The notes beneath the pieces were generated by a model that saw nothing but the letters and a program-made list of their open reading frames with translations, ran no database searches and was not told where the DNA came from. Shown in pieces: positions 1 to 64,000 of a stretch of DNA of 64,000 nt; within the stretch, counting starts at the first letter, position 1; each line of letters opens with the position of its first letter. Source of the stretch: Nocardioides albertanoniae (lineage in GTDB: Bacteria; Actinomycetota; Actinomycetes; Propionibacteriales; Nocardioidaceae). Where the stretch lies: the NCBI RefSeq assembly GCF_006716315.1, contig NZ_VFOV01000001.1:4542501-4606500 (forward strand). The letters run 5' to 3'. Made by a program: the position numbers and the translations under genes.

Positions 1-505
1 CCGGGGTGAGGTCTTTGACGAGCAGCCGCGGCTCGCGGTTCTGCAGGAACTCCAGGGGCAGCCCCTCGACGGGCAGGTCCTCGTAGCGCTCGAGCGCGGC
101 CAGACTGTCCTCGGAGGTGCGGAAGGAGTTCATCAGCAGCAGCGGGAGGCGTACGTCGTACTTCTCGCGCATGTGCAGGATCTGGCGCGCGATCACGTCG
201 AGGAAGCTCAGCCCCTTGCGCACGCACAGCAGCGACTTGGCGCGGTCCATGCCCATCGAGGTGCCCAGACCGCCGTTGAGCTTGATGACCGCGGTGGTCG
301 AGATGGCGGTGTGGGCCTCGTCGTCGGAGACCTCGGCATCGTGGATCGACGGGATGTCGACCGGCTCGATGGTGTCCTCCGGAATCATCCCGGTCTCACC
401 GTGCTCGAGCTGGCGGTAGTAATGTGCGAACGTCTGCACCGCGACGTCATCCACGCCGGCGTCGCGCATCTTAGCCATTGCCTTGGCCAAACCTGGGCTA
501 CCCAT
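1..505 (-). CDS. UTP--glucose-1-phosphate uridylyltransferase, UDPGP type-1 family (C-terminus outside window)
   Basis: The protein would make UDP-glucose from UTP and glucose-1-phosphate in the cytoplasm, for glycan and trehalose synthesis. Only the first 168 codons are present. They start at ATG 505 (MGSPGLAKAMAKMRDAG) and contain the nucleotide-binding signature KLNGGLGTSMG followed by AKSLL at about residues 70-86. That signature belongs to the eukaryotic-like UDPGP family rather than to bacterial GalU. An in-frame ATG at 477 is an alternative start. The gene is divergent from the cyclo-ligase gene at 529, with only 23 bp between them. Family assignment is firm; substrate is inferred. Confidence 0.85.
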   Translation of the reverse strand, partial: MGSPGLAKAMAKMRDAGVDDVAVQTFAHYYRQLEHGETGMIPEDTIEPVDIPSIHDAEVSDDEAHTAISTTAVIKLNGGLGTSMGMDRAKSLLCVRKGLSFLDVIARQILHMREKYDVRLPLLLMNSFRTSEDSLAALERYEDLPVEGLPLEFLQNREPRLLVKDLTP

Positions 506-528
506 GGGGGAAAGCCTAGGCTGTCGTC

Positions 529-1146
529 GTGTCGGATTCACACACGCCTCCGGGTTCTGATGGTCCAGCCCCCGCCGACTTCATCGGGCGAAAGACTGCC
601 CTACGCGACCAGCTGATCACCAGCCGGGGACGCATCGGGGTGCCACAGCTCGGTGAGCTGGCCCGGGCACTGGCGCACGTGGTGACAGACATCCCAGACG
701 TACGCCGCGCCGCGACCGTGGCGCTCTACGTCTCGATCGGCAGCGAACCGGGCACCGGACCGCTCCTCGACGAGCTCGACGCGGCGGGCAAGCGCGTGCT
801 GCTTCCGTGCCTGCTGCCCGACAACGACCTCGACTGGGCGGTCTACGACGGGTCGCTGGTCAGCGCCGCGCGGGGGCTGCTCGAGCCCGGCGGTGAACGA
901 CTGGGGGTCTCGGCGATCGCTCAGGCAGACGTCGTGCTGGTGCCGGGCCTGGCCGTCGACGCGCGCGGCAACCGGATGGGACGTGGCGGCGGCTCCTACG
1001 ACCGCGTGCTCGGGCGGGTGCCCGTCGGCACGCTCACCTGCGCTCTGCTGTATCCATGGGAGATCGGCGTCACGGTGCCCATGGAGGCGCACGACCGGGC
1101 CGTGGCCGCGGCCGCGAGCGCGGAGGGAATGCGGCGCTTCGACTAG
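529..1146 (+). CDS. 5-formyltetrahydrofolate cyclo-ligase
   Basis: ATP-dependent enzyme converting 5-formyl-THF to 5,10-methenyl-THF, returning the storage folate to one-carbon metabolism. The 205-residue length is normal for the family. The conserved GRGGGSYDRVL phosphate/folate loop lies near residues 149-159, and an early basic K/R residue cluster (GRKTALRDQL) matches the ATP-binding start. Translation starts at GTG 529. A TAGGCT box at 517-522 lies six bases upstream and there is no Shine-Dalgarno, so the mRNA may be leaderless. The order UDPGP/GalU, cyclo-ligase, FmdB, MscL resembles the Rv0985c-Rv0993 neighbourhood of mycobacteria. Confidence 0.9.
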   Translation: MSDSHTPPGSDGPAPADFIGRKTALRDQLITSRGRIGVPQLGELARALAHVVTDIPDVRRAATVALYVSIGSEPGTGPLLDELDAAGKRVLLPCLLPDNDLDWAVYDGSLVSAARGLLEPGGERLGVSAIAQADVVLVPGLAVDARGNRMGRGGGSYDRVLGRVPVGTLTCALLYPWEIGVTVPMEAHDRAVAAAASAEGMRRFD

Positions 1147-1206
1147 GCGTTCGCTAACATTGGCAGTCGCGCCTGTCGAGTGCCAGATTTCTGTTCTAGG
1201 AGACCC

Positions 1207-1488
1207 GTGCCCACCTATCAGTACGCCTGCACCGAGTGCGGCCACGCCTTCGACCAGTTCCAGAGCTTCAGCGAAGCCTCGCTGACCGAGTGCCCCGAGT
1301 GCGGCGGCAAGCTGCGCAAGGTCTTCAGCGCCGCTGGCGTCGTCTTCAAGGGATCGGGCTTCTACCGCACCGACTCCCGCTCCAGCGGCTCGTCCTCCAC
1401 CTCGTCGACGTCTTCGTCGTCGTCCTCGTCGTCCTCGGACTCGAGCTCCTCCTCGCCGGCCCCCGCCACCTCCAGCTCCTCCGACTGA
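1207..1488 (+). CDS. FmdB-type zinc-ribbon protein with Ser-rich disordered tail (Rv0991c-like)
   Basis: Small cytosolic protein of 93 residues. The N-terminal half is the FmdB/CxxC zinc ribbon (MPTYQYACTECGHAF, then CPECGGKLRKVF), with two CxxC pairs that would bind Zn. The C-terminal third is almost pure Ser/Thr/Asp and must be disordered. This two-part architecture matches the mycobacterial Rv0991c protein, described as a redox-regulated chaperone; that role here is inferred from similarity. Start GTG 1207 is chosen because an AGGAG lies 6-7 nt upstream. A GTG at 1180 would add nine residues before the conserved MPTYxY start. Confidence 0.85.
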   Translation: MPTYQYACTECGHAFDQFQSFSEASLTECPECGGKLRKVFSAAGVVFKGSGFYRTDSRSSGSSSTSSTSSSSSSSSSDSSSSSPAPATSSSSD

Positions 1489-1508
1489 CTCACTCTTTCC
1501 CCCGCCCG

Positions 1509-1600
1509 CCGAGAAGTCACTCGTGCAGGCCGAGGGGTCACTTCTGCAGGTCGAGACGTCACCTTGGTGACGCCTCGGCCTGCAGAAGTGACCCCTCGGC
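1509..1600. repeat. Palindromic repeat element, copy 1
   Basis: A 22-bp perfect inverted repeat (1529-1550 against 1579-1600) continues inward with 11 of 13 matches to a 2-base loop at 1564-1565. This makes a 72-bp near-palindrome. Before it, at 1510-1530, lies a further copy of the arm. The sequence is built from a 21-bp unit of the form CGAGnnGTCACTyCTGCAGG, present at 1510, 1531 and (shortened) 1552, and again on the other strand. A second, inverted copy lies at 61317-61408. No gene overlaps it; it fills most of the 200-bp gap between the zinc-ribbon and SAF genes. Confidence 0.85.
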
Positions 1601-1688
1601 AGTGGGTTATCCACAGGGTTGTTCACAGGGGTCTTGGGGGTGTGGATAGCGAGGTGCGGGGATGCCAGGGGCGGCTTAGCGTGCCGGG

Positions 1689-2348
1689 ATGTTCACACGC
1701 CTCACCACATCCGCCCGCCGCGTACGCCGCGGGGTTCTCGCCCATCGACGCCTGCTGGCGTTCCTGCTGACCGCGGCAGCGGTCGCGATCGGACTCTCGG
1801 CCGCGAGGCCGCACCCGCCCGACACCACGACGATGGCGGTGGCCTCACGAGATCTGCCGGTCGGCGCCGTCATCGGCGCCGCCGACCTGACCGAGGTCGA
1901 GACCGACCCGTCCCAGCTGCCCGCCGACCTGGCCGAGACTCCGATCGGCGAGCGCCTGGCGGCACCCCTGCGACGCGGCGAGCCGGTCACCGACGTACGC
2001 CTCGTCGGTCCCGACCTGACGGAGGGCCGTCCTGACCTGGTTGCGGTGCCCGTCAGGCTTCCCGACGCCGAGATGGCGGGGCTGCTCCGGGTGGGCGACA
2101 CCGTGGATCTCTACGCCACCGACCCCGCCACCGCCGAGACCGCCCAGGTCACAACCGACACGCTGATCCTCAGCCTCCCTCACCGCGCTGAGCCGACCGG
2201 AGATGATTCGGTAGCACAAGCGAAGAGCGAAGGGATCGGCGCAGCGAACACGTCGACAGGCCGCTTGGTCATCGTCGGAGTGGCCGCGAGCAGTGTCGAG
2301 GACGTCACGTCCGCAGGGGTGGGTGGTTACCTCACCTTCGCCTACTGA
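1689..2348 (+). CDS. SAF-domain protein, CpaB/RcpC-like
   Basis: A 219-residue membrane-anchored protein. Arg-rich N-terminus, one membrane segment at about residues 23-39 (LLAFLLTAAAVAIGLSAA), then a SAF domain beginning MAVASRDLPVGAVIGAADL and ending around VGDTVDLYAT. This layout is that of CpaB, the periplasmic component of Flp/Tad pilus assembly. No other tad gene is in the window, so a role in pili is unproven. ATG 1689 has a TAGCGT box at 1677-1682, six bases upstream, and no Shine-Dalgarno, suggesting a leaderless transcript. Confidence 0.8.
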   Translation: MFTRLTTSARRVRRGVLAHRRLLAFLLTAAAVAIGLSAARPHPPDTTTMAVASRDLPVGAVIGAADLTEVETDPSQLPADLAETPIGERLAAPLRRGEPVTDVRLVGPDLTEGRPDLVAVPVRLPDAEMAGLLRVGDTVDLYATDPATAETAQVTTDTLILSLPHRAEPTGDDSVAQAKSEGIGAANTSTGRLVIVGVAASSVEDVTSAGVGGYLTFAY

Positions 2349-2418
2349 CTTCCCCGGTCAGCGCCGCATTCCGGGAGTATCCTTCACCTCACACACTGAT
2401 CAACAGGAGAGCACGACA

Positions 2419-2769
2419 ATGGACGGTTTCAAGAAGTTTCTGCTCCAGGGTGACCTGATCAAGCTCGCCGTGGCATTCATCATGGGCGGGGCGTTCGCCA
2501 CGGTCGTGACCGCGACCGTCACGGTGATCATGGACCTGATCGGCAAGGTCGGCGGCACGCCCGACTTCTCCGGCTGGGCCCCGGGCGGCGTCCACCTCGG
2601 CGCCTTCTTCACCGCGCTGATCGCCTTCATCATCCTCGCCGCGGTCGTCTACTTCGGCATCGTCAAGCCCTACACCGCTGCCAAGGAGCGCTACTTCCCG
2701 GACCCCGAGCCGGGCGAGACCGAGGTCGACCTGCTCAAGCAGATCCGCGACAGCCTGGCCGCCCGCTGA
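2419..2769 (+). CDS. mscL: Large-conductance mechanosensitive channel MscL
   Basis: Pressure-relief channel of the inner membrane that opens on hypo-osmotic shock. The 116 residues show the family start MDGFKKFLLQGDLIKLAVAF, TM1 over about 14-45, a short periplasmic loop, TM2 over about 67-88, then a charged cytoplasmic helix (EVDLLKQIRDSL). ATG 2419 is preceded by AGGAGA at 2404-2409; start positions further upstream would add a non-homologous stretch. A strong hairpin ends the unit at 2783-2816. Confidence 0.95.
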   Translation: MDGFKKFLLQGDLIKLAVAFIMGGAFATVVTATVTVIMDLIGKVGGTPDFSGWAPGGVHLGAFFTALIAFIILAAVVYFGIVKPYTAAKERYFPDPEPGETEVDLLKQIRDSLAAR

Positions 2770-2782
2770 TCAACACCTCGTC

Positions 2783-2816
2783 GGTGCCGCCTCACCCTCC
2801 GTGGTGGGGCGGCACC
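2783..2816. terminator. Hairpin terminator after mscL
   Basis: GGTGCCGCC-TCACC pairs with GGTG-GGGCGGCACC around a short loop, giving about 13 base pairs. It closes the mscL unit on the plus strand and also covers the stop codon of the minus-strand gene ending at 2792, so it can serve both convergent units. No long U tract is seen, as is usual in actinomycetes. Confidence 0.75.
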
Positions 2817-3004
2817 TGTGATTTCAGCCAACGGTCGGAGGCCGACTCTCCCGACTCCGCGGAGGTCTCCCGCTCGTCCTGAGTCGTCTCGGGGAGCACG
2901 TCACCGAAGATCCGCGCCAGCCGCTGCTTGCGCTTCCACTCCGGCTCCTTGGGCTCCGGCTTCTCCGACTGTCCTGCTTCGTCGGGCGAGGAATCCTCAG
3001 CCAT
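2792..3004 (-). CDS. Short acidic conserved protein coupled to the LCP gene
   Basis: 70 residues, mostly charged and without membrane segments. It has a conserved-looking core, KRKQRLARIFGDVLPETT, and a C-terminus DRWLKSQVPPHHGG. Short proteins ending in W-L-x-x-Q-V-P-P-H-H-G recur in actinobacteria as conserved hypotheticals (recalled, not searched). ATG 3004 overlaps the stop of the LCP gene by one base (TGATG), so it is translated by coupling and probably serves the same process. Function unknown. Confidence 0.7.
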   Translation of the reverse strand: MAEDSSPDEAGQSEKPEPKEPEWKRKQRLARIFGDVLPETTQDERETSAESGESASDRWLKSQVPPHHGG

Positions 3005-5160
3005 CAGCACAGTCCCGCGCGATCGCGGGCAGCCTTTGCATCTTCAGCGATCTGATCGAGCTCCTCCTCGGAGGCGCCGCTGCTCGCTCCGTCGGAGGCA
3101 TCGCCTGTGGTCTCCCCGGACTCCGCCTCGCCGGTGGGAGCAGGATCGGCGGTCTCACCGTCACTGCCCTCGTCGCCAGAGCCTTCGCTCTTCTTGGCGC
3201 CCGATGCCTGGCCGGCATCAAGCGCACCCGCAGCGATCTTCTTGGTCAGCGGCTTGTCATTGGCGATCGCCTTGAAGACATTTTTGGCCTTCTCCTCGTC
3301 GAGCACGACCGTGGCTTCAGGGTTGTCGGGGTCGGGAACGGTCGGGATGGTGAGGAACTTGATGTTCTCCATCCCGACGCTCTGGAAACCGGATCCGATC
3401 TTCGCCATCGAGTCGAGGTTGTCCTTGAGGCCCTCATCCATCGTCAGACCCTTGGTCGCGGCATTGAGGAAACCGAGCACCTTCGTCGGGCTCGACAAGG
3501 TGTCGCCGGAGAGGAGCTTTGCCGCCATCGATCCGATGAACGCCTGCTGGCGTTTCGACCGGTCGAGGTCCCCGCCGTCACCGAGACCGTGACGCAGACG
3601 AACGTAGTTGAGCGCCTGCTTGCCTGACAGCGTCTGATCACCGGCGTCGAAGTGTGCGCCGGTGTAAGGGTCGTCGACCTCTTGGGGAAGGCAGACGTCG
3701 ACCCCGTCGATGGCGTCGACCATTCCCTTGAAGCTCGAGAAGTCGACGACGACCACATGGTTGACCTGTACGTCGCACTTCGCGCCGCACATGTCGTCGG
3801 CCACGGACTCCACCTGAGCGATCGTGCAGGTGGGGCCGGCAGTCGAGTAGGCCTCGTTCCAGCGCACGTAGTCGGCTGCGGCCGCCTTTCCGCCCTCCTC
3901 ACGATTGCACGAGGGCCGGTCGACCATGGTGTCGCGCGGGATCGATACCCCGTAGGCGAACTTCCGGTTGGCGGAGAGGTGCAGCAGGATATTGGTGTCG
4001 GAGCGCTGCCCGTCCTTGGTGAGACCGTCGACGTTGCATCCCTTGCAGTCACGACTGTCCGACCCCATCACCAAGATGTTGATCGGCTCCTTGGGACCAA
4101 CATCGCCCGAACCCTCCAGGCTCACGGTGTCGATGTTCGACTTGAGGTGCCGATAGGTGTAGACCGTGAACAGCCCGACGACGAGGGCCAGCACGAGCAG
4201 CGTCGAGCCGAGGACCTGCCAGACACCGATGCGCGGCTTGTCGTGGCCGTCGTGCTCGCCCGGCGGATAGGCGGCGTACGGATCCTGGTAGCTCTCTCGC
4301 GGGCCGAAGTCGTCATAGGCCTCGTCGCCGTAGCCGGGTTCGAAGGCAGCGGACCGGCCCCGCGCGGGCGGGTAGTCGTCGTGGCGGGCCTCGTGCAGCT
4401 CACCGCGGGAGGACGTACGGCCAAGCGGCTGGTCGGCGGGGGCGGCGGCCGCACCCGGATCGTTCCAGTCGAACTCCCGGGCGGCGGAAGGCGCCAGCTG
4501 CTGGTCGGGGGCCTGCGGAGCGGGGGGCGGGAAGGTCTCCTGCCGATACCAGTCCTGCACCGGTGCGACCGCGGTCTCCTCGGGCGAGGGCGCCGGCGCG
4601 GGCGGAGGCGTCGGAACGTGACGGCCGGGTCGCGGGTTGTCGCGCAGCGGACGGGCCACGGCGGTGACGTCCGGATCGCTCCACTCCTGGGGCGCGGGCG
4701 GAGCGGGCCGCGGCGTCTCGCCAGAGGCCTCCCGGCCCATCGCCTGGTAGCGCTCGGCCCTGGTCGGCTCGCGCCGTGCCGGCACGGCGGGCGGAGCAGG
4801 ATGCGGACGCTCGGCGCGGGGCTGCTCCGGCTGGCTCGGGGCAGCAGGCGCCGGTGGCGTCGGGCGGGCCGCACGACGGCCGCCGCCCGATGGGGACGGC
4901 GCAGACGGTGCAGACGGCGAGGGAGGCGCGGGCGGAGGGGGTGAGACGAACTCCGAGGCGGCCGGGCGGGCAGCACGACGACCACCACCAGGCTCGGCCG
5001 ACGGCTGGTCGGTCGGCACGTCAGCGGCCCGCGCGCCACGAGCCCGAGTGCCCCCGGACTCGTTCGCCTCGGGCTCCTCGGCGCCGTACATCCACTCGAA
5101 TCCGGACACGCCCGAGCCTGAGTCCTCGCCCCCTCGTCGGGGAGGCATGGGGTCAGGCAT
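3004..5160 (-). CDS. LytR-CpsA-Psr (LCP) family glycopolymer transferase
   Basis: Membrane enzyme that links secondary polymers (teichoic acid or arabinogalactan type) from lipid carriers to peptidoglycan. 718 residues, well above the usual 350-500. About 310 residues of Pro/Ala/Arg-rich, probably disordered cytoplasmic sequence precede one membrane segment (about 311-335). The LCP domain follows: NILVMGSDSRD, RSDTNILLHL, GVSIPRDTMVD, DFSSFKGMVDAIDGVDVCLP and LNYVRLRHGLGDGGDLDRSKRQQ carry the Asp and Arg residues that bind the pyrophosphate. The tail is acidic and Ser/Gly-rich. The start at ATG 5160 is the first clear one but the N-terminus is low-complexity and uncertain. Confidence 0.9.
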   Translation of the reverse strand: MPDPMPPRRGGEDSGSGVSGFEWMYGAEEPEANESGGTRARGARAADVPTDQPSAEPGGGRRAARPAASEFVSPPPPAPPSPSAPSAPSPSGGGRRAARPTPPAPAAPSQPEQPRAERPHPAPPAVPARREPTRAERYQAMGREASGETPRPAPPAPQEWSDPDVTAVARPLRDNPRPGRHVPTPPPAPAPSPEETAVAPVQDWYRQETFPPPAPQAPDQQLAPSAAREFDWNDPGAAAAPADQPLGRTSSRGELHEARHDDYPPARGRSAAFEPGYGDEAYDDFGPRESYQDPYAAYPPGEHDGHDKPRIGVWQVLGSTLLVLALVVGLFTVYTYRHLKSNIDTVSLEGSGDVGPKEPINILVMGSDSRDCKGCNVDGLTKDGQRSDTNILLHLSANRKFAYGVSIPRDTMVDRPSCNREEGGKAAAADYVRWNEAYSTAGPTCTIAQVESVADDMCGAKCDVQVNHVVVVDFSSFKGMVDAIDGVDVCLPQEVDDPYTGAHFDAGDQTLSGKQALNYVRLRHGLGDGGDLDRSKRQQAFIGSMAAKLLSGDTLSSPTKVLGFLNAATKGLTMDEGLKDNLDSMAKIGSGFQSVGMENIKFLTIPTVPDPDNPEATVVLDEEKAKNVFKAIANDKPLTKKIAAGALDAGQASGAKKSEGSGDEGSDGETADPAPTGEAESGETTGDASDGASSGASEEELDQIAEDAKAARDRAGLC

Positions 5161-5308
5161 AGATCACCGTCACTCGTCGCTTGGCTTCGGGGGATTCGGG
5201 TTGAATCGACGGTGACTCAACCTACGCGAGGGCCCCAAGTCTGGCCCCAGTGCGCATCGAACCCCAAACCGTAGTATCCCCCAACGTCATGGCAAGATAT
5301 CGGGGTAT

Positions 5309-5384
5309 GCCCCAGTAGCTCAGTGGATAGAGCAGCCGCCTCCTAAGCGAAAGGTCGCAAGTTCGACTCTTGCCTGGGGCACCA
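5309..5384 (+). tRNA. tRNA-Arg, anticodon CCT
   Basis: Full cloverleaf: acceptor arm GCCCCAG (5309-5315) pairs with CTGGGGC (5374-5380), D arm GCTC/GAGC, anticodon CCT at 5342-5344, T arm GCAAG-TTCGACT-CTTGC (5357-5373), discriminator A and an encoded CCA at 5382-5384. It would read AGG codons. The anticodon stem (5335-5339 against 5347-5351) has only three standard pairs; the two outer positions are G-A and C-A. Confidence 0.93.
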
Positions 5385-5388
5385 AGCA

Positions 5389-6561
5389 CTACCCCTCGAC
5401 GACCTCGAACCGCATCCCAGCGGCCTGAAGACGAGTCAGAAGCGCATCCCCCATCGCGACCGCCGTGGTCACCGACCCAGCGGTCTCGGGAAGCGAGTCG
5501 AAGGCGAGGCAGAGCGCCGACTCGGCCAGCATCTTGGAGGTCTCGGAGTAGCCGGGGTCGCCGCCGGAGACCTTGGTGTGGATGCGTCGGTCACCCGACT
5601 CCCCCACGAAGTCGACGCTGAACCACGACTTCTCGCGGCGGCCCTGCGACGGCCCGCTGCCCTGCTTGACCCGCTCGCCGATCTTGGCGCGCAGCGGCGG
5701 CACCTGCAGCGCGAGCGCCAGACCGCTGACCCCGACCACGCCGCCGACGGCGTACTTCAACGTCTTGGTGCCGGCGAAGTGCGAGTAGCTGAACGCCGGC
5801 CCGTACGCCTCCAGCGCCGCCCCGGAGCGGGCGACGATGAACGGGTCGATGGTCGGCAGCGGCAGCAGCCAGTAGCCCAGCTCGCGTTCGCGACCCAGGC
5901 TGGGCTTCGCCGCTCGCGACCTGCGCCCCACCGGCCGCTCCTCGAGCGCCCGGCGCTCCCGTGAGGCCGCCGCCATCTCCCGCGGCCGCGAGATCTGGCC
6001 GAGCGCGGAGTGGAAGGTGCCGCCGGAGAAGGTGGCGTTGGAGCGGACGATGCCCTTCATCGCCAGCGGCTCGGTGATCTCGCCACGGGCCGCGAGCTCA
6101 CGCACCGTGAAGTAGGCGCCGAGGTCGTGCGGGATCGAGTCGAACCCGCAGGCGTGCACGATGCGGGCGCCGTTGGCACGGGCGACGGCGTCGTACTTCA
6201 CGAACATCCGGTCGACGAACTCGGGTTCGCCGGTCAGGTCGACATAGTCGGCACCGGCTTCGGCGCAGGCCTTCACCAGCGGCTCGCCGAACTCGAGGTA
6301 GGGCCCGACGGTGGTGATCACGACGCGGGCTCGCGCCGCGAGCGTGGCCAGCGAGGCGGAGTCGTTGACGTCGGCCTCGATCAGCTCGACATCGGCAGAT
6401 CCCAGCGAGTCACGGACACCCGCGAGACGCTCGGGCGAGCGGCCGGCGAGCGCCCAGCGGAGACCGTCGGGGGCGTGCTCGGCGAGGTAGCCGGCGACCA
6501 GACCGCCGGTGAACCCGGTCGCACCGAACAGGACGATGTCGAGATCGCGAGAAGTCGTCAT
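5389..6561 (-). CDS. Saccharopine dehydrogenase NADP-binding-domain enzyme (trans-acting enoyl reductase type)
   Basis: A 390-residue oxidoreductase. N-terminal Rossmann motif DIVLFGATGFTGGLVAGYL (about 6-24), then the family stretch GPYLEFGEPLVKACAEAGADYVDLTGE and HACGFDSIPHDLGAYF. A short hydrophobic patch (YAVGGVVGVSGLALAL) around residue 290 may touch the membrane. The family includes Rv2449c and the phthiocerol-lipid enoyl reductase Rv2953, so the substrate may be an unsaturated lipid; this is inference. ATG 6561 with GGAAAGG upstream is preferred over a start at 6609. It ends five bases after the tRNA gene, convergent to it. Confidence 0.8.
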   Translation of the reverse strand: MTTSRDLDIVLFGATGFTGGLVAGYLAEHAPDGLRWALAGRSPERLAGVRDSLGSADVELIEADVNDSASLATLAARARVVITTVGPYLEFGEPLVKACAEAGADYVDLTGEPEFVDRMFVKYDAVARANGARIVHACGFDSIPHDLGAYFTVRELAARGEITEPLAMKGIVRSNATFSGGTFHSALGQISRPREMAAASRERRALEERPVGRRSRAAKPSLGRERELGYWLLPLPTIDPFIVARSGAALEAYGPAFSYSHFAGTKTLKYAVGGVVGVSGLALALQVPPLRAKIGERVKQGSGPSQGRREKSWFSVDFVGESGDRRIHTKVSGGDPGYSETSKMLAESALCLAFDSLPETAGSVTTAVAMGDALLTRLQAAGMRFEVVEG

Positions 6562-6721
6562 GCCCGCTACCTTTCCAGAAGCCGGGAATTCTGCGGAAGG
6601 CACGGTCACCAGGTCATCAAATGTTGCATCATTGGCGATACGCTAGAGCCGTTTGTCGAGGCAGGTCGCGTTGCGATAGACCAGCATCGACGAACGGCCC
6701 GACACCATCCACAACAATGAG

Positions 6722-7504
6722 ATGAGCGAGACGAGCCAAGTGGGCGACGCGACGATCAGCGTGCTGCTCGTCGACAGTCACGATGTCGTGCGTGTCGGCG
6801 TGCGATCGGTGCTGCTCGCGGAGACCGACATCGAGGTCGTCGGCGAGGCGCGCACCGCGGCCGAGGCGCGGCCGTTGATCGCCACGCTCCGCCCCGACGT
6901 GCTGGTGCTCGATGCCCATCTGCCCGACTCCTCGGGCGTCGCGCTGTGCCGCGAGGCGCTGACGATGACGCCCGAGATCCGCTGCCTGGTGCTGGCCACC
7001 GACGCCGACGACCAGGTGATGAGCCAGGCGATCATGGCCGGTGCCGCCGGCTACGTGCTCAAGCAGATCGAGGCGGCCAGCCTGGTCTCCGGCGTACGCC
7101 TCGTGGCCAGCGGCCACACGCTCTTCGACCCCGAGGCCGCCGCCAAGGTCGTGCACAACGTCGAGGCACGGCGCCGGATGCACGAGGTGGTCGCCGACCT
7201 GACCCCGCAGCAGCGGCGGATCCTGGTGCTGCTCGCCGAAGGCATCTCCAACCGGCAGATCGCCGAGCGTCTGGTGCTGGCGGAGAAGACCGTGAAGAAC
7301 CACATCACCGGGCTGCTGGCCAAGCTCGGCGTCAGCCACCGCACGCAGGCCGCGCTGATGGCGAGCCAGCTGCTCGAGGACGGCGTCGTGCCCCGGCCGA
7401 CGTCGCCGGCCGACGATGCGCGACAGGCTCGCCCTGGCTCCGGCCCGAAGCCTCCGCGCCCCCGCGGCCCGGCCGCGTCGCGTCCGCCGGAGCGTTCCCG
7501 GTGA
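6722..7504 (+). CDS. NarL/DevR-type response regulator (LuxR-like HTH)
   Basis: 260 residues. Receiver domain at about 12-130: VLLVDSHDVVRVG start, likely phospho-acceptor Asp64 in VLDAHLPD, T-loop LATDADD and the switch Lys in VLKQI. LuxR-type helix-turn-helix at about 158-220 (LTPQQRRILVLLAEGISNRQ, then AEKTVKNHITGLLAKLGVSHR). In most NarL-type receivers two adjacent acidic residues bind Mg; here the second is Ser (Asp18-Ser19). The C-terminus is a basic, Pro-rich tail. No sensor kinase is next to it. Targets unknown. Confidence 0.85.
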   Translation: MSETSQVGDATISVLLVDSHDVVRVGVRSVLLAETDIEVVGEARTAAEARPLIATLRPDVLVLDAHLPDSSGVALCREALTMTPEIRCLVLATDADDQVMSQAIMAGAAGYVLKQIEAASLVSGVRLVASGHTLFDPEAAAKVVHNVEARRRMHEVVADLTPQQRRILVLLAEGISNRQIAERLVLAEKTVKNHITGLLAKLGVSHRTQAALMASQLLEDGVVPRPTSPADDARQARPGSGPKPPRPRGPAASRPPERSR

Positions 7505-7550
7505 CGCGAGTGCGCACCTGACCTGCGGCGATCCGAGTACCGTTGTCGGC

Positions 7551-7820
7551 ATGTGCCGCAACATCCGCCCGCTCCACAACTTCGAGCCGCCCGCCACCAA
7601 CGACGAGGTCGCCGCCGCCGCCCTTCAGTTCGTACGCAAGGTGAGCGGCACCACGAAGCCGTCTGCCGCCAACCAGGAGGCCTTCGACCACGCCGTCGCC
7701 GAGATCGCCCACATCACCCGGCATCTTCTCGACGACCTGGTCACCAACGCGCCCAAGAAGAACCGCGAGGTCGAGGCCGCCAAGCGCCGGGCCCGCGCCG
7801 AGGGCAGGTACGCCTCTTGA
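7551..7820 (+). CDS. DUF2277 family protein
   Basis: 89 residues, starting MCRNIRPLHNFEPPATNDEV and ending in a basic stretch KKNREVEAAKRRARAEG. This is the typical whole-length DUF2277 protein: cytosolic, all-helical by look, no known function. ATG 7551 lies seven bases after a TACCGT box (7538-7543) and lacks a Shine-Dalgarno, so the mRNA is probably leaderless. Its stop overlaps the likely TTG start of the sirtuin gene (TTGA), so the two are translated together. Confidence 0.85.
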   Translation: MCRNIRPLHNFEPPATNDEVAAAALQFVRKVSGTTKPSAANQEAFDHAVAEIAHITRHLLDDLVTNAPKKNREVEAAKRRARAEGRYAS

Positions 7821-8692
7821 CCCTGGGGGCGCCCGCCGAGGCCAGCAGCTACGCCGCGGCGATGGCACTCCTCGAAGACCGACCGCTCGTGGTGCTGACC
7901 GGGGCAGGCGTCTCGACCGACTCGGGCATCCCCGACTATCGCAGTCCCGGCAGCCCGGCACGGCAGCCGATGACCTATCAGCAGTTCATCTCCGGACCGC
8001 AGGAGCGGCAGCGCTACTGGGCCCGCAGCCACCTCGGTTGGCGGCGGATGGGCAACGCGACACCCAACGCCGGCCACCGGGCGGTCGCGGCGATCGACCC
8101 CGACCTGCTGATCACCCAGAACGTCGACGGGCTGCACGAGCAGGCGGCGCCCTCGCCGGCGGCGAACCGACGGATCGTGCCGCTGCACGGTCGGGTGGCC
8201 GACGTCATCTGCCTGTCGTGTCGCACGGTGAGCGCACGCCGCGATCTCCAGGCGCGCATGGAGCCGCTCAACGTCGGCTGGGCCGAGGCGCACGCCGACG
8301 TGGAGACCCGGCCCGACGGTGACGTCGCCCTCGAGGAGACCGCGGACTTCGTGGTGCCCGACTGCGAGATCTGCGGCGGGATCCTCAAACCCGACGTCGT
8401 CTTCTTCGGCGAGAACGTGCCCAAGGACCGGGTCGCCCGGTGCACGGACGCGGTCGACGCACTGGCCACGTGCGACGGGGCGCTGCTCGTCGCCGGCTCC
8501 AGCCTGACGGTGATGAGCGGCTACCGGTTCGTACGCCGCGCCGCGAAGGCCGCGACCCCGGTCGTCATCGTCAACCGGGGCGCCACCAGGGGTGACGCGG
8601 AAGCGGCGTACAAGCTCGAGACCGGCACCAGCGAGTTCCTCGCCGATCTGGCCTCGCGCCGAGACTCACGCCCAGAATCAAGCAGAGCGTGA
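7817..8692 (+). CDS. NAD-dependent protein deacylase, Sir2 family
   Basis: Removes acyl groups from lysines using NAD+. 291 residues with the full set of sirtuin motifs: GAGVSTDSGIPDYRS (NAD binding), TQNVDGLH, catalytic His in VPLHGRV, two zinc CxxC pairs (CLSC and CEIC), KPDVVFFGENVP, and VAGSSLTVMSGYRF. The GAGVST...PDYR form resembles the SIRT4-like class II group. Start TTG 7817 is chosen for its TTGA overlap with the DUF2277 stop; ATG 7862 would leave a shorter but still complete domain. Confidence 0.9.
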   Translation: MTLGAPAEASSYAAAMALLEDRPLVVLTGAGVSTDSGIPDYRSPGSPARQPMTYQQFISGPQERQRYWARSHLGWRRMGNATPNAGHRAVAAIDPDLLITQNVDGLHEQAAPSPAANRRIVPLHGRVADVICLSCRTVSARRDLQARMEPLNVGWAEAHADVETRPDGDVALEETADFVVPDCEICGGILKPDVVFFGENVPKDRVARCTDAVDALATCDGALLVAGSSLTVMSGYRFVRRAAKAATPVVIVNRGATRGDAEAAYKLETGTSEFLADLASRRDSRPESSRA

Positions 8693-8944
8693 CTCGGCCA
8701 GGCTCGACATGCGCCCGGCGGCCTCGTCGACGGAGAGTCTGGCACCGATGAAGAAGTGGTAGACCGGGCCCTCGTCGATCAGCAGCACCTTGGCGCTGTG
8801 GAAGTCTCCACCGAGGTCGGTGAGCACGATCTCCTCACCGCGCTCGAGATGGCGGGTCAGACCGGTGTCAGTGTGATGGACGGCAACTGGGCGGAACGTC
8901 TCGTCCAGCTCGCGACCACGAGCGGGCAGATGAACGACCTCCAT
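8678..8944 (-). CDS. Hypothetical 88-residue protein
   Basis: Not recognised. It reads MEVVHLPARGRELDETFRPV and then a compact beta-rich stretch with LERGEEIVLTDLGGDFHSAKVLL and YHFFIGARLSVDEAA. No membrane segment, no cysteine. ATG 8944 has a strong Shine-Dalgarno (GGAGGGGAG) seven bases upstream, which supports it being expressed. Its last 15 bases overlap the end of the convergent sirtuin gene. Confidence 0.65.
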   Translation of the reverse strand: MEVVHLPARGRELDETFRPVAVHHTDTGLTRHLERGEEIVLTDLGGDFHSAKVLLIDEGPVYHFFIGARLSVDEAAGRMSSLAESRSA

Positions 8945-9171
8945 AGAGCTCTCCCCTCCGGAGACCCCCGCAAGTCTCGACATGACAACTGCTGAAGCCA
9001 GATCGATGAACTGGTCCTCAGCAGGCCGCGCACGTCAAACATAAGCATCTAGGACCTAATCGGTCCAGAGTCATGTGCCAGATTCTGCCGACGTCGAGAT
9101 AATTTCACCGGACGTTGCACACGTAGGCCCGACGTTGCCCCGTCGGAGCCGATTCGTGGGGCCGAGAGAGC

Positions 9172-9858
9172 TCAGAGAGCCTTGACGAAGATGTGGTCGG
9201 CGGCCTCGGGGATGATCTCGGCCGTCTCGCCGCCGGAGCCGAGCATGACCCCGTCGGCGGTCGCCATGATCGCGACCGTCTGGTCGGGGGTCGCACCGAC
9301 CCGGCGCAGCGCGCTCATCAACGACTCGTCCTTCTGCATCTCCTCGGAGATGCGGCGCACCAGCACGGTGACGCGCTCGGCGCCGGCCGCGGCGGTGAGC
9401 GACTGGACACCGGCCATGAAGTCTTCACCGGTGGCCTTGCCGCCGAGCTCGTCGAGACCGGGGATCGGGTTGCCGTAGGGGGACTCGGTCGGGTCGCCGA
9501 GGAGATCGAGCAGGCGCTTCTCGACGGTCTCCGACATGACGTGCTCCCAGCGGCACGCCTCCTCGTGGACGAGCTCCCAGTCGAGACCGATGACGTCGGT
9601 GAGCAGGCGCTCGGCGAGACGGTGCTTGCGCATCACCCGGGTGGCCAGACGGTGGCCCTCGTCGGTGAGCTGCAGGTGACGGTCGCCCTCGACGGTGAGC
9701 AGGCCGTCTCGCTCCATCCGGGCGACGGTCTGGGAGACCGTGGGGCCCGACTGGTGGAGACGCTCCGCGATGCGAGCGCGCAGCGGGATGATCCCCTCTT
9801 CGACCAGCTCGTAGATGGTGCGAAGGTACATCTCAGTGGTGTCGATGAGATCGCTCAC
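9172..9858 (-). CDS. ideR: Iron-dependent repressor, DtxR/IdeR family
   Basis: Fe(II)-activated DNA-binding repressor of iron uptake and storage. 228 residues: winged helix (DTTEMYLRTIYELVEEG, then SGPTVSQTVARMERDGLL), dimerisation/metal domain with HEEACRWEHVMSE, which holds the Cys, Glu and His ligands of the main metal site, and a C-terminal SH3-like region. All three domains are present at IdeR-like length. No gene for iron uptake adjoins it, and no clear 19-bp iron box was seen in the upstream gap. Confidence 0.9.
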   Translation of the reverse strand: MSDLIDTTEMYLRTIYELVEEGIIPLRARIAERLHQSGPTVSQTVARMERDGLLTVEGDRHLQLTDEGHRLATRVMRKHRLAERLLTDVIGLDWELVHEEACRWEHVMSETVEKRLLDLLGDPTESPYGNPIPGLDELGGKATGEDFMAGVQSLTAAAGAERVTVLVRRISEEMQKDESLMSALRRVGATPDQTVAIMATADGVMLGSGGETAEIIPEAADHIFVKAL

Positions 9859-9953
9859 GAATTAATCCTACGTCCTCGCATAAGTAAAACCGAACCAGGC
9901 AGAAACCGCCCCCGACGACGTCGCCCTGCCCACGAGACCACGCTTGCGATCCC

Positions 9954-10439
9954 TTACGGGCCCTCGTGCTCGAGGGCCTCGTTGTATCTGGCCAGCATAC
10001 CGCCGAGTGCATCGATCTCGTCGGGGCTCCAGTCGGCGAGGCGGTCCTCGAAACGTACGCGACGCTCTCGTGTCACCCGGTCGAGCCCCTGGCGCGCCTC
10101 GTCGGTCACCGAGACGAGGCTGGCCCGGCCGTCGTCGGGATCGGGATGACGCTCGAGCAGGCCGAGGTCGGTCATCGACTGCACCGTCCGGCTGACCGCG
10201 CCCTTGTCGAAACCGAGGCCGTCGACCAGGGCCGAAGCCCGCACCGGACCGTGCTCGGCGACCCAGGTCAGCATCAGGTAGCCACCGGGCGGAAGGTCGG
10301 GGTGAAGCATCCGGCCGCGGGCACGCAGCACGCGCTTGCCACGCCACAGGAGCACCCCGATCTCCGCCTCGAGCCGGCTCAGCGACTCGTCGCGGATCTC
10401 CGCACCGCCACCGTCACCGGGCTTGTCCGTGGAGCTCAT
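9954..10439 (-). CDS. MarR family transcriptional regulator
   Basis: 161 residues with the MarR winged helix: an N-terminal helical region, GYLMLTWVAEHGPVRASALVDGLGFDKGAVSRTVQSM (recognition helix) and the wing RHPDPDDGRASLVSVTDEG-like stretch. It is encoded directly after the MFS pump, with ATGA overlap (10436-10439), so it is cotranscribed with its likely target. Two GTTG-N7/8-CAAC sites overlap the pump promoter at 12092-12139 and are the natural candidate operators. Ligand unknown. Confidence 0.88.
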   Translation of the reverse strand: MSSTDKPGDGGGAEIRDESLSRLEAEIGVLLWRGKRVLRARGRMLHPDLPPGGYLMLTWVAEHGPVRASALVDGLGFDKGAVSRTVQSMTDLGLLERHPDPDDGRASLVSVTDEARQGLDRVTRERRVRFEDRLADWSPDEIDALGGMLARYNEALEHEGP

Positions 10440-12067
10440 CGCCGGACGGCTCCCCCGGTCTCGAGCTCGGCGGTGACCTCAGGGGCGGCGGCGTCGACGA
10501 GCACGTCGTCGTTGGTGGTCTTGAGCGGGACCTCCTTGATGGCCACGATCGCGACCAGCGCGATCAGCGCACACGGGAGGGCCACCAGGAACAGGTCGGC
10601 GGTGGCGACGGCGAAAGCGTGCTCGTAGAGGGTCTGCATAGCGCTCGGCATGCTAGTCGGGTCGGCGAGGCCGCCACCCTGGAGGGCCTCGAGCTCGGCG
10701 GGCGTGACCTTGCCGCTGGCGACCAGCTCGGGGACGCCGTCGCTGATGACGTCCTCGACACGGTGGGAGAGCACGGCACCGAGCGCCGCGATGCCCATCG
10801 AGCCGCCCATCGACCGGAAGAAGGCGACGACGGACGACCCGGCGCCCATGTCCTTGTTGGCGAGGTTGTTCTGCACGGCGAGCACGAGGTTCTGGTTGGT
10901 CGCACCGACGCCGAGGCCGACGACGGCCATGAACGCACCGACCACGGCGATGTTGGTCTGCTCGTCGATGGTGCTGAGCAGGAAGAGGCCGATGGGCAGC
11001 ATGATGCCGCCGAAGACCAGGTAGCGCTTCCAGTGGCCGGTGGCGCTGATCAGGCGACCGGTGACCATCCCGGCACCGGAGAGCCCGAGCACCATGCAGA
11101 TCGACATCAGGCCGGCGTGGGTCGGCGTCATGCCGCGCGCGGTCTGGAAGTACTGCTGCAGGTAGACGGTCGCGCCGAACATCCCGGCGCCGACGAAGAA
11201 CGAGGCGATGGTGGCGAGCACCATGGTGCGGTCGCGGAAGAGCCGCAGCGGGATGATCGGCTCCGTGGCATACCTGCCCTCGACCAGGATCGCGAGAGCG
11301 AGCACCACGACGCTGCCGGCAACCAGGGCGTACGAGGTCAGCGAGGTCCACTCGAAGGAGCTGCCGCCCAGGGTGACCCAGATCAGCAGCATCGAGACGC
11401 CGGCCACCAGCAGGAACGCGCCGAGGTAGTCGATGCTGACCTCGCGGCGCACCTGCGGGAGGTGGAGGGTCTTCTGGAGCAGCACGAACGCGACCACGGC
11501 GAACGGCACACCGACGTAGAAGACGCCCGGCCAGCCGAACGGGGAGTCGACGATCACGCCGCCGACGAGCGGCCCGATCACGGTGGCCAGCGCGAAGACC
11601 GCGCCGATGTAGCCCGAGTAGCGGCCGCGCTCACGCGGGGAGACGATCGTCGCGATGATCACCTGGATCAGGGCGACGATGCCGCCCATGCCGAGGCCGG
11701 CGATGACGCGGCCGGTGATGATCACCGGCATCGACGGCGCCAGCCCACAGATCGCCGAGCCGAGGATGAACAGACCCAGCGCGGCCTGGACCAGCACCTT
11801 CTTGTTGTAGAGGTCGGCGAGCTTGCCCCAGATCGGCGTGGTCGCGGTCATCGCCAGCATGCTCGAGACGACGATCCAGGTGTAGCCACCCTGAGTGCCG
11901 CCGAGGTCGGTGACGATCCGCGGCAGGGCGTTGGCGACCGACGTGCTGGACAACATGGCGACGAAGAGCGCCATCAGGAGGCCGGAGAGCACCTCCATGA
12001 TCTGACGGTGGGTCATCTGCGGGGCCGCGGTGGCCTGCGACGACGACTGGGGCGAAGACTCTGACAA
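10436..12067 (-). CDS. MFS drug efflux transporter, DHA2 (14-TM, EmrB/QacA) type
   Basis: Proton-driven exporter of the inner membrane, about 543 residues with roughly 14 hydrophobic segments. Motif A is seen as GKLADLYNKKVLVQ, motif C in the TM5 region as GPLVGGVIVDSPFGW, and ALPRIVTDLGG marks the D1 region. Several in-frame starts exist: the TTG at 12106 would lie upstream of the predicted transcription start (about 12102), so TTG 12067 or TTG 12085 is preferred. Expression is likely to be controlled by the downstream MarR gene and by the leader at 12207-12372. Substrate unknown. Confidence 0.88.
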   Translation of the reverse strand: MSESSPQSSSQATAAPQMTHRQIMEVLSGLLMALFVAMLSSTSVANALPRIVTDLGGTQGGYTWIVVSSMLAMTATTPIWGKLADLYNKKVLVQAALGLFILGSAICGLAPSMPVIITGRVIAGLGMGGIVALIQVIIATIVSPRERGRYSGYIGAVFALATVIGPLVGGVIVDSPFGWPGVFYVGVPFAVVAFVLLQKTLHLPQVRREVSIDYLGAFLLVAGVSMLLIWVTLGGSSFEWTSLTSYALVAGSVVVLALAILVEGRYATEPIIPLRLFRDRTMVLATIASFFVGAGMFGATVYLQQYFQTARGMTPTHAGLMSICMVLGLSGAGMVTGRLISATGHWKRYLVFGGIMLPIGLFLLSTIDEQTNIAVVGAFMAVVGLGVGATNQNLVLAVQNNLANKDMGAGSSVVAFFRSMGGSMGIAALGAVLSHRVEDVISDGVPELVASGKVTPAELEALQGGGLADPTSMPSAMQTLYEHAFAVATADLFLVALPCALIALVAIVAIKEVPLKTTNDDVLVDAAAPEVTAELETGGAVRR

Positions 12068-12091
12068 GTGACGACCGGCTCTCAAGAATTG

Positions 12092-12139
12092 GTTGACGAA
12101 CAGCAACTAATATACGCCGGGTTAGTTGCGATCTACAAC
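12092..12139. promoter_or_regulatory. MFS-marR promoter with paired MarR-type operators
   Basis: On the minus strand, TTGTAG (12138-12133) and TATATT (12114-12109) are 18 bp apart and form a good sigma-70 type promoter. Two short palindromes overlap it: GTTGACGAACAGCAAC at 12092-12107 and GTTGCGATCTACAAC at 12125-12139, both GTTG-N7/8-CAAC. One covers the start site, the other the -35 box, and GCAACTAA/TTAGTTGC also pair across the centre. MarR binding there would block transcription. Confidence 0.65.
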
Positions 12140-12149
12140 TTGTCATCGG

Positions 12150-12198
12150 TCACATCGGTCGCCCATCGGTCGCCCATCGGTCGCCCACGGGTCGCCCG
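12150..12198. repeat. 11-bp tandem repeat (ATCGGTCGCCC)
   Basis: Three exact or near-exact copies of ATCGGTCGCCC follow each other, then a fourth changed copy (ACGGGTCGCCC); a partial copy ATCGGTCAC precedes them. It sits between the leader hairpin and the MFS promoter. It does not encode anything recognisable. Confidence 0.7.
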
Positions 12199-12206
12199 AA
12201 ATGGGA

Positions 12207-12265
12207 CGACCCGCAGGCGGGCCTCTGGCCAACCCGGTGGATGAGTCCGGTACGCCTGCGGGTCG
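12207..12265 (-). terminator. Leader hairpin (candidate attenuator terminator)
   Basis: CGACCCGCAGGCG at 12207-12219 is the exact inverse of 12253-12265, 13 perfect GC-rich pairs with a 33-nt loop. On the minus strand it is followed by GTCCCATTT, only a weak U tract. It lies downstream of the 12-codon leader ORF and upstream of the MFS gene, which is where a leader terminator would be. Confidence 0.5.
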
Positions 12266-12313
12266 GGTGGCTGCTGTTGGATTGCCAGCCCACATCCCTC
12301 GTTGGGGGCGCTG

Positions 12314-12352
12314 CTAGCGAGCAGCCACCTCACGCATCCAATCGTTCTTCAT
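12314..12352 (-). CDS. 12-residue leader peptide of the MFS/MarR unit
   Basis: ATG 12352 to TAG 12314 encodes MKNDWMREVAAR. It is preceded at 12359-12372 by AAAGGAGGTGATCC, complementary to nearly the whole 3' end of 16S rRNA, far stronger than any other ribosome site in the window. Codons 8-11 contain GGTGGCTGCT (12329-12320), which is the exact inverse of 12275-12266 directly beside the leader hairpin. A gene this short with so strong a start is best read as a regulatory uORF. A candidate promoter lies just upstream. Confidence 0.6.
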   Translation of the reverse strand: MKNDWMREVAAR

Positions 12353-12385
12353 CTGATCGGATCACCTCCTTTCCCGTGTGCCTCA

Positions 12386-12415
12386 ACGGTAGGCGTCTGG
12401 GGGTGGCGGGTTCAA
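12386..12415 (-). promoter_or_regulatory. Candidate promoter of the leader ORF
   Basis: TTGAAC (12415-12410), an 18-bp spacer and TACCGT (12391-12386) fit an actinobacterial housekeeping promoter. Transcription would begin near 12379, about 27 nt before the leader ATG, after the end of the ABC transporter gene at 12442. Confidence 0.5.
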
Positions 12416-12441
12416 AGGGTTTATTTCACGGAGCGATCAGC

Positions 12442-14439
12442 TCATGCGGTCGCCGGCTCCTCCTCCACGATCGCGTGCCGGAACTGCGACCGGTAGAGCT
12501 CGGCGTAGGCGCCCTCCGCCTCGAGCAGCTCGGCGTGGTTGCCCTGCTCGACGATCGCGCCGTCACGCATGACCAGGATCAGGTCGGCGTCGCGGATCGT
12601 GGAGAGCCGGTGGGCGATCACGAACGACGTACGGTCCGAGCGAAGCGCGGCCATCGCGTGCTGCAGCAGCAGCTCGGTGCGGGTGTCGACCGACGAGGTG
12701 GCTTCGTCGAGGATCAGCAGCGACGGCTCGGCGAGGAAGGCTCGCGCGATGGTGACCAGCTGCCGCTCGCCGGCGGAGAGGTTGCCGCCGCCGTCTGTGA
12801 TCAGGGTGTCGTAGCCGTCGGGCAGCGAGTGCACGAACCGGTCGACGTACGTCGCGGTGGCTGCCTCCAGCACCTCCTCCTCGGTGGCTGACGGCCGCCC
12901 GTAGAGGATGTTGTCGCGGATCGTGCCCTCGAAGAGCCAGGTGTCCTGGAGCACCGTGCCGGTGCGGGCACGCAGGTCGGAGCGCGGGATCGAGGCGATG
13001 TCGGCGCCGTCGAGAGTGATCCGGCCGCTGTCGAGCTCGTAGAACCGCATGATCAGGTTGACCAGCGTCGTCTTGCCGGCACCTGTCGGACCGACGATCG
13101 CCACGGTCTGACCCGGACGGGCCACCAGGGAGAGATCCTCGATGAGCGGCTTGTGCTCGTCGTAGGAGAACGAGACGTGCTCGAAGCGGACCTCACCGGC
13201 ACCGGCGCCCCCGGTGCGCGGGGCGCCGGCGTCGGGCGACTCCTCCTCGGCGTCGAGGAGCTCGAAGACCCGCTCGGCCGAGGCGACGCCCGACTGGAGC
13301 AGGTTCATCATCGAGGCGAGGGTGGTGATCGGCTGGGTGAACTGCCGCGAGTACTGGACGAACGCCTGCAGCTCGCCCAGGCTCAGCGCTCCGCTCGCGA
13401 CGCGGAGCGAGCCGACCACGCAGACCACCACGAACATGAGGTTGCCGACGAACATCATCAGCGGCATCAGGATCCCGCTGATGAACTGGGCCTTGAAGGC
13501 CGCGCCGAAGAGCTTGTCGTTCTCCTCGGCGAACGTCTTCTCGACCTCCTCCTGGCGGCCGAAGACCTTGACCAGGTCGTGGCCGGAGAAGGTCTCCTCG
13601 ATGTGACCGTTGAGCTTGCCGGTGTGACGCCACTGGGCCACGAACTGACCCTGCGACCGCTTCATCACCGTGCGCGTGACGAGCACCGAGACCGGCACCG
13701 CGAGCAGCGCGATCAGAGCAAGCACCGGGCTGATCCAGAACATCATGAACAAGACCGTGACCAGCGTGAACAGCGCGGTCAGCACCTGGCTGAACGTCTG
13801 CTGCAGCGTCTGGCTGATGTTGTCGATGTCGTTGGTGACCCGGCTGAGCAGCTCGCCGCGGGGCTGCTTGTCGAAGTAGGACAGCGGCACGCTGTGCACC
13901 TTCTTCTCGACGTCCTCACGCAGGCCCTTCACGGTGCCTTGTACGACCGAGTTGAGGATCCAGCCCTGCACGAAGGAGAGCAGCGACGCGACCAGGTAGA
14001 CGACGAGCACGATCGCCAGCGCGTTGCGCAGCGCGTCGAAGTCGACGCCCTGCCCCGGGGTGACGTAGTCCATCCCCGAGAGCATGTCGGCGAGCTTGTC
14101 GTCACCCTTCGCACGCAGACCCTCGACGGCCTCCTCCTGGGTGACTCCAGCGGGCAGCTCCTTGGAGAAGATGCCGCCGAAGATGATGTTGGTGGCCTTG
14201 CCGAGCAGCCACGGGCCGAGCGACATCAGCGTCACGCTGACCGCGGCCAGGACGATCGTCACCACGGCGTGCACCTTGAACGGCGCCATCCGGCGCAGCA
14301 GGCGCTTGGCCGAGGGACCGAAGCTCATCGCCTTGTCGCCGACCGAGCCACCGGCGCCCATCCCGGGCCCGCCGGGACGTACGATCCGCTCGGTCTTCTT
14401 CATCTGGCCGTTCTCCTGGCCGCTCTTCTGGTCGCTCAT
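12442..14439 (-). CDS. ABC exporter half-transporter, canonical-site subunit (Rv1272c/Rv1273c type)
   Basis: 665 residues: a type IV exporter membrane domain of six segments (about 50-380) and a nucleotide-binding domain with Walker A GPTGAGKTT, Q-loop VLQDTWLF, Walker B LLILDEATSSVD with the catalytic Glu, and switch His in FVIAHRLSTI. Its signature motif is altered to NLSAGERQL instead of LSGGQ. It pairs with the half-transporter just upstream (ATGA overlap at 14436-14439): this subunit supplies the working Walker B and His, the partner supplies a normal signature. Likely a multidrug or lipid exporter. Confidence 0.9.
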   Translation of the reverse strand: MSDQKSGQENGQMKKTERIVRPGGPGMGAGGSVGDKAMSFGPSAKRLLRRMAPFKVHAVVTIVLAAVSVTLMSLGPWLLGKATNIIFGGIFSKELPAGVTQEEAVEGLRAKGDDKLADMLSGMDYVTPGQGVDFDALRNALAIVLVVYLVASLLSFVQGWILNSVVQGTVKGLREDVEKKVHSVPLSYFDKQPRGELLSRVTNDIDNISQTLQQTFSQVLTALFTLVTVLFMMFWISPVLALIALLAVPVSVLVTRTVMKRSQGQFVAQWRHTGKLNGHIEETFSGHDLVKVFGRQEEVEKTFAEENDKLFGAAFKAQFISGILMPLMMFVGNLMFVVVCVVGSLRVASGALSLGELQAFVQYSRQFTQPITTLASMMNLLQSGVASAERVFELLDAEEESPDAGAPRTGGAGAGEVRFEHVSFSYDEHKPLIEDLSLVARPGQTVAIVGPTGAGKTTLVNLIMRFYELDSGRITLDGADIASIPRSDLRARTGTVLQDTWLFEGTIRDNILYGRPSATEEEVLEAATATYVDRFVHSLPDGYDTLITDGGGNLSAGERQLVTIARAFLAEPSLLILDEATSSVDTRTELLLQHAMAALRSDRTSFVIAHRLSTIRDADLILVMRDGAIVEQGNHAELLEAEGAYAELYRSQFRHAIVEEEPATA

Positions 14440-16184
14440 GCTGCGGCCTCCTCTGCGCTGAGCTGGGAGGAGACGATCTCCTGATAGGTCTCGTTGTCGG
14501 CGAGCAGCTGCTCGTGGGTGCCCTCGCCGACGATGACTCCGTCCTCGAGCACGAGGATCTTGTCGGCGTCTCGGATGGTCGAGACCCGCTGCGCGACCAC
14601 GATCACCGTGGCGTTGCGCGTCTCCGGCGCGAGCGCGGCGCGGAGGCGGGCGTCGGTGGCGACGTCGAGCGCTGAGAACGAGTCGTCGAAGAGATAGATG
14701 TCGGGCCGTCTCACCAGGGCCCTGGCGATCGCCAGGCGCTGCCGCTGACCGCCCGAGACGTTGGTGCCGCCCTGGTCGATCTCGGCGTCGAGGCCGGTGC
14801 CGTCCTCGGGCGCCATCTTGGCGACGAAGTCGCTGGCCTGGGCCACCTCGAGCGCGTGCCAGAGCTCCTCGTCGGTCGCGTCCGGCTTGCCGTGGAGCAG
14901 GTTGGAGCGGACGGTGCCGGTGAAGAGGAAGGCCTTCTGCGGCACCAGCCCGAGGGTGCTGCGCAGCGTGGCCGGGTCGAGGTCGCGTACGTCGATCCCG
15001 CCGACCTCCACGACACCCGCCGTCGCGTCGAAGAGCCGCGGCACGAGGCCCAGAAGGGTCGTCTTCCCGGCACCGGTGGAGCCGATGATCGCGACGGTCT
15101 GCCCCGGCCGGGCCTCGAAGGTGAGGTCCTGGAGCACGGGGTGGTCCGCGCCGGGGTAGGTGAATCCGGCGCCCCGCATGTCGACGTGACCGTGACGCGT
15201 GATCTCGGTGACTCCCGCCACGGGCGGGGTCACGCTGGTCTCGGTGTCGAGCACCTCGGCGATCCGGTCGGCGCAGACGGCCGCACGCGGCACCTGCATG
15301 AGCATGAACGTGCCCATCATGATCGACATCAGGATCTGCATCAGATACTGCAGGAAGGCCGTCAGCGGGCCGACCTGCATCTCGCCGTTGTCGACCCGGA
15401 TGCCACCGAACCAGATCACCGCGACGCTGGCGACGTTGATGACCAGCATCATCACCGGGAACATCGTCGACATCCAGCGTCCGGCCCGCAGCGCGACGTC
15501 GGTGAGCTCGTCGTTGGCCTTCGCGAAGCGCTCGGTCTCCTGACGCTCACGGACGAACGCCCGGATCACCCGGATGCCGGTGATCTGCTCGCGCAGGATG
15601 CGGTTGACCGCGTCGATGCGCTCCTGCACCTTGCGGAAGTTGGGCACCATCCCGCGCACGATGACCGCCATCGAGACGAGCAGCGCGGGGATCACGACCG
15701 CGAGCAGCCAGGAGAGCTCGGCGTCCTCCCGGATCGCCATCACGACGCCGCCGACCATCATCATCGGCACCATCACCGCGAGCGTGCAGGTGAGCACGGC
15801 GAGCATCTGCACCTGCTGCACGTCGTTGGTGGTGCGGGTGATCAGCGACGGGGCGCCGAAACGGCCGACCTCGCGGGCGCTGAACGAGCCGACCTTCGCG
15901 AAGATCGCCGACCGCAGGTCACGCCCGAAGCTCATCGAGCTGCGCGCGGCGAAGTAGACGCTGGCGATCGAGCACAGGATCTGCACGAGCGCGACGCCGA
16001 GCATGATCGCGCCGATCTGGAGGATGTAGCCGGTGTCGCCCTCGGCCACGCCGTTGTCGATGATGTCGGCGTTGAGGCTCGGCAGCAGCATGAACGCGGT
16101 CGTCGAGAAGAGCTGCAAGACCGCGATGACGACCAGGAACTTCTTGTAGGGGAGCAGATAGTCCCGCAACAGTCGGAGGAGCAT
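14436..16184 (-). CDS. ABC exporter half-transporter, degenerate-site subunit
   Basis: 582 residues: six membrane segments (about 15-300) and a nucleotide-binding domain. Walker A GSTGAGKTT and signature VSGGQRQR are normal. After Walker B it has LFDDSFSALD, with Asp where the catalytic Glu should be, and VVAQRVSTI, with Gln in place of the switch His. This is the known pattern of heterodimeric exporters with one inactive ATP site, as in TM287/288 or BmrCD. ATG 16184 follows the TetR stop with no gap. Confidence 0.9.
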   Translation of the reverse strand: MLLRLLRDYLLPYKKFLVVIAVLQLFSTTAFMLLPSLNADIIDNGVAEGDTGYILQIGAIMLGVALVQILCSIASVYFAARSSMSFGRDLRSAIFAKVGSFSAREVGRFGAPSLITRTTNDVQQVQMLAVLTCTLAVMVPMMMVGGVVMAIREDAELSWLLAVVIPALLVSMAVIVRGMVPNFRKVQERIDAVNRILREQITGIRVIRAFVRERQETERFAKANDELTDVALRAGRWMSTMFPVMMLVINVASVAVIWFGGIRVDNGEMQVGPLTAFLQYLMQILMSIMMGTFMLMQVPRAAVCADRIAEVLDTETSVTPPVAGVTEITRHGHVDMRGAGFTYPGADHPVLQDLTFEARPGQTVAIIGSTGAGKTTLLGLVPRLFDATAGVVEVGGIDVRDLDPATLRSTLGLVPQKAFLFTGTVRSNLLHGKPDATDEELWHALEVAQASDFVAKMAPEDGTGLDAEIDQGGTNVSGGQRQRLAIARALVRRPDIYLFDDSFSALDVATDARLRAALAPETRNATVIVVAQRVSTIRDADKILVLEDGVIVGEGTHEQLLADNETYQEIVSSQLSAEEAAA

Positions 16185-16814
16185 TCAGGGAGTCTCTCTG
16201 TTCAAGATGCCGCCGAGCAGCACGTCGATGACGTCCTCGCTCTTCAGCGGCTGGTTCGTTCGGTTCAGACCGGGGAGCCAGGCCCCGATCGTGAGGCTGC
16301 GCAGCACCATCGCGGCCTTCCAGGGCGTGAGTCGCAGCTCGGCTGCGTGTGGCTCGAAGACCAGCCGGGCGAGATCGTCGATCAAGGTCTTGTTGGCCTC
16401 GATCAACGTGTTCGGCGAACCGCCGGGCGGGCGCAGGCCGTCGTGCCCTGCCGCCTCGGCCAGCGCCGAGCGCACCGACATCATGATGATGAGGTTGCGC
16501 TGGGTCGTCTCGGCGAGCAGGTCGATCACGGCCCGGAGCTTGCCCTCGATGTCGGGCTCGCCCTCGACGACCTCTGCCATGACATGAGCTGTCGATGACG
16601 GGTTGAAGACGTTCTCGGCCACCGCACAGTAGATCTCCCGCTTGTCGCGGAAGTGCCGGAAGATCGTGCCCTCGGCGACCCCGGCGGCCTCGGCGATCAG
16701 CTTCGTGGTCGTCGCCGAGCCGTGCTCGACCAGGAGCGCCTCGGTGGCCGCGACGATCGCGGCACGTCGGTCTGCGGCGGGAATCGGCTTGGCCCGCGTA
16801 CGTCGTTCTTCCAC
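16185..16814 (-). CDS. TetR family regulator of the ABC exporter
   Basis: About 209 residues. The N-terminal HTH reads RRAAIVAATEALLVEHGSAT, then IAEAAGVAEGTIFRHFRDKREIY; the C-terminal part is a helical ligand domain. It is the first gene of an operon with the two exporter halves. The upstream GTG at 16841 falls inside the operator, before the predicted transcription start, so GTG 16814 is preferred: it lies eight bases after TAGGAT and would be read from a leaderless mRNA. The operator at 16830-16849 implies self-control. Confidence 0.88.
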   Translation of the reverse strand: MEERRTRAKPIPAADRRAAIVAATEALLVEHGSATTTKLIAEAAGVAEGTIFRHFRDKREIYCAVAENVFNPSSTAHVMAEVVEGEPDIEGKLRAVIDLLAETTQRNLIIMMSVRSALAEAAGHDGLRPPGGSPNTLIEANKTLIDDLARLVFEPHAAELRLTPWKAAMVLRSLTIGAWLPGLNRTNQPLKSEDVIDVLLGGILNRETP

Positions 16815-16822
16815 AGCGCCAG

Positions 16823-16851
16823 ATCCTATGTGAGTGAGCACTCACTCACAA
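16823..16851 (-). promoter_or_regulatory. tetR promoter with 20-bp perfect palindromic operator
   Basis: TTGTGA (16851-16846), 17-bp spacer, TAGGAT (16828-16823). Between them GTGAGTGAG-CA-CTCACTCAC (16830-16849) is a 9+2+9 perfect inverted repeat, the typical form of a TetR site. Occupancy would block RNA polymerase completely. Confidence 0.8.
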
Positions 16852-16993
16852 CTCATTTATCGGCCACCCCCTCTCCGGAAACCCTGTCCGCCGGATGCCG
16901 ATTAGGGCATGCTGGGCCCACTGCCGGGCCGACACGGGCCCCGACAGCGGTGGTCTCGACAAGATCGGCCACCGAATCCGGAATGGAGGCAGC

Positions 16994-18706
16994 ATGCGTA
17001 GGTTGTTGACAGGCGCGACCGCGGTCGCGCTGGGGGTCACCGGCACGCTCGTCATGGCGAACTCGGGAAGCGCCACCGCCGACGAGGAGATCCGCTACAT
17101 CGTGGCATACGCCGAGGGTTCCTCGGCCGCCAGCGCGCGGGCCGCGGTCCGCGACGCCGGCGGCGAGATCGTCTCGGAGAACAAGGACATCGGGGTCGCG
17201 ACGGTCACCGCCGGCGAAGGGTTCGCCGCGAAGGCCGACGCCTCGAAGGCGCTGGTCGGCGCCGCTCAGGACCGCGTGGTGGCAGCGACCACCCCCGACG
17301 CCGCGCGTGACGCGCGCAAGCAGGACGTGTCGAAGGTCGAGACCGAGTTCCGCACCGGGGCCAAGGGCCACGGCCCCAAGGCTCCGAAGCCGAAGCCCAA
17401 GGGCGAGCCGCTCTCCGGTCTGCAGTGGGACATGAAGCAGATCGACGCCGGCGCGGCCAACAAGACCGAGCGCGGCAAGGGCGTGCGGGTCGGCATCATG
17501 GACACCGGTGTCGACGGGTCGCACCCCGACATCGCGCCCAACTTCGACGCCCGGCTGAGCCGCAACTTCACCACCGACATCCCCACCGACGCCAACGGCG
17601 CCGCCGTCGACGGCCCCTGCGAGGAAGAGGCCGACGGCTCCTGTGAGGACGCGGCCGACGTCGACGAGAACGGTCACGGCACCCACGTCGCCTCGACCAT
17701 CGCCTCGCCCGTCAACGGTGTCGGCATCTCCGGTGTCGCCCCGCAGGCCGACATCGTCAACCTGCGCGTCGGCCAGGACTCCGGCTACTTCTTCCTGCAG
17801 CCCTCCGTCGATGCGCTGACCTACGCCGCCCACAACGGCATCGACGTGGTCAACATGAGCTACTACGTCGACCCGTGGCTGTTCAACTGCACCAGCCACC
17901 CGGCAGACTCCGCCGCCGACCAGGCCGAGCAGACCACCATCATCACCGCGATGCAGCGTGCGCTCGACTACGCCCACCGGCGCGGCGTCACCCTGGTGGC
18001 CGCCGCGGGCAACCAGGCGATCGACTACACCAAGCCGCAGACCGACGCGAGCAGCCCCGACTTCGCCAGCGAGCCCGGCGAGGAGCCCTACGTCCGCGAT
18101 CTGCTCGACCCCGAGTCCTGCGTCTCGATGCCCACCGAGGCCGACGGGGTGATCGCGGTCAGCGCGACCGGCCCCTCCGAGCGCAAGTCCTACTACTCCA
18201 GCTTCGGTGACGGCTTCGTCGACGTCGCGGCACCTGGTGGCGATGCGTACGACACGGCCGAGGGCACGCGCGACTACGCCGCGAACATCCTCGCCGCCTA
18301 CCCGCGCGACCTCGCGGTCGCCGAGGGTGCGATCGACCCGGAGACGGGTGAGGTGCTGGTGCCGTGGGCGGTCTCCGACTGCTCCAGCGGCGAGTGCTCC
18401 TACTACCAGTATCTGCAGGGCACCTCGATGGCCTCACCGCACGCCGCCGGCGTGGCCGCGCTGATCGTCGGGAAGTACGGCAAGCACGACTTCTCCGGCA
18501 AGACCCTCTCCGCCGACAAGGTCGAGAAGATCCTGCGGAAGTCGGCCACCAAGAAGGCCTGCCCGGTGCCGGCGGACTACACCTACGTCCGTCACCTGCC
18601 CGACGGCTCGACCTCGACGTCCACCCACACCTGCGAGGGTGGCGAGGCGCCGAACGGCTTCTACGGCGACGGCATCGTCAACGCGAAGGCGGCGGTCGGG
18701 CGTTAG
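16994..18706 (+). CDS. Secreted subtilisin-like serine protease (S8 family)
   Basis: 570 residues. Signal peptide at 1-28 (MRRLLTGATAVALGVTGTLV, cleavage after about SATA). Inhibitor-I9-like propeptide at about 30-100 (IRYIVAYAEGSSAASARAAV). Catalytic triad: Asp170 in IMDTGVDGSHPD, His228 in NGHGTHVAS, Ser478 in GTSMASPHAAGVAAL. A Lys/Pro linker (KAPKPKPKGEP) precedes the catalytic domain. No sorting signal or C-terminal membrane helix, so it is released. ATG 16994 has GGAGG six bases upstream. Confidence 0.93.
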   Translation: MRRLLTGATAVALGVTGTLVMANSGSATADEEIRYIVAYAEGSSAASARAAVRDAGGEIVSENKDIGVATVTAGEGFAAKADASKALVGAAQDRVVAATTPDAARDARKQDVSKVETEFRTGAKGHGPKAPKPKPKGEPLSGLQWDMKQIDAGAANKTERGKGVRVGIMDTGVDGSHPDIAPNFDARLSRNFTTDIPTDANGAAVDGPCEEEADGSCEDAADVDENGHGTHVASTIASPVNGVGISGVAPQADIVNLRVGQDSGYFFLQPSVDALTYAAHNGIDVVNMSYYVDPWLFNCTSHPADSAADQAEQTTIITAMQRALDYAHRRGVTLVAAAGNQAIDYTKPQTDASSPDFASEPGEEPYVRDLLDPESCVSMPTEADGVIAVSATGPSERKSYYSSFGDGFVDVAAPGGDAYDTAEGTRDYAANILAAYPRDLAVAEGAIDPETGEVLVPWAVSDCSSGECSYYQYLQGTSMASPHAAGVAALIVGKYGKHDFSGKTLSADKVEKILRKSATKKACPVPADYTYVRHLPDGSTSTSTHTCEGGEAPNGFYGDGIVNAKAAVGR

Positions 18707-18722
18707 TCACATCAGCCCCATA

Positions 18723-18805
18723 GATACCCGGTTGACCGGGTATCCATGGACTTGACGGGCACTGAAACACCCGACAAGTCCAGGTTTCCCCGGTCGACCG
18801 GGGAA
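18723..18805. repeat. Triple palindrome between convergent genes
   Basis: Three inverted repeats follow each other: GATACCCGGT-TG-ACCGGGTATC (18723-18744), a 13-bp stem with one mismatch and a 10-nt loop (18747-18759 against 18770-18782), and the perfect 20-bp palindrome TTCCCCGGTCGACCGGGGAA (18786-18805). The outer two share the core CCCGGTYGACCGGG. The middle stem is the most terminator-like and would serve both the protease gene and the convergent GH42 gene. Confidence 0.75.
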
Positions 18806-18806
18806 C

Positions 18807-20816
18807 CTACGCCTCGCGGATGACCGCGACCGAGCCGGCCCGCACCATGTGCGGGCCGGCTTCGTTCCCGGTCAGCAGGTCGGTGCCCCGCACCGGCACG
18901 ATGACGGCCTCGTGGGTGTGGTTGACGACGAAGACGTACGCCCCGTACGCCCCCTGCTCACCGACCCGGCGGATGGCCTCGACGCCCTCGGGGAGCCCGT
19001 CGACGACCGGCTTGGTCGTGGTGAGGATCTGGGCGGCCAGCGTGTCGAGGGCCTCGGCACCGAGCTCGGTGCCGACATACCAGGCCGTGCCCTCGCCGAC
19101 CCGGCGACGCGTCACGGCCGGGTCGCCGGCACAGTCGCCGGTGACGTACGTCGCCAGGACGTCGGCCCCGAGCGCGCGGCCGCGCTCGCTCCAGATCGTG
19201 CCGGTGCCGTAGGAGGTCAGGGCGATCTCGTCGCCCTCCGGAAGCGGGCAGAACTCCTCGATGCGCACGCCGAGGAGGTCGCGCAGAGCACCCGGGTAGC
19301 CGCCCGGGCGGATGTGGTCGCGCTCGTCGACGATGCCGGTGAAGTAGGTCGCGACCAGGGTGCCGCCGGCCTCGACGAAGGCGGTCAACCGGGCGACGGT
19401 GGCGTCGTCGAGGAGGTACTGCGCGGGCAGGACGACCACGTCGTAGCCGTCGAGCGGGTCGGCGACACCGACGATGTCGACCCCGAGGTTGCGCGCCCAG
19501 CAGGCCTTGTGCCATGCCCGCGCGGTGGTCATCGGGTCGACGTCGACCGACGGGTGGGAGTCGAAGGTCGCCGCCCACCACGAGGTCCAGTCGAAGACGA
19601 TCGCGACCTTGGCCTGCTCGACCCTGGTGCCGGCGACCTCGGCGATCGAGGCGATGTCGGCCCCGAGGCGTACGACGTCTCGCCAGAGCCGGCTCTCGGT
19701 GCCCGCGTGCGGCACCATCGCGGAGTGGAACTTCTCCGAACCGCCCAGCGAGGCGCGCCACTGGAAGAACATCGCGCCGTCGGCCCCGCGGGCGATGTGC
19801 TGGAAGGAGTTGCGGCGCATCTCGCCGGCGGTCTTGGCGATGTTGCGCGGCTGCCAGTTGACCGCTGAGGTGGAGTGCTCCATCAGCAGCCACGGATCGC
19901 CGTGGGCCATCGAGCGGGTCAGGTCGGCGGTCATCGCGAGCTGCTGGGTGCGGTCGTCGTCTTCGGCGAGGAGGTAGTGGTCGTTGGAGACCAGGTCTTC
20001 CTCGGCCACCCACGGGCGCGGGTCGGAGTGTTTCCAGAACCCCATGAAGTTGGTGGTCAGCGGCTTGTCGGAGATCGCTCGCACCGCGTCGGCGTCGGCC
20101 TTGAACAGCTCCAGGAGCGCGTCGGAGGAGTAGCGCCAGAAGTCGAGCTGGTGGCCGGGGTTGGGGTGGGAGTTGTTAGAGACCTCGCGCGGCGGGTCGA
20201 TCTGGTCCCAGTCGGTGTATCGCTGGCTCCAGAAGGTGGTCATCCAGGCCTCGTTGAGCGCCTCGACGGTGCCGTAGCGGCTCCGCAGCCACGCCCGGAA
20301 CGCGACCGCGCTGACGTCGCACATGCAGTGGGCGTTGTGGTTGCCGTACTCGTTGCCGACGTGCCACATCACCACCGCCGGATGGTCGTGGTAGCGCTTG
20401 GCCATCTCGGCGGCCAGCCGGGTCGAGGCCTCCCGGAAGACCGGCGAGGCAGTGCAGTAGACCTGCCGGCTGCCGAACGACCGGCGTACGCCCTGGGCAT
20501 CGACCATCGCGGCCTCGGGATGCTGCCGGTAGAACCACGGCGGCGGGCTCGCGGTCGCCGTCGCCAGGTCGACGGCGATGCCGCCGTCGTGCAGCTTGTC
20601 GAGCACCCGGTCGAGCCAGTCGAAGTCATACTCCCCCGGCGCCGGCTCGAGCAGGGCCCAGGAGAAGATCCCCACGCTGACCAGGTTGACCCCGGCCTCC
20701 TGCATGAGGCGTACGTCGTCGTCCCAGACCTCCTCCGGCCACTGCTCCGGGTTGTAGTCGGCGCCATAGGCGATCCGACCGCCGAGCGCCTCGGTGACGC
20801 GCTGCATGCCGGTCAC
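18807..20816 (-). CDS. Beta-galactosidase, glycoside hydrolase family 42
   Basis: Cytosolic retaining beta-galactosidase acting on lactose-like or arabinogalactan oligosaccharides. 669 residues: GH42 TIM barrel beginning YGADYNPEQWPEEVWDDDV, acid/base Glu in WHVGNEYGNH, nucleophile Glu in LLMEHSTSAVNWQ, then the trimerisation domain (VAIVFDWTSWWA) and a C-terminal beta domain. Start GTG 20816 overlaps the pdxH stop (GTGA); ATG 20807 is the alternative. No signal peptide. The pairing with pdxH seems to be positional only. Confidence 0.9.
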   Translation of the reverse strand: MTGMQRVTEALGGRIAYGADYNPEQWPEEVWDDDVRLMQEAGVNLVSVGIFSWALLEPAPGEYDFDWLDRVLDKLHDGGIAVDLATATASPPPWFYRQHPEAAMVDAQGVRRSFGSRQVYCTASPVFREASTRLAAEMAKRYHDHPAVVMWHVGNEYGNHNAHCMCDVSAVAFRAWLRSRYGTVEALNEAWMTTFWSQRYTDWDQIDPPREVSNNSHPNPGHQLDFWRYSSDALLELFKADADAVRAISDKPLTTNFMGFWKHSDPRPWVAEEDLVSNDHYLLAEDDDRTQQLAMTADLTRSMAHGDPWLLMEHSTSAVNWQPRNIAKTAGEMRRNSFQHIARGADGAMFFQWRASLGGSEKFHSAMVPHAGTESRLWRDVVRLGADIASIAEVAGTRVEQAKVAIVFDWTSWWAATFDSHPSVDVDPMTTARAWHKACWARNLGVDIVGVADPLDGYDVVVLPAQYLLDDATVARLTAFVEAGGTLVATYFTGIVDERDHIRPGGYPGALRDLLGVRIEEFCPLPEGDEIALTSYGTGTIWSERGRALGADVLATYVTGDCAGDPAVTRRRVGEGTAWYVGTELGAEALDTLAAQILTTTKPVVDGLPEGVEAIRRVGEQGAYGAYVFVVNHTHEAVIVPVRGTDLLTGNEAGPHMVRAGSVAVIREA

Positions 20817-21460
20817 GGGGCCAGCCTCTCCGTACGCCACTTCTCGCTCTCGCGCCGGTAGACGAGCCGGTCGTGCATCCGGCCGGGCCGGCCCTGCCAG
20901 AACTCCACCGCGTCGGGTTCGATGCGATAGCCGCCCCACTCCGCGGGCACCGGCACCGACTCGTCACCGAAGCGTGCCTCGACGCTCTCGTAGGCTTGCT
21001 CGAGCTCCTCACGGCCGTAGACGACCTTGCTCTGGTGGGAGGCGTGGGCACCGATCTGGGAGCCGCGCGGGCGCTGGGCGAAGTAGCCCTCGACCGCGGC
21101 CCGCGGCAGCTCGTGGGCGACCCCGTCGATGCGCACCTGGCGCTCCAGCGGATGCCACGGGAAGAGCACCGCGCAGCGCGGGTTGGCCGCCAGCTCCTCG
21201 CCCTTGCGGGAGGCGGTGTTGGTGAAGAAGGTGAAACCGTCCTCGGAGAACCCCTTGAGCAGCACCAGTCGCGACGAGGGTGCGCCGGCCGCTGAGACGG
21301 TCGAGACCACCATCGCGTTGGGCTCGACGATGCCCGCGTCGCGTGCCTCTGCGTACCATCGCTCGAACATCTCGAACGGGTCCCTGGTGAGGTCGTCCTC
21401 GTGGAGCCCGCTGCGGGTGTAGTTCTCTCGTGCTGCTGCCAGCTCGGCCGCCAGATCCAT
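20813..21460 (-). CDS. pdxH: Pyridoxamine/pyridoxine 5'-phosphate oxidase
   Basis: FMN enzyme giving pyridoxal 5'-phosphate, the cofactor used for example by SerC nearby. 215 residues, with SRLVLLKGFSEDGFTFFTN (FMN contact), RKGEELAANPRCAVLFPWHPLERQVRI, and the C-terminal PNPOx signature VEFWQGRPGRMHDRLVY. ATG 21460 is seven bases after a TAGGCT box on the minus strand, with no Shine-Dalgarno, so probably leaderless. Divergent from the citrate synthase gene. Confidence 0.93.
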   Translation of the reverse strand: MDLAAELAAARENYTRSGLHEDDLTRDPFEMFERWYAEARDAGIVEPNAMVVSTVSAAGAPSSRLVLLKGFSEDGFTFFTNTASRKGEELAANPRCAVLFPWHPLERQVRIDGVAHELPRAAVEGYFAQRPRGSQIGAHASHQSKVVYGREELEQAYESVEARFGDESVPVPAEWGGYRIEPDAVEFWQGRPGRMHDRLVYRRESEKWRTERLAP

Positions 21461-21529
21461 GCCGTCGAGCCTATCTGCTGGGCGAGTGGGGCAGAATGCG
21501 GAGCGACACTAGAAGAATTGGAGAAGGCA

Positions 21530-22633
21530 GTGAGCCAGGTACAGCACGGTCTCGAGGGCGTCGTGGCTTTCGAGACCCAGATCGCGGAGCCGGACAAAGA
21601 AGGATCGGCGCTGCGTTATCGCGGGGTCGATATCGAAGACATCGTCGGCCGCGTGCCGTTCGAGAACGTCTGGGGCCTGCTGATCGATGGCTCTTACGGC
21701 CCGGGCCTGCCGCCGGCGGAGGCCTACAACCTGCCGGTGCACACCGGTGACGTGCGTGTCGACGTGCAGGCCGCGATCCCGATGCTCGCGCCCGCGTTCG
21801 GGTTCGGGCAGACCTATGACATCTCCGACGCGCAGGCCCGCGAGGACCTCGCCCGGGTGGCCGTCATGGTGCTCTCCTACGCCGGCCAGTCGGCCCGCGA
21901 CATCCACCTGCCGGTCATCCCGCAGCGTGACGTCGACAACGGCAAGACCCTCGCCGAGCGCTTCCTGATCCGCTGGCGCGGCGAGGCCGACCCGGCCCAC
22001 GCGCACGCGATCGACGCCTACTGGTCCTCCGCGGCCGAGCACGGCATGAACGCCTCCACCTTCACCGCCCGGGTGATCACCTCCACCGGCGCCGACGTGG
22101 CCGCGGCCTTCTCCGGCGCGATCGGTGCGATGAGCGGCCCGCTGCACGGCGGTGCGCCCTCGCGCGTGCTCGGCATGATCGAGGACGTCGAGAAGTCGGG
22201 CGACGCCTCTGCCTACGTGAAGGGCCTGCTCGACTCCGGCGAGCGCCTGATGGGCTTCGGCCACCGCGTCTACCGCGCCGAGGACCCGCGCGCGCGGGTG
22301 CTGCGCCGCACCGCCCGCGAGCTCAACGCTCCCCGCTACGAGGTCGCCGCGGCCCTGGAGAAGGCCGCCCTCGAGGAGCTTCGCGCCCGCCGGCCCGACC
22401 GTGTGCTGGAGACCAACGTCGAGTTCTGGGCGGCGATCGTGCTCGACTTCGCCCAGATCCCGGCCAACATGTTCACCTCGATGTTCACCTGTGCCCGCAC
22501 CGCCGGCTGGTCGGCCCACATCCTGGAGCAGAAGAAGACCGGTCGCCTGATCCGTCCCTCCGCGATCTACACCGGCCCCTCCGCGCGCCCCGCCGACGCG
22601 ATCGACGGCTGGAACGCCGACTGGGCGAAGTGA
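21530..22633 (+). CDS. Citrate synthase (CitA/citrate synthase 2 type)
   Basis: Condenses acetyl-CoA and oxaloacetate. 367 residues with the His-containing active-site motifs GPLHGGAPSRVL and GFGHRVYRAEDPRARVL, and the catalytic Asp in VLDFAQIP. The start GTG 21530 (VSQVQHGLEGVVAFET) has GAGAAGG upstream and agrees with the family; starts further upstream add unrelated residues. The order pdxH, citrate synthase, serC recurs in actinobacteria. A 14-bp terminator follows. Confidence 0.92.
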   Translation: MSQVQHGLEGVVAFETQIAEPDKEGSALRYRGVDIEDIVGRVPFENVWGLLIDGSYGPGLPPAEAYNLPVHTGDVRVDVQAAIPMLAPAFGFGQTYDISDAQAREDLARVAVMVLSYAGQSARDIHLPVIPQRDVDNGKTLAERFLIRWRGEADPAHAHAIDAYWSSAAEHGMNASTFTARVITSTGADVAAAFSGAIGAMSGPLHGGAPSRVLGMIEDVEKSGDASAYVKGLLDSGERLMGFGHRVYRAEDPRARVLRRTARELNAPRYEVAAALEKAALEELRARRPDRVLETNVEFWAAIVLDFAQIPANMFTSMFTCARTAGWSAHILEQKKTGRLIRPSAIYTGPSARPADAIDGWNADWAK

Positions 22634-22647
22634 CCACCCACGCCTGA

Positions 22648-22678
22648 GGAACCGACCGGCATCATGCCGGTCGGTTCC
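22648..22678. terminator. Terminator after citrate synthase gene
   Basis: GGAACCGACCGGCA and TGCCGGTCGGTTCC form a perfect 14-bp stem with a TCA loop. It lies between convergent genes (citrate synthase and GNAT) and can end both units. Confidence 0.85.
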
Positions 22679-22697
22679 GGCGTTTCGGGAGGGTCAG

Positions 22698-23195
22698 TCA
22701 GCCGTCGAGACGCTTGGCCATGCAGCGTACGAGCGGGTCGTCCTTGTAGAAGCCGAACGGCTCGACCTCGACGTAGCCGTTTGCGCCGTAGAGCGCGATC
22801 GCCTCGTGCTGGAAGGATCCGGTGGTGAGGACCATGACCGCGAAGCCGGCCTCGCGCGCGGAGGCCTCGACGTGGGTGAGCATGCGCTTGGCCAGCCCTC
22901 GGCGCTGGGCTTCCGGCACGACGTACATCCGCTTGAACTCGGCGGTGACCGTGACCCCGAGGGCGGCCTCCTCGGAGCGGCGCCATGCGCCGGAGGCGAC
23001 CGGGACGTCGTCGAGGTAGGCGAGGAAGTAGGCGCCGGCGGGCGGCTCGAACATCGCCGGCTGCGTCGGGTCGTCGTCGGGTTCGCCGTAGCGTTCGACG
23101 TAGAACTCCTGGACCCGGTCGACCAGCTTCTGGGCATCCGGGTGGTCGTAGGCGACCCGGCGAATCTCAACAGGCACGTCGGCATTCTGACCCAT
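22698..23195 (-). CDS. GNAT family N-acetyltransferase
   Basis: 165 residues with the GNAT fold: conserved acetyl-CoA stretch MYVVPEAQRRGLAKRML and the C-terminal IALYGANGYVEVEPFG. Substrate cannot be told from sequence. ATG 23195 (MGQNADVPVEIRR) is used; an upstream start at 23342 would overlap serC. Divergent from serC, which begins 25 bp away. Confidence 0.85.
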   Translation of the reverse strand: MGQNADVPVEIRRVAYDHPDAQKLVDRVQEFYVERYGEPDDDPTQPAMFEPPAGAYFLAYLDDVPVASGAWRRSEEAALGVTVTAEFKRMYVVPEAQRRGLAKRMLTHVEASAREAGFAVMVLTTGSFQHEAIALYGANGYVEVEPFGFYKDDPLVRCMAKRLDG

Positions 23196-23220
23196 GCCCG
23201 GCTCTTGCGAGAATGGGTTT

Positions 23221-24336
23221 ATGACGCTGCAGATCCCCGCCGATCTCCTCCCCGCCGACGGTCGCTTCGGATCCGGCCCCTCCAAGGTGCCCGCCGGCCG
23301 CCTGGAGGCCCTCGCCGCGACCGGTGCGTCAGTGGTGGGCACCTCCCACCGGCAGCAGCCGGTGAAGGATCTCGTACGCCGCGTGCAGTCCGGTCTCGCC
23401 GACCTCTTCTCGCTGCCGGAGGGCTACGAGGTGGTCATCGGCAACGGCGGCTCGGTGGCGTTCTTCGACCTGGCGACCTATGCCCTGGTGCACGAGCGCA
23501 GCCAGCATGCCGTCTTCGGGGCGTTCGGCAAGAAGTTCCTCTCCGCGGCGAAGGCGGCGCCGTGGCTGGCCGACCCGTCCGCGATCTCGGCCGACCCGGG
23601 CGGGTTGGCCGTGCCTGGTGCCGACGACGCGGTCGACGTCTATGCCTGGACCCACAACGAGACCTCGACCGGCGTGATGGCCCCGGTCGTGCGTCCCGCC
23701 GGCGCCGGCGCCGACCAGCTCACCATCGTCGACGCGACGTCGGGTGCGGCCGGGCTGCCGCTCGACGTGACCCAGAGCGACGTCTACTACTTCGCGCCGC
23801 AGAAGTCGTTCGCCTCCGACGGCGGCCTCTGGCTGGCGCTGCTCTCCCCCACCGCGATCGCGCGCGCCGAGGAGATCGCGGCGAGCGGGCGGCACATCCC
23901 GTCGTTCTTCTCGCTGACCGAGGCGATCAAGCAGTCGCGCAGCGCCCAGACCGTCAACACCCCCTCCGTCGCGACGCTCTTCCTGATGGCCGAGCAGCTC
24001 GACTGGATGAACTCCTCCGGCGGGCTGGACGCGATGGTCGCCCGCACCACCGCCTCCTCCGACGCGCTCTACGCCTGGGCCGAGAAGGCTGCGTACGTGC
24101 GCCCCTTCGTGGAGGACCCCGCCCACCGCTCCCTCGTCGTCGGCACCGTCGAGCTCGACACCGGCATCGACAAGGACCTGCTGCGCCGCATCCTCGCCGA
24201 GAACGGCATCGTCGACCTCGACGCCTACCGCGGCGTCGGCACCAACCAGCTCCGCGTCGCGATGTACCCCTCCGTCGACGCCGCCGACATCGAGTCCCTC
24301 ACCACCTGCATCGACTGGGTCGTCGACCGCCTCTGA
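23221..24336 (+). CDS. serC: Phosphoserine aminotransferase
   Basis: PLP enzyme of serine biosynthesis: 3-phosphohydroxypyruvate plus glutamate to phosphoserine; also acts in pyridoxine synthesis in some bacteria. 371 residues, of the long actinobacterial type. GSGPSKVP start, VIGNGGSVAFFD, HNETSTGVMAPV, PLP Lys in FAPQKSFASDGG, and C-terminal GTNQLRVAMYPSVD. ATG 23221 has no Shine-Dalgarno; GAGAAT lies six bases upstream, so the mRNA may be leaderless. Confidence 0.94.
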   Translation: MTLQIPADLLPADGRFGSGPSKVPAGRLEALAATGASVVGTSHRQQPVKDLVRRVQSGLADLFSLPEGYEVVIGNGGSVAFFDLATYALVHERSQHAVFGAFGKKFLSAAKAAPWLADPSAISADPGGLAVPGADDAVDVYAWTHNETSTGVMAPVVRPAGAGADQLTIVDATSGAAGLPLDVTQSDVYYFAPQKSFASDGGLWLALLSPTAIARAEEIAASGRHIPSFFSLTEAIKQSRSAQTVNTPSVATLFLMAEQLDWMNSSGGLDAMVARTTASSDALYAWAEKAAYVRPFVEDPAHRSLVVGTVELDTGIDKDLLRRILAENGIVDLDAYRGVGTNQLRVAMYPSVDAADIESLTTCIDWVVDRL

Positions 24337-24364
24337 TCAAGACCCGGGTCGAGTCGGCTCGGCG

Positions 24365-25342
24365 CTATCTGCGCTTGCGCAGCAGGACGTACGCAGCGGC
24401 AGCAGCGGCGAGCACGACCAGGGCGATCGGCCCGGCGGGGCCGCCACCGTCCGCGTCACCGCCGCCGTCCTCGCTCGGGTCGCCGTCCTCGGCCGGGCTC
24501 TCAGACTCGTCAGCCGGGGAAGAGGGTGCGGTCGAGGCGGAGGCAGTCCCGAGAGCCTGATTCACCAGTCCAGGTTCGACACGGATCACCTCAGCGCGGA
24601 TGCCCTCGCTGGTGACGACGACATCGCCGTTCGACGCGACGCCGATGGCCTCGCCCTGCTCCTGGTCGGGTGTGCGGAACGAGCCGACCCGATCCATCGA
24701 GGGCCAGGCGTAGACGACGGCGGAGTAGTAGCCGCGCACGACGAGGTGTTTGCCGTCGGGGAAGAAGGCGCCGTCGGTGGCCATCGGCAGGACCGGGCCG
24801 ATCTCCTTCAGCCGGTTGGGACCATCGGGGTCGAGATGCTTCGGCACGGCGTAGAGACGCCCACCACCCCAGTCCTTCGTGGCGACGAAGACGCGCCCGT
24901 CGGGGTGGGCCAGCAGAGCCTCGGCATTGTGCGCGCCGTCGGGGTAGACGAGCTCGTAGACGGTCGGCGAGGTCGTGCGGTCTCCGCGCCCGACCCGCAC
25001 CTTCGCGATGCTGATCGAGTCGCGCACGCTGCTGTTGTCGCCGATGTCGCCGACCCAGACCCGGTTACGGCCGGCGGGCGCGAGGCCTTCGACGTCGACC
25101 GGGTCGTCGGCCCAGCGGGTCACCCCGACCGTGTCGCCGCGGGAGTCGACGGTGAAGACGCGGCCGCTGTCGCCGGAGTCGTTGGTGGTGGCGAAGAGAC
25201 CCTTGCCGAGCGGGGTCAGCGCGCTGGCCTCGCTGATCGTCGGGTCGGAGAACGCGAAGAGCACGTCGTCGCCGGCGGCACCTGCGGGCACGGTCGAGAT
25301 CAGCACCAGCGCGAGCGCGCCGGCGGCGACGACCGCCTTCAT
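24365..25342 (-). CDS. Secreted, membrane-anchored beta-propeller-like protein
   Basis: 325 residues. Signal peptide (MKAVVAAGALALVLISTVPA), a body of repeated beta units with SEASALTPLGKGLFATTNDSGDSGRVF and NAEALLAHPDGRVFVATKD, a Ser/Glu/Asp/Gly-rich linker (about 270-300), then a C-terminal membrane helix ending RKRR. This places the propeller outside the cell, held by its C-terminus; there is no LPXTG. Start ATG 25342 overlaps the methyltransferase stop (ATGA). Function unknown. Confidence 0.75.
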   Translation of the reverse strand: MKAVVAAGALALVLISTVPAGAAGDDVLFAFSDPTISEASALTPLGKGLFATTNDSGDSGRVFTVDSRGDTVGVTRWADDPVDVEGLAPAGRNRVWVGDIGDNSSVRDSISIAKVRVGRGDRTTSPTVYELVYPDGAHNAEALLAHPDGRVFVATKDWGGGRLYAVPKHLDPDGPNRLKEIGPVLPMATDGAFFPDGKHLVVRGYYSAVVYAWPSMDRVGSFRTPDQEQGEAIGVASNGDVVVTSEGIRAEVIRVEPGLVNQALGTASASTAPSSPADESESPAEDGDPSEDGGGDADGGGPAGPIALVVLAAAAAAYVLLRKRR

Positions 25343-26550
25343 CGGCCCGAGAGCAGCTCGCCGAGCTTGGGGCGTACGCCCCACTCGGCCACCAGCTCGT
25401 CGTACTGCTTCTTCACCGAGCCGCCCTTCACCGGCGACCCGGTGCGGATCGCGCGGAGCATGGTGTTGCGTGGGGTGTGCTGGCTCTCGACGAACTGCAC
25501 CACCTCGACTCGATAGCCGGCCAGGCGCAGCAGGCTCGCGCGCAGCGCGTCGGTGAGCGTGTCGGCGAAGCGCTCACGGAGGATGCCGTGGCGGGTGAGC
25601 ATCGAGTAGGGCGCCGGGGTCGGGGCCTTGCGCAGCTGGGCGGCGATGTCGTGGTGACAGCAGGGCGCGGCGAGCACCAGCGGCGCCTCCCACTCGACCG
25701 CGCGGGCCAGGGCGTCGTCGGTGGCGGTGTCGCAGGCATGCAGGGCGAGCACCACGTCGGGCTGCTGGTCGAGCTGCACCCCGTCGATGGTCCCGGCCAC
25801 GAACTCCGCCGCCACCCCGAGCTCGGCCGCGATCTTGGTGTTGTGCTCTCGCGACTGCTCCTTGACGTCGACGCCGGTGACGACGACGGGCAGCTCGCGC
25901 ACCTCGGTCAGGTAGCGCTGGGCGGCGAAGGTCAGGTAGCCGTTGCCAGCGCCGAGGTCGATGATGCGCAGCGGCTCCTCGGTGCTCGGCCGACGCACCT
26001 TGCCCGACTTCATCGCGTCGGTCAGGGCCGCGTCGAGCTGACGCAGGAACTCCTCGACCTGGCGATACTTCGCCTGGCGTGAGGGCTTCAGCTTCCCGTC
26101 CTTGTCGGAGAGCCCGAGCACCCGGAAGACCGGGTCGGACACGGGCAGCAGCCGCTCCTTGGGCTGGTCGTGGCCACGGTCGGCCTCGACCGGCGCACTC
26201 AGCTCGGTCGTCGAGACCAGGGCCGTGGTCGGTGTCTTCGCCTGGACCTGGGTCTGCTCGGTCTCGGTCGTCACGATCCAGTTGGCGAACGGTACGTCGA
26301 GCAGATCGTCCAATGCCGAACTATCTCCAACGGGATGATTCGCAGTGAACGCCTGGGTCGCGTCGTACGTCGTGATCTGCAGCTGCCGGCCGGCCTTGAG
26401 GTCGACGTAGCGCAGCTCGGCACGACGCCACTTCGGCGTGGTGCCACGCTGCTTGCCCGAGGCGACCGCCTTGACCAGCGCCGCCGGGTCGAGGATCACC
26501 GACCGCATCCGGTTGAGCGCACGCAGCAGCGGCTCGGACTCCCTGCTCAA
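25339..26550 (-). CDS. Class I SAM-dependent methyltransferase (Methyltransf_32/METTL25-like)
   Basis: 403 residues. The C-terminal half holds the methyltransferase fold: motif I RIIDLGAGNGYLTFAAQ, VTGVDVKEQS, and the family-typical LALHACDTATDDAL and APCCHHDIAAQL. The N-terminal 150 residues are not recognised and may bind the substrate, perhaps nucleic acid. TTG 26550 overlaps the stop of the preceding 28-residue ORF (TTGA). The product is unknown; related domains occur in METTL25 and GSTCD of animals. Confidence 0.8.
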   Translation of the reverse strand: MSRESEPLLRALNRMRSVILDPAALVKAVASGKQRGTTPKWRRAELRYVDLKAGRQLQITTYDATQAFTANHPVGDSSALDDLLDVPFANWIVTTETEQTQVQAKTPTTALVSTTELSAPVEADRGHDQPKERLLPVSDPVFRVLGLSDKDGKLKPSRQAKYRQVEEFLRQLDAALTDAMKSGKVRRPSTEEPLRIIDLGAGNGYLTFAAQRYLTEVRELPVVVTGVDVKEQSREHNTKIAAELGVAAEFVAGTIDGVQLDQQPDVVLALHACDTATDDALARAVEWEAPLVLAAPCCHHDIAAQLRKAPTPAPYSMLTRHGILRERFADTLTDALRASLLRLAGYRVEVVQFVESQHTPRNTMLRAIRTGSPVKGGSVKKQYDELVAEWGVRPKLGELLSGR

Positions 26551-26633
26551 CTCAGCACCCCCGCAACCACGACGAGCACCAGCAGGGCGACCAGCGCGCC
26601 GGGAATGATCATTCGGCGATAACGCGGGTTCAC
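26547..26633 (-). CDS. 28-residue single-pass membrane peptide
   Basis: GTG 26633 to TGA 26547. A short basic start (MNPRYRRMIIPG) is followed by one hydrophobic segment (ALVALLVLVVVAGVLS) that fills the rest. Its stop overlaps the TTG start of the methyltransferase, so it would couple translation of that gene. A TAGACT box (26645-26640) lies six bases upstream of the GTG, which fits a leaderless mRNA. Function unknown; it may be a true small protein or simply a coupling leader. Confidence 0.6.
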   Translation of the reverse strand: MNPRYRRMIIPGALVALLVLVVVAGVLS

Positions 26634-26691
26634 CGCTTCAGTCTAGGCGCGAGCGGACGGCAACGCCCATCCACGCGAGGTCGCCCGCCTG

Positions 26692-26764
26692 CTGTAACAC
26701 GTCGTTCGTAGGACTATCCGGTCGTTTGAATAGGGCGAGTAGTTCTACGAACGACGTGTTACAG
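26692..26764. repeat. Long inverted repeat (23-bp arms)
   Basis: 26692-26714 and 26742-26764 pair over 23 positions with one mismatch (a G-U pair in RNA), around a 27-nt loop. The arms contain CTGTAACACGTCGTTCGTAG. It starts 23 bp after the stop of the FAD/Fe-S oxidoreductase. The low-GC arms and long loop are unlike the other terminators in this window. Confidence 0.8.
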
Positions 26765-26787
26765 CGGGCGCCGCCGGTCGGCCGGCC

Positions 26788-29586
26788 TCAGACCCGCGAG
26801 GCGAAGAGCTCGGCGAGGTGCATGGACGGCACGGAGGCGAGATCGTCGAGCTGCACCCGACACGACATCCCGTCGGCGAGCACGACCGCATCGGGACGAG
26901 ACCGGACCGCCGGCAGCAGATTGGTCTCCGCGACCGCCACCGACACCTCGTAGTGCCCCTCCTCGACCCCGAAGTTGCCGGCCAGGCCACAGCACCCGGA
27001 GACCCGGTTGACCTTCGCCCCCGCCCGGGTCAGCAGCGCCTCGTCGGCGGCCCAACCGAGCACCGCGTGCTGGTGGCAGTGGGGCTGCGCGACGACCTCG
27101 ACGCTGGTCAGGTCGGGCAGCGTCACGCGCCCCTCGTCGACGAGCCGGGTGACCAGCTCGGCGAAGGTGAGCATCCCGTCGCGTACGACCTCTGCCTCCG
27201 GCAGCGCCGAGAGCTCGACCGAGTCGGACCGCAGCGTCGCGGTGCACGAGGGCTCCAGGCCCACGACCGGCACACCGGAGGAGACATAGGGCGCCAGCGT
27301 ACGGACGGTCTTCTCCATGATCGTGCGGGCGTCGTCGAGCTGGCCGGTCGTGATCCAGGTGAGTCCGCAGCAGGCCTTCTCGCCGATCACGCGCACGGTC
27401 AGGCCCTGCGACTCGAGCCACGCGATCGCGCCGTGACCCGACTGGGCGAAGAAGTGGTCGGTGAACGAGTCGGCCCAGATCCACACGTCGGGCGTCTCCG
27501 GAAGCCTTGCGGTCGCCGCCGACCGCTTCAGCGTCTTGGGTGCGAAGGTGGGGATGGAGCGCCGCTGGTCGATCCCGGCGGTCTTCTTGGCGATCTTCGC
27601 CAGCGGCGAGACCTTCAGCGACGCGTTGGCGAGACCCGTGAACGGCGCCGCCAGCCGCGCCCACTTCGGCAGCTGACCGAGCATCGCGTGCGACCGGGGC
27701 CGCCGCTCACCGAGCACGTCGTGCTTCTGGTGCAGCGCCTCCGACTTGTACGTCGCCATGTCGATGCCCGTGGGGCAGTCGGACGCACACCCCTTGCACG
27801 CCAGGCACAGGTCGAGCGCCTCGCTGACCTCGGGCGTGCCGAGCCCGCCGACGAGCGACCCGTCGAGCGCTTCCTGCAGCACCCGGGCGCGACCGCGGGT
27901 CGAGTCCTTCTCCTCACGCGTGGCGAGGTAGGAGGGGCACATGACCCCGGCGGGCTTGGGCGCGACACACTTGCCGACACCGGTGCACCGGTGCACGGCC
28001 GCACCCAGGTCGCCGGAGTCGTGGATCAGCCGCAGGCTGGTGCGTGGCGACGAGCGCGGCCGGGTCGGACGCAGGTCGTCGGTGATCGACGCCGGCCGCA
28101 CGATGTTGCCGGGGTTGAGCAGGTCGTCGGGGTCACAGATGGCCTTGACCTGCTCGAAGAGGTCGATCGAGGTCTGGTCGTACATCAGCGGGAGCAGCTC
28201 GGAACGCACCCGCCCGTCACCGTGCTCACCCGAGAGCGAGCCGCCGTAGGTGACGAGCCGGGTCGCGCACGCGGTCATGAACTCGCGGAACACCTGCGCC
28301 GACTCGGGCGCGTCCGGCGCGAAGGGGAAGTCGATGCGGCAGTGCAGGCAGCCGTCGCCGAAGTGGCCGTAGGGATAACCGTGCAGGCCGAAGTCGGCGA
28401 GGATCTGCTCGAAGTCGCGCAGCCAGGCGCCGAGGTGCTCCGGCGGCACGGCGGCGTCCTCCCAGCCGGAGTGGGCAGGCGTCGGCAGCGAGACTCCCGC
28501 CAGCCCGGCACCGTCCTCGCGGATGCGCCACAGCGCGGCCGCCTCGGCCGGGTCGGTCACCACCCGGGAGTCGAGCGCGTTCGACGCAGCGGCGAGCTGT
28601 CTCACCAGGTCAGGAGCGTCCTGACCGGCCACCTCGACCATCAGCCAGCCGGCGCCTCGCGGAAGATCGGGCACTCCGCGACCCTTGGCACGCACCAGGT
28701 CTGCGATGCGGGCGTCCATCCCCTCGCACGCGATCAGCCGCCCCGGCGCCACCGCGAGGAGGGCGGGCACAGCATCGGCCGCTTCCGGCATCGTCGGGTA
28801 GCCCAGCACCAGCAGCAGCCGCCCAGGCGAGTCTTCGACGAGCCGCACCGTCGCCTCCAGCACCGTGGCCAGGGTGCCCTCGGAGCCGGCCAGGAACCTG
28901 TCGACCCGGCCACCCTTCTCCGGCAGCAGATGCTCCAGCGAGTAGCCCGAGACCTGCCGCCCGAAGCGCCCGAACTCCGTGCGCACGTGGCCGAGGTTGG
29001 CACCCACGAGCGCCTGCAACCGCTCCGCCGTCGCGCCGGCCGAGGTGCCATCGGCGTAGGTCGCCTGCTCGCCGTTGCCGAAGAGCACAGTCGATGCCTC
29101 GATGTTGTCGACGGTGCGCCCATAGCCGAGCGCACGGTTGCCACAGGCGTTGTTGCCGATCATCCCGCCGATGGTGCAGCGGGTGTGCGTCGACGGGTCG
29201 GGGCCGAACCGCAGCCCGTGCGGCGCCGCCGCCCGCTGCAGGTCGGCGTGGATGACGCCCGGGTCGATCCGTGCCGTCCGCGCTTCCGGGTCGATCTCGT
29301 AGATCGTACGCAGGTCGCGGGTGTCGACGACGATGCCCGGCCCGACCGCGTTGCCCGCGATCGAGGTGCCGGCACCGCGCATGGTCACCGGCGCGCCGAC
29401 CGACCTGGCCACAGCGTGCACCCCGAGCAGCTCGTCACGAGACTGGGGTCGCACGACCACCGAGGGCACCACCCGGTAGAGGCTCGCGTCACTGGAGTAG
29501 AGCGCTTTCGCCAGGGGCGAGTCGTCGACCCGGCTGATCCCGTGGTTGCGCAGCTCATTGACCAGATCCGAGGCAGTCGCGTTCAC
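26788..29586 (-). CDS. FAD-linked oxidoreductase with Fe-S domain (D-lactate/glycolate dehydrogenase type)
   Basis: About 932 residues in three parts. FAD-binding type 4 domain (VVVRPQSRDELLGVHAVARS, MRGAGTSIAGNAVG, GGMIGNNACGNRALGYG), FAD-oxidase C domain with SGEHGDGRVRSELL, and a C-terminal Fe-S part: CTGVGKCVAPKPAGVMCPSY and CLACKGCASDCPTG (two 4Fe-4S clusters) followed by CCG-type cysteines (EKACCGL, SGCCGLAGNFG). It should oxidise a 2-hydroxyacid and pass electrons to the membrane pool. GTG 29586 is preferred to GTG 29625. Confidence 0.88.
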   Translation of the reverse strand: MNATASDLVNELRNHGISRVDDSPLAKALYSSDASLYRVVPSVVVRPQSRDELLGVHAVARSVGAPVTMRGAGTSIAGNAVGPGIVVDTRDLRTIYEIDPEARTARIDPGVIHADLQRAAAPHGLRFGPDPSTHTRCTIGGMIGNNACGNRALGYGRTVDNIEASTVLFGNGEQATYADGTSAGATAERLQALVGANLGHVRTEFGRFGRQVSGYSLEHLLPEKGGRVDRFLAGSEGTLATVLEATVRLVEDSPGRLLLVLGYPTMPEAADAVPALLAVAPGRLIACEGMDARIADLVRAKGRGVPDLPRGAGWLMVEVAGQDAPDLVRQLAAASNALDSRVVTDPAEAAALWRIREDGAGLAGVSLPTPAHSGWEDAAVPPEHLGAWLRDFEQILADFGLHGYPYGHFGDGCLHCRIDFPFAPDAPESAQVFREFMTACATRLVTYGGSLSGEHGDGRVRSELLPLMYDQTSIDLFEQVKAICDPDDLLNPGNIVRPASITDDLRPTRPRSSPRTSLRLIHDSGDLGAAVHRCTGVGKCVAPKPAGVMCPSYLATREEKDSTRGRARVLQEALDGSLVGGLGTPEVSEALDLCLACKGCASDCPTGIDMATYKSEALHQKHDVLGERRPRSHAMLGQLPKWARLAAPFTGLANASLKVSPLAKIAKKTAGIDQRRSIPTFAPKTLKRSAATARLPETPDVWIWADSFTDHFFAQSGHGAIAWLESQGLTVRVIGEKACCGLTWITTGQLDDARTIMEKTVRTLAPYVSSGVPVVGLEPSCTATLRSDSVELSALPEAEVVRDGMLTFAELVTRLVDEGRVTLPDLTSVEVVAQPHCHQHAVLGWAADEALLTRAGAKVNRVSGCCGLAGNFGVEEGHYEVSVAVAETNLLPAVRSRPDAVVLADGMSCRVQLDDLASVPSMHLAELFASRV

Positions 29587-29696
29587 CCGCTCATTCTCAC
29601 AGACCGATCTGACCGATCCGACCACCGTCCGCGGTCACCAGCCGTAACGTGTGACCTGAAACCACACCCGTCTCAATCAACGATACGCGACTCTCA

Positions 29697-29702
29697 TATA
29701 AT
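29697..29702 (+). promoter_or_regulatory. -10 box of the MHS transporter gene
   Basis: A perfect TATAAT about 48 bases before the ATG at 29751. The -35 region is poor (TCAATC 18 bp upstream), so an activator is possible. GTGTG-N9-CACAC nearby (about 29650) is a loose palindrome that a regulator might use. Confidence 0.5.
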
Positions 29703-29750
29703 GGGATGACCCGCGAGAGGCGGGCCCCACCCTCACCTCGGAGAATCACC

Positions 29751-31115
29751 ATGTCCGCCACCGCCACACCGGCCAACCCACGCTCACGCGTGCTCGTCGC
29801 CAGCCTCATCGGCACGACGATCGAGTTCTACGACTTCTACGCCTACGCCACTGCCGCCGTCCTCGTCTTCCCGGCGCTCTTCTTCCCCGCCGGCGACCCG
29901 ACCACGGCCCTGCTGGCGAGCTTCGCCGTCTTCGGTGCCGCGATGGTGGCCCGCCCGATCGGCGCGATCTTCTTCGGGCACCTCGGCGACCGCCTCGGCC
30001 GCAAGACGACCCTGGTGATCTCGCTGCTCACGATGGGCATCGCGACCTTCCTGATCGGCGCTCTCCCGACGTACCAGTCGGTCGGCTGGGTCGCCACCGC
30101 GCTGCTGGTGCTGATGCGGCTGGCCCAGGGCTTCGCGCTCGGCGGGGAGTGGAGCGGGGCCGCGCTGGTCGCGACCGAGAACGCGCCTGCGGGCAAGCGC
30201 GCCATCTTCGGCACCTTCCCGCAGCTCGGCGCACCGCTGGGCTTCATCATCTCCAACGGCCTGTTCCTCACCATCGCCGCGCTGCTCTCGGCCGAGGGTG
30301 CCGACCCGACGAAGCCGTCGCAGGCCTTCCTCGACTGGGGCTGGCGCGTGCCGTTCCTCTTCTCCGCGGTCATGGTCGCCGTCGGCCTGTGGGTGCGGCT
30401 GCGCCTGGTCGAGAGCGACGTGTTCACCAAGAGCCAGGACGCCGGCCTGGTGCGCAAGGTGCCGCTCGCCTCGGTCGTGCGCAACCAGGGCAAGCAGCTC
30501 GTGCTCGGCACGTTCTTCATGCTGGCGACCTACGTGCTCTTCTACCTGATGACCGCCTTCTCGCTCTCGTTCGGCACCGCCGCCAAGGACATCGCCGTGC
30601 CCGGCCTGGGCTACGGCTACACGACGTTCGTGCTGATGCTGATCTTCGGCGTGATCTTCTTCGGCATCTTCACCATGGTCTCCGGCCCGCTCGCCGAACG
30701 GTTCGGTCGACGCCGGCTGCTGATCGTCGTCACCCTCGCGATCATCGTCTTCGGTCTGCTCTGGGTGCCGCTGGTCGACGCCGGCACCCCTGGCGTGCTC
30801 CTCTGGCTGGTGCTCGGCTTCTCCCTGATGGGTCTCACCTTCGGTCCGATGGGTGCGCTGCTGCCCGAGCTGTTCCCGACCAGCGTGCGCTACACCGGCT
30901 CCGGCGTCTCCTACAACGTCGCCTCGATCCTCGGCGCCGCGGTCGCCCCGTTCATCGCGGTCGCGCTGTGGAAGCAGGCCGACGGGTCGCCGCTCCTGGT
31001 CGGTGTCTACCTCTCCGTGATGGCCGTGATCACCCTGGTCTCGCTGCTGATCGGCAAGGAGACCAGGGACGTCGTGCTCGAGGAGGCCTCGGAGAAGACG
31101 GCGGTCGGCGGCTGA
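29751..31115 (+). CDS. MFS transporter, metabolite:H+ symporter (MHS) family
   Basis: 454 residues with 12 hydrophobic segments. The MHS hallmarks are clear: TTIEFYDFYAYATAAVLVFP at TM1, ARPIGAIFFGHLGDRLGRK (motif A) and MRLAQGFALGGEWSGAALVATE. Members import organic acids such as citrate, proline/betaine or shikimate with protons. ATG 29751 has GGAG ten bases upstream. The downstream ornithine-cyclodeaminase-like gene follows after two bases, so import and breakdown of an amino or keto acid is a fair guess. Confidence 0.88.
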   Translation: MSATATPANPRSRVLVASLIGTTIEFYDFYAYATAAVLVFPALFFPAGDPTTALLASFAVFGAAMVARPIGAIFFGHLGDRLGRKTTLVISLLTMGIATFLIGALPTYQSVGWVATALLVLMRLAQGFALGGEWSGAALVATENAPAGKRAIFGTFPQLGAPLGFIISNGLFLTIAALLSAEGADPTKPSQAFLDWGWRVPFLFSAVMVAVGLWVRLRLVESDVFTKSQDAGLVRKVPLASVVRNQGKQLVLGTFFMLATYVLFYLMTAFSLSFGTAAKDIAVPGLGYGYTTFVLMLIFGVIFFGIFTMVSGPLAERFGRRRLLIVVTLAIIVFGLLWVPLVDAGTPGVLLWLVLGFSLMGLTFGPMGALLPELFPTSVRYTGSGVSYNVASILGAAVAPFIAVALWKQADGSPLLVGVYLSVMAVITLVSLLIGKETRDVVLEEASEKTAVGG

Positions 31116-31117
31116 CC

Positions 31118-32071
31118 GTGAGGATCCTCTCCGCAGCAGACGTACGCAGCCTGTTCACGCCCCGCCTCGCGCTGGAGGCCCAGCGCGAGGCGTTCACCCG
31201 ACTGGGCGCCGGCGAGGCGAGCCAGCCTCCCCGGCTGCTCGTGCCGGGGCCGGACTCGTCGGTCTCGTTCTGCTACTCCTCCCGGCTCGCTCCCGACGCA
31301 CCGGCGGTCAGCAAGTTCGGCAGCGTCAACCCGGCCAACGCCGCCCGCGGCCTCGGCGCGGTGCACTCGGTCATCACGGTGCTCGATCCCGAGACCGGTG
31401 CACCGCGGGCGATCATCAACGGCGACAGCGTCACCGCACTGCGTACGTCGGCGGCGACCACCCTCGCGATGCAGCAGCTGGCGCCGGATGCTGCCCGGAT
31501 CCTCGTCGTCGGCACCGGCGCCCAGGCACGGGCCCATCTGGACGCCTTCGCGGTCTCCCACCCTGGCGCTGCACGCACGGTCTGGGGGCGGCGTACGTCT
31601 GTGGCGACCGAGGTCGCCGACGACCACGGCGCCGCCGTGGCCGGCGAGCTCGAGGCGGCCGTCGGCGCTGCCGACGTCGTGGTGCTCTGCACGTCGTCGT
31701 TGACGCCGGTGATCGAGGACGCCTGGGTCACCGACGGCACGGTCGTCGCCAGCGTCGGCTCCTTCGCGCCCGACCGCGTCGAGCTGCCGCCGTCGCTGCT
31801 GGCGCGCTCCACAGTGGTGGTCGACTATCGCGCGTCCGCGCTCACCGACTCCGGCCCCGTGGTCGAGGCCCTGGCCTCAGGGTCGGTCGACCCGGACCGG
31901 ATCACCGACCTCGGTGCGCTCCTGACCGGCACCGCCACCCTCGACCGCGGCACCGCTGACCCGGTCACCTACTTCTCCGTAGGCGTCGGCGTCCAGGACG
32001 CCGCCGCGGCAGCAGTGATCCTGGCCGCGGCCGAGCAGCACGGCGTCGGCACCCACGCCGACCTGGGCTAG
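31118..32071 (+). CDS. Ornithine cyclodeaminase / mu-crystallin family protein
   Basis: 317 residues, NAD(P)-dependent. VSKFGSVNPANAARG holds the substrate-binding Lys, INGDSVTALRTSAATTLAMQQL the family helix, and ILVVGTGAQARAHLDAF the Rossmann loop; SVGVGVQDAAAA ends the domain. Members act on ornithine, alanine, lysine-derived imines or as reductases, and the substrate here cannot be decided. GTG 31118 lies two bases after the transporter stop, so they form one operon. Confidence 0.85.
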   Translation: MRILSAADVRSLFTPRLALEAQREAFTRLGAGEASQPPRLLVPGPDSSVSFCYSSRLAPDAPAVSKFGSVNPANAARGLGAVHSVITVLDPETGAPRAIINGDSVTALRTSAATTLAMQQLAPDAARILVVGTGAQARAHLDAFAVSHPGAARTVWGRRTSVATEVADDHGAAVAGELEAAVGAADVVVLCTSSLTPVIEDAWVTDGTVVASVGSFAPDRVELPPSLLARSTVVVDYRASALTDSGPVVEALASGSVDPDRITDLGALLTGTATLDRGTADPVTYFSVGVGVQDAAAAAVILAAAEQHGVGTHADLG

Positions 32072-32116
32072 GAGCGACGCCGCGGGCCCAGTGCGGACTT
32101 GCCGCACCCGTCACGC

Positions 32117-33055
32117 CTAGCTTGCGGCCTTCTTCTCGGCGTCGAGGGCGGCGGTGACCACGTCGAGGAGCGGCAGGCTCGCCAGCTCGTCGCGGCTCAC
32201 CCAACGTACGGCGTCGGTGGTGCCGTCCTGCTCGACCACCCGCGGCTCGGCATCCTCGGGAACCGTCGCCGCGAAGATGAGGTGCACGCCGTGGAACTCC
32301 TCGTGGCGACCGCTGGGCGCGGTGCCGACGACGTTGACGTCGTGCACGTCGAGCAGCTTGCCGGTCGCGCAGGTGAGGCCACACTCCTCGGCGACCTCGC
32401 GCACCAGCGCCTCCCGCGGGTGCTCACCGAAGTCGAGCCCGCCGCCCGGGAGGGTCCACGAGCCCGCGTGATAGCCGCGCGGCGAGATGCGGGTCAGCAG
32501 GATCGCGTCGTCGGACGCCCGCGTGATGAACGCGTACGCCGCCAGCCGCTGCATCCGCGCCGGCCGGTGCATGTCGAGGGCATCGGTGACCAGCGGAGAC
32601 GTCGGGATCTCACCGCTCGTCACGGCTGCGAGCGGGAGCCAGGCCGCCTCCGCGGTCGAGCCGTCGACCTCCATCGTCTGCGGCTCCGGGGCGTCGTGAG
32701 GCACCCAGCCGTCGTAGACGATGCGGATGGCATGGGAGTTGACCCGCCGGCCCAGCCGCCAGGCCTTGGCCTGGTGCACCGACTGCACCCGCGCCTCGGT
32801 GCCGACCTCGACCGGCACTCCGGCCTCTTCGTAGACCTCGCGCACCACCGCGTCACGCGGGTCCTCGCCGTGGTCGATCCCGCCGCCGGGCAGCGTCCAG
32901 CGCTCCTCGGGCGTCACCTTCTCCGAGAGCCGGCTGAGCAGGATCTCGGGCTCCTCGCCCGCGCCGGCGCGGATGATGACGGCATAGGCCCCCACCCGCT
33001 GCACCTGCGGAAGCTTGCGTCGCCGCCCGCCGCGGCCCCGATTGCGCCCGGCCAT
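32117..33055 (-). CDS. Protein with two complete Nudix domains
   Basis: 312 residues. Both halves carry a full Nudix box GX5EX7REUXEEXGU: GGGIDHGEDPRDAVVREVYE followed by EAGV (about 57-80), and GGGLDFGEHPREALVREVAE followed by ECGL (about 200-223). Each also has its WTLPGGG lead-in. A basic N-terminus (RNRGRGGRRRK) precedes them. The family hydrolyses nucleoside diphosphates linked to another moiety; the substrate is unknown. ATG 33055 overlaps the stop of the reductase by one base (TGATG). Confidence 0.88.
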   Translation of the reverse strand: MAGRNRGRGGRRRKLPQVQRVGAYAVIIRAGAGEEPEILLSRLSEKVTPEERWTLPGGGIDHGEDPRDAVVREVYEEAGVPVEVGTEARVQSVHQAKAWRLGRRVNSHAIRIVYDGWVPHDAPEPQTMEVDGSTAEAAWLPLAAVTSGEIPTSPLVTDALDMHRPARMQRLAAYAFITRASDDAILLTRISPRGYHAGSWTLPGGGLDFGEHPREALVREVAEECGLTCATGKLLDVHDVNVVGTAPSGRHEEFHGVHLIFAATVPEDAEPRVVEQDGTTDAVRWVSRDELASLPLLDVVTAALDAEKKAAS

Positions 33056-34302
33056 CAGCTGAACGGGGGACGGGAGTCGATGGCCAACGAACGGCGGCCG
33101 GCCCAGCGCCAGACCTTGGCGGCCCGGTCACGGTCGTCGTCGGTGACCAGGTTGCCCATCCACCGCAGCGCCAGCGTCATCAGCCAGTCGGAGCGCATCC
33201 CCGCAGGTCCGAGCGTGGAGACGAGCTTGGGTCGGGTGGCGATCTCGGCCAGGCGGCGGGCCACGGAGAACGCCTCGCCGTAGTGCTCACGCAGCGTCGC
33301 CGGCCATGCGGTGGCCAGGTCCTCACCGGCGACGATGGCGTCGGCGACCAGTCGCCCGGTCTCGAGGCCGTAGTCGATGCCTTCGCCGTTGAGCGGGTTG
33401 ACGCATCCGGCGGCGTCACCGATCAGCGCCCAGTTGGCGCCCGCGACGCCCGAGACCGCGCCACCCATCGGCAGCAGCGCAGACTTCTCCGCGCGCAGCT
33501 CGCCCCGGAGGCCGAACTCGTCGCGGCACAACGAGGTGTAGTGCCTCATCAGGGGTTTGATCGCCACGTCAGCCGGTCGCTTGGAGGTGGCCAACGCGCC
33601 TGCACCGATGTTCACCTCCCCCGATCCCAGCGGGAAGATCCAGCCGTAGCCGGGCAGCGCCTGGCCGGACTCGTCACGCAGCTCGAGGTGGGAGGAGATC
33701 CACTCGTCGTCGGCCTGGTCGGAGTCGATGTAGGCCCGTCCCGCGACGCCGTAGACGGTGTCGCGATGCCACTCGCGACCGAGCACCTTGCCGAGCGGGG
33801 AGCGCACCCCGTCGGCCACGACGACCGACCGGCACGCGACCTCGACCCGCTCGTCGTCGCGGCCGGTCGCGAAGACCACTGCCGCGATCCTGTCGCCGTC
33901 ACGGCGCACGTCGACAGCGCGCACGCCGTCGACGGCGGTCGCGCCCGACTTGATCGCCACGGTGCGCAGGTGGTCGTCGAGCTCGGTGCGCGGCACCGCC
34001 GAACCCCAGTCGGGCAGGCTGCCGCCCGGCCAGGGCAGGTGCAGCGTCTGACCGAACCCGTGCGCGCGCAGCCCCTTCGAGACGGGATGGGCACGCAGCC
34101 AGTCCTCCAGGCCGAGCCGGACGAGCTCGTGGATCGCGCGCGGGGTCAGGCCGTCTCCGCAGGTCTTGTCGCGCGGGAAGAGCGCCGCATCGGTCAGCAC
34201 GACGTCGACCCCGGCGCGTGCCAGCCAGGCCGCCGCCGCCGAGCCCGCGGGCCCGGCGCCCACGACGAGCACGTCAGCTGAGTGCGGAAGGGACGAGGTC
34301 AT
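33055..34302 (-). CDS. Geranylgeranyl reductase family FAD-dependent oxidoreductase
   Basis: 415 residues. FAD-binding motif VLVVGAGPAGSAAAAWLARAG (about 10-30), PRDKTCGDGLTPRA, and the second dinucleotide loop ALIGDAAGCVNPLNGEGIDYG. Family members reduce double bonds of isoprenoid chains; in actinobacteria MenJ (Rv0561c) saturates one menaquinone isoprene, and that is the most likely type of role. Sequence upstream of ATG 34302 does not fit the family. Divergent from the FecCD importer, with the 25-bp palindrome between them. Confidence 0.85.
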   Translation of the reverse strand: MTSSLPHSADVLVVGAGPAGSAAAAWLARAGVDVVLTDAALFPRDKTCGDGLTPRAIHELVRLGLEDWLRAHPVSKGLRAHGFGQTLHLPWPGGSLPDWGSAVPRTELDDHLRTVAIKSGATAVDGVRAVDVRRDGDRIAAVVFATGRDDERVEVACRSVVVADGVRSPLGKVLGREWHRDTVYGVAGRAYIDSDQADDEWISSHLELRDESGQALPGYGWIFPLGSGEVNIGAGALATSKRPADVAIKPLMRHYTSLCRDEFGLRGELRAEKSALLPMGGAVSGVAGANWALIGDAAGCVNPLNGEGIDYGLETGRLVADAIVAGEDLATAWPATLREHYGEAFSVARRLAEIATRPKLVSTLGPAGMRSDWLMTLALRWMGNLVTDDDRDRAAKVWRWAGRRSLAIDSRPPFS

Positions 34303-34375
34303 GCTGCTTATCTTCCCAGAACGCACCAGCGCTCGATCCAGAACCCTCACCATCGGCCGGATCGGCGCCTGATAC

Positions 34376-34400
34376 CTTGTTGCAAGATATTTGCAACAAG
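34376..34400. promoter_or_regulatory. 25-bp perfect inverted repeat, candidate operator
   Basis: CTTGTTGCAA (34376-34385), five-base centre GATAT, TTGCAACAAG (34391-34400). It is in the 126-bp gap between the divergent reductase and FecCD genes, 28 bp before the importer start. It does not match the common DtxR, Fur or Zur boxes as I know them. The regulator is unknown. Confidence 0.7.
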
Positions 34401-34428
34401 CACCCGCTGCACCTCGGAAGGGCCCCAC

Positions 34429-35487
34429 GTGCACGACCCCCTCGGTGTGCGTCGCCGTCGCCGGCGCGCCGCGATCTGGCTGGCCGCACTCACCGCGACC
34501 ACCGCGATCACCATCGTCGTCGCGGTCGGGCTCGGCGCCGCGTACGTCACGCCGGCGACGGTCGCCCAGATCCTCGGGCACCATCTTCTCGGGCTCCCGG
34601 AGACCGGCTGGGAGGCGACCGCGGAGGCGATCGTGTGGAAGGTACGCCTCCCCCGCGTGCTCCTCGGCGGCCTGGTCGGAGCGGGCCTGGCCGTCACCGG
34701 CATGGCCCTGCAGGCGATGGTGCGCAACATGCTCGCCGACCCCTACCTGCTCGGGATCAACTCCGGCGCCTCCAGCGGCGCCGCCGCGGCGATCCTCTTC
34801 GGCGCGGGCACCGGCCTCGGGACGTACGCCCTGCCGGGCTCCGCGTTCCTCGGCGCTCTCGCCGCATCCTTCCTGGTCTTCGCCCTCGCGCGCAGCGGCG
34901 GCAGGGTCACCTCGTTGCGGCTGCTGCTCTCCGGCGTCGCGGTCGGCTACCTGCTCTACGGCCTCACCAGCTTCTTGATCTTCGCCTCCGGGTCGGCCGA
35001 GGGCGCGCGCTCGGTGATGTTCTGGCTGCTCGGCTCGCTCGGCCTGGCGCAGTGGGACGGCCTGCTCGCGGTCGTCGCCATCGGGGTGCTCGCCACCACC
35101 GTGCTGCTGACCCTGTGCGGGCGCGGCCTGGACGCACTCGCGATCGGCGACGAGACCGCCCACACCCTCGGCATCTCCCCCGACCGGTTCCGCACGCTGC
35201 TCCTGGTCATGGTGGCGTTGGCCGTCGGCCTCGTGGTCTCGGCCGCGGGCAGCATCGGGTTCGTCGGCCTCGTCGTGCCCCACCTCGCCCGCCGTGCCGT
35301 CGGCGCCGCCCACGTGGCCGCCGTCCCGGCGGCGGCGTTGATGGGCGCCATCCTGCTGATCTGGGCCGACGTGGTCGCCCGCGTCCTCCTCCAGCCGCAG
35401 GAGATCCCCATCGGGATCGTCACGGCGCTGCTCGGCGCCCCCTTCCTCATCGTCCTCATCCGGCGCTTCTCGGCGCGCGCCGCCTGA
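34429..35487 (+). CDS. FecCD-type ABC importer permease
   Basis: 352 residues with about ten membrane segments. Family features: RLPRVLLGGLVGAGLAVTGMALQAMVRNMLADPYLLG near residue 70 and, near the C-terminus, SIGFVGLVVPHLARR. Imports iron-siderophore, heme, cobalamin or a related metal chelate, working as a homodimer. GTG 34429 has GGAAGGG upstream. First gene of a three-gene operon (permease, binding protein, ATPase). Confidence 0.9.
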   Translation: MHDPLGVRRRRRRAAIWLAALTATTAITIVVAVGLGAAYVTPATVAQILGHHLLGLPETGWEATAEAIVWKVRLPRVLLGGLVGAGLAVTGMALQAMVRNMLADPYLLGINSGASSGAAAAILFGAGTGLGTYALPGSAFLGALAASFLVFALARSGGRVTSLRLLLSGVAVGYLLYGLTSFLIFASGSAEGARSVMFWLLGSLGLAQWDGLLAVVAIGVLATTVLLTLCGRGLDALAIGDETAHTLGISPDRFRTLLLVMVALAVGLVVSAAGSIGFVGLVVPHLARRAVGAAHVAAVPAAALMGAILLIWADVVARVLLQPQEIPIGIVTALLGAPFLIVLIRRFSARAA

Positions 35488-35509
35488 CCTCGACCCCAAG
35501 GACCACCCC

Positions 35510-36517
35510 ATGACCCGCCTCACGACCACCGCCGTGATCCGCCCTACCTTCATCCGCCGGGCCATCGCCCCGGCCGCCCTGCTGCTGGCCACGACCACGG
35601 CGTGCGGCACCGGCTCCGCAGCCGAGCACACCGGCGCCGAAGGGTTCCCGCTGACGACGAAGAACTGCGGGGCGGAAGTCACCATCGATGCCCCTCCGGA
35701 GCGCGTCGTGATGTTGAAGAGCTCGGCGGTGCCCTACCTGCACACCCTCGGCGTGATGGACCGCGTCGTCGCCCGCGCCGGCGACTATCCCGCCGACTAC
35801 TACGACACCAAGACCCGGGCCGAGCTCGATGACATCCCGCTCCTCACCGACGAGATGGACACCAGCGGCCACCTGCAGATCTCCAAAGAGGTCGTCATCG
35901 GCGAGGAGCCCGATCTGGTGCTCGGCGAGGTCGACAACCTCTCCCGCGCCACCCTCGACGCCGTCGACATCGACCTCCTCGAGGAGCCCACGATGTGCCC
36001 CGACGGCGTCGACGACCCCGGCTTCGACGACGTCTACTCCCAGCTGGAGGCCTACGGCAAGGTCTTCGACAAGCAGGACGTGGCCGACAAGGCCATCGCT
36101 GACCTGCGCAAACGCGTCACCACACTCGAGAAGGAGCAGGTCGGCGAGGGGCGTACGGCCGCGGTGCTCTATCCGACCGTCGGAGGCGGCGTGACCTATG
36201 CCTACGGCACCAGGTCGATGGCCCACCCGCAGCTGGAGGCAGCCGGTTTCGACGACGTGTTCGCCGACGTCGACGAGCGGGTCTTCGAGGTCTCGACCGA
36301 AGACCTGCTCGAGCGCGACCCCGACGTGCTCATCCTGCTCCACAACGCCGGCGACCCGAAGGACGTCGAGAAGGCGATCACCCAGCTGCCCGGGGCCGAG
36401 GATCTCACCGCGGTCAGGAACGGCGACGTGATGGCGCAGCTGTTCAACTTCACCGAGCCGCCCTCGGCGCTCTCGGTCGACGGCCTGGAGCGGATCAACG
36501 ACAGGTTCGGCCAATGA
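35510..36517 (+). CDS. Periplasmic binding lipoprotein of the FecCD importer
   Basis: 335 residues. Lipoprotein signal peptide with cleavage before Cys32 (LLLATTTAC). Type III (TroA/FepB-like) binding fold: VTIDAPPERVVMLKSSAVPYLHTLG, EEPDLVLGEVDNLS, then a long helix and LLERDPDVLILLHNAGDP. The ligand is not evident; the fold takes siderophores, heme, cobalamin or free metals. Last four bases overlap the ATPase gene (ATGA). Confidence 0.88.
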   Translation: MTRLTTTAVIRPTFIRRAIAPAALLLATTTACGTGSAAEHTGAEGFPLTTKNCGAEVTIDAPPERVVMLKSSAVPYLHTLGVMDRVVARAGDYPADYYDTKTRAELDDIPLLTDEMDTSGHLQISKEVVIGEEPDLVLGEVDNLSRATLDAVDIDLLEEPTMCPDGVDDPGFDDVYSQLEAYGKVFDKQDVADKAIADLRKRVTTLEKEQVGEGRTAAVLYPTVGGGVTYAYGTRSMAHPQLEAAGFDDVFADVDERVFEVSTEDLLERDPDVLILLHNAGDPKDVEKAITQLPGAEDLTAVRNGDVMAQLFNFTEPPSALSVDGLERINDRFGQ

Positions 36518-37374
36518 TCGAGGCAGAGGGGCTCAGCTGGTCCTACGCCGCCACCCCGATCCTCGAGGACGTCGCCGTCGACTCCCAGGATGGCCGGGTG
36601 CTGGGCCTGATCGGCCCGAACGGGAGCGGCAAGACCACCCTGCTGCGGCTGCTCTACGGCGCCCTCCGCGGCCGCGGCACCGTCCGGATCGACGGCGACG
36701 ATCTCCCGCGGCTGCCGGCCAAGGAGGTCGCCCGCCGCCTGGCGGTCGTCGTCCAGGAGTCCGGCACAGACACGACGCTGACCGCCGGCGAGATGGTCCT
36801 CCTGGGACGTACGCCGCATCTGTCCTCCTTCGCGAGGGCCGGTGAGCACGACCTGGAGATCGCCGCGGACTGCCTGGCGCGGGTCGGCGGCAGCCACCTG
36901 GGTCCGCGTTCGTTCGGCAGCCTCTCCGGTGGGGAGAGACAGCGGGTGCTCATCGCTCGGGCGCTGGCGCAGGAGGCGACCCATCTGCTCCTCGACGAGC
37001 CGACCAACCACCTCGACATCCGCTATCAGCACGAGATCCTGTCGCTGGTGCGCGCGCTGGGCACGACCTCGATCGTGGTGCTCCACGACCTCAACCTGGC
37101 GGCCCGCTACTGCGACGACCTGATCCTGCTCGACCAGCGCAAGGTCGCCGCCCGGGGCACCGTCGACGAGGTGCTCCGTGCCGAGATCCTCGAGCCGGTC
37201 TACGACATCGGCATCGAGCGGCTCGAGCTGCGCGGGGAGATCCACCTCCTCTTCCGCCCGGCGCCCCCGGATCAGATCTCGGGGTCGGCCTCGACCCTGG
37301 TCTCCGGCGCGGCCTCGTCCTCCGGGTCGACCCCGGGCAGGTGTGCCTCCCAGACCTCCACGTCCATCACGTAG
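36514..37374 (+). CDS. ATPase of the FecCD importer
   Basis: 286 residues. Walker A GPNGSGKTTLLRLL, Q-loop VVVQESG, signature LSGGERQRVLIARAL, Walker B HLLLDEPTNHLD, switch His in VVLHDLNLAARYC. The canonical domain ends near residue 250; the last 36 residues (from about APPDQISGSAS) are Ser/Gly-rich and are read on the strand opposite the end of the next gene, giving a 103-bp convergent overlap. Confidence 0.9.
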   Translation: MIEAEGLSWSYAATPILEDVAVDSQDGRVLGLIGPNGSGKTTLLRLLYGALRGRGTVRIDGDDLPRLPAKEVARRLAVVVQESGTDTTLTAGEMVLLGRTPHLSSFARAGEHDLEIAADCLARVGGSHLGPRSFGSLSGGERQRVLIARALAQEATHLLLDEPTNHLDIRYQHEILSLVRALGTTSIVVLHDLNLAARYCDDLILLDQRKVAARGTVDEVLRAEILEPVYDIGIERLELRGEIHLLFRPAPPDQISGSASTLVSGAASSSGSTPGRCASQTSTSIT

Positions 37375-37757
37375 AGCCGCAGCGACGCGTCACCACGCAG
37401 CTCTTGGGGCTCGAATGCCCGTGCCGTCCCGACCAAGCGACGAAACGCCACTTGGCAGCGCTTCTCGAGCTCGAAGTCGGGCACCTGGCGGGCCATCCCG
37501 GTGACGTAGGCGGCGCTCGCCCCGGAGCCGGGCGGCACCGAGGAGTCGAAGATGACCCCGGCGACCCGTGAGTCGCGCACGATGTTGCGGGAGTGCTGGG
37601 AGTCTGACGCCGAGACCCAGTAGAGGTCTCGGTAGCCGTCGTGGGAGAAGTAGACCGGCGACGTCCGCGCTCGGCCGTCCGGGTCGGATGTCGCCAGCAC
37701 GAGGTAGGCGACGCTGTCCACGATCCCGCGGACGTGTTTGTCCAGGTCAGCAGCCAT
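37272..37757 (-). CDS. Pyridoxamine 5'-phosphate oxidase-fold (FMN/F420-type) protein
   Basis: 161 residues with the split-barrel flavin fold: YLVLATSDPDGRARTSPVYFSHDG, DLYWVSASDSQHSRNI, VAGVIFDSSVPPG. Small actinobacterial members bind FMN or F420 and reduce or sequester flavins and heme; the exact activity is unknown. Its acidic C-terminus (DPEDEAAPETRVEADPEI) overlaps the end of the convergent ABC ATPase gene. Confidence 0.8.
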   Translation of the reverse strand: MAADLDKHVRGIVDSVAYLVLATSDPDGRARTSPVYFSHDGYRDLYWVSASDSQHSRNIVRDSRVAGVIFDSSVPPGSGASAAYVTGMARQVPDFELEKRCQVAFRRLVGTARAFEPQELRGDASLRLYVMDVEVWEAHLPGVDPEDEAAPETRVEADPEI

Positions 37758-37822
37758 ACCTCGGACACTAGGTCATTTCACGGCAGACGGCCCTGCCATT
37801 CCTCGAAGAGCCCAGGAGCGGC

Positions 37823-38491
37823 TCAGTGGAACGCCTTGTGCGAGAGCAGCGAGACCTTCTTGCTCGCACAGCCCGTGGTCTTGTGCGCCACGAACTGGGA
37901 GTCGTAGGAGTCGGGCACGTAGACCCGGAAACCGTCGACCTTCGTCGGCTTGCAGGTCGACGACGGATAGTTGGCGGCGGTGCCCTCGGAGATCGCGCTG
38001 ACCGCCACCTGGCCGGGCTTCATGATGACCTTGCGCCACGAGCCCTCACGCGTCGCAGGCTTCCCGACCTGGTCGCCGTCGCCGCCGCCCACGTAGGAGA
38101 GCCCACCGAACCCGGCCAGCGCGCAGGCGTGGTCGGAGACGTTGGTCAGCGTGATCTCACCGAAGCGGGAGCCCGCGCCGGCGTCGGTGCTGCGATAGCC
38201 CGCCTTCAGGTCGGGATCGGTGCACTTCGGCGTCACCGGGTCGGCGGCCGCCGGCTTTGACGCTGCCTTGGACGAAGAAGAGGGTGACTCAGTCCCCACC
38301 GGTGATCCCCCCGTGGCCGCCGGTGAGGACTGAGTCGAGGACGATGGTGCGCTGGTTGCGTCGGTGGGATCAGCGGTCTCCGACGCAGGCTGTGACGCGT
38401 CAACAGCCCCGTCCGTCGTCGACCCGCACCCCCCTAGCGCAAGAGCACAGAGGATCCCGGTGCCGACCACCAGCAGCCGTACGTGTCGCAT
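37823..38491 (-). CDS. DUF4232 lipoprotein
   Basis: 222 residues. Lipobox LALGGC sets the acyl-Cys near residue 21; a long Ser/Thr/Ala-rich linker follows (about 22-80), then the DUF4232 beta domain with CTDPDLKAGY, ITLTNVSDHACALAGFGGLSYVG and, later, KVDGFRVYVPDS. Four Cys in the domain could form disulfides. It is held at the outer face of the membrane. Function unknown. ATG 38491 is preferred over an upstream start that would precede the signal peptide. Confidence 0.82.
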   Translation of the reverse strand: MRHVRLLVVGTGILCALALGGCGSTTDGAVDASQPASETADPTDATSAPSSSTQSSPAATGGSPVGTESPSSSSKAASKPAAADPVTPKCTDPDLKAGYRSTDAGAGSRFGEITLTNVSDHACALAGFGGLSYVGGGDGDQVGKPATREGSWRKVIMKPGQVAVSAISEGTAANYPSSTCKPTKVDGFRVYVPDSYDSQFVAHKTTGCASKKVSLLSHKAFH

Positions 38492-38631
38492 CTTCGCTCC
38501 TCCGAGTAGCAGATGAAGTGCTGACAACCATCGTCCATCCGTGAGACGCGCAGCGCGACCGCTTCGTTGCACCCGATCTCAGAAAGTTTTCACCCGTGGT
38601 GATCCAGGCCCGCAGGAGTACGTTGGGCGCC

Positions 38632-39090
38632 ATGCCGCTCCCCATCGGTGCCACCGCACCCGACTTCACGCTGCCGTCCCAGGACGGCACGCCCGTCACT
38701 CTCTCGACCCTGCTGGCCGACGGGCCCGTGGTCGTCTTCTTCTACCCCGCTGCCGAGACCACCGTGTGCACGAAGGAGGCCTGTCACTTCCGCAACCTCG
38801 CATCCGAGTTCGCGGAGGTGGGAGCCCAACGGATCGGGATCAGCAAGGACAGCGTCGAGAAGCAGGCCGGCTTCGCCAGCCACCACGACCTCGACTACCC
38901 GGTGCTCTCCGACCCGGCGGGCTCGGCGGCCAAGCTGTTCGGCGTGAAGCCGTCGCTGCTCGGGCGCTTCGGTCCGCTGCAGCGTACGACCTTCGCGATC
39001 GGGACCGACGGCACCATCAAGGCCGTGGTCGAGGGCATGCTCAAGGCCGAGATCCATGCCGACGAGGCCCTGGCCGCCCTCAAGGCCTGA
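38632..39090 (+). CDS. bcp: Thioredoxin-dependent peroxiredoxin, Bcp/PrxQ type
   Basis: Reduces hydrogen peroxide and lipid peroxides. 152 residues: PDFTLPSQDG, VVFFYPAAETTVCTKEACHFR with peroxidatic Cys and a resolving Cys five residues on (C-X4-C, typical of the alpha-type PrxQ), ISKDSVEKQAGF, YPVLSDPAGS and the C-terminal RTTFAIGTDGTI. The usual T in PxxxTxxC is present. ATG 38632 is seven bases after a TACGTT box, so the transcript may be leaderless; AGGAG is too far upstream. Confidence 0.9.
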   Translation: MPLPIGATAPDFTLPSQDGTPVTLSTLLADGPVVVFFYPAAETTVCTKEACHFRNLASEFAEVGAQRIGISKDSVEKQAGFASHHDLDYPVLSDPAGSAAKLFGVKPSLLGRFGPLQRTTFAIGTDGTIKAVVEGMLKAEIHADEALAALKA

Positions 39091-39114
39091 CACCCTGACC
39101 CACCAACGAACGAA

Positions 39115-39142
39115 GGCCCCGTCTCCTGAGGGAGACGGGGCC
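39115..39142. terminator. Bidirectional terminator bcp / rpoC
   Basis: GGCCCCGTCTCC and GGAGACGGGGCC form a perfect 12-bp stem with TGAG loop, between the convergent bcp and rpoC genes, 14 bp after the rpoC stop. Confidence 0.88.
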
Positions 39143-39155
39143 AACGCATGACTAC

Positions 39156-43034
<3,879 letters not shown>

Positions 43035-43080
43035 GGTGGCTTCCAGTTCCTTCGTTAGTTCTTGGAAAGTTCGTAAGGAC

Positions 43081-43138
43081 TGATCTGAGGGGTGGCATCC
43101 GGGCATCACGCCCGGATGCCACCCGGGGATTCAGATCA
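43081..43138 (-). other. Stem-loop in the rpoB-rpoC gap
   Basis: 43091-43104 and 43110-43123 form a perfect 14-bp stem (GGTGGCATCCGGGC) with a five-base loop. TGATCTGA (43081-43088) and TCAGATCA (43131-43138) flank it and can extend the structure, partly inside the rpoB stop. It occupies the space between the two largest polymerase genes, which are normally read through. Confidence 0.8.
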
Positions 43139-46100
43139 GACTTCCTCTACGGAAGAGGGCTCGCGGCGGGACAGGTCGATACCGAGCTCTTCGGCGGCAC
43201 GGAAGACGTCTTCCTCCGCGTCACGAAGCTCGATGGCCGAACCGTCCTGGCTCAGAACCTCGACGTTCAGGCACAGCGACTGCATCTCCTTGACGAGCAC
43301 CTTGAACGACTCCGGGATGCCCGAGTCGGGGATGTTCTCGCCCTTGACGATCGCCTCGTAGACCTTCACGCGACCAGGCACGTCGTCCGACTTGATGGTC
43401 AGGAGCTCCTGCAGGGCGTAGGCGGCGCCGTACGCCTCCATCGCCCAGACCTCCATCTCACCGAAGCGCTGGCCACCGAACTGGGCCTTACCGCCGAGCG
43501 GCTGCTGGGTGATCATCGAGTACGGACCCGTCGAACGCGCGTGGATCTTGTCGTCGACCAGGTGGTGCAGCTTGAGGATGTACATGTAACCCACGGCGAC
43601 CGGCTCCGGGAACGGCTCGCCGGAGCGACCGTCGAAGAGGCGGGCCTTGCCGTCGGTGCGGACCACACGCTGACCGTCCCGGTTGGGGAGGGTCGAGGCG
43701 AGCAGACCGGTGATCTCGTCCTCACGCGCACCGTCGAAGACAGGAGTGGCCACCTTGGTGCCCGGCTCCGCCTTGTCGGCGTGGATCTTGATCAGGCGCT
43801 GCTTCCAGTCGGAGCTCTCCGGGTCGTCGGAGAGGTTGAGGTCCCAACCCTGCTGGGCGAGCCAGCCGAGGTGGAGCTCCAGCACCTGTCCGATGTTCAT
43901 ACGACGCGGGACACCGAGCGGGTTCAGCAGGACGTCGACCGGAGTGCCGTCCTCCATGAACGGCATGTCCTCGACCGGCAGGATCTTCGCGATGACGCCC
44001 TTGTTGCCGTGGCGGCCGGCAAGCTTGTCACCGACGGAGATCTTGCGCTTCTGCGCCACGTAGACACGAACCAGCTGGTTCACGCCCGGGGGCAGCTCGT
44101 CGCCCTCCTCACGGTCGAAGACGCGGACACCGATGACGGTGCCCTCCTCGCCGTGCGGGACCTTCATCGAGGTGTCGCGGACCTCGCGCGCCTTCTCGCC
44201 GAAGATCGCGCGGAGCAGCCGCTCCTCCGGGGTCAGCTCGGTCTCGCCCTTCGGCGTCACCTTGCCGACCAGGATGTCACCGGTGGTGACCTCGGCGCCG
44301 ATGCGGATGATCCCGCGCTCGTCGAGGTCGGCCAGCATCTCCTCGGAGACGTTCGGGATGTCCCGGGTGATCTCCTCCGGGCCCAGCTTGGTGTCGCGAG
44401 CGTCGACCTCGTGCTCCTCGATGTGGATCGAGGTGAGGTAGTCCTGCTGCACCAGACGCTGGGAGAGGATGATCGCGTCCTCGTAGTTGTGGCCCTGCCA
44501 CGACTGGAAGGCGACCAGGAGGTTGGCACCCAGCGCCATCTCGGCACCCTGGGTCGCCGGGCCGTCGGCCAGCGGCGAGCCGACCTCGACCCGGGCGCCC
44601 TCGTCGACCAGCGGCTGCTGGTTGACGCAGTTGCCCTGGTTGGAGCGCTCGAACTTCGCCAGCTTGTAGCTGGTGTAGGTGCCGTCGTCGTTGAGGGTCT
44701 CGATCAGGTCGGAGGAGACCTCCTTGACCACACCGGCCTTCTTGGCGACGAGCACGTCACCGGCGTCGACAGCGGCGCGGTACTCGATGCCCGTGCCGAC
44801 CAGCGGCGAGTCGCTGCGCACCAGCGGAACGGCCTGACGCTGCATGTTGGCGCCCATGAGCGCACGGTTGGCGTCGTCGTGCTCGAGGAACGGGATCAGC
44901 GCGGTCGCGACCGAGACCATCTGGCGCGGCGAGACGTCGATGTAGTCGACCTCGTCGGCCAGGAGCTCGGAGACCTCACCGTCGCGCTGGCGGACCAGCA
45001 CGCGCTCGGTGGCGAACTTCATGTTGGCGTCGACGGCCGCGTTGGCCTGCGCGATGACGTAGCGGTCCTCGTCGTCGGCGGTCAGGTAGTCGATCTTGTC
45101 GGTGACGACACCGTTCTCCACCTTGCGGTAGGGCGTCTCGACGAAACCGAACGGGTTGATCCGACCGAAGGATGCCAGCGAACCGATCAGACCGATGTTG
45201 GGACCTTCAGGGGTCTCGATCGGGCACATCCGGCCGTAGTGCGACGGGTGGACGTCTCGGACCTCCATGCCGGCGCGGTCACGGGAGAGACCACCCGGGC
45301 CCAGCGCGGACAGACGACGCTTGTGCGTCAGGCCGGCGAGCGGGTTGTTCTGGTCCATGAACTGCGAGAGCTGCGAGGTGCCGAAGAACTCCTTCAGCGC
45401 AGCGACCACGGGACGGATGTTGATCAGGGACTGCGGCGTGATCGCCTCGACGTCCTGGGTCGTCATCCGCTCGCGCACGACGCGCTCCATACGAGCAAGG
45501 CCGGTACGCAGCTGGTTCTGGATCAGCTCACCGACCGTACGCATCCGGCGGTTGCCGAAGTGGTCGATGTCGTCGGCGGCGATGTCGATCATGCCCTGCG
45601 GCATCTCGAGCTGCTCGCGACCGTCGTGCAGCGCGACGACGTACTTGATCGTGGCGACGATGTCGTCGACGGTCAGGGTCTGCTGGTCGAAAGCCTCGGT
45701 GAGACCGAGCTTCTTGTTGACCTTGTAGCGACCGACCTTGGCGGTGTCGTAGCGCTTCGGGTTGAAGTAGTAGTTGTTCAGCAGCGTCTGCGCGGCCTCA
45801 CGCGTGGGCGGCTCGCCCGGGCGCAGCTTGCGGTAGATGTCGAGCAGCGCGTCGTCCTGCGCGGTGGTGCTGTCCTTCTCCAGGGTCAGCATCATCGACT
45901 CGTACTCGCCGAACTCTTCACGGATCTGCTCGTTGGTCCAGCCGAGGGCCTTGAGCAGCACGGTGACGTTCTGCTTGCGCTTGCGGTCGAGGCGGACGCC
46001 GACCAGGTCGCGCTTGTCGATCTCGAACTCGAGCCAGGCGCCGCGGCTCGGGATCAGCTTGGCGGTGTAGATGTCCTTGTCGGACGTCTTGTCGGCGGTG

Positions 46101-46606
46101 CGCTCGAAGTAGACGCCCGGGGACCGGACGAGCTGCGAGACGACGACACGCTCGGTGCCGTTGATCACGAAGGTGCCCTGGTCGGTCATGAGCGGGAAGT
46201 CACCCATGAAGACCGTCTGGCCCTTGATCTCACCAGTGTCGTTGTTGGTGAACTCCGCCGAGACGTAGAGAGGCGCGGAGTAGGTGAAGTCCTTCTCCTT
46301 GCACTCCTCGACGGTGTACTTGGGGTCGTAGAAGACAGGGCTCTCGAACGAGAGGGACATCGTCTCCGAGAAGTCCTCGATCGGGGAGATCTCCTCGAAG
46401 ATCTCCTGTAGACCGGACTTGTGAGACACGTCCTCACCCGCTGCTTCGCGGGTGGCAACCTGCTCCTGCCAGCGCTCGTTGCCGATCAGCCAGTCGAAGC
46501 TGTCGGTCTGGAGGGCGAGGAGCTTGGGAAGCTCGAGAGGCTCTGAGATCTTTGCGAAAGAGATGCGGCGAGGGGTGGAGTCACCCGACGAGGTGCGCGC
46601 GGCCAA
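43136..46606 (-). CDS. rpoB: DNA-directed RNA polymerase subunit beta
   Basis: 1156 residues. TTG 46606 starts [20 protein letters not shown] with AAGGA seven bases upstream, matching actinobacterial homologs. The rifampicin region reads [32 protein letters not shown] in two joined parts, with the Asp, His and Ser residues most often changed in resistant strains all wild type. C-terminal [22 protein letters not shown] motif and clamp end present. Promoter at 46709-46737. Confidence 0.97.
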
Positions 46607-46708
46607 GAGGAATCCTTCGACAAGGTTCGCAGGTGGATTCGCAGCACGCCGACCACCGAACAGCCACCGGGCAGGCTGAGGGGCATTTGAGGGCATGCGC
46701 AAAGCGCC

Positions 46709-46737
46709 ATCGTACGCCACAAAAGCGCACTTCACAA
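46709..46737 (-). promoter_or_regulatory. rpoBC promoter
   Basis: TTGTGA (46737-46732), 17-bp spacer, TACGAT (46714-46709): a near-consensus actinobacterial promoter. Start near 46702 would give a 5' leader of about 95 nt before the TTG at 46606. With this promoter rpoBC does not depend on read-through from the mce operon. The rest of the 345-bp gap (46607-46951) shows nothing else I can name. Confidence 0.7.
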
Positions 46738-46929
46738 CACCGGACCCAATTCAAAGTCCGGCGTGCCTCATCACCTGCGGCGTTCGACCGTGGTGCTGCC
46801 GAACACTGCGTTGTCGAGCATCGCGGATGATCATGCGCTCATCGCGGCTCCGGGTCAAGCATCCTCGCCATTCGGTCCGCCGTCCGGGACTGTTGTTCCG
46901 ATCACTTGACAGGTAGCGCAAAGCGCTGA

Positions 46930-46945
46930 CCGGGACCTGTCCCGG
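46930..46945 (-). terminator. Weak hairpin after the mce operon
   Basis: CCGGGAC-CT-GTCCCGG, seven pairs, only seven bases after the last mce-associated gene; AGCGC-AAA-GCGCT beside it adds a second small stem. Could end the mce transcript before rpoB. Confidence 0.45.
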
Positions 46946-46951
46946 GGCCGA

Positions 46952-47956
46952 CTACTTCTGGCTGGGCTGCGTCTCGACCTTGTCGACCAGCCACCCGTCG
47001 TCGCTCTTCGCCATGGTGAGCATCGCGTACTCCTGGTAGCCGATCGGCGTGCTCCGCTGGGCGTTGGTGACCTGGCGGTCGACCAGCACCAGCACCTGCA
47101 CGGTGTCCTCCGAGACGCGGATGACGCCGGCGTCGACCGGGGCGAGCGTCTTCACGACGGTCTTCGTCTCGGGGACGTTGTCGACGAGCACGGCGAAGAG
47201 CCGGTCGTAGTCTTCGCGGTAGTTCTTCGTGATCACCGCGTGAGCCTTGCTCTTCGACTCGTCCATCTTGCTGTAGTCGTAGGACAGCAGCGGCACCACC
47301 GACTTCTTCGCGGCGGCGAGGGCGTCGCCGCCCTCCTCCTCGACGAGCAGCTTGTGGTTGCGGGTGATCTCCTTGCCCACCGCTCCCTCGGCCGTGCTCT
47401 TCGTGACATTGTTGTTGGCGACGGTGGTCACCTTCGGCTGACCGAAGAACACCACGCCGGCGGCGATCACCGCGGCCAGCGCGAGCGCTCCGGCGGCGAC
47501 CAGCGCCCAGACCGGGAGCAGCGGAAGCGTACGGCCGCTCGACGCCTTCTCGTCGGCGGCGTCGGTGTCGTCGTCGGCGTCACCAGCCGCGTCGGCGGCG
47601 TCGTCCGTGTCATCGGCATCGTCGTCGGGCTCACCGTCGGCTGCGGTGGCGACCGGTGCCACCTCGGCTTCTTCGTCGGCCTCTTCGGCGGCTGCCTCGG
47701 TATCCTCGGGCGCGGCGTCCTCGGAGTCGTCCTCAGTCACCTCGTCGGCTGCTGCGTCCTCACGCTCGGCCAGCTCGGCGTCGTACGCCGCGCGCTTGTC
47801 CTCGTCGAGGAGCACCGCGGCAGCGTCGTTGAGCCGGCGGAAACGACGGTCGGTCGGATCGAGGTCGGCGATCGCCGACTTCCACGCCGCGCGGATGTCG
47901 CTGGTGGCGGCGTCGGGCTCGACGTCGAGCAGGTCGTACCAGGTCGGGCTCGTCAT
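46952..47956 (-). CDS. Mce-associated membrane protein with N-terminal J-like domain
   Basis: 334 residues. Residues 1-66 look like a DnaJ domain (PTWYDLLDVEPDAATSDIRA, RFRRLNDAAAVLLDEDKRAAYD), but the Hsp70-contact HPD is changed to DPT. An acidic, low-complexity linker (about 67-140) follows, then one membrane helix (about 146-170) and an extracytoplasmic Mce-associated domain ending in YQEYAMLTMAKSDDGWLVDKV. The J-like part would face the cytoplasm. ATG 47956 overlaps the stop of the preceding gene (ATGA). Likely stabilises the Mce complex. Confidence 0.8.
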   Translation of the reverse strand: MTSPTWYDLLDVEPDAATSDIRAAWKSAIADLDPTDRRFRRLNDAAAVLLDEDKRAAYDAELAEREDAAADEVTEDDSEDAAPEDTEAAAEEADEEAEVAPVATAADGEPDDDADDTDDAADAAGDADDDTDAADEKASSGRTLPLLPVWALVAAGALALAAVIAAGVVFFGQPKVTTVANNNVTKSTAEGAVGKEITRNHKLLVEEEGGDALAAAKKSVVPLLSYDYSKMDESKSKAHAVITKNYREDYDRLFAVLVDNVPETKTVVKTLAPVDAGVIRVSEDTVQVLVLVDRQVTNAQRSTPIGYQEYAMLTMAKSDDGWLVDKVETQPSQK

Positions 47957-48585
47957 GGCGTCGTCCCTTCGCTGTTGTCCGACTTGGGCGCTTCCTCGGC
48001 GGGATACCAGTCGTCGACCAGCCACTTCCCGTTCTGCTTGACGAGGTCGACCTCGGTGCGCGCCAGCTGACGAGCGGCCTCGACGCGCTCCTTGGAGCCC
48101 TCCGACTTCGGGTAGCTGACCGCGAGCTCGGCGACGACCAGGACGGTCGCGCTGTCCTCGTCGAGCCCGGCGACACCGGTGCTGTGCACGTTGGTCGTGC
48201 GTCCGACCCCCTGCTGAGCGACGGTGGCCTCGGCGAAGGCCACGTTGCTCAGGAAGTTCTTCTCGAACTTCGGGGTGAGCAGCTCACCGACGTTCTTGCG
48301 GTATTCCGGCATCGTCTTCTTGTCGCTGCCGATGTCGTCGGGGCCGTAGGTGTTGACCCGACCGACGAACTTGTCGGCGGCAGACATCACCTGCTCGCGC
48401 TGGCTCACCACGGAGTCGTCCGCCCCGCGGGTCAGCTGCCAGCCGACATAGCCGCCGGCGGCGAGGATGACTGCGATCAGCAGGACCAGGATGCCCCAAC
48501 GCAGCAGACCGCCTCGCCGGGCGTCCGCCCGGTCGGGCTCTGCGCCGGTCTCCGTGTCGGGGACGGGCTCGGTGGTGGTGCTCAA
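47953..48585 (-). CDS. Mce-associated membrane protein
   Basis: 210 residues: acidic N-terminus, one membrane helix (RWGILVLLIAVILAAGGYVG, about 29-48), then an extracytoplasmic alpha/beta domain of the Mas/NTF2-like type (SAADKFVGRVNTYG, and VKQNGKWLVDDWYPAE at the C-terminus). Such proteins are encoded after mceF in most actinobacterial mce loci and are thought to assist the Mce shuttle. TTG 48585 is chosen as start; the upstream in-frame ATG is less likely. Confidence 0.8.
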   Translation of the reverse strand: MSTTTEPVPDTETGAEPDRADARRGGLLRWGILVLLIAVILAAGGYVGWQLTRGADDSVVSQREQVMSAADKFVGRVNTYGPDDIGSDKKTMPEYRKNVGELLTPKFEKNFLSNVAFAEATVAQQGVGRTTNVHSTGVAGLDEDSATVLVVAELAVSYPKSEGSKERVEAARQLARTEVDLVKQNGKWLVDDWYPAEEAPKSDNSEGTTP

Positions 48586-48726
48586 GGGATCACTTTCATT
48601 CGATCTGTGGTGGCTCGACAACGAGCCGATTCCAAGCGTCATCACCGTACGCTGCGCGCGAAACGATGGACTCAGCAGCGTCCAGGGTCCCGAGAACCTG
48701 GTGGCCGCGTGTGAGAGCTGGTGTGG

Positions 48727-49995
48727 CTACTCGGTCTCCATCGGCTGGAGGTAGAGCCACTTCCACGAGTCGTTGCCGTAGGAGGTCGGGGCAGCCTTCG
48801 AGACCGGCTTGGTCTCCTCGTCACCCCAGGTGAGCTTGCCGGTCTCCGGGTCGAAGTTGCCCATCGAGTCGGCGCCGCCGGCCGCGGCGCGCGGCAGCTG
48901 GCTGGATCCGCGCGGGTTGGACTTGCTCGGGTCCTCGGTGCAGGAGACATCGGTGTTGAAGGGGCGGCTCTCGAGATCGAGAGGGCTGCGCTTCTTGGTG
49001 CTCTCATAGCCCTGCTTACAGGGCGTCTGGGTGGTCAGCGCCAGCCCGAAGTGAGCCTGGGCAAGGCCCGGGTGGCCGACGTCGACGACGGCGAAGCTGC
49101 CCTCGACGACGGTCGGGAAGATCGAGAGCAGGTGCTTGACGCCGGGCAGGTTCTTCCTGACCACCTTGCCGGTCACCAGCACCTCGTTGAGGAGCTCGCT
49201 GATGTCGACCTTGTTCTGCTCGAGGAACGTACGCAGCTCGGTGGAGCCCGCGGATCCGCTCTCGATCAGCTTGATCAGATCCTTGTTGGAGCCCGCGAGC
49301 GTGCCGGTGAACAGCTCCAGGTCGTTGGCGAACGACTTGATCGCCGACGTGCTGTCGACCTGGCCCTGGAGCACCGTGTTGCTGTCGCGGATCAGCTGCG
49401 TGGTCAGACCGAAGTTCTGATCGGCGGTCTCCACGAAGGCGGTGCCGGTGTCGATGATGGTCTGCAGGTCCTGCCCCGTGCCGGCGAAACTCTTGCCGAG
49501 CTCGTCGACGGTGGTGGTGAGCGCCTTCTGGTCGACGGAGTTGACCGTCGTGGTGATGTCTTCGAGCAGCTTCTCGGTCGGCAGCGGTGTCGTCGTCGCG
49601 GCGCGGGCGATCTCGGAGCCCTCCTCGAGGAAGGGCTCGCCCTTGGACTGCGGCTGCAGCTCGACGTACTGCTCACCGACGGCGGAGCGGTTGCCGACCA
49701 CGGCGAGGCTGTCGGCGGGGATCTTGCCCTGCCAGTCCTTGTCGATCTTCAGCTTCACGTCGACGCCGGTGCGGTTGAGCACGAGCTCACCGACCTGGCC
49801 GATCTTGACGCCTCGATAGTCGACCTCGGCATCCTCGTAGATGCCACCGGACTGCGCGAAGTGAGCAGTCACGACGTAGTTGTCCTTGATGAACAGGGAC
49901 CCCAGCTTCGCGTAGCGCGCGCCGACGAAGCTGACCCCGACGAGGGTGATCAGCAGGAAGACCATCAGCTGCACCTTCGTGCGGCGAGTGATCAT
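48727..49995 (-). CDS. Mce family protein, MceF position
   Basis: 422 residues. One N-terminal membrane helix (VQLMVFLLITLVGVSFVGA), then the MCE domain (YVVTAHFAQSGGIYEDAEVDYRGVKIGQVGEL to VGEQYVELQP) and a long helical region that would form the tunnel with the other five Mce chains. C-terminal part is Ser/Pro-rich. Last Mce chain of the set. Overlaps the MceE gene (ATGA 49992-49995). Moves lipid or sterol from the outer layer to the YrbE permease. Confidence 0.9.
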   Translation of the reverse strand: MITRRTKVQLMVFLLITLVGVSFVGARYAKLGSLFIKDNYVVTAHFAQSGGIYEDAEVDYRGVKIGQVGELVLNRTGVDVKLKIDKDWQGKIPADSLAVVGNRSAVGEQYVELQPQSKGEPFLEEGSEIARAATTTPLPTEKLLEDITTTVNSVDQKALTTTVDELGKSFAGTGQDLQTIIDTGTAFVETADQNFGLTTQLIRDSNTVLQGQVDSTSAIKSFANDLELFTGTLAGSNKDLIKLIESGSAGSTELRTFLEQNKVDISELLNEVLVTGKVVRKNLPGVKHLLSIFPTVVEGSFAVVDVGHPGLAQAHFGLALTTQTPCKQGYESTKKRSPLDLESRPFNTDVSCTEDPSKSNPRGSSQLPRAAAGGADSMGNFDPETGKLTWGDEETKPVSKAAPTSYGNDSWKWLYLQPMETE

Positions 49996-51497
49996 GACAC
50001 GCCCTCCCCGTGAGTGTTTTTCGAGGTGCTCAACGCCGGGATCATCAGCGAGGTCAGACCCGGGTCGAGCTCCTTGCTCAGCTGTTCGTACGTGACCGAC
50101 TGGGTGCCGTCCGCGTTGGCCCCGGCACGACAGGCGATCAGCGGGAGGTTGCAGAGCAGACCCTTGTCATCACCGGTGCTCGGCGCCTTCGCGCCGGACG
50201 TCGAGTCCAACCCGAGCAGGTTGCTGAGCGTGGTGACGACGCCCTCTCGTACCGCCGTGCCGCACGCCGTCGCCAGCTGGCCCAGGGTCGACTTGCCGGT
50301 GAGCGAGTCGGTGAAGCTCTGCTGGCACACCGACACCGCAGCGGCGAGGCCCTTCTTGCCGCACGCGAGGTCCTTGACCTGCTTGAGCAGGTTGACGAGG
50401 TCTTCCCCGTTGGCCTTCTCGAGGTTGCGGTTGACCTCGTCGACGGTCCAGCAGACAGCGCCACCGAGGTCGGGAGCGTTGTCGAGCAGGGTGTCGAGGT
50501 TGAGGTCGACGGTGACGTCGAGGTTGACGAAGTCACCCATGTGCAGGTTGCGAGCAGCCTGGGGCGAACCGCCGACAGCCTGGTCGACGAACGGGTAGGT
50601 CAGGATCGTGTTCATCGCTCGCACGAACTTGTCACCGGAGTCGGCCAGGTTCGACAGCACCGGCTTGAGATCCTTCACGATGCCGATCGTGTTGTCCTTG
50701 GACGCCCGGATCACGCGTACGCCGGTGTCGCCGAGCCGATCGAGGGCCTTGAGCATCTTGACCAGGTCACCGCGCTGCTTGTCGATGCTCGAGAGCGCCG
50801 AGGGCAGCTCGTCGAGGGCCGCGTCGATGGAACCCATCTGCGCGTTGGTCGCCTTCGCCAGCGCATCGAGAGCCTCGATGGCCGAGACGATCTTCTGCTT
50901 GTTGTTGTCGAGCTCGGCGGCGAGCTCCTCGACCTGGTGCAGCACCGAGCGAGCGGAGTCCTCACGGCCGGCGAGGGCCTTGTTGAGCTCGGTCGAGATC
51001 GTCTTCAGCTGGGCCACGCCACCGCCGTTGAGCAGCAGGCTCAGCGCGCTGAAGACCTCCTCGATCTCCGGGTTGCGGCCGGTCTGCGACAACGGGATCA
51101 TCGATCCGTCGGCGAGCTTGGTCGACTCGGGCTCGGAGGGCTGCTCCAAGGAGATGAACTTCTCACCGAGGAGCGAGGTCTGCTGGATCGAGGCGCGGGC
51201 GTTGCCCGGGATGTTGACGTCCTTCTTCAGCTTCATCTCGACGGTGGCGACACCGTCGTCGAGCCACACCTTGTTGATCTTGCCGACGTCGACGTCTTCG
51301 AGCTTGACCGTCGACTGCGGCACCAGGTCGAGGACGTCCTGGAACTGAGCCGTGACCGTCATGGCGTTGTCACCGGCGTCGACGCCGCCCGGGAGCGGGA
51401 GGTCGTAGACCGAGAAGGTGCCACAGCCGCTCAGCATCAGGGCACCGGCGACGACACCGACGAACGCCTGAGCGGCGCGCTTCATCGTCTTCTTCAT
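49992..51497 (-). CDS. Mce lipoprotein, MceE position
   Basis: 501 residues. Lipobox LMLSGC near residue 25 marks it as the lipoprotein member, which in other mce loci is the fifth chain. MCE domain about 45-130 (MTVTAQFQDVLDLVPQSTVKLEDVDVGKI, LLGEKFISLEQP), long coiled-coil region about 160-330, C-terminal Cys-bearing domain. ATG 51497 overlaps the MceD stop (ATGA). Confidence 0.9.
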   Translation of the reverse strand: MKKTMKRAAQAFVGVVAGALMLSGCGTFSVYDLPLPGGVDAGDNAMTVTAQFQDVLDLVPQSTVKLEDVDVGKINKVWLDDGVATVEMKLKKDVNIPGNARASIQQTSLLGEKFISLEQPSEPESTKLADGSMIPLSQTGRNPEIEEVFSALSLLLNGGGVAQLKTISTELNKALAGREDSARSVLHQVEELAAELDNNKQKIVSAIEALDALAKATNAQMGSIDAALDELPSALSSIDKQRGDLVKMLKALDRLGDTGVRVIRASKDNTIGIVKDLKPVLSNLADSGDKFVRAMNTILTYPFVDQAVGGSPQAARNLHMGDFVNLDVTVDLNLDTLLDNAPDLGGAVCWTVDEVNRNLEKANGEDLVNLLKQVKDLACGKKGLAAAVSVCQQSFTDSLTGKSTLGQLATACGTAVREGVVTTLSNLLGLDSTSGAKAPSTGDDKGLLCNLPLIACRAGANADGTQSVTYEQLSKELDPGLTSLMIPALSTSKNTHGEGVS

Positions 51498-52636
51498 TCC
51501 TTCACCTCCACCAGGCCGCCGAGCGACATGTCGTAGGGCACCCCGTAGGAGGAGCCGGTGCCGAGACCGATGGCCGCGGATCGGTTCAGGCCGGGGAGCT
51601 GGCGGATCTCCGAGCACGTCTTGGCACTGCTGCCGTTGGTCGCCTGGTCGACCAGGCTGCACAGGAACGAGGCAGGGTTCTGCAGGATCTCGTCGAGCAC
51701 CATCGTGATGTTGGCGTTGGTGTCGAGCGTGCCCGTCTCCGGGTTGTAGGCGAGACCGAGGTTGTTGAGCGCGAGCGGCGCCGTGTGGAGGCTCTCGTCG
51801 AGCGCCTTGCGCTGCCGCACGAGCACCTTGCCGATCCGGTTGAGGCTCTTGATGTCCTCGCGCAGGATCGACTTGTTGTCGCGCACGAACTGGGTCACCT
51901 TGGTCAGCGCCTCGGAGAGGTTCTTCATCGACGCGGCCAGCTCGTGACGCTCACCCTCCAGCATCGAGGAGACCTCGGAGAGAGCCTGGGCGAAGTCGCG
52001 TACGGTCTGGTCGTTCTCGGCGAGCGTGCCGATGAAACCTTCCAGCTGCTCGGCGGAGTTGAAGAACTGCTCGTCACGGTTGTCGAGCGTCTTGGTCAGC
52101 TTGCCGAGGTCGCCGATGGTGGAGTTGATCTTCTCACCCTGGCCACCGAGGTTCTTCGCCGTCTGCTGGAGAAGGTCGGTGAGCGCGCCGTTCTTGTTGG
52201 CGCCGTCGGGGCCGATCGCCACCACCAGGTCGTCGACGCTGGAGTAGATCTGGTCGAGCTCGACCGGCACGGAGGTCTTCGCGGTGCTCAGCACCGCGCC
52301 GTCGGAGAGCTTCTTGCCGCCGTCGTAGGCGGGCGTGACCTGCACGTAGCGGTCACCGACGATCGACGGCGAGATGACGACGGCCTTCGCGTTGGAGGGC
52401 AGGTCGACGTCGTTCTCGTATTCCATGGTGACCTTGACGTCGGTGCCGTTCGGCTTCACCTCGGTCACCTTGCCGACGGGCACACCGAGCACGCGCAGGT
52501 CGCTGCCCTCGTAGAGGGAGACCGTGCGCGGGAAGTGCGCCACCAGCGTCTTCTCGCCGGTGTCGCGCACCAGGGCCCAGGAGCCGACCGCGACGATCAG
52601 GGCACCGATGATGATCGGGACGATGATCTTGTTCAC
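51494..52636 (-). CDS. Mce family protein, MceD position
   Basis: 380 residues. Membrane helix at the very start (IIVPIIIGALIVAVGSWALV), MCE domain about 30-110 (LVAHFPRTVSLYEGSDLRVLGVPVGKVTEV, IVGDRYVQVTPAY), then long helices. GTG 52636; the 52-bp gap to MceC is the only real gap inside the MceA-F row and contains the motif TCGCTGACGCTCG also seen at 62684. Confidence 0.9.
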   Translation of the reverse strand: MNKIIVPIIIGALIVAVGSWALVRDTGEKTLVAHFPRTVSLYEGSDLRVLGVPVGKVTEVKPNGTDVKVTMEYENDVDLPSNAKAVVISPSIVGDRYVQVTPAYDGGKKLSDGAVLSTAKTSVPVELDQIYSSVDDLVVAIGPDGANKNGALTDLLQQTAKNLGGQGEKINSTIGDLGKLTKTLDNRDEQFFNSAEQLEGFIGTLAENDQTVRDFAQALSEVSSMLEGERHELAASMKNLSEALTKVTQFVRDNKSILREDIKSLNRIGKVLVRQRKALDESLHTAPLALNNLGLAYNPETGTLDTNANITMVLDEILQNPASFLCSLVDQATNGSSAKTCSEIRQLPGLNRSAAIGLGTGSSYGVPYDMSLGGLVEVKE

Positions 52637-52688
52637 GCCGCCACCTCCGTAGCCCAGAGGTTCTTGTGGTTCACTCGCTGACGCTCGC

Positions 52689-53666
52689 TCACGGGTTCTT
52701 CCCCCCTGTTAGAGCCGGGACGGGAGGCATGTTCTGGATGTAGGTGTCCCACCACGGACCGTTGCCCAGAGTGTTGTTGAAGACCTTGTAGAACGGCGCC
52801 ATCAGTCGCAGCGACTTCTCGAGGTTCTCTTCGTTCTTCGTGAACACGTCGAGGATCACGTCGAGGCTCTCGAGCGCCGGCTTGAGGTCGGCGCGGCTGT
52901 CGTCGACCAGCATGGAGAGCTCCTTGGAGAGCTGCTGGGTCGAGACCAGGAGGTTGTGGACGGCCTCGCGCCGCTCGACCAGCGCAGCGAAGAGCTGGTT
53001 GGCGTTGTTCATCAGCGTGATCAGGTCGTCGTCGCGCTCGTCGAGCACCTTGGTCACCCGGTCGAGCTGGGTGAGCAGCGACTCGATGCGCTCGTCCTTC
53101 GCCGCCAGGTTGCGCGAGAGGTCGGAGACACCGGTGAGCGCCGCCTGGAACTCCTCAGGTGTCGTACGGGTCAGGTCGGCGAGCGTGGTGAGCGCTGCGG
53201 CGAGCTGGTCCTTGTCGATGTTGGCCGAGGTGTCGGCCAGGCCCTCGAAGGCCTGGACGACGTCGTAGGGCGACTCGGTGCGGTCGACCGGGATGGTGGA
53301 CCCTGCCTTCATCTGACCCTCGCCCGCGGGCTGCAGCTCGAGGTACATGTCGCCGAGCAGCGTCTTGACCCGAGCCCCGGCGCCGGACTTCTCGCCGAAG
53401 TTGACCTTCTCGCGGATCTTGAAGCCGACCTTGACCTGGTCGCCGTCGAGCTCGATCGAGTTGACCTTGCCGACGCGGACGCCGGCCACCCGGACCTCGT
53501 CGCCGGTCTTCATGCCACCGGCCTCGGAGAAGTTGGCGTAGTAGGTCGTGCCACCGCCGATCAGCGGGAGGCTGTCGGCCTTGAAGGCCATCACCATCAT
53601 CATCACGAGGACGGCGATCGAGATGGCGCCGATCTTGACGGGGTTACGTTCGCGGAACGGAATCAT
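52689..53666 (-). CDS. Mce family protein, MceC position
   Basis: 325 residues. MIPFRERNPVKIGAISIAVL start with membrane helix (about 11-30), MCE domain (YYANFSEAGGMKTGDEVRVAGVRVGKVNSIEL, LLGDMYLELQPAG), helical region, short C-terminus. ATG 53666 overlaps the MceB stop (ATGA) and is preferred to the TTG at 53678. Confidence 0.9.
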   Translation of the reverse strand: MIPFRERNPVKIGAISIAVLVMMMVMAFKADSLPLIGGGTTYYANFSEAGGMKTGDEVRVAGVRVGKVNSIELDGDQVKVGFKIREKVNFGEKSGAGARVKTLLGDMYLELQPAGEGQMKAGSTIPVDRTESPYDVVQAFEGLADTSANIDKDQLAAALTTLADLTRTTPEEFQAALTGVSDLSRNLAAKDERIESLLTQLDRVTKVLDERDDDLITLMNNANQLFAALVERREAVHNLLVSTQQLSKELSMLVDDSRADLKPALESLDVILDVFTKNEENLEKSLRLMAPFYKVFNNTLGNGPWWDTYIQNMPPVPALTGGKNP

Positions 53667-54715
53667 CCGAGGTTGCACCTCGCTTGACCGGGCTTGTAGA
53701 TCGGAATGTCGAGGTCCTTGCCCTCGGGGTCACGGATGGTGCCGCGCAGACCACAGAGGTAGAAGTTGAACCAACCGCCGTAGTTGGCCGTCGCACCGAT
53801 CTTGTCGAGCTTGATCGGCTGGAGCTCGAGAGCGTCGTTGAGCTCCTTCTTGTCCTTGGCGACCTTGTCGGAGAACCTCCTGGCCTCGCGCAGGTCACCC
53901 AGCAGCGGGTCCTTCGCCTCGTGCACCAGGTCGGCGGTCTCCACCGAGAGGGCGGAGATCTGGTCGAGCGAGCCCAGGATCGCCTCGCGGTCGTTGTTGA
54001 GACCACCGACGAAGTCGCGGAACGTCACGATCAGGCTCGAGAGTTCCTTCTCGCGGTCACCGACGTGCTCGAGCACCTCGGTCAGGTTGTCGATCAGCGC
54101 GTTGATGATCTGATCCTTCTCGGCCAGCGTCGAGGTCAGCGAAGCCGTGTGGGAGAGCAGGCTCTCCAAGGTGCCGCCCTCGCCCTGGAAGACCTGGACG
54201 ATCTCGTAGGAGAGCGTGTTGACGTCGTTGGGAGACAGCGCCTGGAACAGCGGCTTGAACCCGTTGAACAGCACCGTCAGGTCGAGGGCCGGGTGAGTCT
54301 GCCCGACGGGGATCGACTGCCCCTCCTGCATCGCGGACGCGTCGCCGACCAGCTGGTTGGTCAGCGCCAGGTAGCGCTGGCCGATCAGGTTGCGGTACTT
54401 GATCGTCGCCTCGGTCGTCGTCGCGATCTGCTGCGCGCGGTCGACAGAGAAGGTGACCACCGCGCTGCGGGCGTCGTCGGAGATGTCGATGTTCTTGACC
54501 GAGCCGACCTTGACCCCGGAGATGCGTACGTCGTCGCCCTTGTTCACGCCGGTGACGTCGGTGAAGACCGCCTTGTACTCATCGGTCTGACCGAAGGTGA
54601 CGTTGCCGATCGTGATCGCGAGCAGACCCGTGGCCAGCGTCGTGACGATCACGAAGATGATCAGCTTCCAGAAGTCCTGGAAGGTCTTGGCGTCGAAGAG
54701 CTTCACTGCGCTCAC
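53663..54715 (-). CDS. Mce family protein, MceB position
   Basis: 350 residues. Membrane helix about 16-38 (WKLIIFVIVTTLATGLLAI), MCE domain (YKAVFTDVTGVNKGDDVRISGVKVGSVKNI, LIGQRYLALTNQ), helical region with several heptad-like stretches, C-terminus with Cys. GTG 54715 overlaps the MceA stop (GTGA). Confidence 0.9.
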   Translation of the reverse strand: MSAVKLFDAKTFQDFWKLIIFVIVTTLATGLLAITIGNVTFGQTDEYKAVFTDVTGVNKGDDVRISGVKVGSVKNIDISDDARSAVVTFSVDRAQQIATTTEATIKYRNLIGQRYLALTNQLVGDASAMQEGQSIPVGQTHPALDLTVLFNGFKPLFQALSPNDVNTLSYEIVQVFQGEGGTLESLLSHTASLTSTLAEKDQIINALIDNLTEVLEHVGDREKELSSLIVTFRDFVGGLNNDREAILGSLDQISALSVETADLVHEAKDPLLGDLREARRFSDKVAKDKKELNDALELQPIKLDKIGATANYGGWFNFYLCGLRGTIRDPEGKDLDIPIYKPGQARCNLG

Positions 54716-56013
54716 TTGTAGGTCACCTCGGCTCCACGTGCGGCCGGACCGAGCATCAGCGCGCCGAGGTCGGGGACCTCGTCGGCGCTCATGCCCATAC
54801 CCGGGGCGAACAGCTCGTTGATCACGTCGGTCTCCGCCGAGGTGCCGACGTAGGACATGGCCGAGAAATCGGTCGGCCCGGTAGCGGAGCGCATGACTCC
54901 CTTTCCGGTGGGCTCGTCGACGCCGTCGTCCTTGTTGGGAAATGGCGCGAACGGCTTCTTCTGGTTCCAGGACGCGTTCGGCAGCTCACCGCAGTTGGGA
55001 CCGCTGTCCTCGCCGTAGCGCGGCTTGTCCTTGGTCGAGTAGGGACGCGACTGGTGTGGCAGCGTCTCCAGCGTGATGTGGACCGTGTAGTTGCGGAACA
55101 CCTCGCTGAACTCGTCGGTCAGTGTGTCCATGCCCCCGATGAGGCACGGGAACATCGGCGCGTAGCGGGCGAGCGCCTTGGTGACCGGGCGGCCGACCTG
55201 ACCGAGCTGGATCAGCGTGTCGCCGTTGTCGTCGAGGAAGTCGTCAGCGGTGTTGGAGAACGCGGTCACGTCGGTCAGCATCTTGTTGAGCTGATCCTCA
55301 CGGTCCTCGAGGGTGGTCGCGGTGACGATGGTGTTGCGGAGGATCTGGCCCAGCTCGGGCAGCACCGCCTGATAGGTGCCGGAGACCTTCGTGGCGAGCT
55401 CGAGGTCTTCGATCAGCGCCGGGATCTCGGGGTTCAGCCGCTTCAGGTAGGAGTCGAGGGTGTCGAGCGACTCCCCGAGCTTGTCGCCGCGCCCCTCGAG
55501 CGCGGTGGCCAGCGCGTTGAGCGTGTTGTTGAGGTCGGCCGGCTGGATCGTACGGAGCAGCGGGTAGAGGTCGCGCAGGACGGCCTGGACCTCGGTGGCG
55601 ACCTTCGTCTTCTTGATCACTGCGCCCGGCTTGATCGGATCGGTGAACTCCGTGTTGGGCGGGATCAGCGAGACGTACTTCTGCCCGAAGAGGGTCTTGG
55701 GGAGGATCGCGCCGGTGACGTCCGGGTGGATCTTGCTGACCTCGTCGGGGAACAGCCCCAGGGTCAGCTCGGCGCCGCCGTCGGTCGGCTTCATGTCGAT
55801 GACCTCACCGACGATCAGGCCACGGACCTTGACGTCGGCGCGCTCGGGGAGCTGGAGGCCGATGCGGTCGGCCTTGAGCGTGATCTTCTCGAACTCGGCG
55901 AACTTGTTGGTGAACTGAGCCCAGGTCAAGCCGAGCGCGGCGAGGACCAACACGATGAAGATGATCCCGAGGACCTTCCCCTTCTGCCGACTCCAGGTGA
56001 GTGTCTGCGTCAT
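54712..56013 (-). CDS. Mce family protein, MceA position
   Basis: 433 residues, first of six. Membrane helix about 14-34 (VLGIIFIVLVLAALGLTWA), MCE domain (FEKITLKADRIGLQLPERADVKVRGLIVGEVIDM, LFGQKYVSLIPP), long helical tunnel region, and a low-complexity C-terminal tail. ATG 56013 overlaps the YrbE-B stop (ATGA). Confidence 0.9.
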   Translation of the reverse strand: MTQTLTWSRQKGKVLGIIFIVLVLAALGLTWAQFTNKFAEFEKITLKADRIGLQLPERADVKVRGLIVGEVIDMKPTDGGAELTLGLFPDEVSKIHPDVTGAILPKTLFGQKYVSLIPPNTEFTDPIKPGAVIKKTKVATEVQAVLRDLYPLLRTIQPADLNNTLNALATALEGRGDKLGESLDTLDSYLKRLNPEIPALIEDLELATKVSGTYQAVLPELGQILRNTIVTATTLEDREDQLNKMLTDVTAFSNTADDFLDDNGDTLIQLGQVGRPVTKALARYAPMFPCLIGGMDTLTDEFSEVFRNYTVHITLETLPHQSRPYSTKDKPRYGEDSGPNCGELPNASWNQKKPFAPFPNKDDGVDEPTGKGVMRSATGPTDFSAMSYVGTSAETDVINELFAPGMGMSADEVPDLGALMLGPAARGAEVTYK

Positions 56014-56837
56014 CCCGCCAACCTCACTGTCGTGGTGGAGCCCCAGATCGCCATGGAGAGCATCAGGTCGAGCAGCGAGACGGCGACGATGCTGGTGCGC
56101 ACCGCCTTGCCGACCGCGACGCCGACGCCCGCGGGGCCACCGGATGCGTGGTAGCCGTGGTAGCAGTGGATCAGGATGACCACCACGGCGAAGATCAGCA
56201 CCTTGCCGAACGACCACAGCACGTCGCCGGGCGGCAGGAAGGTGTCGAAGTAGTGGTCGTACGTCCCGACGCTCTGCCCGTAGAAGAGCGTCACCGTGAA
56301 CCGGGTGGCGACGTAGGAGGAGAGCAGACCCACCACGTAGAGCGGCACGATCGCGATCAGACCGCCGATGATCCGGGTGGTCACCAGGAACGGCAGCGAC
56401 GGGATCGCCATCACCTCGAGGGCGTCGACCTCCTCGGAGATCCGCATCGCGCCGAGCTGGGCGGTGAAGCCGCACCCGACCGTGGCGGCGAGCGCGATGC
56501 CTGCGACCAGCGGGGCGATCTCACGGGTGTTGAAGTAGGCCGACACGAAGCCGGAGAACGCGCTGGTGCCGAGCTGGTCGAGCGCGGTGTAGCCCGAGAG
56601 CCCGACCTGGGCTCCGGTGAAGAAGGTCATCGCCAGGATCACGCCGACGGTGCCGCCGATGACGGCCAGCGCGCCGGAGCCGAGGGTGACCTCGGCGAGG
56701 ATCCGGAGGATCTCCTTCTTGTAGCGCGTCAGGGTCCGCGGGGACCACGAGAGCGCGCGCAGGTAGAAGCCGAGCTCGTCACCGAGGTGGTCGAGGCTCT
56801 TGGCAGGCTTCTCGTAGATCGACTTGATGTTCGCCAT
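56010..56837 (-). CDS. YrbE-type (MlaE/MlaE-like) permease B of the mce system
   Basis: 275 residues with about five to six membrane segments. Typical MlaE-family features: TLGSGALAVIGGTVGVILAMTFFTGAQVG at the N-terminal half, and RISEEVDALEVMAIPSLPFLVTTRII (EQ-loop contact with the ATPase). Forms a heterodimer with the permease from the gene upstream. Starts ATG 56837, 13 bp after permease A ends. Confidence 0.92.
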   Translation of the reverse strand: MANIKSIYEKPAKSLDHLGDELGFYLRALSWSPRTLTRYKKEILRILAEVTLGSGALAVIGGTVGVILAMTFFTGAQVGLSGYTALDQLGTSAFSGFVSAYFNTREIAPLVAGIALAATVGCGFTAQLGAMRISEEVDALEVMAIPSLPFLVTTRIIGGLIAIVPLYVVGLLSSYVATRFTVTLFYGQSVGTYDHYFDTFLPPGDVLWSFGKVLIFAVVVILIHCYHGYHASGGPAGVGVAVGKAVRTSIVAVSLLDLMLSMAIWGSTTTVRLAG

Positions 56838-56850
56838 TCGTCTCGCCCTC

Positions 56851-57636
56851 CTAACCGGCCTTGCTCGGAATGATCTGCAGGAAGATCGCGCTCATCACGA
56901 AGTTGGTGATGAACAGCAACAGGAATGTGATGACGACCGACTCGTTCACGGCGTCACCGACGCCCTTCGGGCCACCGCCGGCGTTCATGCCCTTGTAGGA
57001 GGCGACGATCGCTGCGATCAGACCGAAGACGAGCGCCTTCGCCAGGCCCTGCCACAGGTCGGCCATCTGCGCCAGGGCGGTGAAGCTGGCCAGGTAGGCG
57101 CCCGGGGTGCCGCCCTGGATGATGACGTTGAAGACGTAGCCACCCATGACGCCGACGATCGAGACCAGCCCGTTGAGGAAGACCGCGATCATCATCGCGG
57201 CGAGCACACGCGGGACCACCAGACGCTGGATCGGGTCGATGCCCAGGACCATCATCGCGTCGAGCTCTTCACGGATCTTGCGGGCACCGAGGTCGGCAGC
57301 GATCGCCGAGCCACCGGCACCGGCGACCAGCAGCGCGGTCGCGATCGGGGCGGCCTGCTGGACGACCGCGAGGACCGCGGCCGACCCGACGAACGACTGC
57401 GCACCGAACTGCACCACGAGCCCACCGACCTGCAGCGCGATGACCGCACCGAAGGGGATCGCGACCAGCGCGGTCGGGACGATCGTCACCGACGCGATGA
57501 ACCATGCCTGCTGGATGAACTCACGGAACTGGAAGGGGCGCCGAAACACGGCTCGCCCCACGTCCAGCCCGAACGCAAAGAGCGTGCCAGCGGTCCCGAT
57601 CGGCTTCAGGACCCTGGCGGCGGTCAGAGAGGACAT
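56851..57636 (-). CDS. YrbE-type (MlaE-like) permease A of the mce system
   Basis: 261 residues, about five to six membrane segments. GVFNVII-type TM region, ADLGARKIREELDAMMVLGIDPIQRLVVPRVLA is the conserved ATPase-contact loop. ATG 57636 overlaps the stop of the ATPase gene by one base (TGATG), so all early mce genes are coupled. Confidence 0.92.
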   Translation of the reverse strand: MSSLTAARVLKPIGTAGTLFAFGLDVGRAVFRRPFQFREFIQQAWFIASVTIVPTALVAIPFGAVIALQVGGLVVQFGAQSFVGSAAVLAVVQQAAPIATALLVAGAGGSAIAADLGARKIREELDAMMVLGIDPIQRLVVPRVLAAMMIAVFLNGLVSIVGVMGGYVFNVIIQGGTPGAYLASFTALAQMADLWQGLAKALVFGLIAAIVASYKGMNAGGGPKGVGDAVNESVVITFLLLFITNFVMSAIFLQIIPSKAG

Positions 57637-58619
57637 CAGTGAGGCGCCTCAGTTGGATTGGCCTGAGACGAGGACATCGGGGTCGTCGGGTCAGGCTGGA
57701 AGGACCCCGGAGGCGGGGTCACGCCGTTCTCCCGGCACCAGGCGCCCGGAGGACGCTGGTAGGTGCGCGGGATGCCGTTGGAGGGCTCGAGCTGCATCGG
57801 GATCGGCGGCAGCGGCGGAAGGCCCATGTCCTTCTCGGCGGCCAGCTCGTCGGCGTCCTTCTCCTCGGACATGCCGATCGGACCGATCGTCTGCGCGTTG
57901 AGGAACTGACGCACGACCGGCTCCTCGGAGCTCAGCAGCATCTCGCGCGGACCGAACATGGCCAGGTGCTTGTGGTAGAGCAGGCCGATGTTGTCAGGCA
58001 CCGTACGCGTCGAGTTGATGTCGTGCGTGACGATGAGGAACGTCGCGTCGATCTGAGCGTTCAGGTCGATGAAGAGCTGGTTGATGAACGCGGTGCGCAC
58101 CGGGTCCAGACCGGAGTCGGGCTCGTCGATGAGCAGGATCTCGGGGTCGAGGACGAGCGCACGCGCCAGACCGGCACGCTTACGCATACCGCCGGAGATC
58201 TCGCCGGGAAGCTTGTTCTCGGCGCCGATGAGACCGACGAGGTCCATCTTCTCCATGACGATGTCGCGGATCTCCGACTCACCCTTCTTCGTGTGCTCAC
58301 GAAGCGGGAAGGCGACGTTGTCGAAGAGATCCATCGAGCCGAACATGGCGCCGTCCTGGAACAGGACGCCGAACAGCTTGCGGATCTCGTAGAGGTCCTT
58401 CTCCGAGCAGGTGGCGATGTCGACACCCTCGATGACCACTGCGCCCTCGTCGGGCTTGATCAGACCGATCAAGGTCTTGAGGAGCACCGACTTTCCTGTG
58501 CCGGACGGACCGAGCATCACGCTGATCTCGCCCGCAGGCAGCGTCAACGTGACGTCTTTCCAGATGAGCTGCTTGCCGAAGCTCTTGGTCAGCCCATCGA
58601 TCTTTACGTCTACACCCAT
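57636..58619 (-). CDS. mceG: MceG/Mkl ATPase of the mce importer
   Basis: 327 residues. Walker A GPSGTGKSVLLKTLIGL, Q-loop VLFQDGAMFG, signature ISGGMRKRAGLARAL, Walker B ILLIDEPDSGLD, switch His in IVTHDI. A Pro-rich C-terminal extension of about 80 residues follows (LPPLPPIPMQLEP). Powers the YrbE-Mce lipid importer. In mycobacteria the homologous mkl (Rv0655) lies alone between rplL and rpoB; here it still heads a whole mce operon at the same place. Confidence 0.92.
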   Translation of the reverse strand: MGVDVKIDGLTKSFGKQLIWKDVTLTLPAGEISVMLGPSGTGKSVLLKTLIGLIKPDEGAVVIEGVDIATCSEKDLYEIRKLFGVLFQDGAMFGSMDLFDNVAFPLREHTKKGESEIRDIVMEKMDLVGLIGAENKLPGEISGGMRKRAGLARALVLDPEILLIDEPDSGLDPVRTAFINQLFIDLNAQIDATFLIVTHDINSTRTVPDNIGLLYHKHLAMFGPREMLLSSEEPVVRQFLNAQTIGPIGMSEEKDADELAAEKDMGLPPLPPIPMQLEPSNGIPRTYQRPPGAWCRENGVTPPPGSFQPDPTTPMSSSQANPTEAPH

Positions 58620-58856
58620 CCGGGCCGGCTCCCTTCCTGTTCGCGAGGGTCTCCCTCAAGGCCCCCACTGCCCCATTAACGGCAGATTGTGACGGGGGTT
58701 ACGGCCCTCCTGCGACACACGCCACACTTTTGTAAACCATTTTGCCCTGCGGACGGAGACGTTGGTCACCACCCGAGACAAGGTCCCCCAGCGAACACAT
58801 CGACGATCGGATTACGACCCTTCGCGCCCGGTATGTGTCCAAGATAACCAAAACAA
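58620..58856. other. Upstream region of the mce operon, no gene seen
   Basis: Between mceG and the terminators behind rplL. It should hold the mce promoter; I could not pick one with confidence. AGGAAGGGAG 12 bases before the mceG ATG is the ribosome site. A small hairpin GAGGG-AGA-CCCTC at about 58645 lies in the leader. Confidence 0.5.
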
Positions 58857-58892
58857 CCCGCGGGTGGCTACTCAGGAGTAGCCACCCGCGGG
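58857..58892 (-). terminator. Second hairpin between rplL and the mce operon
   Basis: CCCGCGGGTGGCTACT (58857-58872) and its inverse (58877-58892) form a perfect 16-bp stem with a CAGG loop. On the minus strand it is followed by TTGTTTTGG, a usable U tract. It backs up the terminator at 58961 and insulates mce from the ribosomal operon. Confidence 0.85.
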
Positions 58893-58960
58893 CGGTGACG
58901 GCCTGGCCCACGCTGCGGCCTGGCTCATCTGTGGTCGAACTGTGTCTACCGTGTAACAAA

Positions 58961-58993
58961 GCCCGGGCCCGGCGGAATCCGCCGAGCCCGGGC
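58961..58993 (-). terminator. Terminator of the rplJL operon
   Basis: 15-bp GC-rich stem (GCCCGGGCCCGGCGG against its inverse, one mismatch) with a three-base loop, followed on the minus strand by TTTGTT. It lies 23 bp after the rplL stop. Confidence 0.88.
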
Positions 58994-59015
58994 TCGTAGG
59001 GCCGAAGCCCTCAGG

Positions 59016-59402
59016 TCACTTGACGGTGACGGTGGCGCCGGCGGCCTCGAGGGCCTCCTTCGCCTTGTCAGCGGTCTCCTTGTTGGCGGCCTCGAGGACA
59101 GCCTTGGGGGCACCCTCGACGAGCTCCTTGGCCTCCTTCAGGCCGAGGGAGGTCAGGGCGCGCACCTCCTTGATGACGTTGATCTTCTTGTCGCCGGCGG
59201 ACTCGAGGATGACGTCGAACTCGTCCTTGGCCTCCTCAGCGGCGGCGGCCGGGGCGCCCGGGGCGCCAGCAGCGGCGACGGCGACCGGAGCGGCAGCGGT
59301 GACGCCGAAGGTCTCCTCGAACTCCTTCACGAAGTCGGAGAGCTCGATGAGGGTGAGCTCCTTGAAAGCGTCGAGCAGCTCGGCGGTGGTGAGCTTCGCC
59401 AT
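59016..59402 (-). CDS. rplL: Ribosomal protein bL12 (L7/L12)
   Basis: 128 residues, stalk protein that recruits translation GTPases. N-terminal dimer domain ([21 protein letters not shown]), Ala/Pro/Gly hinge (about 36-58), C-terminal domain [27 protein letters not shown]. Normal length. Follows rplJ by 89 bp and ends at two terminators. Confidence 0.97.
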
Positions 59403-59491
59403 GATGGCATTCCTTTCTTGGTGGCCCGCTGCGTCTGGTTTGGGTGCAGCGTGCCGGATTACAGGTGGTGGTTAGTTACGACAGGGGCCTT

Positions 59492-60073
59492 TCAGGCCTC
59501 GGTCGGAGCCTCCTCGGCGGCAGCCGGCTCAGCGGCACCACCTGCGAGGATCGAGGGGTCCTCCGCGGCCTTGGCCTCGAGAGCGGCAGCGAGCTGCGCG
59601 GTCTTCGAGGGCAGAGCGTTGAAGGCGTACAGAGCCTGCGACAGCGACGCGGTCATCGCGCCCGCAAGCTTGGCGAGCAGGACCTCGCGCGACTCGAGGT
59701 CGGCGAGCTTGCCGATCTCAGCAGCGTCGATGGCCCTACCGTCGAGGTATCCACCCTTGATGACAAGGTTGGGGTTGGCCTTGGCAAAGTCACGCAGACC
59801 CTTGGCCGCCTCGACGACGTCGCCCTTGATGAAGGCGATCGCGGTCGGGCCGGTCAGCAGGTCGTCGAAGCCCTTGATGCCGCTCTTCTCAGCAGCGAGC
59901 TTGGTCAGCGTGTTCTTGACCACGGCGTAGTTTGCGTGCTCACCGAGCGAGCGACGAAGATTCTTCAGGTCGCCGACGGTGAGACCGCGGTACTCGGTCA
60001 GCACGGCACCGGTCGAGGCGCTGAACTCGTCAGCGATCTCGGCAACGGCAGCCTGCTTTTCAGCCCGCGCCAT
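59492..60073 (-). CDS. rplJ: Ribosomal protein uL10
   Basis: 193 residues, base of the ribosomal stalk. [20 protein letters not shown] start, [30 protein letters not shown], and the C-terminal helix that binds bL12. Ala-rich C-terminus. ATG 60073 has AAGGAGA eight bases upstream. The upstream in-frame ATG at 60103 is rejected. Confidence 0.97.
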
Positions 60074-60317
60074 GGGTCTCCTTCTTCCGGGAATCGATCC
60101 CACCGGCGAGGGCCCATGAACGACAAACGCCCCGAGCGCAGGCTCAGGGCGTGACGTACGAACTCGTCGTGCTCTTCACCTACGCTGGTCGTCCGCATCC
60201 GCGGAGCCTTCGATCGGGTGCATGCACACCTGACAACCGGCGGTCTCTGGTTTCGAGCATCAATTATGCGTACGCCGCCGAGTGCCGCCAAATCGACGGC
60301 ACCAGTACGTTGGCGAC
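60074..60317. promoter_or_regulatory. rplJ leader region and divergent promoter gap
   Basis: The minus strand before rplJ has CGCCC-GAGC...GCTC-GGGCG (about 60129-60152), a compact stem that could be part of an L10-type autoregulatory leader; its position fits, but I cannot fold the whole leader by eye. No promoter box was called with confidence on the minus strand. The plus-strand TACGTT at 60306-60311 belongs to the aldo/keto reductase gene. Confidence 0.4.
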
Positions 60318-61307
60318 ATGGACAACCACACCTTCGCAAGGGCCGGTCGCTCGGCGTCGATCATCGGTCTCGGCACCTGGCAGCTCGGAGCCGACTGGGG
60401 AGAGGTCAGCGAGTCCGACGCCCTCGCGGTGCTGGAAGCGGCGGTCGGCGACGGGGTGACCTTCCTCGACACGGCCGACGTCTACGGGGACGGCCGCAGC
60501 GAGCAGGTCATCGGCAGGTTCCTCGCGTCTCACGAGGGCCTCATGGTCGCCACCAAGATGGGTCGGCGGGTGGATCAGGTCCCGGCCAACTACACGCTCG
60601 CGAACTTCCGGACGTGGCTCGACCGCTCGCGGGCGAACCTCGGGGTCGACACGATCGACCTGGTGCAGCTGCACTGCCCGCCGTCGGCGACGATCGACGC
60701 CGACGCCACCTATGACGCCCTCGACCGGCTGGTCGAGGAGGGGGTGATCGCCGCCTACGGCGTCAGCGTCGAGACGTCCGACCAGGCGCTCTCCGCCCTC
60801 GCCCGCCCGAACGTGGCGTCCATCCAGATCATCCTCAACGCCTTCCGCCACAAGCCGCTCGACTCCGTGCTGCCGGCCGCGGCCGACGCCGGCGTCGGGA
60901 TCATCGCGCGCGTGCCCCTGGCCTCCGGACTGCTCTCGGGCCGCTACACGGAGTCGACGACGTTCGCTGCCGACGACCACCGCACCTTCAATCGCGACGG
61001 CGGCGCCTTCGACGTGGGCGAGACCTTCTCGGGCGTCGACTTCGCCACCGGGGTCGAGGCCGCGCAGGAGTTCGCCGCTCTGGTGGCCGAACACGGCCCG
61101 GCCGGCGCGACACCGGCCCAGGTCGCCCTCGCCTGGGTCGCCCAGCAGCCCGGCGTCACCACCGTCATCCCGGGTGCCCGCAACCCCGCCCAGGCCCGTG
61201 CCAACGCCGCCGCCGGCTCCCTCCCGCCGCTCTCCGACGACCTGCTCGCCGGCGTACGCCGGATCTACGACACCCACTTCCGCGAGACCATCCACTCCCG
61301 TTGGTGA
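60318..61307 (+). CDS. Aldo/keto reductase
   Basis: 329 residues, NADPH-dependent. TIM-barrel features of the AKR family: SIIGLGTWQLGADWG, VTFLDTADVYGDGRSE (catalytic Asp and Tyr), VATKMGRRV (catalytic Lys), VQLHCPPS (His), and the C-terminal GVTTVIPGARNPAQARAN (cofactor). Substrate unknown. ATG 60318 is six bases after a TACGTT box without Shine-Dalgarno, so probably leaderless. Confidence 0.9.
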   Translation: MDNHTFARAGRSASIIGLGTWQLGADWGEVSESDALAVLEAAVGDGVTFLDTADVYGDGRSEQVIGRFLASHEGLMVATKMGRRVDQVPANYTLANFRTWLDRSRANLGVDTIDLVQLHCPPSATIDADATYDALDRLVEEGVIAAYGVSVETSDQALSALARPNVASIQIILNAFRHKPLDSVLPAAADAGVGIIARVPLASGLLSGRYTESTTFAADDHRTFNRDGGAFDVGETFSGVDFATGVEAAQEFAALVAEHGPAGATPAQVALAWVAQQPGVTTVIPGARNPAQARANAAAGSLPPLSDDLLAGVRRIYDTHFRETIHSRW

Positions 61308-61316
61308 CCACCCCTC

Positions 61317-61408
61317 GCCGAAGCGTCACTCCTGCAGGTCGAGACGTCGTCGCGTGACGTCTCGACCTGCGGGAGTGACGCTTCGGCCTGCAGGAGTGAC
61401 TTCTCGGC
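61317..61408. repeat. Palindromic repeat element, copy 2 (inverted)
   Basis: A palindrome with 32-bp arms and one mismatch (61317-61348 against 61356-61387), followed by a third arm copy (61384-61408). Read on the minus strand it lines up with copy 1 at 1509-1600 over about 90 bases. It starts 10 bp after the aldo/keto reductase stop, so it may also act as that gene's terminator. Confidence 0.85.
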
Positions 61409-61473
61409 AGGTTCGAGGGTCACATCTCAGACCTGATAGTGAGCATTGGTAACGAATCGGGCAGAGTAAAGGT

Positions 61474-62670
61474 GTGACGACGGAGACGACCGAGGAGTTC
61501 CGGTTCCGCGACATCGCGGTCGTGGCGTACGCGCCCTCGATCGTCAGCGCGCTGGGGCACGGTGCGGTCATGCCCATCCTGGCGCTGCGTGCCACCGACC
61601 TGGGTGCGGACGCGTCGATGGCGGCGTTCGTGGTGGCACTGCTCGGGATCGGCTCGCTGGCGACGTCGCTGCCGGCCGGCTCGCTGGTGGCGCGCATCGG
61701 GGAGCGGCGTACGTTGATGGGCGCCGGGGCGCTCGACGCGGTCGCGATGACGGTGGCGTTCCTGAGCACCTCGGTCATCGTGCTGGCCGTCGCGGTGTTC
61801 GTGAGCGGGATGAGCTGGACGGCGTTCCTCATCGCCCGGCAGGGCTTCCTGATCGACGCGACCCCACCCTCGCACCGGGCCCGGGCGATGGCGCTGCTGG
61901 GCGGATCGTTCCGCATCGGAGTCTTCGTCGGCCCGCTCATCGGCGCCGGCCTCATCCACCTCTTCGGGCTCTCCTCGATCTTCCTGCTCGCCGCGGCGAT
62001 GTCGCTGTGCTCCGCGGCGGTCGGCGGGTGGATGCCCGACTTCGGTCGGTCCCGAACGCGCGAGCAGGGGCATCTGAGCGTACGCAGCGTGCTGTGGGCC
62101 CATCGGCGCACGTTCGCCACGCTCGGGGTCGCGGTCGTGATCATCGGGATCTCCCGGTCCGTACGCATCGGTCTGCTCCCGCTGTGGGCCGACCACATCC
62201 ACCTCAACGCCTCGGTGGTGTCGCTGCTCTTCGCCGGAGCCGCGCTGGTCGACATCGCCCTCACCCTGCCGGGCGGTTGGCTGCTCGACCACCGCGGGCG
62301 TCAGGTCGTGGCGATCCCGGTGGTGGTCACCGTCGGCGTCGGCTGCCTGCTCCTTCCCCTCACCCACGACGCGCTCACCCTCGGCGCCGTGATGGCGCTG
62401 ATCGCCCTCGGCAACGGTCTCGGCTCGGGCATCGTGATGACGATGGGCGCCGACGCGGCGCCGGCCGACGGGCGTGCGCAGTTCCTGGGCGGCTGGCGGC
62501 TGTGCGGTGACCTGGGCGGCACCGGCGGACCGCTCCTGGTCTCCGGCCTGGCCGCCGTGCTCTCGATCGCCGCCGCACCCGTCGCGCTCGGGATCTTCTC
62601 GCTCGTCGGGGCGGTCTGGGTAGGTCACTGGACCGGTCGCGCCGACCGAGCTCGCCTCGCGGGTCGCTGA
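61474..62670 (+). CDS. MFS transporter, 12-TM
   Basis: 398 residues with 11-12 membrane segments. Motif A-like region SLVARIGERRTLMGAGALDA, and a second-half counterpart GGWLLDHRGRQVVAIPV. Resembles single-component drug or sugar efflux transporters, but nothing shows the substrate. GTG 61474 follows AAAGGT very closely; GTG 61472 is out of frame. Confidence 0.8.
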   Translation: MTTETTEEFRFRDIAVVAYAPSIVSALGHGAVMPILALRATDLGADASMAAFVVALLGIGSLATSLPAGSLVARIGERRTLMGAGALDAVAMTVAFLSTSVIVLAVAVFVSGMSWTAFLIARQGFLIDATPPSHRARAMALLGGSFRIGVFVGPLIGAGLIHLFGLSSIFLLAAAMSLCSAAVGGWMPDFGRSRTREQGHLSVRSVLWAHRRTFATLGVAVVIIGISRSVRIGLLPLWADHIHLNASVVSLLFAGAALVDIALTLPGGWLLDHRGRQVVAIPVVVTVGVGCLLLPLTHDALTLGAVMALIALGNGLGSGIVMTMGADAAPADGRAQFLGGWRLCGDLGGTGGPLLVSGLAAVLSIAAAPVALGIFSLVGAVWVGHWTGRADRARLAGR

Positions 62671-62698
62671 GGCTCCGCTCAGGTCGCTGACGCTCGGG

Positions 62699-63409
62699 CT
62701 ACGGGACGATCGCGCGGGTCAGGGCGTCGGCGAGAGCCCCGGCGTCACCGGTGACGACCAGACTCGAGGACTGCGGCGACAAGCGGCCCCACAGCAGCAA
62801 CGCCAGATCGCGCGCGGACCCGGAGACGGCGACCTTCTGGACCGCGTTCGGCATCCCGATCGCCCAGCTACGGTCGACATCGGACGCGGTGATCTCGATG
62901 CGGGTGACGACCTTCCGCGTACGCTTCAGCGCGATCTGGCGCGGATACATCACCGTCACCACCTCGTCGACGGTGTCGGCCCAGAGCTCCTCCGGCACCT
63001 CAGGGGCCGTGCGCCCCAGCGCCGTCCGGATGTCCCAGAGGTGGATGAGGGTCTCGTGCACCTGACGCCGGAACCAGAACGAGACGGGCCCACGACCGTC
63101 CTCGCTCAGACCGCTGAGGATCCTTCCGGTCGCCTCCGGCCCCAGGGTCGTGAGCGTCTCGCGCAGCCCGGCGGCCTGCGCCTGGTAGGTCGCGACCAGG
63201 TCCAACGGCACCGGCAGCGGCTCCTCGTCCTCGTCGAGCGCCATCGCCGCTGCCCAGTGATGGATCCCGGCCAGATGATCGACCAGGTCCCCCACCGACC
63301 AGTCACCGCACGAGGGCACCGGCAGATCGGGGTCGGCCCGGCTCAACACGTCCGCGAACTCCGACTGCAGCTCACCGAGGGTCACGAAGTAGTCGTCCGT
63401 CGTCAACAC
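62699..63409 (-). CDS. Maleylpyruvate isomerase family, mycothiol-dependent enzyme (DinB-like fold)
   Basis: 236 residues. N-terminal four-helix bundle with PSCGDWSVGDLVDHLAGIHHWAA (metal His), and VHETLIHLWDIRTALG carrying the second His and the Asp; a C-terminal SCP2-like part follows. These proteins use mycothiol, the actinobacterial thiol, to open or modify small substrates. GTG 63409 is seven bases after a TAGGGT box, so probably leaderless. Confidence 0.82.
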   Translation of the reverse strand: MLTTDDYFVTLGELQSEFADVLSRADPDLPVPSCGDWSVGDLVDHLAGIHHWAAAMALDEDEEPLPVPLDLVATYQAQAAGLRETLTTLGPEATGRILSGLSEDGRGPVSFWFRRQVHETLIHLWDIRTALGRTAPEVPEELWADTVDEVVTVMYPRQIALKRTRKVVTRIEITASDVDRSWAIGMPNAVQKVAVSGSARDLALLLWGRLSPQSSSLVVTGDAGALADALTRAIVP

Positions 63410-63419
63410 GCCGCAGACC

Positions 63420-63597
63420 CTACTGGCAGCGTGGCAGCACCGCTGCGAGCCGCTCCTCGAGACGGACCAGCATCGCCGGGTCCGACCAGATCGGTGGCTT
63501 GCCCGGCGGCGGGAGGAACCCGACCAGGTCCATCACGTCGAAGTAGGGCTGCGGCTCTCTGCCGGTCAGCGCGGCGTAGGCCTGTGCGCCGCAACCC
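63420..63597 (-). pseudogene. Frameshifted C-terminal gene remnant
   Basis: On the minus strand an open stretch reads GCGAQAYAALTGREPQPYF; after one extra C it continues in the next frame as DVMDLVGFLPPPGKPPIWSD, then PAMLVRLEERLAAVLPRCQ and TAG at 63420. Both halves have normal coding composition and no start codon; an in-frame TAG precedes the first. It looks like the end of a protein whose rest has been lost. The family is not certain; a phosphotransferase-like tail is one option. Confidence 0.5.
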
Positions 63598-63660
63598 TAG
63601 GAGATGGTCCCGGACGTTTCCGCCCATTACCCGCCGGTATGAGGGCCGAAGCGTCTGGGA

Positions 63661-64000
63661 CTACTTCTGCCGGGCCCTGTGCGCCGCGGCCTTCATGCGG
63701 CTCTGGCAGCGGGTGGAGCAGAAGCGGCGGCCGGCGTTCTTGGAGGTGTCGACGAAGACTCGGTCGCAGGGGTCGGCCTGGCAGAGGCCGAGGCGGCCGG
63801 CGAGGTCGGAGCCGATCGCCAGCGCGAGTCCGGCGGCGATGCCGGCACCCCAGCCGACGACGAGGTCGGGCTCGCGACCGTGGAAGTGGAGCGCCCAGCC
63901 TCCGCCGCGGGCACGATCGAGCTGCGGGACCGAACCCATCTCCCGCAGCAGCACGTTGACGGTGGTGGCGGCCGTGTCGAGGTCACCGACAGCCGCTGCG
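63661..64000 (-). CDS. CGNR zinc-finger (ABATE) protein, 5' end outside window
   Basis: The last 112 codons are present. The C-terminal zinc finger reads GLCQADPCDRVFVDTSKNAG, then RRFCSTRCQSRMKAAAHRAR, with the C-x4-C and C-x3-C ligands of CGNR proteins, which are thought to be stress-linked transcription regulators. The N-terminal ABATE domain is mostly outside the window. Confidence 0.8.
   Translation of the reverse strand, partial: AAAVGDLDTAATTVNVLLREMGSVPQLDRARGGGWALHFHGREPDLVVGWGAGIAAGLALAIGSDLAGRLGLCQADPCDRVFVDTSKNAGRRFCSTRCQSRMKAAAHRARQK

What the first reader, a model, noticed from the sequence alone, without database searches (positions are those of the whole stretch)
12207..12415. 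Candidate ribosome-controlled attenuator before the MFS efflux gene
A promoter (12415-12386), a 14-nt near-perfect Shine-Dalgarno and a 12-codon ORF (MKNDWMREVAAR) precede two chained inverted repeats. The end of the ORF (12329-12320) pairs exactly with 12275-12266, and the adjacent 12265-12253 pairs exactly with 12219-12207. A third pairing (CTGG..CCAAC at 12288-12276 with GTTGGCCAG at 12235-12227) would exclude both. This is what is expected where stalled ribosomes, for example by an antibiotic, switch expression of a resistance pump. The sequence does not match a leader I know.
Basis: partly seen in the sequence, partly recalled or inferred. Interest (0 to 1): 0.7.

Follow-up and report, generated by a model that had tools for sequence, protein, structure and literature searches.

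The report
Widespread small RNA with tiny ORF
The suspected on/off switch of a drug pump is really a separate small RNA gene, found in several groups of bacteria, that carries a very strong ribosome-binding site and a 12-codon reading frame of fixed layout, and whose promoter here looks like those switched on when antibiotics hit the ribosome.

Summary
The interpretation does not. The whole element (12379-12201, minus strand) is Rfam RF02471, Ms_IGR-5, filed as an actinobacterial sRNA (97.5 bits, cut-off 45). The efflux gene follows it in 62 of 125 relatives, all in one genus; in the other genera of the order the next ORF is convergent in 32 of 38. It is a stand-alone RNA with its own promoter and terminator, not a dedicated attenuator of that pump.

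New here: (1) the ORF keeps a geometry, not a peptide: GAG-GTG (a second SD-like GAGGUG), three codons, stop, in 123/125 relatives, 75/75 named loci, 20/20 weak hits from other classes and 19/19 loci from two other phyla; (2) the ORF's 3' half pairs with the strand beside the terminator, and a pseudoknot joins codons 5-7 to a loop inside the terminator hairpin, both with covariation; (3) copies in this class carry a WhiB7/WblC-type promoter box; (4) the family reaches beyond Actinomycetota. Best reading: a translation-stress RNA whose fold is set by ribosomes on its own ORF. What it then does is inferred, not shown.

The parts
12419..12426 (-). A/T box upstream of the -35 (AAATAAAC); the hexamer 3 bp upstream of the -35 is ATAAAC, 4 of 6 matches to the published WblC motif GAAAWY
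   Evidence: motif from PMC7157823
12386..12415 (-). Promoter: -35 TTGAAC (12415-12410), 18 nt, -10 TACCGT (12391-12386); predicted start at 12379
   Evidence: TANNNT in 193 and TTG in 172 of 195 actinobacterial copies at the matching position
12201..12379 (-). Whole RNA element, Rfam RF02471 Ms_IGR-5
   Evidence: 97.5 bits, model 1-184; single full match in the genome
12359..12372 (-). SD1 AAAGGAGGTGATCC, 14-nt exact complement of the 16S rRNA 3' end
   Evidence: GGAGGTGNTCC in 125 of 125 relatives
12314..12352 (-). 12-codon ORF MKNDWMREVAAR with stop TAG
   Evidence: 123 of 125 relatives have 12 codons, 2 have 13
12326..12331 (-). SD2: GAGGTG, codons 8-9, three codons before the stop
   Evidence: GAG GTG in 125 of 125, spacing 3 codons in 123 of 125
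12320..12329 (-). Strand A of helix A:C (ORF codons 8-11)
   Evidence: 96.3% of cells paired, 6 of 10 pairs with changes on both sides
12266..12275 (-). Strand C of helix A:C, directly 5' of the terminator
12335..12339 (-). Pseudoknot, 5' strand GGATG inside the ORF (codons 5-6)
   Evidence: 92.7% of cells paired, 22 cells changed on both sides against 8.7 +/- 2.2 in shuffles, 0 of 500
12239..12243 (-). Pseudoknot, 3' strand CATCC in the loop inside the terminator hairpin
12279..12283 (-). Conserved AATCC motif next to strand C
   Evidence: seen in the alignment and in loci; not scored
12253..12265 (-). Strand D, 5' arm of the terminator hairpin
   Evidence: D:E 92.4% paired, 12 of 13 pairs with changes on both sides
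12207..12219 (-). Strand E, 3' arm of the terminator hairpin; a U-tract follows in many copies elsewhere, only a short T run here
12103..12129 (-). Perfect palindrome GCAACTAA-N11-TTAGTTGC, operator-like, between the terminator and the MFS coding part
10436..12106 (-). DHA2-type MFS efflux gene next to the RNA; the listed TTG start lies inside the palindrome, so the true start is probably downstream
   Evidence: not part of the RNA system

Best explanation
The feature is a stand-alone small RNA gene of family RF02471 that happens to lie upstream of the MFS gene. Shown by sequence: own promoter, very strong SD1, ORF of fixed layout SD1 - start - 7 codons - GAGGUG (SD2) - 3 codons - stop, and a terminator; with no ribosome the ORF from codon 5 on can be held in a pseudoknot (codons 5-6 with a loop inside the terminator hairpin) and in helix A:C. 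Inferred: WhiB7/WblC turns the gene on when ribosome-targeting drugs are present. SD1 loads a ribosome; as it moves it opens the pseudoknot and A:C; with codon 12 in the P site and the stop in the A site, SD2 lies 6 nt upstream, a distance at which it can pair with the anti-SD and slow release or keep the 30S subunit. The RNA therefore has two exclusive forms, ribosome-free (C hidden) and ribosome-held (C open). Most likely use, least certain step: it reports or buffers the state of ribosomes under translation stress, either by holding 30S subunits or by exposing C and the AAUCC motif to a target only in one form.
For: RF02471 match, found in 126 of 145 relatives, 70 of 396 genomes of the phylum, 180 of 198 Mycobacterium-group genomes (genus read from named loci), 42 of 132 and 6 of 198 genomes of two other phyla. 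Stand-alone position. ORF geometry. GAG and GTG never replaced by synonyms in 125 of 125, while codon 7 is CGT/AGT/TGT and codon 6 ACG/ACT/ATG/ACA, so RNA and not peptide is kept. Three helices: 93.9% of cells paired, 20 of 28 pairs with two-sided changes, 0 of 500 shuffles on every measure, 35-46% when slid. WhiB7-type box: A/T at the four central positions .84 .99 .99 .85 against .39 or less on either side, GAAAWY at 4 or more of 6 in 173 of 195 copies, against 42% of 107 other TTG-17/18-TANNNT sites in the same loci and 3.6% at random. Own genome has three Wbl proteins with an AT-hook. Published, passages seen: Ribo-seq reads (PMC4974804), a transcription unit with start and end mapped in S. 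avermitilis (PMC8780764), RNA-seq in S. lividans (PMC8079986), four independent WblC-controlled intergenic ncRNAs, unnamed in the text (PMC7157823). Folding 195 copies: C unpaired median .02 free.35 when a ribosome masks the stop.
Against: No experiment here. In the thermodynamic fold SD1 is itself largely paired (median unpaired .33), which does not fit an always-open loading site. 11 of 20 copies from other classes have no ATG, GTG or TTG in frame, only CTG, ATT, ATC or ACG at the start position, so translation there is unproved. A helix over the stop codon (B:B') is only 77.8% paired with weak covariation. The pseudoknot rests on two varying pairs, one of which is unpaired in 16 of 49; counts of pairs and pair types with two-sided change do not beat shuffles (331 and 294 of 500). 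Two 3.3-Mb genomes of the Mycobacterium group have decayed copies without SD1. Named loci were found with a pattern that demands GTGAGGTG, so that part is not independent there. That SD2 pairs with the ribosome, and every output step, is untested.
Confidence: 0.6

Rival explanations
1. Ribosome-controlled attenuator of the MFS pump: a stalled ribosome on the ORF prevents termination and lets RNA polymerase read into the pump gene.
For: Same-strand MFS directly downstream here and in 62 of 87 genus members; ORF, A:C stem and terminator have the look of an attenuator; the MFS family includes drug efflux pumps.
Against: The same RNA, terminator included, is kept where the next gene is convergent or unrelated. 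No conserved pairing that would exclude D:E was found; the third pairing decays in the nearest relatives. The MFS has operator-like DNA of its own behind the terminator.
Confidence: 0.12
2. Ordinary trans-acting sRNA: strand C and the AAUCC motif bind target mRNAs; the ORF is incidental or only adds stability.
For: Rfam files it as sRNA; stand-alone position; conserved unpaired motif beside C.
Against: The ORF geometry is the most constant part across phyla; C is held in A:C; no target was sought or found.
Confidence: 0.15
3. Short mRNA for a working 12-residue peptide.
For: In-frame ORF with fixed length in 123 of 125 relatives and published ribosome reads (PMC4974804).
Against: Residues 2-4 and the last three vary freely, while third-base and RNA-level constraints dominate; non-standard starts in 11 of 20 distant copies.
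Confidence: 0.08

Closest known systems
Rfam RF02471, Ms_IGR-5 (actinobacterial sRNA, first from M. smegmatis)
   Same: Full-length match at 97.5 bits; the window copy is a member.
   Different: Rfam's first helix (SD with positions 55-60) has no covariation support (151 of 500 shuffles reach it), whereas A:C and the pseudoknot do; the family is not confined to Actinobacteria.
WhiB7/WblC regulon promoters and their stand-alone ncRNAs (PMC7157823; M. abscessus ncRNA1, PMC10727445)
   Same: A/T box 3 bp upstream of the -35, TTG, 16-19 bp, TANNNT; ncRNA1 falls about 100-fold without whiB7 and is convergent to its neighbour.
   Different: Neither paper's text seen names Ms_IGR-5.
Ribosome-controlled leader attenuators (bmrCD, msrD, E. 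coli toiL; listings or abstract starts only)
   Same: Short ORF, stem overlapping its end, terminator, link to ribosome-targeting drugs.
   Different: Those control the next gene; here no next gene is kept.
Dual-function or translated sRNAs (SgrS/SgrT, RNAIII; recalled)
   Same: Small RNA with a translated ORF.
   Different: Here the position of the ORF and its SD2-stop spacing are kept, not a peptide.

Membership tests
RF02471 Ms_IGR-5 | Score over the family's gathering cut-off, full model length | tested here: met
   97.5 bits against 45, model 1-184
Ribosome-controlled attenuator of the MFS | Regulated gene kept downstream on the same strand | tested here: not met
   62 of 125 relatives, 0 of 38 outside the genus; convergent next ORF in 32 of 38
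Ribosome-controlled attenuator of the MFS | Conserved alternative pairing that excludes the terminator | tested here: inconclusive
Ribosome-controlled attenuator of the MFS | Short translated ORF before the terminator | tested here: met
   ORF in 125 of 125; translation itself only from PMC4974804
WhiB7/WblC regulon | A/T box 3 bp upstream of the -35 with 16-19 bp spacing and TANNNT | tested here: met
   the window's own hexamer matches 4 of 6
WhiB7/WblC regulon | Binding by WhiB7 and whiB7-dependent expression | not testable with these tools
   Needs ChIP and mutants; related published data in PMC10727445 and PMC7157823 not tied by name to this RNA
Stand-alone sRNA | Own promoter and terminator, neighbours not conserved | tested here: met
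   published start and end in S. avermitilis (PMC8780764)
Peptide-coding mRNA | Amino-acid sequence kept beyond nucleotide constraint | tested here: not met
   codon tables

The most novel reading that the evidence does not exclude
RF02471 is a multi-phylum, ribosome-directed stress RNA: a 14- to 18-nt complement of the 16S tail loads a ribosome, a tiny ORF carries it about one ribosome length to a stop codon, and a second SD at a fixed distance holds it there, so that the RNA works as a reversible ribosome holder or gauge, turned on by WhiB7 in actinomycetes under translation-targeting antibiotics. No described class of RNA known to me works in this way.
Probability: 0.3. Interest if true: 0.9.

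Novelty: new variant of a known kind. Interest (0 to 1): 0.7.

Why it matters
A catalogued 'sRNA of unknown function' turns out to share one invariant translation geometry across at least three phyla and, in actinomycetes, a promoter of the WhiB7/WblC type that governs intrinsic resistance to ribosome-targeting drugs. If right, these bacteria carry a general RNA device that measures or holds ribosomes under antibiotic stress, and its fixed SD2-stop spacing gives a direct, testable handle on how bacteria sense slow termination or recycling. It also corrects the published consensus fold and taxonomic label of the family.

Tried and rejected
Attenuator of the MFS: rejected as the family's function because the gene is not kept. 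Peptide function: rejected on codon patterns. Phage or plasmid element: blastn of the window element finds nothing in the plasmid and phage collections; seven pattern hits in viral contigs lack the layout on inspection. Rfam's SD:55-60 helix: no covariation. Chance pattern hits: five of the 80 named loci shown (L163, L166, L169, L185, L192) have no ORF of the right kind and were dropped from the 75. G115 (partial hit) was dropped from 126. Alignment A1 used 49 sequences: the window and 48 of the 75 named loci; near-duplicates, five with an unsure terminator end and the non-actinobacterial ones were left out. First orientation count was replaced by a recount that takes in ORFs overlapping the element's end. 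My script missed one of 19 loci (L364) and several high-scoring hits (L137-L139, L157) because their SD1 or ORF context differs slightly; reading them showed the same layout.

Papers: PMC10454040, PMC8079986, PMC4974804, PMC8780764, PMC7157823, PMC3905903, PMC10727445, PMC8388888: passages found by term only. The founding paper on Ms_IGR-5 (Li et al. 2013, recalled) is not held. Others: search listings only. No link of Ms_IGR-5 to WhiB7 was found in print by the searches, in this library only.

Full report
What is there. The fold is more stable than 200 shuffles (z -4.17). cmscan puts the whole stretch 12379-12201 in RF02471, Ms_IGR-5, 97.5 bits against a cut-off of 45.

It is not tied to the pump. 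The family is present in 126 of 145 relatives, almost always once. I extracted 125 (one partial hit dropped). tblastn finds the window's MFS within 1.5 kb downstream in 62 of 125: 62 of 87 in the genus, 0 of 38 in other genera. By crude ORF calling (recount) the next gene is same-strand/opposite in 69/17 genus members, 6/32 other members of the order, 35/34 named actinobacterial loci and 4/0 of five named loci from elsewhere; in 15 loci from two other phyla it is 5/10. The MFS genes next to it carry palindromes of their own behind the terminator (15 loci, no control); in the window GCAACTAA-N11-TTAGTTGC at 12129-12103. So the RNA is its own transcription unit.

The ORF keeps a geometry. All 125 have GGAGGTGNTCC, a start codon 4-6 nt later (115 ATG, 5 GTG, 5 TTG) and 12 codons (13 in two). 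In 125 of 125 there are 7 codons before GAG GTG and these two codons are never synonymous variants; three codons follow before the stop in 123, four in 2. Codon 7 is CGT, AGT or TGT and codon 6 ACG, ACT, ATG or ACA: amino acids change where the RNA allows, and third bases do not drift. In 75 named loci the spacing after GAG GTG is three codons in 75 (there the search pattern demanded GTGAGGTG, so only the spacing is independent). Twenty weak hits from other classes of the phylum (5 just over the cut-off, 15 under; 20 of 42 such genomes) have it in 20 of 20, without an in-frame stop before GAG, but 11 of them lack ATG, GTG and TTG and offer CTG, ATT, ATC or ACG. GAGGUG is a 6-nt match to the anti-SD, placed so that with codon 12 in the P site the gap is 6 nt; that this pairing happens is inference.

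The fold. On 49 sequences three helices were counted: A:C (96.3% paired), D:E (92.4%) and a new pseudoknot between ORF codons 5-6 (GGAYN) and NRUCC in a loop inside D:E (92.7%). Together 93.9% of cells pair, 20 of 28 pairs have two-sided changes, no shuffle of 500 reaches any measure, and slid versions pair 35-46%. The pseudoknot alone exceeds shuffles on paired cells, two-sided cells and covariation score (0 of 500) but not on counts of pairs or types; three of its five pairs hardly vary. Rfam's helix of the SD with 55-60 shows no covariation and a helix over the stop codon only a little. In 195 copies C is closed when free and partly opens (.02 to .35 median) when a ribosome masks the stop, but SD1 is also mostly paired.

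The promoter. In 195 actinobacterial copies TANNNT stands at the right place in 193 and TTG in 172; the four positions 5-8 bp upstream of the -35 are A/T in .85.99.99.84 of copies while neighbours are at .39 or less. This is the WblC motif (GAAAWY, 3 bp, TKGMNN, 16-19 bp, TANNNT; PMC7157823) and the mycobacterial WhiB7 arrangement (PMC3905903). Control: 42% of 107 other TTG/TANNNT sites in the same loci reach 4 of 6 matches, against 173 of 195 (89%). The own genome has eight Wbl matches, three with an AT-hook. The 45 nt printed upstream of the 20 copies from other classes show no such box to the eye (not scored).

Reach. 70 of 396 genomes of the phylum (35 over cut-off), 180 of 198 in the Mycobacterium group. 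Searching their phyla: 42 of 132 (25 over cut-off) and 6 of 198 (none over); 18 of 19 fetched loci show the layout by script and the nineteenth by reading, each with three codons after GAG GTG. No blast match in plasmids or phages.

Literature. Ribosome reads on homologues in M. abscessus and M. smegmatis (PMC4974804), transcription unit in S. avermitilis (PMC8780764), RNA-seq in S. lividans (PMC8079986), M. smegmatis IGR-5 overlapping ncMSMEG15794c (PMC10454040). WblC controls four independent intergenic ncRNAs (PMC7157823); M. abscessus ncRNA1 needs whiB7 about 100-fold (PMC10727445). All seen as passages. No paper found here ties Ms_IGR-5 to WhiB7.

Verdict. Function remains inference.

Noticed in passing
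L304, L305 (two unnamed 3.3-Mb genomes of the Mycobacterium group): Copies are decayed, with SD1 and the GAGGTG context lost, in the two smallest complete genomes looked at there.
   Followed up: partly
L327, L329, L330, L332, L335, L337, L338, L341, L342, L344, L346: ORF starts at CTG, ATT, ATC or ACG behind a very strong SD: non-standard start codons in 11 of 20 distant copies.
   Followed up: partly
window 12197-12140: Short tandem repeat GGGCGACCGAT, several copies, between the terminator and the MFS operator-like palindrome.
   Followed up: no
window 9954-16841, minus strand: TetR, two ABC exporter halves, the RNA, DHA2 MFS, MarR: a compact exporter cluster; the ABC pair stays next to the RNA in many relatives, in some with changed orientation.
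   Followed up: partly
RF02471 consensus structure: The helix of the SD with positions 55-60 in Rfam is not supported by covariation.
   Followed up: yes
G000: No 16S 3' end found in the window's assembly with the pattern used, up to one mismatch.
   Followed up: no
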